Below, piece after piece: positions 1 through 21,639 of a stretch of 21,639 nt of DNA. This DNA comes from a virus. The notes under the pieces were generated by a model, which was given only the letters and a program-made list of their open reading frames with translations, had not been told where the DNA came from and ran no database searches. The stretch lies in the IMG/VR virus record IMGVR_UViG_3300033064_000537, positions 1 through 21,639 of that record; one strand, 5' to 3'. Within the stretch, counting starts at the first letter, position 1. The number at the start of each line of letters is the position of its first letter. The translations under genes were made by a program, and so were the position numbers.

Positions 1-467
1 GCACCAGCAGTCGAGCCAACACCTGCACCAGCAGTCGAGCCAGCACCCGCACCAGCAGTCGAGCCAACACCCGCACCCGGCACGGGCATACTAACTGGCC
101 CCGGATGGACCAATAATGGCGATGGCACATTTACGCAGACTTATGACGATGGCAGCACTATTACAGCTGACGGTACAGGGAATATCGTAGGCACAACCCC
201 AGCACCAGTCGAGGCACCAGCAGTCGAGCCAACACCCGCACCAGCAGTCGAGCCAACACCCGCACCAGCAGTCGAGCCAACACCTGCACCAGCAGTCGAG
301 CCAGCACCCGCACCAGCAGTCGAGCCAACACCCGCACCCGGCACGGGCATACTAACTGGCCCCGGATGGACCAATAATGATGACGGCACATTTACGCAGA
401 CTCATGACGATGGCAGCACTATTACAGCTGACGGTACAGGGAATATCATAGGCACAACCCCAGCACC
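1..467. repeat. 261-bp tandem duplication inside the Pro/Ala-rich gene
   Basis: Bases 1-206 recur at 262-467 with an offset of exactly 261 bp (87 codons). I count five mismatches, clustered at 118-123 versus 379-384 plus two single changes. Each copy holds one Gly/Asp-rich module flanked by 24-bp units encoding PAVEPTPA. Copy 1 runs off the window edge, so there may be more copies upstream. The period is a multiple of three, so copy-number change would keep the reading frame. Confidence 0.9.
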
Positions 468-810
468 CGCACCATCACCAGCGCCATCACCAGCGCCATC
501 ACCAGCGCCATCACCAGCGCCATCACCAGCGCCATCACCAGCGCCATCACCCGCCCCTGCGCCAAGACCATCACCCGCCCCTGCGCCAACACCGTCACCC
601 GCCCCTGCGCCAAGACCATCAACACCGTCACCCGCCCCTGCTCAGCAATACGGAAACAGCCAAACGCTAACTGGAACGCCTACAGTCGGGGCTAAAATAG
701 GCAACCCCTATGATATAAGTGGGACTAGTATTTTTAATCTGCAGGATAACGTAAAATCAGGTGGTGACTCCATTGAAGAATTGATGGCGTATCTAAGGAA
801 AAAATCATGA
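1..810 (+). CDS. Pro/Ala-rich repeat protein, C-terminal part (5' truncated by window edge)
   Basis: Frame 1 is open from the first base to a TGA at 808-810, giving 269 residues with no start in the window. The visible part is mostly low-complexity PAPAVEPT and PSPA repeats. Two copies of a roughly 40-residue Gly/Thr/Asp-rich module (starting GTGILTGPGWTNN and ending GTTPAP) sit at about residues 28-69 and 115-156. A non-repetitive tail of about 55 residues ends IEELMAYLRKKS. The stop overlaps the next gene's start (ATGA at 807-810), so it belongs to the same + strand virion operon. Pro/Ala repeats usually act as extended linkers in surface or structural proteins. The Gly/Asp modules could be small beta units, but I do not recognise the family. 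A virion role is inferred from context only. Confidence 0.8.
   Translation, partial: APAVEPTPAPAVEPAPAPAVEPTPAPGTGILTGPGWTNNGDGTFTQTYDDGSTITADGTGNIVGTTPAPVEAPAVEPTPAPAVEPTPAPAVEPTPAPAVEPAPAPAVEPTPAPGTGILTGPGWTNNDDGTFTQTHDDGSTITADGTGNIIGTTPAPAPSPAPSPAPSPAPSPAPSPAPSPAPSPAPAPRPSPAPAPTPSPAPAPRPSTPSPAPAQQYGNSQTLTGTPTVGAKIGNPYDISGTSIFNLQDNVKSGGDSIEELMAYLRKKS
472..543. repeat. 12-bp minisatellite, six perfect units (CCATCACCAGCG)
   Basis: Six head-to-tail copies of CCATCACCAGCG encode repeated PSPA. Degenerate Pro/Ala/Arg-Pro units continue to about 640. The array is in frame and inside a coding region. It is a slippage-prone linker rather than a CRISPR array, since there are no unique spacers. Confidence 0.9.
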
Positions 811-2771
811 ACGAAGAATACGACTACGTTGGGGACTCAAATCCCGGATATGACTACGGAAGTGACTACATCACTGAGTCAAATCCTGTGTACGACAATT
901 CTGGCGTCGGCGAAGAAATATACGACTACGGCTCAGAAGCCGCCGATTTAGCCGTAACCCCCCCTGCCACGCTGTATGACCAAGTTACCGGCAAGATGGC
1001 GACACTTGGATCGTCCTTGTACGACTCTATTAAAGCTCGGTATACCCCAGCCGGTGGTGCTACAAACTGGGAAAATATTTTACGCGACGGTCTGACAGGC
1101 GTAGCAGCTATTACCGCATTTAACCAAGCCAATAACCCACACCCAACTGGGTACCAAGGCGGTATCCCAAAATACACTAGCGTGCGTGGGCAGCTGCCGA
1201 CGGCAAATCCCGCAGGTTTGCCCGGTGCTGGCGGTCAACGATATTTCACGGATACTACATTTGCAAACAATGCCGCCGGAGCAACAGGGCTTGATGCGGC
1301 TAGAGCGGCTGCGCTGGCTCAAGGAACGGAGCTAAACGCCCAAAATCAAGCACGTGCAACCGCTAGCCAACCCATTTTTGCTATGACCCCTGCACAGTCA
1401 CAAGCTGCCTCAGACAAATTCTATGGGCGTGTTCCTGCCCCTGCTCCCGTTCCAGTTAGAGCCGCGCAGGGTGGATTGATGGGTCTTGCTGCAGGTGGTA
1501 AACCCGCCCACGGACGGTATCTGCAAGGCTCCACAGACGGTATGGCTGACAAGCTGCCTGCACGGATTGACCACGGTCAAGAAGCCGCACTGAGCCACGG
1601 AGAGTTTGTCATCCCTGCCGATGTGGTTAGCCATTTAGGTAACGGTAACTCAGACGCTGGCGCTAAACAGTTGTATAAGATGATGGACAACATCCGTCAA
1701 GCCCGCACTGGTAATAAGAAGCAAGGCAAGGAAATCAACCCCAATAAATTCACACCGGGTGGTCTGGCTGGATACGCTGCTGGCGGTGTAGTGAACTTTG
1801 TTGCAGGCGGTATTACCTCTGCTCCAACTGGTGCTACAGGTACCGAGTCTAACTTGTCGACTTGGGCTGGCCCCTATGTAACGGATATGCTGGCTAAAGG
1901 TCAGGCGCTATCTGAGCAACCGTACCAAGCATACCAAGGCCCACTATCTGCCGGTGCTTCCGATCTACAACAAACAGGGTTCCAGAACGCTGCCAACTTG
2001 TCCGTCCCAACATCCATTGGCGCAGCAGCTAATACCGCGGCAGACGTAGGTGCTAAATACGGAGCCACTGGCCCATATAACGGAACACAAACCACATCGC
2101 AAACGTTTGGCGCTAACGAAGCTGCACAGTACATGAACCCGTACTTGAAACAATCGCTGGACCCACAATTGGCCGAAGCTCGTAGGCAGTCTGAGATTAC
2201 CCAACAGGGCAATGCTGCAAAAATGACGCAGGCTGGGGCTTTCGGTGGTAGTCGCAGTGCCATCTTGCAGGGTGAGAATCAACGCGCCTTGGGCACCAAC
2301 TTAGCCAATATTACAGGTCAAGGCTACAACACTGCATATACCAACGCCCAGAATCAGTTCAATGCTGACCAAGGTCGCAGTATGCAGGCTCAAGCGGCCA
2401 ACGTGGGCCAACAACAGTTTGGCGCTACCCAAGGTCTCAATGCGCTGGCAGGTGAACTTAGTGCGGCGAACACCGCTGGCAATCTCGGAGTTGCGCAAAA
2501 TACTGCGGGCTTGAGTAACCTGAACACCCAATTGGCGGCAGGCGCAGCGCAGCGTGACATTACCCAGCAAGGCGTAGCCGCGGATAAAACCGCGTTTGAG
2601 GCAGAGCGCGATAACCCATACAAAATGGTTCAATATCAGCAGTCCCTGCTGCAAGGTCTTCCACTGGCTGCTCAAAGCTACAACATCACAAATAACCCGT
2701 ACGCTGCTGCAGCCAACGTAATTTCGGGCGCGGGTTCAGTAGCTGCCCCTGCCCCTGCTGTTGTACGATAA
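807..2771 (+). CDS. Phage virion protein with tape-measure-like GEFVIPA segment (654 aa)
   Basis: The ATG at 807 follows AAGGA (about 8 nt) and overlaps the upstream stop. The N-terminus (1-45) has Tyr/Asp-rich repeats (YDYVGDSNPG, YDYGSDYITESNP, IYDYGSE). Residues 219-335 hold a Gly-rich block: QGGLMGLAAGG, STDGMADKLPARID, LSHGEFVIPADVVSHLG (262-278) and PGGLAGYAAGG. The pattern of D-x-IPA-x-LS-x-GE-(F/Y)-V is common near the C-termini of phage tail tape-measure proteins and in virion proteins of uncultured phages. Residues 340-654 are Ala/Gln/Asn-rich and mostly helical, including GAFGGSRSAILQ near 490, as in long structural or ejected virion proteins. It sits directly before another Gly-rich virion-like protein. 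I infer a structural or internal virion protein; the exact role is unknown. Confidence 0.75.
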   Translation: MNEEYDYVGDSNPGYDYGSDYITESNPVYDNSGVGEEIYDYGSEAADLAVTPPATLYDQVTGKMATLGSSLYDSIKARYTPAGGATNWENILRDGLTGVAAITAFNQANNPHPTGYQGGIPKYTSVRGQLPTANPAGLPGAGGQRYFTDTTFANNAAGATGLDAARAAALAQGTELNAQNQARATASQPIFAMTPAQSQAASDKFYGRVPAPAPVPVRAAQGGLMGLAAGGKPAHGRYLQGSTDGMADKLPARIDHGQEAALSHGEFVIPADVVSHLGNGNSDAGAKQLYKMMDNIRQARTGNKKQGKEINPNKFTPGGLAGYAAGGVVNFVAGGITSAPTGATGTESNLSTWAGPYVTDMLAKGQALSEQPYQAYQGPLSAGASDLQQTGFQNAANLSVPTSIGAAANTAADVGAKYGATGPYNGTQTTSQTFGANEAAQYMNPYLKQSLDPQLAEARRQSEITQQGNAAKMTQAGAFGGSRSAILQGENQRALGTNLANITGQGYNTAYTNAQNQFNADQGRSMQAQAANVGQQQFGATQGLNALAGELSAANTAGNLGVAQNTAGLSNLNTQLAAGAAQRDITQQGVAADKTAFEAERDNPYKMVQYQQSLLQGLPLAAQSYNITNNPYAAAANVISGAGSVAAPAPAVVR

Positions 2772-2780
2772 GGACATAAA

Positions 2781-4487
2781 ATGAATACATACATGCCCAG
2801 CCACGCGGACAGCAGTGTCAACCAAGTAGCCCGTGCATATCAGGGTAATCCCCAAGCGCTAGAGCAACGCACACAGGCTACTAACGGCATGACGCCGGAG
2901 CTTATTGACTTGCTGGCGTACCAGAAACTGCAGGCTGATAAGAAGCAGGCAGCGAATCAGATGGCCTTATCTGCTGGACAGCAGCCAACGGTAGCCCAAG
3001 GCATGAAGGACGAGGCGATGAGCAGCGCCCGCGAAGAAGTGACTAAGAGCATGGGCCTACCCGGCCTGATGCAATCCGCGCAAGGGGCACCACAACCACA
3101 AGGTGCTCAACCGCAGCAGCCCCCACAAGGGGCTGGCCTGCCCGGTGCTCAGTCCAACTTACCCCAACAGTATCAGTCTGGCGGTATCGTTGCGTTTGGC
3201 GAGGGTGGTCCTGCTCCTAAAAGCAGTCCAGAAGAAGAACAGCGTACCTCAGATCAAGCAGCTATGTCCGACTTATGGGAACAAGCAAAGCGCGGTAGCA
3301 AGAAAGCACTAGCCATATTGACCGATAGCGCCATGATGATTCCGCGTGGTGTTGTTGGAGCATACGATACTGCCGTTGTGCGGCCAATGCGAGCTTTGGG
3401 TGCTGATGCAAGCTACCTTTCCCCCCACTTGCGCCCAGAAGGATCAGAGCCAAATAGCCCAACCCCAAATCTGGACAAAAATCGTGCGCAAGAAGCCGCG
3501 GCTACGACCAACCCAACATATGACCTAGATGCGCGGCCAGAGGCAACCCCCGCACAACCGGCAGCACCAGCACGACCAGCACCCGCACCACGCAATCAAG
3601 GTCTAGGCGGAACCCAACCGGGCCAAGCACGACAAGCCGCGACACCTCAAACCGCGCAGGACGTCCCAATGGATGTTCTAAAAGCCAAGCTGCTTGCGGG
3701 CGTAAATCGTGACCTAGACAAAAATGAAGAGGCCGGTGGTATTGCTGGTGGTAAGCGCTATGAAGACACGGTGGGCAAAGAGAATTTGGCTGCTATCGCT
3801 GAGCGAAGCAAGCGCACTGAAGGTCTTCGCGCACTGCAAGAAAAACAAGCGGGTGAACGTCCAAGTGACTTAATGACTCTCTTGCAGCGCATGGGCCAAA
3901 ATACTCACGAACGCGGTCTTGGTGGTGCATTTAAAGGTACTGGTGCTGCAGTAGACGCGGCACGCGCTGGATATCGAACTGAAGACGTCAAGAACATGGG
4001 TAGCCTTAATGCCCTGCTAGACGAAGCAGACAAAGCCCGCAAAGAAAATAATATTGGCAAACTCAAAGCTATTGAGTCATCCATTGATGACATCCGATCC
4101 GCACAGAAAGCCGCTCAAACAACAGGTGCGTCACTCATCACACACGATGAGGCTACTAAAGCCCGTATGCAAATTGCCGATACTGCCCGGAAAGCCGCCG
4201 CAGCATTAGCAGGGGTTAATGCAACAGAACGGAAAGACCGATTGGCCGCGACAGTTGCCCGCGCTGAAGAACAGCAGGCTATGAATTTGGCTATGAAGGC
4301 GGCTACTGAAATTATGAAAACTCCGCTTGGTCTGACAAAGTACAAAGACAGGTCAGCTGAAGACCTTGCCGCCGAAACGTACCCTAAAATCCTTGCTCAG
4401 TTACGGGGTCAAGCCCCTGCCCCTGCGGACGGCGATAATAAGGTGTTTAGTGCAGCAGACGCAATCCTGAACAAAGGCAAAAAATAA
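2781..4487 (+). CDS. Putative internal virion protein with GGIVAFGEGG motif (568 aa)
   Basis: The ATG at 2781 follows AAGGA (7 nt) and lies 9 nt after the preceding stop. The N-terminal 100 residues look helical (PELIDLLAYQKLQADKKQAANQ). A Gln/Pro-rich linker (about 100-130) leads to YQSGGIVAFGEGG (131-143), the same Gly-rich motif type as in the gene upstream. A Pro/Ala/Arg linker follows near 245-290. The remainder is charged and helical with coiled-coil character (LNALLDEADKARKEN; ARKAAAALAGVNATERKDR). The TAA at 4485-4487 overlaps the next ATG. No enzymatic motif is visible. By position, before a giant LPD-type protein, it is probably an internal or ejected virion component. It could instead be a scaffold or tape-measure-like partner. 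Confidence 0.7.
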   Translation: MNTYMPSHADSSVNQVARAYQGNPQALEQRTQATNGMTPELIDLLAYQKLQADKKQAANQMALSAGQQPTVAQGMKDEAMSSAREEVTKSMGLPGLMQSAQGAPQPQGAQPQQPPQGAGLPGAQSNLPQQYQSGGIVAFGEGGPAPKSSPEEEQRTSDQAAMSDLWEQAKRGSKKALAILTDSAMMIPRGVVGAYDTAVVRPMRALGADASYLSPHLRPEGSEPNSPTPNLDKNRAQEAAATTNPTYDLDARPEATPAQPAAPARPAPAPRNQGLGGTQPGQARQAATPQTAQDVPMDVLKAKLLAGVNRDLDKNEEAGGIAGGKRYEDTVGKENLAAIAERSKRTEGLRALQEKQAGERPSDLMTLLQRMGQNTHERGLGGAFKGTGAAVDAARAGYRTEDVKNMGSLNALLDEADKARKENNIGKLKAIESSIDDIRSAQKAAQTTGASLITHDEATKARMQIADTARKAAAALAGVNATERKDRLAATVARAEEQQAMNLAMKAATEIMKTPLGLTKYKDRSAEDLAAETYPKILAQLRGQAPAPADGDNKVFSAADAILNKGKK

Positions 4488-7400
4488 TGGCTACCGCAGA
4501 ACAGTATGCTCAATGGATTGTAGATAACCAAGCTCTGCAAGGAACCCAAGAATTTGATACTGTTGCTGCGGCATACCGGGCAAGTAGGTCGGCTACGCCC
4601 CCGCCACCTGCCTCAACCAAACGTACTTGGGGTGAGACTGCGCAGGATATTGGCGCTGGTGTTGTCTCGGGTGCGGGTAGCCTTGTTCAACTTCCCGGTC
4701 AGCTATACGGCTTGGCAACAGGCAATATGGAGAAGACGGGCGCACTGGGTCTTGGCGAAGATATCTCCAAGTATGGCGAAAGCCTAAAGTCTACTGGACT
4801 CAAAGCACGTGAAGCGCAACGTGAGAAGAAAATTCAAGCCGCCGAAGAAAAGGGCCAAGTATCTGCCGCTGGCACTGCGTTCTGGGAAACCCTTAAAGAC
4901 CCTGCCCTGCTCGTGAACTTTTTGGCTGAACAAGCGCCGCAAATGCTAATCCCATTCGGGGCTGCAAAGATCGGTAAAGCCGCTGCCCTTGCAGGTACTG
5001 CTGCCAAAGGACTGGCCGCTGAAGAAGCTGCTGCCGCTGGTATTAAAGCTGGCGCTAAAGCCGCTGTGGGTGCTGGAGCCGTGCAGCAAGGTGCCGACGT
5101 AGGCGCACAGACGTATGATGCCATCTACAAAGAACTTATCTCCAAGGGGGCTGACCCTAAAGATGCCAAAGATAGCGCAATAAATCTGGCTCGTGCTTCA
5201 GGAGCTTCAGGTGCGCTTGTGTCGCTCTTGGCCCAAAGACTTCCCGGCGCTAAACGTTTGGAAGAATCTTTCGCTGGTGCACAGGGCACTGCGGGTCGAC
5301 TAACCAACGCTGGCAAAACAGCTTTGGGTGAAACCATTGGCGAAACTGTTGAAGAAACAGGCGGTCAGTTTGGACAGAACCTTGCCATGCGCGAGGTAAA
5401 ACCAGAGCAGAGTCTTACTGAGAATCTTGGCCGCACTGCTGGTATGGCCGCGGTTGGCGGCGTGGGTATGGGCGGTGTCACAGGGGCTATGCAGAAGACT
5501 GCACCGGAAGCCACACCCGCACCAGAAGCAGCCCCCGCCGCTGAAGGCCCAAAGGCAATGCAGGCATCTGAGCTACCAATGAACGCCCTGATTGGGGTGC
5601 AGCAGAAGCTCAAACAAATGATCGCCGAGGGTGATACCTCACCGGGCGTTACCGCGAAGTTAGCCGAAGTCACTCAAGAGCTAAAAAATCGTGATGTCGC
5701 CGATGTGACCGCTCGTACCGAGGCTCTGACTGCTGCTAATACCGCTGAACGCCGCGCTGCTGACACTGAGAAAGAAGCTAAGGCTACTGAGGCATTCACT
5801 GGCGACACAACAAACATGGAGCAGATGGGCTTTCGCGCTATGGAGCCTGAAGGTACTATCACAGGGCCAGCGACAACGCCGCCTAAAGAAGCTCCTGTTG
5901 GTCTGGCCGATGTTATCTCGGATGCTGGCCTGCAAGGCACTACGGAAGACCTGCGCACTGCTGGGATCACACCGCCTACAAACAAAGAACTGGAAACCGC
6001 AGGGCAGGCAACGTTGGGATTGCGCCGTGCTCCTGCTGCCAAACCAGCCCCTGTGGCCCCAATACAGGGCGAAGTAGCCCCAGAAACGATCACTGCTAAA
6101 GACCTCGCAGATATCAACATCCCAATGAAAACATCTAAGGGCTGGCTGCTTACAAATGTAGTAGGTAAAACACCAGAAGAAATCAAGGCGCTAGTAGTCA
6201 AAGACCCAACCTTGGTGCAGGGTAAAGACCCGCGGGCTAAAATCCTGCAAACAATCATTCAAGAAGTAACTGATGTCCTACCCGCTACACCTGAGCCAAT
6301 CGTTAGAGTCCCAAGAAGTAAGCCAAGCGTGGGGGTTCCTAGCCAGCCTGCCGGAAATGAACGTGGTGCTGGACTCGTTCCAAGCGTTGAACCCACCGGA
6401 AAACCTGTCCAAGCTAAGCCAGTCGGATTGGCACCTGCTAGCAATGATGTTGTCACAAGAAATGTGCCTAAAAGACCGGGCGCAGCTACAGTAAATAATC
6501 CGTTTGCCCAACTGTTTAAGCCCGGTGCGACTAACGTCACAGAAGAAACTCCACCAGCCGCAGCACCTGCAGCCAAAAGCCCATTCGATTGGCGTGGTCC
6601 ATCTACGACGGGTGCTACCACAACGGAAGAACAAGCCCCAGCGTCGTACCGCAAAAAGAGTTCTATCGGTATCAGCACTGGCCGCACTGCCGAGGACTTG
6701 ACTGCCGAGCTTGCCAAAGACACTAGCCGTGTGGGACGTGCCGTGCAGCGCCTGATTAAGTCAGGCAAGCTGAAGATCGAGACCAAGAGTTCCACAAAAA
6801 ACGAAGCTGGTAATTTTGAAGGTGATGTGGCTACCTTGTACGCCGATGCGATCAATGAGGGTACGGCTATGTCTGTGCTGCTGCATGAGGTTGGCGATCA
6901 CATGGGCCTTGAAGCCATGCTCGGTGAGAAGAACTACGCGTCCCTGCCGGGCAGGATTAAAGCGATGGCTCAGAGTGCCACAGCCAGTATCGAACGCACA
7001 ATGGCTAGGAAAGCTTTGGCTCGTGTCCCAGAAGGCACAGCAACCGACGATGAGTTGTCAGCGTACTTCATTGAAGAAATTGCGCGTGCTGCAGCTGACG
7101 GTACGATCCCCAAAGCTGGCCCTATCAGTACCCTGTGGCGTCAGGTTAAGGCATCGTTCGTGTCAGCGGTTAACCGTGCGTTAGGTACAGACTTCGGGTT
7201 GAACGATATCTCCGTGCGCGACATGCTGGCAATGGCCGAAGCTGTTGCTATTCGTGAATCCAAAGGTGCACCAAAAGGCAAGACTGCTCCTAGCGTCAGC
7301 AAGAGTTCGATTTCTGCTGCGTCAAAAGCAATCACAGCCAAGCAAACAGCTAAGATTCCAAGCCAAGATGCGCCGTCAAAGACTTCCACACAAGTCCGGA

Positions 7401-9907
7401 CGCTTATTACAGACTCTATGGCTTCGGTTGCAGAAAAACTCAATACCAAGTACAAAGGCGCAGTCCGTTTAGGCACCCAATTAAACCCGCTGGCTGCTAT
7501 GCGTCAGGCTGCTGATACGAGCAAGTTTGTCACCCAGTTTATGCTGGACGGCGGCTTTCGCAAAGACACGCTTACTGGCTTGTATGAAGTATTCAAAGAC
7601 CCGAATATTAAGCCCGCTGCTGAAGTATTCAAAGCCCTCGAACGCTTGGCAAAGGCTGAAGGTATGGACGTTGAAACAGCGAAGCGGCATGCCAGCGTTG
7701 TGCTTGAGGGTGTGCGTCTTGATGGCATGCGAACAGCTAACCGGACTATGGGTACAGACTTTAAACTGCACATGAGCGATGCTGACATCAACACCCAGAT
7801 GGCTACATACCGTAGCACTCCCATTCTGCAGGAAATCAGCAAACTGATGGACGCACCACGTATCCAGCTGGTCAACCTCATGGAGAAGGTCGGTCGACTG
7901 ACCCCCGAAGCAGCTACTGCATGGCGTGATGTCGTCGGGTACGTTCCGTTCGATCGTGCTACCGGCCCCGCTGATGTGTTTACTCGTATCAAAAAGCCTT
8001 CGGGACGCGGTATCGGGCAGTACGGGAAAATCCCAGAACTCAAAGGTAGTCTTGAACGCCCTGTTGGCGATGTGTTCGATAACTACGTCAACACAATTAG
8101 CTGGATGCTGCGCCAAGTAACCATAACGGATGCTACCCGCACGGCGTTAGAAGACCTAGCCACAATGAACATTGGGTTCAAGAGGCTACCGGGCGATAGC
8201 ACAACGGCCAAGGCTGCATCAACATCCAAAGTTATTCAGGAGGTGTGGATCAAGGGTGAGCCAGCGTACTATGAACTGCCGACTAAGTACGACAAGATGG
8301 CATTCGCTGACCCAACACCGCCGCCAACAGGCATGGTAAAGATAGCCAGCCAAGTATCCAACGTCCTGCGCACCACAGTTACGGCCCTGCCGCCATTTGC
8401 GCTGAAACAAGTTGTAGATGACGTGCAGCGTGCAGTCTTTACGTCCGGTGTGAAGAACCCTGCGGCCCTGATAGGCAAATCGTTAGGCAATTTCTTCAGC
8501 ATCGTAACGTCTGAGATGATGGGCAAGCAGCACCCGCTTATCGCTAAGTTTGCCTCCAAAGGTATTTTGGGTGAGGTGGACTCCAACCACCAAGAAGCAT
8601 CCAAGTACCTGATGCAGACTATGGGGCTACAGAAACGCAGCTTGGCTAGTGGACTGATGCACCGGCTTGACATCATCACACGGGCGTCTGACTTGGCGGT
8701 TCGTGCCGCTGTGCATACGCAAACGCTTGCGGAAACTGGCGATATGCTGCTGGCTGATACTCGTGCTCGTGAGTTAATCAACTTCCGCCGCAAGGGCTCC
8801 TCTCAAGGCATCAGCACAATGATCGCCACGATCCCGTTCTTTAATGCGTACATACAGGGCACTGACTTGGTGTACCGTAACGCGATGGGACTCGACTCCA
8901 GCATGGGCCTATCTCAGGCCGCGGCCAAGAAGATGTTTGCCACACGTGCCGCACAAGTGTTTGCGTTCAGCCTTGCCTATGCGTTCATGATGCAGGACGA
9001 CGAAGACTACAAGAAGATGAACCTGCGCACGCGCAACAACAACTGGATAGTCGGTGGTGGTATCAAGATTCCTGTGCCGGGTGAGTACGCAGCGCTGTTC
9101 AAAGTGACTGCTGAGAATCTGGTTGAGTACATGAGTCGTAGTGGCACCAAAGAAGAACTTACAGCAAACGATGCTGTAATGAATGCGATGGGTAACATAT
9201 ACGAGAACTTCGCAGGCCGCGTTGTCCCAATTCCGCAGGCAGTCAAACCACTGATCGAAGCCTTTACCAACCATTCGTTCCTCACTGGCCGCACTCTTGA
9301 GGGTGCACACCAGCAAGTATTGGACGCCGATCAACGTAAGTCTGGGAACACATCGTCACTAGCTACGGCAATTGCAGATTTCACTGCATCCATTACCGAT
9401 CGCAAAGTTCTTGTGTCTCCAATCATGATCGACAACACGCTTGATGGGTACTTCGGTTCCTCGTCGGCGCTAGTCAAACTCATGACTGACAGCATGATTA
9501 ACCCGAACAGGGCTGACAAACCGATCGAGAAGTGGGCCGTGCTGAGCAACTTTATGTATGAGACTGGCGAGTCTGCTGGTACTAGACGGATGGATGAGTT
9601 CTATGACCTGAACGCTAAGACCAGCGGTGCTGTGGCGACTATGAACAAACTGGCCGAAACCGATATTGATGCCGCGGTTAAATATGCGGAAACGCACGTT
9701 GGGGAACTCTCGCTGAACAAGTCTGTGCAGAACACCATCCACTCGCTGGGCAAGATGCGGGCTGCTGTGACGTTCCTAGAAAGCGAGAATGGTGCAGCTG
9801 CTGAACCGGACAAAGAGAAACGGGCCGAGATGATTAAAGACCTCAAAGCTGCCCAACTCGCTAGTGTTCAATGGGTGCGAGAAATTAAGACCGCGATGAA
9901 CCTCTAA
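4487..9907 (+). CDS. Giant internal virion/DNA-ejection polyvalent protein (1806 aa), HExxxH motif and LPD38-like C-terminus
   Basis: The ATG overlaps the upstream stop (TAATG), with AAAGG about 9 nt before it. The N-terminal 340 residues contain Ala/Gly-rich hydrophobic stretches (about 165-230 and 310-335) that could insert into membranes. A segment near 280-300 (GETIGETVEETGGQFGQ) is of a kind seen in large phage polyvalent proteins. Residues 340-760 are Pro/Ala/Thr-rich linkers. A putative peptidase-like segment has VLLHEVGDHMGLE with H800, E801 and H805. The C-terminal 700 residues fit the LPD38 pattern: IPFFNAYIQG (1449-1458), then FLTGRTLEG and VSPIMIDNTLDGYFG. Such proteins are packaged and injected with phage DNA (Iyer and colleagues' polyvalent-protein families; compare the large ejection proteins of podoviruses). 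The spacing is HExxxH, not classical zincin HExxH, so catalysis is uncertain. This is the last gene of the + operon. Confidence 0.8.
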   Translation: MATAEQYAQWIVDNQALQGTQEFDTVAAAYRASRSATPPPPASTKRTWGETAQDIGAGVVSGAGSLVQLPGQLYGLATGNMEKTGALGLGEDISKYGESLKSTGLKAREAQREKKIQAAEEKGQVSAAGTAFWETLKDPALLVNFLAEQAPQMLIPFGAAKIGKAAALAGTAAKGLAAEEAAAAGIKAGAKAAVGAGAVQQGADVGAQTYDAIYKELISKGADPKDAKDSAINLARASGASGALVSLLAQRLPGAKRLEESFAGAQGTAGRLTNAGKTALGETIGETVEETGGQFGQNLAMREVKPEQSLTENLGRTAGMAAVGGVGMGGVTGAMQKTAPEATPAPEAAPAAEGPKAMQASELPMNALIGVQQKLKQMIAEGDTSPGVTAKLAEVTQELKNRDVADVTARTEALTAANTAERRAADTEKEAKATEAFTGDTTNMEQMGFRAMEPEGTITGPATTPPKEAPVGLADVISDAGLQGTTEDLRTAGITPPTNKELETAGQATLGLRRAPAAKPAPVAPIQGEVAPETITAKDLADINIPMKTSKGWLLTNVVGKTPEEIKALVVKDPTLVQGKDPRAKILQTIIQEVTDVLPATPEPIVRVPRSKPSVGVPSQPAGNERGAGLVPSVEPTGKPVQAKPVGLAPASNDVVTRNVPKRPGAATVNNPFAQLFKPGATNVTEETPPAAAPAAKSPFDWRGPSTTGATTTEEQAPASYRKKSSIGISTGRTAEDLTAELAKDTSRVGRAVQRLIKSGKLKIETKSSTKNEAGNFEGDVATLYADAINEGTAMSVLLHEVGDHMGLEAMLGEKNYASLPGRIKAMAQSATASIERTMARKALARVPEGTATDDELSAYFIEEIARAAADGTIPKAGPISTLWRQVKASFVSAVNRALGTDFGLNDISVRDMLAMAEAVAIRESKGAPKGKTAPSVSKSSISAASKAITAKQTAKIPSQDAPSKTSTQVRTLITDSMASVAEKLNTKYKGAVRLGTQLNPLAAMRQAADTSKFVTQFMLDGGFRKDTLTGLYEVFKDPNIKPAAEVFKALERLAKAEGMDVETAKRHASVVLEGVRLDGMRTANRTMGTDFKLHMSDADINTQMATYRSTPILQEISKLMDAPRIQLVNLMEKVGRLTPEAATAWRDVVGYVPFDRATGPADVFTRIKKPSGRGIGQYGKIPELKGSLERPVGDVFDNYVNTISWMLRQVTITDATRTALEDLATMNIGFKRLPGDSTTAKAASTSKVIQEVWIKGEPAYYELPTKYDKMAFADPTPPPTGMVKIASQVSNVLRTTVTALPPFALKQVVDDVQRAVFTSGVKNPAALIGKSLGNFFSIVTSEMMGKQHPLIAKFASKGILGEVDSNHQEASKYLMQTMGLQKRSLASGLMHRLDIITRASDLAVRAAVHTQTLAETGDMLLADTRARELINFRRKGSSQGISTMIATIPFFNAYIQGTDLVYRNAMGLDSSMGLSQAAAKKMFATRAAQVFAFSLAYAFMMQDDEDYKKMNLRTRNNNWIVGGGIKIPVPGEYAALFKVTAENLVEYMSRSGTKEELTANDAVMNAMGNIYENFAGRVVPIPQAVKPLIEAFTNHSFLTGRTLEGAHQQVLDADQRKSGNTSSLATAIADFTASITDRKVLVSPIMIDNTLDGYFGSSSALVKLMTDSMINPNRADKPIEKWAVLSNFMYETGESAGTRRMDEFYDLNAKTSGAVATMNKLAETDIDAAVKYAETHVGELSLNKSVQNTIHSLGKMRAAVTFLESENGAAAEPDKEKRAEMIKDLKAAQLASVQWVREIKTAMNL

Positions 9908-10128
9908 CCCAAGCGCCACACACGCACACCGTACCTGCCATATTCGGTACGGTTGTGCACCTCTAGCCGCATGTCTAACACGCGCTCGTAGGGCTTGAGT
10001 ATCCGCTGCACCATCTTGGCCGTAGCCGTAGTTGGCAGAAAGAAAGAACCGCCAAGCTGCAAGTTCTTCCAATCCACAAAATACTGGATGTCAAACAGCG
10101 TGATTATTTCCGGCTCAAGGTTTAACAT
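9904..10128 (-). CDS. Small conserved phage protein, 74 aa, last gene of the replication operon
   Basis: The ATG at 10128-10126 overlaps the end of the primase-helicase gene by 14 nt, so translation is probably coupled; no clear Shine-Dalgarno is visible. The TAG at 9906-9904 overlaps the stop of the convergent + strand gene. The protein has a small alpha/beta pattern with GGSFFLPTTATAKMVQRILKPY (26-47) and ends RYGVRVWRLG. A 'sFF-P ... GVRVWR' layout recurs in short phage proteins encoded beside primases. I recognise the pattern but no named family or function. It is judged real because it keeps the operon strand, junction style and a globular composition. Confidence 0.7.
   Translation of the reverse strand: MLNLEPEIITLFDIQYFVDWKNLQLGGSFFLPTTATAKMVQRILKPYERVLDMRLEVHNRTEYGRYGVRVWRLG
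9924..9958. terminator. Long hairpin at the convergence of the two operons
   Basis: Arms GCAC+ACCGTACC (9924-9935) and GGTACGGT+GTGC (9946-9953, 9955-9958) pair over 12 bp, with a 10-nt loop and one bulged base (9954). It lies 17 nt after the TAA of the 1806-aa gene and inside the 3' end of the opposing 74-aa gene. No U-tract follows on either strand, so a classical intrinsic terminator is not supported. It may still cause pausing, protect 3' ends, or limit read-through from both sides. Confidence 0.45.
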
Positions 10129-12973
10129 CTGGAGCGAACTGAGTGACGTCTAGGCCAATCGCCCGACCATCAAAACAGAAACACCGTGTGGGCAGTGAGG
10201 GTACACCCGACACAGCGCCAGAGCCAATGCGCTTAGATTTCTCGCCGCCCTCATGCCGTATCAATCCGGCTTTGACAAACAACGCCAAACTTCGCTGCAC
10301 GTCTACCTGCTTGCTCTGGCAATACCGCTTGAAATCTGCGGATACAACAAACAGATTTTGGGTGTCCGGCTCATACCGAATCTTCAACTGGTTGCCCCGT
10401 ATATCTCGGATTGGTGCCGATGGAATCCCGCCTTTGCCGATGCTATTGATGACCAGAATGCCATTGATATTCTCGTTGATGTACGAGGTCAAAGTCTCTT
10501 GAGCGATGGTAAGCGGATCACCCACTGCACTAGCGGTATAGATGCGGCTGTTGCTGATCAGGTTCAAAGCGTACTTGTAGATGCGATCAACGTCGATGTC
10601 ATGCAGACCCAGCCTGCGGGCAATCATCGCACCGACAAAAGCGCAAGCCAAGATGCACGAGTGGAACCGATCGGATTGGGACAGATTCAAGTCAGCATCC
10701 AGCGTAGCTTGCATCTTCTTGAGTGCGGCTATGACAGCTTCTTTGTCTTTGAATATCTCATTGATAAAGATCGGGCCAGCGTGGCCGTAGTTGTCATTCA
10801 ACAGGTTAAAAATTTCATCTGATTCTTCCTTACTGACGCCAGTAATAGGCGGCACAAATATCTCCAGTACGCGCCTCAACTCACCGTCTGATGTGCTCTT
10901 GAGTTGGCTCAGCTTGTCAATGATGGACGAGTTGCTAGACGTGACGGTGATGTTGCACCATGTGCTACCGTTGGCTCGTAGCTTGTTCGACTGCGCCTCC
11001 ATACGGTGTCTGCCTCGCCCCGCGGTTGTGCCGTACACCCAGTCTGATAACTCTAGGTCAAGCATGTTGGTAATCTCGTCGACAGTACTTGCCACGGAGT
11101 TCATCATACCCAGCCTGTGATACTTGGACGCTTGCGTGTCGTTCTTGTCCATGAGCAAATCCTTGGGGTTTCCAAAGAGCGAGTTGATAACCATCTGCGC
11201 AGTTGTCTTGCCAGTGCCTGATGCGTTGGACATCAAGTTAACCATAGCGCCTTTTACGGTGTTGCCGCCAATAAATTTAAGCAGTGGTGAGCCGAAGCCA
11301 AAGAAAAGGGCCAGTGCTTGTGCTTCCATTCCCGGACGGTTATAGAAGTTAGCAACCTTGGACCAGTTCTCCAACGTACCTTTAGGGTGGAACAGTGACG
11401 CGAATTGGCGTGTCCCGCTGCCCGGTGGGGCTAAGCGTGGGCCAGAAGCTGAGTACTCCAATTCCCCGATGACGAAGCCCTGCATATCGTCCGTCCAGCC
11501 CATCTGACTGCGTGTCCTATTGGCTGCATATTGGGATTGAAGTTGTTTGATGGTTGATCCGAAGTAGTTCATGATTAGTGGTATTTGATTTCCGTAGGCA
11601 ATAGCGCCGTGCTTAACTAAGGTGTCCCGCAGTTTCTCTGGAGAGAATAGGGCCGTTATGGGTGAATGAAACCTACGCACGCCATCGTGCTCAAGGTGCA
11701 GATTGATGCCCACCATTTCGCCATCGCCTTCGCCTTCTTTATCAAGGTCATAGAAACGTGTGGTCAGGTACAAGTCACGGTGGTACACCTCAAGGTCGAC
11801 AGGATCGCCAGCCTTATCTTTGGTCTTTAAATAAACTCCGCCAGCTAACCCGCGGAAATAAGGAAAGACATACTTCGGAATCGTCACCAGCACAGCTACT
11901 GCCGTTGGGTCTAAGTCAGGATCAATCAGGGCTTCTACAACGTAAGCGTCATCCACAACCTCTGACTCGACAACTACACGCCCCAGCGATATAGGGCTGG
12001 TAATCTTGTGGGCGCAACCCTCACACCCAGTGGGGGAATTCTGTTTGAACCACTCGCATGTGTACGGCCCCTTAGTTTCCGCGGCTTTCTTTTCCGTTGC
12101 TTCATAGGAGTACCCGCTGTGCGGTTTAGACATCCTATGGATACTCTTTTCACGATCCACACACACGGTAGCGATAGACAGGCCAGCCCGCCACAATGGT
12201 TCCTCCAGCGTAGCTGCATTATTCAAAATAAACGCAATCTGTGCGCAGCCAGTACCTTTTATACTGCGTTGTGCGATCTTAAGGAAGCTGCTATCTGGGT
12301 AGTCTAAACCCGCTAAATCGCTCGTAGTGGAATCGAATCCACCCTTTACGGAACTGAAGTCGACCATCATGGGCGCTGCTGGCAACAGCGCAGCGAAATC
12401 TTCTAACCTTATAGGTTTGCCCGTGTGCATTATGGACACCAAGCGCGATACGTCCTGTTTGTAGTTATGCGTACCCGGCATGCGCAGAACTCGTGCGCTG
12501 TCTGTCGACACTACAGGATCAATATCTAGCTCACCACTCAGGCATAACGTCTTTAGAGACTTGGCTACGGGCAACCATTCATCAACGGTCACATCACGGT
12601 CAAGCACCCAGTACACATGGACACCACCGCCCGAGCCAACTATGGTGGGTGTAGGTAACTTGTGCTTGTCTATGAATGCGCGAAGAGCCAGCATGGCTGC
12701 AGCTTGATCTGCGTATGGCTTACCAGCGCCGCAATCAATCTCTAAAAATATGGTGCGCAAGAATGCGACATTGCCCTGTGTGCGGCCATCAGCACGGGTC
12801 TTGAAGGTAGCTAACGCTTGATATGCGTCAAAGCCCTTGGCATCGTGCGCCTCGTTCACATCTGCCAACTCGTCTATGGAGTCACAGAAGGTCTGGCGTA
12901 CTTGTCCATCCTTAGCGGCAAATGAGCAGTACACACCCTGCGTAGGGAGTATTGTTGTTAGAAAATTATGCAC
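10115..12973 (-). CDS. Primase-polymerase / DUF927-type helicase fusion (952 aa)
   Basis: The start is GTG at 12973-12971, preceded by GAGG about 5 nt upstream. The N-terminal third resembles archaeo-eukaryotic primases of the PrimPol/RepB type: FLEIDCG (E78, D80), GSGGGVHVYW (113-122, H119) and SARVLRMPGTHN (159-170). A Cys cluster follows (C306, C317, C320, with H322 nearby), likely zinc-binding. The C-terminal half is a P-loop ATPase with ASGTGKTT (584-591, K589), a Walker B-like TVDEIT (D632, E633), a sensor-like TSSNSS, and LNDNYGHAGPIF downstream, which fits DUF927 ATPases. It would make primers and unwind DNA at the phage fork. Such fusions often replace separate primase and DnaB-like helicase genes, and no DnaB-like helicase is seen in this window. 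It is separated from the upstream HTH gene by a structured gap. Confidence 0.85.
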   Translation of the reverse strand: MHNFLTTILPTQGVYCSFAAKDGQVRQTFCDSIDELADVNEAHDAKGFDAYQALATFKTRADGRTQGNVAFLRTIFLEIDCGAGKPYADQAAAMLALRAFIDKHKLPTPTIVGSGGGVHVYWVLDRDVTVDEWLPVAKSLKTLCLSGELDIDPVVSTDSARVLRMPGTHNYKQDVSRLVSIMHTGKPIRLEDFAALLPAAPMMVDFSSVKGGFDSTTSDLAGLDYPDSSFLKIAQRSIKGTGCAQIAFILNNAATLEEPLWRAGLSIATVCVDREKSIHRMSKPHSGYSYEATEKKAAETKGPYTCEWFKQNSPTGCEGCAHKITSPISLGRVVVESEVVDDAYVVEALIDPDLDPTAVAVLVTIPKYVFPYFRGLAGGVYLKTKDKAGDPVDLEVYHRDLYLTTRFYDLDKEGEGDGEMVGINLHLEHDGVRRFHSPITALFSPEKLRDTLVKHGAIAYGNQIPLIMNYFGSTIKQLQSQYAANRTRSQMGWTDDMQGFVIGELEYSASGPRLAPPGSGTRQFASLFHPKGTLENWSKVANFYNRPGMEAQALALFFGFGSPLLKFIGGNTVKGAMVNLMSNASGTGKTTAQMVINSLFGNPKDLLMDKNDTQASKYHRLGMMNSVASTVDEITNMLDLELSDWVYGTTAGRGRHRMEAQSNKLRANGSTWCNITVTSSNSSIIDKLSQLKSTSDGELRRVLEIFVPPITGVSKEESDEIFNLLNDNYGHAGPIFINEIFKDKEAVIAALKKMQATLDADLNLSQSDRFHSCILACAFVGAMIARRLGLHDIDVDRIYKYALNLISNSRIYTASAVGDPLTIAQETLTSYINENINGILVINSIGKGGIPSAPIRDIRGNQLKIRYEPDTQNLFVVSADFKRYCQSKQVDVQRSLALFVKAGLIRHEGGEKSKRIGSGAVSGVPSLPTRCFCFDGRAIGLDVTQFAPDVKP

Positions 12974-12995
12974 GTAACCTCACGGGGTATGACGG

Positions 12996-13060
12996 AAAAA
13001 AGGATGGGGCGGCAGTCCGTGCTCTGCCGTGTCACTACGGGATCAGCGTAGTCAAGCCCC
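12996..13060 (-). promoter_or_regulatory. Structured leader/attenuator candidate before the primase-helicase gene
   Basis: The 104-nt gap 12974-13077 is one of the two longest in this otherwise overlapping operon. Read on the - strand it holds stem ACTACG/CGTAGT (13052-13047 with 13039-13034, 7-nt loop), then stem CGGCAG/CTGCCG (13029-13024 with 13015-13010, 8-nt loop). A possible outer GGGG/CCCC pairing (13060-13057 with 13009-13006) encloses both. A run of six T follows at 13001-12996. The run starts about 8 nt after the second stem, too far for a textbook terminator, though the outer stem ends closer to it. No convincing -10/-35 pair was found here. It could be a weak terminator, attenuator or RNA-processing element. 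Confidence 0.45.
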
Positions 13061-13077
13061 AAGCGCGAAAGTATATG

Positions 13078-13320
13078 CTATTCGGCGGAGAGTTCTGCCA
13101 CCAAAGCTTCTATGTCTTCGTGGTAACTTTTTCTCGGGTACGCTTCGCATTTAAACCAGCTGTACACCGATGCCCGACTGACACCAAGACGTTTCGCTAC
13201 ATCAAGCACCGGCATGTTGTGTGTGAAGCACACTTTTGCCAGCCTAACGGCGATCAGTCTTGAGTCAGCTGCCATGACACGCGCTACAAGAACGGTGCTA
13301 TAGCCCCTACTTTCATTCAT
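13078..13320 (-). CDS. Small HTH DNA-binding protein (80 aa)
   Basis: The ATG at 13320 lies within the last codons of the upstream gene (8-nt overlap). A helix-turn-helix is visible at about 37-56: PVLDVAKRLGVSRASVYSWF, with the AxxLGVSxxxVxxW pattern of Xre/MerR-like or resolvase-type HTH units. The N-terminal helix (LIAVRLAKVCFTHN) precedes it. The C-terminal IEALVAELSAE could be a short dimerisation helix. No metal site or other domain is seen. Short proteins of this layout occur near replication genes in many phages and may regulate transcription. It lies downstream of the promoter at 14661-14688, whose spacer is a palindrome, so it is a candidate for autoregulation. That link is an inference. 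An alternative start is Met16. Confidence 0.75.
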   Translation of the reverse strand: MNESRGYSTVLVARVMAADSRLIAVRLAKVCFTHNMPVLDVAKRLGVSRASVYSWFKCEAYPRKSYHEDIEALVAELSAE

Positions 13321-14185
13321 CGTCAGAACCCCAATTGTCCAAGATGTCAGCTACGTCTTTGCTCGGTGTAGGAGCAACTTCAGGCTTCTTGCTTGGGCGC
13401 TTAGTTGGCTCGGCAGCGGCTTCAATCTTAGGTGCTGCGCTAAACGTTGACGGCAAGGCCAGTGCTGGGGTAGCTTTAGCCTGTGTGACTTTAAACTCCA
13501 CAGCTTGGCGGGCGTCATCGGTCAGGCTCTGCAACTTGGCGGCTTCCCATTCGGTCTGGCTCAACGGACGCACAGCGCGGAACTTAAGCACTGGGACAGC
13601 CTCAGACGTGTCAAAACGAGCCTCAGTAACGATGCCGGTAATTGGAATACCGTGCCCGCCCAAGAACTTGCCAAACGCTTGCAGGGGCATCTTCTCGCCT
13701 TCAGCTTTACCAAAGAATGATTTAGCTGGGACTGAAATACGGTATACGTTACCGCTGATATCGCCTTCAAGAGCCACGGCCAAACGCTTGCTGAAACTGC
13801 ATGCGCGGGATTTGCCTTGACCAGAACCTTCAATATTCTGTGGGCATGTAGCGCATGCGCTCGACTGGGGTTCAGGCACCTCAGTGTTAGGAACAACACC
13901 TTCAGCAGACCAGCATGCAGGGGTTGTAGCTTTGCCTTCTTCGTACTTTTCAGCGTAGAAGGTGCGGGTGATGCCCTTGCCGGAAGCCAGAACCACAAGG
14001 TTCATAGCGCGTTCTTCGTTCTTTGCGACTTCTTCGCCACCGACCATCATGCGCCAGACGCCGCCTTTGATGGAGATTTGTTTGCCGCCGCCACCGCCAG
14101 CAAGTTCTTTAGTCGTGTCATCAACAATGCCACGCAGGTAATCAGGTACAGCGCCGCCAGCAGAAAAAAGTGTAATGTTGCTCAT
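13313..14185 (-). CDS. Probable phage ssDNA-binding protein with Cys cluster and acidic tail (290 aa)
   Basis: The ATG at 14185 is preceded by a weak TGGA. The body has beta-rich segments (KQISIKGGVWRMMVGGEEV; RAMNLVVLASGKGITRTFY) consistent with an OB-like fold. Four cysteines (C91, C111, C114, C129; CATCPQN in the middle) could bind zinc, as in T4 gp32-type proteins. Residues 240-275 are a Pro/Ala/Lys linker, and the protein ends in an acidic tail (DILDNWGSDDE). Tails of this type let SSB and T7 gp2.5 contact polymerase and helicase. It sits between a coiled-coil protein and the HTH and primase genes. The ssDNA-binding assignment rests on layout and context, not on a recognised domain signature. 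Alternative: a conserved phage protein of other function. Confidence 0.6.
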   Translation of the reverse strand: MSNITLFSAGGAVPDYLRGIVDDTTKELAGGGGGKQISIKGGVWRMMVGGEEVAKNEERAMNLVVLASGKGITRTFYAEKYEEGKATTPACWSAEGVVPNTEVPEPQSSACATCPQNIEGSGQGKSRACSFSKRLAVALEGDISGNVYRISVPAKSFFGKAEGEKMPLQAFGKFLGGHGIPITGIVTEARFDTSEAVPVLKFRAVRPLSQTEWEAAKLQSLTDDARQAVEFKVTQAKATPALALPSTFSAAPKIEAAAEPTKRPSKKPEVAPTPSKDVADILDNWGSDDE

Positions 14186-14238
14186 ATAAATCCAGTTAAA
14201 TTAAATGTAGAAATTGGGTTGAGGGGGTATAGCTTACT

Positions 14239-14631
14239 TTACTTTGTAGTCCTCCGTACGGTGATTGCATACCTCGATACTACGTTTAAACCCTCTGGCA
14301 TAGTGTCTGGGTTTTCCTGTAGGAATGTCTTCAAGTTCAATTGTGAAACACGGCGTTCTAGCAAATCAAAGGCATCATGTTCCTTAACAAAGCGGTACAT
14401 TGCATCCCAATTTGTCGGGTTGTAACGTGTGCTCACCTTGCGTGTGAACGAACCAAATTCTGTCTTGCCGCCATCCTGCCCTGTCTCTTTGCAGATTTCC
14501 AAAAGCTCCTGCTCAATGACTTCCAACTGAGCGTCCAACGCGGCGATCGCTTCGTCCATCTCCTTTGACTTAGCCGCCTTGGCGTCTCTGATTTTGACGT
14601 AAACTTTGACTAGGTTTGCTGCATCTGCCAT
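14239..14631 (-). CDS. Conserved phage coiled-coil protein (130 aa)
   Basis: The frame is open to an ATG at 14688, but the likely start is the ATG at 14631. It has AAGGA 7 nt upstream and lies downstream of the promoter at 14661-14688, whereas the longer start would be upstream of that promoter. Residues 13-50 are a charged heptad-like helix (AKSKEMDEAIAALDAQLEVIEQ). A compact C-terminal half follows: GGKTEFGSFTRKV, NPTNWDAMYRFVKEHDAFDLLERRVSQL and PEGLNVVSRYAITVRR. This layout (coiled coil, then 'TEFG', 'W..~~~fv', 'LERRV', 'PEG') recurs in phage proteins beside SSB-like genes; some are compared to Gam-like nuclease inhibitors. I do not assign a function. It is the first gene after the promoter. 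Confidence 0.75.
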   Translation of the reverse strand: MADAANLVKVYVKIRDAKAAKSKEMDEAIAALDAQLEVIEQELLEICKETGQDGGKTEFGSFTRKVSTRYNPTNWDAMYRFVKEHDAFDLLERRVSQLNLKTFLQENPDTMPEGLNVVSRYAITVRRTTK

Positions 14632-14660
14632 ATCGGTTCCTTGTGTTGTTGATTTGTAGA

Positions 14661-14688
14661 AGTATACACTGTTAAGCGACAGTGTCAA
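14661..14688 (-). promoter_or_regulatory. Sigma70-type promoter driving the SSB/HTH/primase operon
   Basis: On the - strand, TTGACA (14688-14683, perfect -35) and TATACT (14666-14661, one mismatch to TATAAT) are separated by 16 bp. The predicted transcription start near 14654 leaves about 23 nt of leader containing AAGGA before the ATG at 14631. The -35 overlaps the stop codon of the upstream helicase gene, so transcription can restart at the gene border. Confidence 0.8.
14666..14685. promoter_or_regulatory. Operator candidate: 7-bp perfect inverted repeat in the promoter spacer
   Basis: ACACTGT (14666-14672) and ACAGTGT (14679-14685) form a perfect dyad with a 6-bp centre. The dyad spans the whole spacer between -35 and -10 and touches both boxes. 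A dimeric repressor bound here would block RNA polymerase. The 80-aa HTH protein, encoded in the operon this promoter drives, is the nearest candidate ligand, but the pairing is unproven. Confidence 0.65.
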
Positions 14689-16283
14689 GTATTATCTTCA
14701 AGTTCCTGTTTATATAAATCCACCAGCGTCTGATGCGAATCGACTTTCCCGTCCAGCATTGCATACATTCGTTTCTCAACTGGGCTACCCTGCATTCGTA
14801 CGATAGTCACTTTGTTTTTCTGACCAGCGCGATGGGCACGGGCGTTACCCTGCAAATAAAGTTCTGCTGAAGATACCGGCCCCCACCAAACAACTGTGTC
14901 AGCCCGAGTAAGCGTGATCCCGTGCGCCGCCGCTTGGGGGATCAGCAGCAAAATACGCAGTGTGTTCTCCGTCTGAAAGCGCTTAATAATCTCTGCTCGT
15001 TGTGACGCTGGCACACCACCGTGGATACAGTCGACCTCATACCCACCACCATCAACAGCATGTAGCGCCTGTAACTTGGAAGCGCGTTTAGCCAACTCAT
15101 CCTGCACCTTAGCCATAGCATGACGGAACGGAACAAACACAATGATCTTGTGCGGTGTCTGCTCGATCACATCCATCAACTCGTTGGCCCTATTGCTCAC
15201 GTCAAACTCCACAACCTCCCTAGTATCCGTATAGGCCACGCCTTGCGAAATCTGAAGCAGCTTGTTCAGCATGGACGCTGCATTGACCGCGGTAATCTCC
15301 TCACCCGCAGCTAGGGCCATCATCTGTTTCTTGATCGCATCGTAGTATTTGTTCTGCTGCGCAGTCAACGGCACATCCCGATCGGAATACAGCATGTCGG
15401 GCAGGTCAAGGCACTCGTCCTTCGTAAACCGGATAGCTGGCTGCAACGCCTTGAATACTGTGTCCTGTGAGTCCTGCCGCGGAATCCATTTGTATTGCGT
15501 AATCTTGGTCATCACTTTGTCCCGCCATGCGCCAAAGAACCGCGGTACTGATGCCGGGTTCAACATCTTGGCTAGGCCATATGCGTCCTCCGGTGACTGC
15601 GATGCTGGGGTTCCTGTCATTAGCCACAAGCGAGTCGTAGGTTTGATGAGCGCAAACAAAGCCTTCCATCTGTCTGTAGCCACGTTCTTAACCGCGTTCG
15701 CTTCGTCAATGATGATGAGGTCAAAATTAGCTGCATCCAATTCCGCGTTTACAACTTTCACACCATCGAAGTTGATGATGACAAACTCGTAGTTGCCCTT
15801 AACCACAGCAATGCGCTGCAGCCTAGTACCCTGCGCAATGGCAACCGAACGGTGCATGGCTATCCGAAACAAGTCAGCCCTCCATGCGGTGTCCATAATC
15901 GACACGGGGCACACGATGAGGACGCGTTTGATCTTACCCTGTGTTATGAGGTAGTCAGCCGCCCACGCTGCTGCACTGGTCTTGCCCGTACCTGCCTCGC
16001 TGAAGTTGTAGCAACGTGTGTGCTGTGTGAAGAAGTCGGCTGTGGTGCGCTGATGGTCGAACGGTGTGTACACCCCCGGCCAGTTGTACTTACCCAAGAT
16101 AGGGCTTGGCACTTCCTTAATACCCAGATTGCGTAGCAATTGCACCTCGTCTAGTCCCCAATGAACCAGCACTTTTGATAGCTCTCCATTGGACTCAAGT
16201 ATCTTGGATTTCGGGATGAGACTCGTGATCTGATGGGCTTTCTTCGTGACGAAAAGAATGGCCTTGTTGTCTATGATTTGCAT
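14685..16283 (-). CDS. SNF2/DEAD-like superfamily 2 helicase (532 aa)
   Basis: All main SF2/SNF2 motifs are visible: a Q-like FDHQ (75-78), Walker A SEAGTGKTS (95-103, K101), IVCPVSIM (123-130), DEAN (193-196) and LMTGTPAS (221-228). In the second RecA lobe are IIVFVPFRHAMAKV, DCIHGGVPASQRAEII, PQAAAHGITLTRADTVVWW and QGNARAHRAGQ (478-488, arginine-finger motif VI). The protein is complete and typical in length for phage SNF2-like ATPases. It translocates on DNA or remodels protein-DNA complexes during replication and recombination. The start is the ATG at 16283; no clear Shine-Dalgarno is seen and no other in-frame ATG lies upstream. A terminator precedes the gene and the next operon's promoter overlaps its stop. 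Confidence 0.9.
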   Translation of the reverse strand: MQIIDNKAILFVTKKAHQITSLIPKSKILESNGELSKVLVHWGLDEVQLLRNLGIKEVPSPILGKYNWPGVYTPFDHQRTTADFFTQHTRCYNFSEAGTGKTSAAAWAADYLITQGKIKRVLIVCPVSIMDTAWRADLFRIAMHRSVAIAQGTRLQRIAVVKGNYEFVIINFDGVKVVNAELDAANFDLIIIDEANAVKNVATDRWKALFALIKPTTRLWLMTGTPASQSPEDAYGLAKMLNPASVPRFFGAWRDKVMTKITQYKWIPRQDSQDTVFKALQPAIRFTKDECLDLPDMLYSDRDVPLTAQQNKYYDAIKKQMMALAAGEEITAVNAASMLNKLLQISQGVAYTDTREVVEFDVSNRANELMDVIEQTPHKIIVFVPFRHAMAKVQDELAKRASKLQALHAVDGGGYEVDCIHGGVPASQRAEIIKRFQTENTLRILLLIPQAAAHGITLTRADTVVWWGPVSSAELYLQGNARAHRAGQKNKVTIVRMQGSPVEKRMYAMLDGKVDSHQTLVDLYKQELEDNT

Positions 16284-16310
16284 ATGGACAGAGTTTAGTT
16301 TTTTGATTAG

Positions 16311-16346
16311 GCGACAAGAAAAGGCCGGATAGCGAACTATCCGACC
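16311..16346 (-). terminator. Intrinsic terminator between the HNH and SNF2 helicase genes
   Basis: On the - strand GGTCGGATAG (16346-16337) pairs with CTATCCGGCC (16332-16323) over 10 bp (one T-G pair), closed by a TTCG tetraloop. TTTTCTTG follows (16322-16315). A weaker hairpin (AACGG/CCGTT, 16366-16349, followed by TTTT) lies just before it, giving a tandem arrangement after the HNH stop at 16381. No strong promoter is visible between this element and the helicase ATG, so the helicase depends on partial read-through, antitermination or an unrecognised promoter. Confidence 0.8.
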
Positions 16347-16380
16347 AAAACGGCAACTGCACCGTTAAGTGGACTATACC

Positions 16381-16674
16381 TTACTTGGAGCGCGTACGCT
16401 CGGATTTACTGGTTTGAGACTTCATTGCACCAGTTTTGGTGCGGGAAAAACTTCGGTTCTCAGACTTCGGAACTGCACGTAGGTTGCCCAATGCGGTCTT
16501 CCCACCCTTGGACATAGCCTTGGTGTGGTCGATATCGTCGCCCTCTGGGATCGTTCCGTGCGCCTTGGTGTATATACGCCGTGCGCTGTTCCGGTCTGAC
16601 CTATTGGCGATCTGCTCGGGTTTACCCTGAAAATTTTTATATTCCGCTTTGTAATCTCGTGGTTTGGTAGCCAT
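16381..16674 (-). CDS. HNH endonuclease-like protein (97 aa)
   Basis: The ATG at 16674 is chosen because AAGGAG lies 6 nt upstream; the frame extends to 16881, but that part overlaps the upstream nuclease gene and looks unlike protein. The N-terminus MATKPRDYKAEYKNFQGKPEQ and DRNSARRIYTKAHG precede the HNH core GDDIDHTKAMSKGG (H50), GNLRAVPKSENRSFSR (N64, N73), and a basic tail follows. D-x-DH...N...N matches short phage HNH proteins, which cut or nick DNA with one divalent metal. No zinc-binding CxxC pair is present. Its place beside a RecB-like nuclease and a helicase suggests DNA processing rather than a free-standing homing gene, but homing or packaging roles are possible. Confidence 0.75.
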   Translation of the reverse strand: MATKPRDYKAEYKNFQGKPEQIANRSDRNSARRIYTKAHGTIPEGDDIDHTKAMSKGGKTALGNLRAVPKSENRSFSRTKTGAMKSQTSKSERTRSK

Positions 16675-16684
16675 GATTGTCTCC

Positions 16685-17341
16685 TTATCTAAACTCGCAT
16701 GCCGCTGGCGTAACAGGGCAGAACTTGCACAGACCGCTCGACTTGGGGTTCCATACACCCACATCCCCAGCCACCTCAATCGCGTTAGCCCGACCAGCCC
16801 ACTTGGACAAGATCGTGGGTAGTTGCTCACGTGTGTACTCGGACTTGATGATGTCACCCGCCACAACAAACAACAGAACACCTTTGACCGTGTTGATCTT
16901 AGGGTGGTTAATCATAATCAACGCCGCCATCAACTCCAACTGCGCACTATCTGCAAACCGGCTCGACTTACCTGTTTTGTAGTCAGCTACTCGTGCAACC
17001 CCCGACTCGTGGTTAAGGGCAAGATAGTCTGGGATACCTCGGAACCATGCGTCCTTGGCAAAGAAGTCACACGGTGTGAAGTCCTTCTTGATACCCAGTT
17101 TTTCTTCACATCGGATGTCACCCTTGAGCTTGGCAAGAGGCTCCACGAATGGCGCGTAGTGTGCAAAACTTTGTGGAAGTTCTTTTCCATCTTTTATCAA
17201 TTCTTCAAATGCTAAATGTACCGCAGTGCCGTACAGGGTGGCTGTCGTGTCTTGCGACTTGAACTTTTTAAGGTTCCGTACCTCATTAAATTTACGCGGA
17301 CAGGATTCAAAATCTTTAATAGCCGAGTACGAGTAGATCAT
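16685..17341 (-). CDS. RecB/Cas4-like PD-(D/E)XK exonuclease with Fe-S cysteines (218 aa)
   Basis: It opens MIYSYSAIKDFESCPRKF, as family members usually do. Catalytic positions: H42 (YGTAVH), D105 (RGIPDY), D120 and K122 (VADYKTGK), and Q134 (QLELMAA). C14 together with C205, C208 and C215 (GLCKFCPVTPAACEF) fits the four-cysteine 4Fe-4S arrangement of Cas4 and AddB-type nucleases. It would resect DNA ends. No cas1 or cas2 is nearby, so this is a phage recombination or replication nuclease. Start: a TTG at 17386 gives 233 aa and overlaps the polymerase stop, whereas the ATG at 17341 gives the usual N-terminus; neither has a strong Shine-Dalgarno. The end is 11 nt upstream of the HNH start. 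Confidence 0.85.
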   Translation of the reverse strand: MIYSYSAIKDFESCPRKFNEVRNLKKFKSQDTTATLYGTAVHLAFEELIKDGKELPQSFAHYAPFVEPLAKLKGDIRCEEKLGIKKDFTPCDFFAKDAWFRGIPDYLALNHESGVARVADYKTGKSSRFADSAQLELMAALIMINHPKINTVKGVLLFVVAGDIIKSEYTREQLPTILSKWAGRANAIEVAGDVGVWNPKSSGLCKFCPVTPAACEFR

Positions 17342-17379
17342 GGAGGGTACCAGTGTTGTTTGTGCCAAGAGTTTACCAT

Positions 17380-19209
17380 TTAACAATCACCAAGTGTCAC
17401 ACCATACGCACCTTCAGCGTCCAGTGGAATGTCCAAACCCCAGCTAGGCGGTATACACAAGCACTTATGCCCAAACGCCAGTGCCTCTGCAGCCTCCGCT
17501 TCCGGGGCCAAGAAATACTCAGCATCATGAATCGTCAATGCCACAGGATACCGCTTAGCCGTACGCAACATGCCATCACCCATCACGCACCTAGCCAACG
17601 CTTGTGTGAGACCTTGGAATACCTTTGCCCCATACAAACCCTCCCGCCCCTTGCGCGTGTGATACACCCACTGCGACCGCATTATCTCGGGGTTGATCTT
17701 GTCTGGCACTTGCACTTTCTCTAGGCCGGGGTACTGCATGAATAGACCTGACGGCAACATACAACCTTTGTTACCCTCGACCTTGATGATGCCGCCGTTC
17801 CCATACTCCATGCTCGTATCCAAGAACACACTACGCAGCACCCGCTCTCCCTCTTTCCACGCGCCAGCAACGGATGAATAGTCCTCTCGGTACATACTGA
17901 CAATACGCCGCGCTTCTTCCTCGCCGATGTCGATTCCTGATCCCGTCTTGACGGCTGATCGCAGCTTCACATGACCCACGCCATAGATGAGTGATAGTTG
18001 CGATGTCTTGCCGATGAACCGCTGATCTTTATTAACATCCTCATACGCAACATCAAACACCCTAGAGGCAAAGTCTTTGTATAAGTCCATGCCGTCAGCC
18101 AACATCTTCAACTGCTTAGTCTGCCCCGCCAACCACAGTCCAACACGTAGCTCAATGTTAGACAAGTCAAGACCGACCAGCACCTGACCAGCTGGCGCAC
18201 GAATGGCGTACTTCAGCTTCGATGCCCGCGGGATGTTCTGCATGTTGTACACCTCACCCGACCAACGCCCAGTACGCGCACCGTAGTACTTCAACGGAAT
18301 CGGAAACTTACCGCGCTTAGCCGCTTGGATAAACAACTCAGTGCGCGTCTCCTCCAGTGTCGACTTAGTACCCAGACGCGCTGCTACCAGTGCTTGCACT
18401 AACGGATCATGATGCTCAGCCAACGCCTTGAACCCCTCATCGGTCTTAGCGAACGCCCATGTCTCCTTACCTGTCTTGGCACTGACCTTCCTCGGAGCCT
18501 CTACGCCGAACCGCTCCAGCAACGCAGCAAACTTAGGGTTAGAGGCCAACTCGGTACGATCGACTCCAGCATTGATGAGCAGGTTGTCCTTAGTGGTCTT
18601 CACGTCATGCAAGTGAGCCGTCAGCATATCGAGGTCAAGCTCCAGCTTGGGTTGCACAAACATACGCACCGTCATGTCGATCAACTTCAACTCGCTCTTG
18701 GCGTAGCCCTGCTCCATGAACTTCTTGAACACCTGCTCACACAGCCACACATCATGAGCACAGTACTCAGCCAACTCCTTCTCGATCTGGGGGGTCAACT
18801 CGGTCAGTCCATCTGTGCTGTGCACCGCATCGCCCTTGGGTGGCAAGCCGAAGTGTTTCGCCAACGCTGCCAGACTTCCTCCAGCATCCACACCCCGCAG
18901 CGCCCGCGCCATGCTGAGCGTATCAAACATAGCCACCGGCACCGCACCATATACCCACGCAAGGATGGCGTTATCAAACATCGCATTTTGCGCAATGGTC
19001 GCAGTCTGAGTCCAGTCAATAGACGCAACCCACTCGGGGATGTCCTTATTACTGATCCACATAGGGGGTTCTGTCGAGCCAAGATATTTAGCGCACAGGC
19101 CGAATGCCTTGAAACGCGGGTCACGTATATACGCCTCACCAGACATGCGTTTGAGCGTGTAGTCCTTGGAGTTCCACGCAGATTCAAAGTCGATTACTAG
19201 GGTCTTCAT
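17380..19209 (-). CDS. polA: Family A DNA polymerase with 3'-5' exonuclease domain (609 aa)
   Basis: Exonuclease motifs: DFES (D7, E9), QNAMFDN (N75, D79) and YCAHD (Y149, D153). Polymerase: TGRWSGE (313-319), motif A LDLSNIELR (D348, E353, R355), motif B R397-x3-K401-x3-L405-x3-Y409-G410 and motif C IHDAEYF (H561, D562). The 5'-3' exonuclease domain is absent, as usual in phage PolA. The residue matching E. coli Phe762 is Leu (L405). Motif A has Leu where DYS is canonical, and motif C has HDA instead of HDE; D348 and D562, the metal-binding aspartates, are kept. It is the replicative polymerase of this phage. The ATG at 19209 follows AGAAGA. A 51-aa gene overlaps its start. Confidence 0.95.
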   Translation of the reverse strand: MKTLVIDFESAWNSKDYTLKRMSGEAYIRDPRFKAFGLCAKYLGSTEPPMWISNKDIPEWVASIDWTQTATIAQNAMFDNAILAWVYGAVPVAMFDTLSMARALRGVDAGGSLAALAKHFGLPPKGDAVHSTDGLTELTPQIEKELAEYCAHDVWLCEQVFKKFMEQGYAKSELKLIDMTVRMFVQPKLELDLDMLTAHLHDVKTTKDNLLINAGVDRTELASNPKFAALLERFGVEAPRKVSAKTGKETWAFAKTDEGFKALAEHHDPLVQALVAARLGTKSTLEETRTELFIQAAKRGKFPIPLKYYGARTGRWSGEVYNMQNIPRASKLKYAIRAPAGQVLVGLDLSNIELRVGLWLAGQTKQLKMLADGMDLYKDFASRVFDVAYEDVNKDQRFIGKTSQLSLIYGVGHVKLRSAVKTGSGIDIGEEEARRIVSMYREDYSSVAGAWKEGERVLRSVFLDTSMEYGNGGIIKVEGNKGCMLPSGLFMQYPGLEKVQVPDKINPEIMRSQWVYHTRKGREGLYGAKVFQGLTQALARCVMGDGMLRTAKRYPVALTIHDAEYFLAPEAEAAEALAFGHKCLCIPPSWGLDIPLDAEGAYGVTLGDC

Positions 19210-19339
19210 TCTTCTGCTTTCTTTTCAATTCATTGGCACGGTCACGTATGCGCCGATCTATCCGGCGCTGTATCTCACCAGTCGGCGTCTTTAACTTTTC
19301 TTGCAAAAAGTTCGTAATTGGATTTGGCGTTGTGGACAT
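19184..19339 (-). CDS. Small basic helical peptide (51 aa) between VRR-NUC and polymerase
   Basis: Reading from ATG at 19339 gives MSTTPNPITNFLQEKLK, then TPTGEIQRRIDRRIRDRANELKRKQ, then NEDPSNRL and TGA at 19184. An AAGGAG lies 10 nt upstream inside the VRR-NUC gene. It overlaps VRR-NUC by 65 nt and the polymerase by 26 nt, and it fills what would otherwise be a 65-nt gap in a tightly packed operon. It is strongly basic and helix-forming (Arg/Lys/Glu/Gln), so nucleic-acid contact is possible. No family is recognised. Confidence is moderate because of its length and overlaps. Confidence 0.6.
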   Translation of the reverse strand: MSTTPNPITNFLQEKLKTPTGEIQRRIDRRIRDRANELKRKQKNEDPSNRL

Positions 19340-19622
19340 CTTCTAAGCACTCCTTTAGGTAGTACAAGTTCTCCTCGTTAATCACCAAAGCAAGACCCGT
19401 ACTGTTGTCAATCTGCTTAAGGGCATGTATCTGCAAATCAGTGGGTTTGTTCTTACCCGCCTTGACCTCTATGCCAATGAACCGACCGTGTAGACACGCC
19501 AGAATGTCAGGCGTACCACTAGTGGCATACATGCCGCCTATGTAGTTGACCGCATACGCGCCAGCGCTTTTCAACGCGGCGTGTACCTTCTTTTTTACAA
19601 GAATCTCTGGCGTTGAGGCCAT
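19275..19622 (-). CDS. VRR-NUC domain nuclease (115 aa)
   Basis: A single-domain PD-(D/E)XK enzyme of the VRR-NUC family: E6 (STPEILVKKKV), GTPD (36-39, D39), GIEVKAG (E52, K54) and Q64 (PTDLQIHALKQ). The length is normal for the phage stand-alone form. The family cuts branched or structured DNA, including Holliday-type junctions in related enzymes, so it may resolve replication or recombination intermediates here. The ATG at 19622 overlaps the stop of the DUF3310 gene (TAATG). It lies just upstream of the polymerase, a common arrangement in phage replication modules. Confidence 0.9.
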   Translation of the reverse strand: MASTPEILVKKKVHAALKSAGAYAVNYIGGMYATSGTPDILACLHGRFIGIEVKAGKNKPTDLQIHALKQIDNSTGLALVINEENLYYLKECLEDVHNAKSNYELFARKVKDADW

Positions 19623-20179
19623 TACTTACGTGACTCCAACTCGATCAGCAACTCGATGAAGTGCTTGGCCTTCTCCAAGTCTTTGACGCCGCCCTTGGAG
19701 CGCCAGCGAGTCAGGTACTTGATAGCGCACCCTTCCGCAAACGGGATGTTGTTGGCGTGGATGTACTCGATAGGCTGAATCTTTAAGTCCTTGTAGTGCC
19801 CACCATCTATCTGCTTACCCAGTGCGTTGGATGTGAGGGGGCCACCCAGTGGCATTGCGTCTACTGCGGCTTTCATACGTTTGTTCCCTTCCTCTTGCTG
19901 TCGTTTACGTTCGTCTAGGTCAATACGGATTCTTTGTTCTACGGTTTGCGTGAAAGCCATAGCGTCTACTGCTGCTCTCATACGTTTGTTTCCTTCTGCT
20001 TGGTTCTTCCAATACGCCTCGTCGTAGTCTGCTTTCCTAGCGAGGTACGCCATGTGTGCGGTAACGCTGTTCTGCTGTTCTTGCAGTCCACGGGTGTTTT
20101 GCTGCCCAGCTATTGCGCCGGGGTTTTGCTTCATTGCACCCAGTGCGTCAAACTCTTCGGGGGTGATGTTGTAGCTCAT
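19622..20179 (-). CDS. DUF3310 protein with N-terminal extension (185 aa)
   Basis: The C-terminal part (about 124-182) is DUF3310: GGHYKDLKIQPIEYI, NNIPFAEGCAIKYLTRWRSK and GGVKDLEKAKHFIELLI. Family members are often labelled 'nucleotide kinase', but no P-loop is visible and the function is unproven. The N-terminal 120 residues are Gln/Glu/Arg-rich and helical, and contain two copies of EGNKRM(R/K)AAVDAM (62-74 and 97-109). The ATG at 20179 overlaps the preceding stop (ATGA). Compared with DUF3310 proteins of roughly 60-130 residues, this one has an added helical arm, perhaps for oligomerisation. Confidence 0.85.
   Translation of the reverse strand: MSYNITPEEFDALGAMKQNPGAIAGQQNTRGLQEQQNSVTAHMAYLARKADYDEAYWKNQAEGNKRMRAAVDAMAFTQTVEQRIRIDLDERKRQQEEGNKRMKAAVDAMPLGGPLTSNALGKQIDGGHYKDLKIQPIEYIHANNIPFAEGCAIKYLTRWRSKGGVKDLEKAKHFIELLIELESRK
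19853..19996. repeat. 39-bp direct repeat pair inside the DUF3310 gene
   Basis: Copies at 19853-19891 and 19958-19996 are offset by 105 bp (35 codons) and encode the EGNKRM(R/K)AAVDAM duplication. A few third-position-type differences separate them, so the duplication is not brand new and the protein sequence has been kept. Confidence 0.85.
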
Positions 20180-20637
20180 GCTTTCTCCTTGATGCGCGTT
20201 GCGCGTTTGTGTTTAATTTCTTCGGTCACTAGGTCGATCGCATTCTCTACGTCCTGCACTGTGCAGTCGTCTAGCTGGGCGTCATGTATCTGCATCATCA
20301 AGTTCATTGCCTTAAGCTCCTCACCCTTCAGGGTAAATCGCAGCGTGTGCACACCACGCCTAGTAGCCATCAGCAACGCCTCACGTCCCGCATTAATCTC
20401 GCTCCCCCAGTCAGTCCCCTTACCCATACGCCGCATTGCCTCGGCCATGTTGGAGGCGGCGATCAGCATCTCAATATCTGCTTTAGTCGCTATGCCCATA
20501 CGCAGGTTGTTCAGAGCATCGTGGTTCTTTACCCGCAGTGTAGTGCCCGCAGGTAGTGTCTCAAACGATCTGATACCAGCTTGTACGAACGCCATGTTGT
20601 CCATGCGTATGGGCTTGGGTTGGTACTTCTTTCTCAC
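20176..20637 (-). CDS. Conserved phage hypothetical protein (153 aa)
   Basis: It starts with GTG at 20637, overlapping the upstream TGA (GTGA), with AAGGAG 10 nt before it. The N-terminus is basic (MRKKYQPKPIRMD). A helical body follows (LRVKNHDALNNLRMGIATKADIEMLIAASNMAEAMRRMG; ATRRGVHTLRFTLKGEELKAMNLMMQIHDAQLDDCTVQDVENAIDLV), then a basic C-terminus. No catalytic motif, metal site or membrane segment is seen. The small, helical, charged make-up is typical of phage accessory proteins in DUF3310/VRR-NUC clusters. Function unknown. Confidence 0.75.
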   Translation of the reverse strand: MRKKYQPKPIRMDNMAFVQAGIRSFETLPAGTTLRVKNHDALNNLRMGIATKADIEMLIAASNMAEAMRRMGKGTDWGSEINAGREALLMATRRGVHTLRFTLKGEELKAMNLMMQIHDAQLDDCTVQDVENAIDLVTEEIKHKRATRIKEKA

Positions 20638-20858
20638 TTGACTGTGTCTCCTTGAGCCACGTAGTCTACCGCCTTTGACCGCGGCTTGTACACACGTTTG
20701 GGTTTTGTGCTCACTGGCCCAACGTAATCACCACGCCGGATGGCTTCCTCTATAACATAACGTCTCCACTCAAAGGGGCTAGCTGGCTGCTGTATCTCGT
20801 TCATTACATGTCTCTGTGTTACGGGGTCGAATACGCTGTGGATTGTTGGTTCAGTCAT
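20634..20858 (-). CDS. Hypothetical phage protein (74 aa)
   Basis: The frame is open to an ATG at 20939, but the first 27 residues of that version lie opposite a well-supported gene in another frame, so the ATG at 20858 is preferred. It overlaps the DUF551-like stop by 8 nt (ATGACTGA), suggesting coupled translation. Sequence features: MTEPTIHSVFDPVTQRHV, FEWRRYVIEEAIRRGDYVGP and a basic tail (TKPKRVYKPRSK). No family recognised. The ending overlaps the next gene's GTG. Confidence 0.65.
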   Translation of the reverse strand: MTEPTIHSVFDPVTQRHVMNEIQQPASPFEWRRYVIEEAIRRGDYVGPVSTKPKRVYKPRSKAVDYVAQGDTVK

Positions 20859-21045
20859 TTGGCATCTTCGGTAGCGGACACCAGTGTGTCCAAAATGGGT
20901 CACCAAAATACGCACTATAGATGGCAACGCCACCATCACCCAGCAGTTGCAACTTCACCCCTCTAGGCGTATTCTCGTCAATGGGAATCCAGTACGTGTC
21001 TGTCGACACAGCTACCGTCTTTTCCGTGTTAAGCGTGTGTGTCAT
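20851..21045 (-). CDS. DUF551-like small protein (64 aa)
   Basis: After a short N-terminus the sequence follows the DUF551 pattern: WIPIDENTPRG (19-29), VKLQLLGDGGVAIYSAYFG (30-48) and THWCPLPKMP (53-62). DUF551 is a small, widespread phage/bacterial domain of unknown function, usually W-x-P/S...P-x-G...THW-x-PLP. The ATG at 21045 lacks a clear Shine-Dalgarno and lies 9 nt after the upstream stop, so it may be read by re-initiation. Confidence 0.75.
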   Translation of the reverse strand: MTHTLNTEKTVAVSTDTYWIPIDENTPRGVKLQLLGDGGVAIYSAYFGDPFWTHWCPLPKMPND

Positions 21046-21054
21046 GTGTTGCCA

Positions 21055-21198
21055 CTACAGTAAGAACAATGCACAGGCCGCGAATAGACCCGCATTGTAT
21101 GAGTCCTGCCATGATCCGAATGCGCAAGCCCCCACTAAACAGATAGCGATGTGCAGGTAGTTGATGCCGTCTTCTTCAGGTGTAGTCGTGTCGTTCAT
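21055..21198 (-). CDS. Small membrane peptide (47 aa)
   Basis: The ATG at 21198 overlaps the upstream TGA (ATGA), with AAGGA 6 nt before it, and the frame ends at TAG 21057-21055. The peptide begins acidic and Thr-rich (MNDTTTPEEDG), then has two hydrophobic stretches, YLHIAICLVGACAFGSW (14-30) and YNAGLFAACALFLL (34-47), so it may form a membrane hairpin. Without it there would be a 150-nt gap in a tightly packed operon. No family recognised. Small membrane proteins in early phage operons can modify the host envelope, but no such role is shown here. Confidence 0.75.
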   Translation of the reverse strand: MNDTTTPEEDGINYLHIAICLVGACAFGSWQDSYNAGLFAACALFLL

Positions 21199-21455
21199 TT
21201 TGTTTCCTTCATTTTGTTTGCTGTGAAATCCATCACTTCCTTAAACGACATACGATGCTCGGGGTAAACCTCCCTCACCGCGTCGTAGATCGCCATAGCG
21301 TATCCGCGTAGCTCGTCACGTTGCCTGCTGATACAGCCCGGTCTTTGGCATCCGTAGTGGCATGAGTGGATGTCAGCGTAGATTTCGGCTTCGGGTATTG
21401 CTTGCTCAACCATTTTCCCGTCTACAAACCACGTCTTTGTTACTTCGGTGCTCAT
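21195..21455 (-). CDS. Hypothetical phage protein with His/Cys cluster (86 aa)
   Basis: The ATG at 21455 is supported by AAAGGAG about 8 nt upstream and overlaps the previous stop (ATGA). Residues 30-41 hold a His/Cys-rich stretch, HSCHYGCQRPGC (H30, C32, H33, C36, C41), which could bind one zinc. A helical C-terminus follows (YAMAIYDAVREVYPEHRMSFKEVMDFTANKMKE). I do not recognise the family. The codon content and good ribosome site support a real gene. Confidence 0.75.
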   Translation of the reverse strand: MSTEVTKTWFVDGKMVEQAIPEAEIYADIHSCHYGCQRPGCISRQRDELRGYAMAIYDAVREVYPEHRMSFKEVMDFTANKMKETK

Positions 21456-21639
21456 TGATTTTTCTCCTTTAATGCAGCTTCGATAGACTCATAAAAACTG
21501 CCCCATCCGTCGCCTAAGTCATTCCATTTTTGCCACAACTGATATTGCTCATCTTCCGTCAAACTTACCCATTCTTTATTTACATCCAAAGGCCATACTT
21601 GGGCAAGTGGTGTAAACAAATGGCTGTTTGGATTTGTAC
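21452..21639 (-). CDS. Trp-rich hypothetical protein, C-terminal part (5' truncated by window edge)
   Basis: The reading frame is open from the right edge to TGA at 21454-21452, 62 codons, and no ATG is in frame. It reads HLFTPLAQVWPLDVNKEWV, SLTEDEQYQLWQKWNDLGDGWGS and FYESIEAALKEKNQ, with four Trp. The 'SLTEDE...LW..W' helix resembles helices of small phage proteins, but no family can be named. Its stop overlaps the next start (ATGA), so it is the most upstream visible member of the - strand operon. Confidence 0.7.
   Translation of the reverse strand, partial: TNPNSHLFTPLAQVWPLDVNKEWVSLTEDEQYQLWQKWNDLGDGWGSFYESIEAALKEKNQ

Follow-up and report, generated by a model that had tools for sequence, protein, structure and literature searches.

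Aca regulators block RNA polymerase from inverted repeats, one or two in number, that lie in the core promoter (PMC9410906, PMC9410881). Aca1, Aca2 and Aca10, which are encoded in acr-aca operons, are small phage HTH proteins encoded in their own operons, as is the 80-aa HTH protein of the locus described here, which lies in a 21,639-nucleotide stretch of viral DNA (IMG/VR record IMGVR_UViG_3300033064_000537, positions 1 to 21,639; hereafter the window). The combination of a conserved inverted repeat in the core promoter and an HTH gene in the operon, which marks the Aca autorepressors, is also found at this locus, and the 80-aa model has Aca2 and Aca10 among its structural neighbours. However, the operon of the window carries replication genes, the neighbours of the HTH gene encode a DUF7307 protein, a 290-aa protein and a primase, with no acr gene seen, and the published site of Aca10 is unlike the 13-bp TTGAC-N3-GTCAA box found here. 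The architecture matches that of the published Aca systems, yet the system is not classed as Aca, and repression at this locus is a prediction. Lambdoid repressors of the Cro/cI type (P22 c2, 434 Cro) share the lambda-repressor fold with the 80-aa model, P22 c2 being its top Foldseek match, and use short palindromic operators that overlap the promoter, as is proposed here; they differ in that the sequence identity is about 16%, and in that the window shows no lysogeny module and one operon rather than a multi-operator switch. The C proteins of restriction-modification systems (C.Esp1396I, C.BclI) belong to the same fold group and autoregulate through promoter sites, again as proposed here, but the locus is without restriction-modification genes and an activator role is not indicated. 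The best reading of the locus is probably autorepression by the HTH protein in the style of the Aca and Cro regulators, with putative binding. The features concerned are as follows.

14685..16283, minus strand: gene for an SNF2-type helicase, upstream of the operon, with its stop codon within the −35 hexamer
14661..14688, minus strand: predicted sigma70-type promoter (−35 TTGACA at 14688-14683, 16-bp spacer, −10 TATACT at 14666-14661)
14676..14688, minus strand: box O1, TTGAC-ACT-GTCGC, putative operator overlapping the −35 hexamer and the helicase stop codon
14663..14675, minus strand: box O2, TTAAC-AGT-GTATA, putative operator overlapping the −10 hexamer
14666..14685: perfect dyad ACACTGT-N6-ACAGTGT, formed by the adjoining inner portions of O1 and O2
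about 14654, minus strand: predicted transcription start
14637..14642, minus strand: ribosome-binding site AAGGAA
14239..14631, minus strand: operon gene 1, for a 130-aa DUF7307 / Pam3 gp33-like protein (Pfam PF23984, E=7e-8; phrog_13900), with its ATG at 14631
13313..14185, minus strand: gene for a 290-aa conserved protein (phrog_27714, a PHROG of unknown function)
13078..13320, minus strand: gene for the 80-aa HTH protein, candidate autoregulator, with a lambda-repressor/XRE fold and its recognition helix at residues 49-56
10115..12973, minus strand: gene for a 952-aa primase/helicase (DUF927)

The minus strand from 14688 to 14661 reads TTGACA CTGTCGCTTAACAGTG TATACT, which matches the consensus at 11 of 12 positions with a spacer of 16 bp. 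The sequence and coordinates given for this promoter in a preliminary description are correct, and so is its placement at the end of the helicase gene, the TGA at 14685-14687 falling within TTGACA. It is the top-scoring promoter match in the 16.6 kb scanned, with runners-up at 9/12, and promoter-like sites as a whole are not in excess there (10 in total as against 12.8 expected). Several hundred relatives were fetched from IMG/VR and the junction between the helicase and DUF7307 genes was extracted, giving 96 distinct junctions. The promoter is present at 10/12 or better in 89 of these 96, and its spacer is exactly 16 bp, at the equivalent position, in 83. The promoter is therefore above chance and real by the measure of its conservation across the junctions of the relatives. 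In six loci (L050, L051, L113, L223, L225, L229) other genes (about 300-570 nt) are inserted after the helicase gene, and promoter and box are both found downstream of this insert, on the DUF7307 side. The phage collection contains no relative of the window at the DNA level; the nearest isolate, Pseudomonas phage Rollin (28-29% protein identity), retains TTGACA-N16-TATACT where its helicase gene ends but has neither the box nor this HTH protein. Near-consensus hexamers, a spacing within 16-18 bp and retention in relatives give good support, at the sequence level, for a sigma70-type promoter serving the replication operon. A second near-perfect promoter, TTGACA-N17-TATAAT, recurs in G001, G002, G009, G011 and G014 (L161, L167, L163, L164 and L162, respectively) and contains an inner TATAAT-like repeat, for example TTGACAACATACCTATAATCTGTTATAAT.

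The genes of the operon, all on the minus strand, encode in order the DUF7307 protein, the 290-aa protein, the 80-aa HTH protein and the primase/helicase. The operon does encode an HTH protein, as proposed previously, but its gene is the third and the first is that of the 130-aa DUF7307 protein. The proposed primase is likewise present as the 952-aa DUF927 protein. The 290-aa protein was taken for an SSB, an assignment that finds no backing, as it has no match in Pfam or PDB and its AF2 model has a pLDDT of 36. The AF2 model of the 80-aa protein (pLDDT 86) has five helices and the XRE or lambda-repressor-like fold. Its structural neighbours are P22 c2, HigA and C proteins (Z 6-7) and Aca2/Aca10, and 50 and 52 of 58 members match HTH_3 and HTH_23, respectively. 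The protein is assigned to this fold and not to a named family, because no Foldseek match has an E-value below 0.001. An ORF for a 98-aa HNH endonuclease-like protein (16381-16677 of the window), kept in most relatives, lies between the exonuclease and helicase genes. Many relatives, though not the window, have a hairpin of 50-75 nt in the operon leader, between the promoter and the ribosome-binding site (for example L093, L017, L118, L237, L053, L138 and L126). This hairpin, GGGGGAAAGC...AGC..AGUACCCCC, has a bulged-G-like GAA/AGUA internal loop, folds only mildly better than shuffles and has no match in Rfam. A second leader form, CGGGUUAG(C/U)GCC...UGCUU(U/C)AUG.GAG, occupies the same insertion point in L057, L135, L140 and L147.

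The unit conserved among the relatives, TTGAC-N3-GT(C)AA, is 13 bp long. This box lies over the −10 hexamer in most relatives, over the −35 hexamer in a distant clade and over both in the lineage of the window. In the main clade the box over −10 reads TTGAC-N3-GTATA. Among 49 distinct relatives with the 16-bp spacer, the AC and TG columns of ACNNTGTATAAT are invariant (49/49), and the left half of the spacer shows no such constraint. In the distant clade, with helicases 53-60% identical, TTGAC-N3-GTNAA lies over −35, and L317, L299, L323 and L338 of this clade have a perfect TTGACNNNGTCAA there. When the gap after TTGAC was scanned in the very sequences from which the box consensus was derived, GT was found exactly 3 nt downstream at 28 of 71 sites in the main clade, at 16 of 20 in the distant clade with the HTH gene and at 1 of 17 where that gene is absent. 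Both boxes abut in several lineages; in 9 of 40 representatives, where 2.5 would be expected, O1 has its GT at the correct distance, and these include every one of the three from the clade of the window. Comparison with these relatives shows that the promoter is conserved and that the 13-bp box lies over one or both of its hexamers. The boxes of the window itself are degenerate (O1 8/10 and O2 7/10 to the consensus). TTGACNNNGTCAA is absent from the window at one mismatch or fewer and occurs at 22 sites at up to two mismatches, a count that tops those of 60 permuted half-sites and 16 gaps, although these sites lie mostly in coding DNA. Of 14 long records, 11 contain a single copy of ACANTGTAYAMT, located, where positions were compared, at this promoter.

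The conserved AC..TG might instead reflect a preference of the host polymerase at a plain strong early promoter that has no operator, with the HTH protein acting elsewhere. Every conserved column falls in or beside the hexamers, and a spacer of 16 bp with TG at −14/−13 could be a host-specific form of promoter. However, strong promoters elsewhere in these genomes show TGnTATAAT with a 17-bp spacer and have no AC..TG, so that the conserved columns are not an extended −10 element; the TG, moreover, directly abuts TATACT in the window and its relatives, which is the wrong register for TGnTATAAT. In addition, the distant clade has the box over −35 together with an unrelated −10 context, and the box is missing from lineages that have no HTH gene, Rollin having the promoter at the helicase stop alone. 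A plain promoter is therefore an unlikely explanation.

Among 123 relatives, 120 carry the HTH gene, which lies between the genes for the 290-aa protein and the primase. Of the 141 loci that have the HTH gene, 88 show TTGACnnnGT close to the end of the helicase gene, compared with 1 of the 25 that lack it (shuffle expectation 0.5 and 0.05, respectively), at least 3 kb of downstream sequence being needed for a locus to be scored as lacking the gene; within the distant clade the values are 21/21 and 1/25. Some relatives with the HTH gene, L064 and L071 among them, have no clear box. Residue 50 of the HTH protein, the second in the recognition helix, also tends to vary with the first N of O2: A, S, T, V or P accompanies A in 74 cases, Q or H accompanies T in 19 and L or M accompanies C in 5, with 5 exceptions. 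This residue is A in the protein of the window, Q in that of L237 and L in that of L181. On the helicase tree, this covariation comprises 3 base changes, 1 change of residue class and 2 agreeing T/C pairs out of 2, and the co-occurrence of box and HTH gene rests on 2 changes of HTH presence. Both relations are suggestive and not significant, because no more than 2-3 independent events can be counted on the tree. The same scarcity of independent changes in HTH presence favours an alternative in which a host regulator or another phage protein recognises the boxes and the co-occurrence reflects shared ancestry. Against it, each record has a single box of the −10 type, located at the operon of the HTH protein itself, and the residue of the recognition helix tends to track the base of the box. 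Binding by such another protein is accordingly regarded as quite improbable.

According to the preliminary description, the operator is a palindrome that fills the spacer. The dyad ACACTGT/ACAGTGT is indeed perfect in the window, but it is not confined to the spacer, since it takes in the ACA of −35 at one end and the first T of −10 at the other. It arises because O1 and O2 abut and their inner parts form one 20-bp palindrome. A search for further copies, which had been suggested, gives a single occurrence in the 21.6-kb window, the IMG/VR record being a genome fragment. When the left and right halves of 49 distinct 28-mers were shuffled among sequences and the four inner pairs scored, the relatives had a mean of 0.92 matches as against 1.03 in the shuffles, so that matches are rarer than in shuffled sequences, and a perfect palindrome was present in 57% of the shuffles. 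That the 20-bp palindrome is the operator is very unlikely and was rejected: besides the perfect copy of the window there are partial ones in L002, L003, L082 and the ACACTGAAATTTGACAGTGT group, but among relatives neither its left arm nor its pairing is maintained, and compensating changes are lacking. The LexA/SOS box of the E. coli type is CTGT-N8-ACAG, and such a box was rejected for the window, where the spacing is CTGT-N6-ACAG. A DnaA box was rejected because the column required for TGTGTATAA varies among relatives.

The reading preferred here, which is probable on the comparative evidence, is that the 13-bp boxes are bound by the 80-aa HTH protein, which thereby represses the replication operon that encodes it. 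Self-limiting expression is common among phage operons. The genes of this operon are probably self-limiting as well, because the boxes over the promoter resemble sites for the operon's own small repressor. When the promoter fires, the HTH protein would accumulate. A dimer of this XRE-like protein would then bind O1 on −35, O2 on −10 or both, and may compete with host RNA polymerase and exclude it from the hexamers, such that expression of the operon would be capped once the level of the HTH protein suffices. The lineage of the window would have retained degenerate O1 and O2 back to back. Autoregulation by the HTH protein, as first suggested, is probable and is supported by the comparison (operon conservation, co-occurrence, single site, fold and some covariation).

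A more tentative and rather doubtful extension is a group-wide switch, in which the hexamers would double as operator half-sites (TTGAC-N3-GTNAA, TTGAC-N3-GTATA-AT), the operator would shift between −35 and −10 by lineage and residue 50 would track the base. Such a switch would provide a natural series of changes in protein-DNA specificity, in which the same bases must serve the promoter hexamers while repressor and operator change together. If the binding is true, residue 50 as A, Q/H or L/M facing base A, T or C would be a ready set for the study of repressor/operator co-change; if it is not, the case would be one of ordinary phage autoregulation. The analysis names a candidate operator and a candidate regulator for the replication operon of abundant, mostly uncultured phages, represented by hundreds of IMG/VR contigs.

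Box-like direct-repeat arrays are also seen upstream of a homologous gene for a protein of about 200 aa in some genomes (L349, L350, L351 and L363). They comprise three copies of TTGACTTAGTAAA with a 40-bp period, seven copies of TTTACTNAGTACA and a cluster of TTGACTGAGTCAA, and may represent a second target or packaging or origin repeats.
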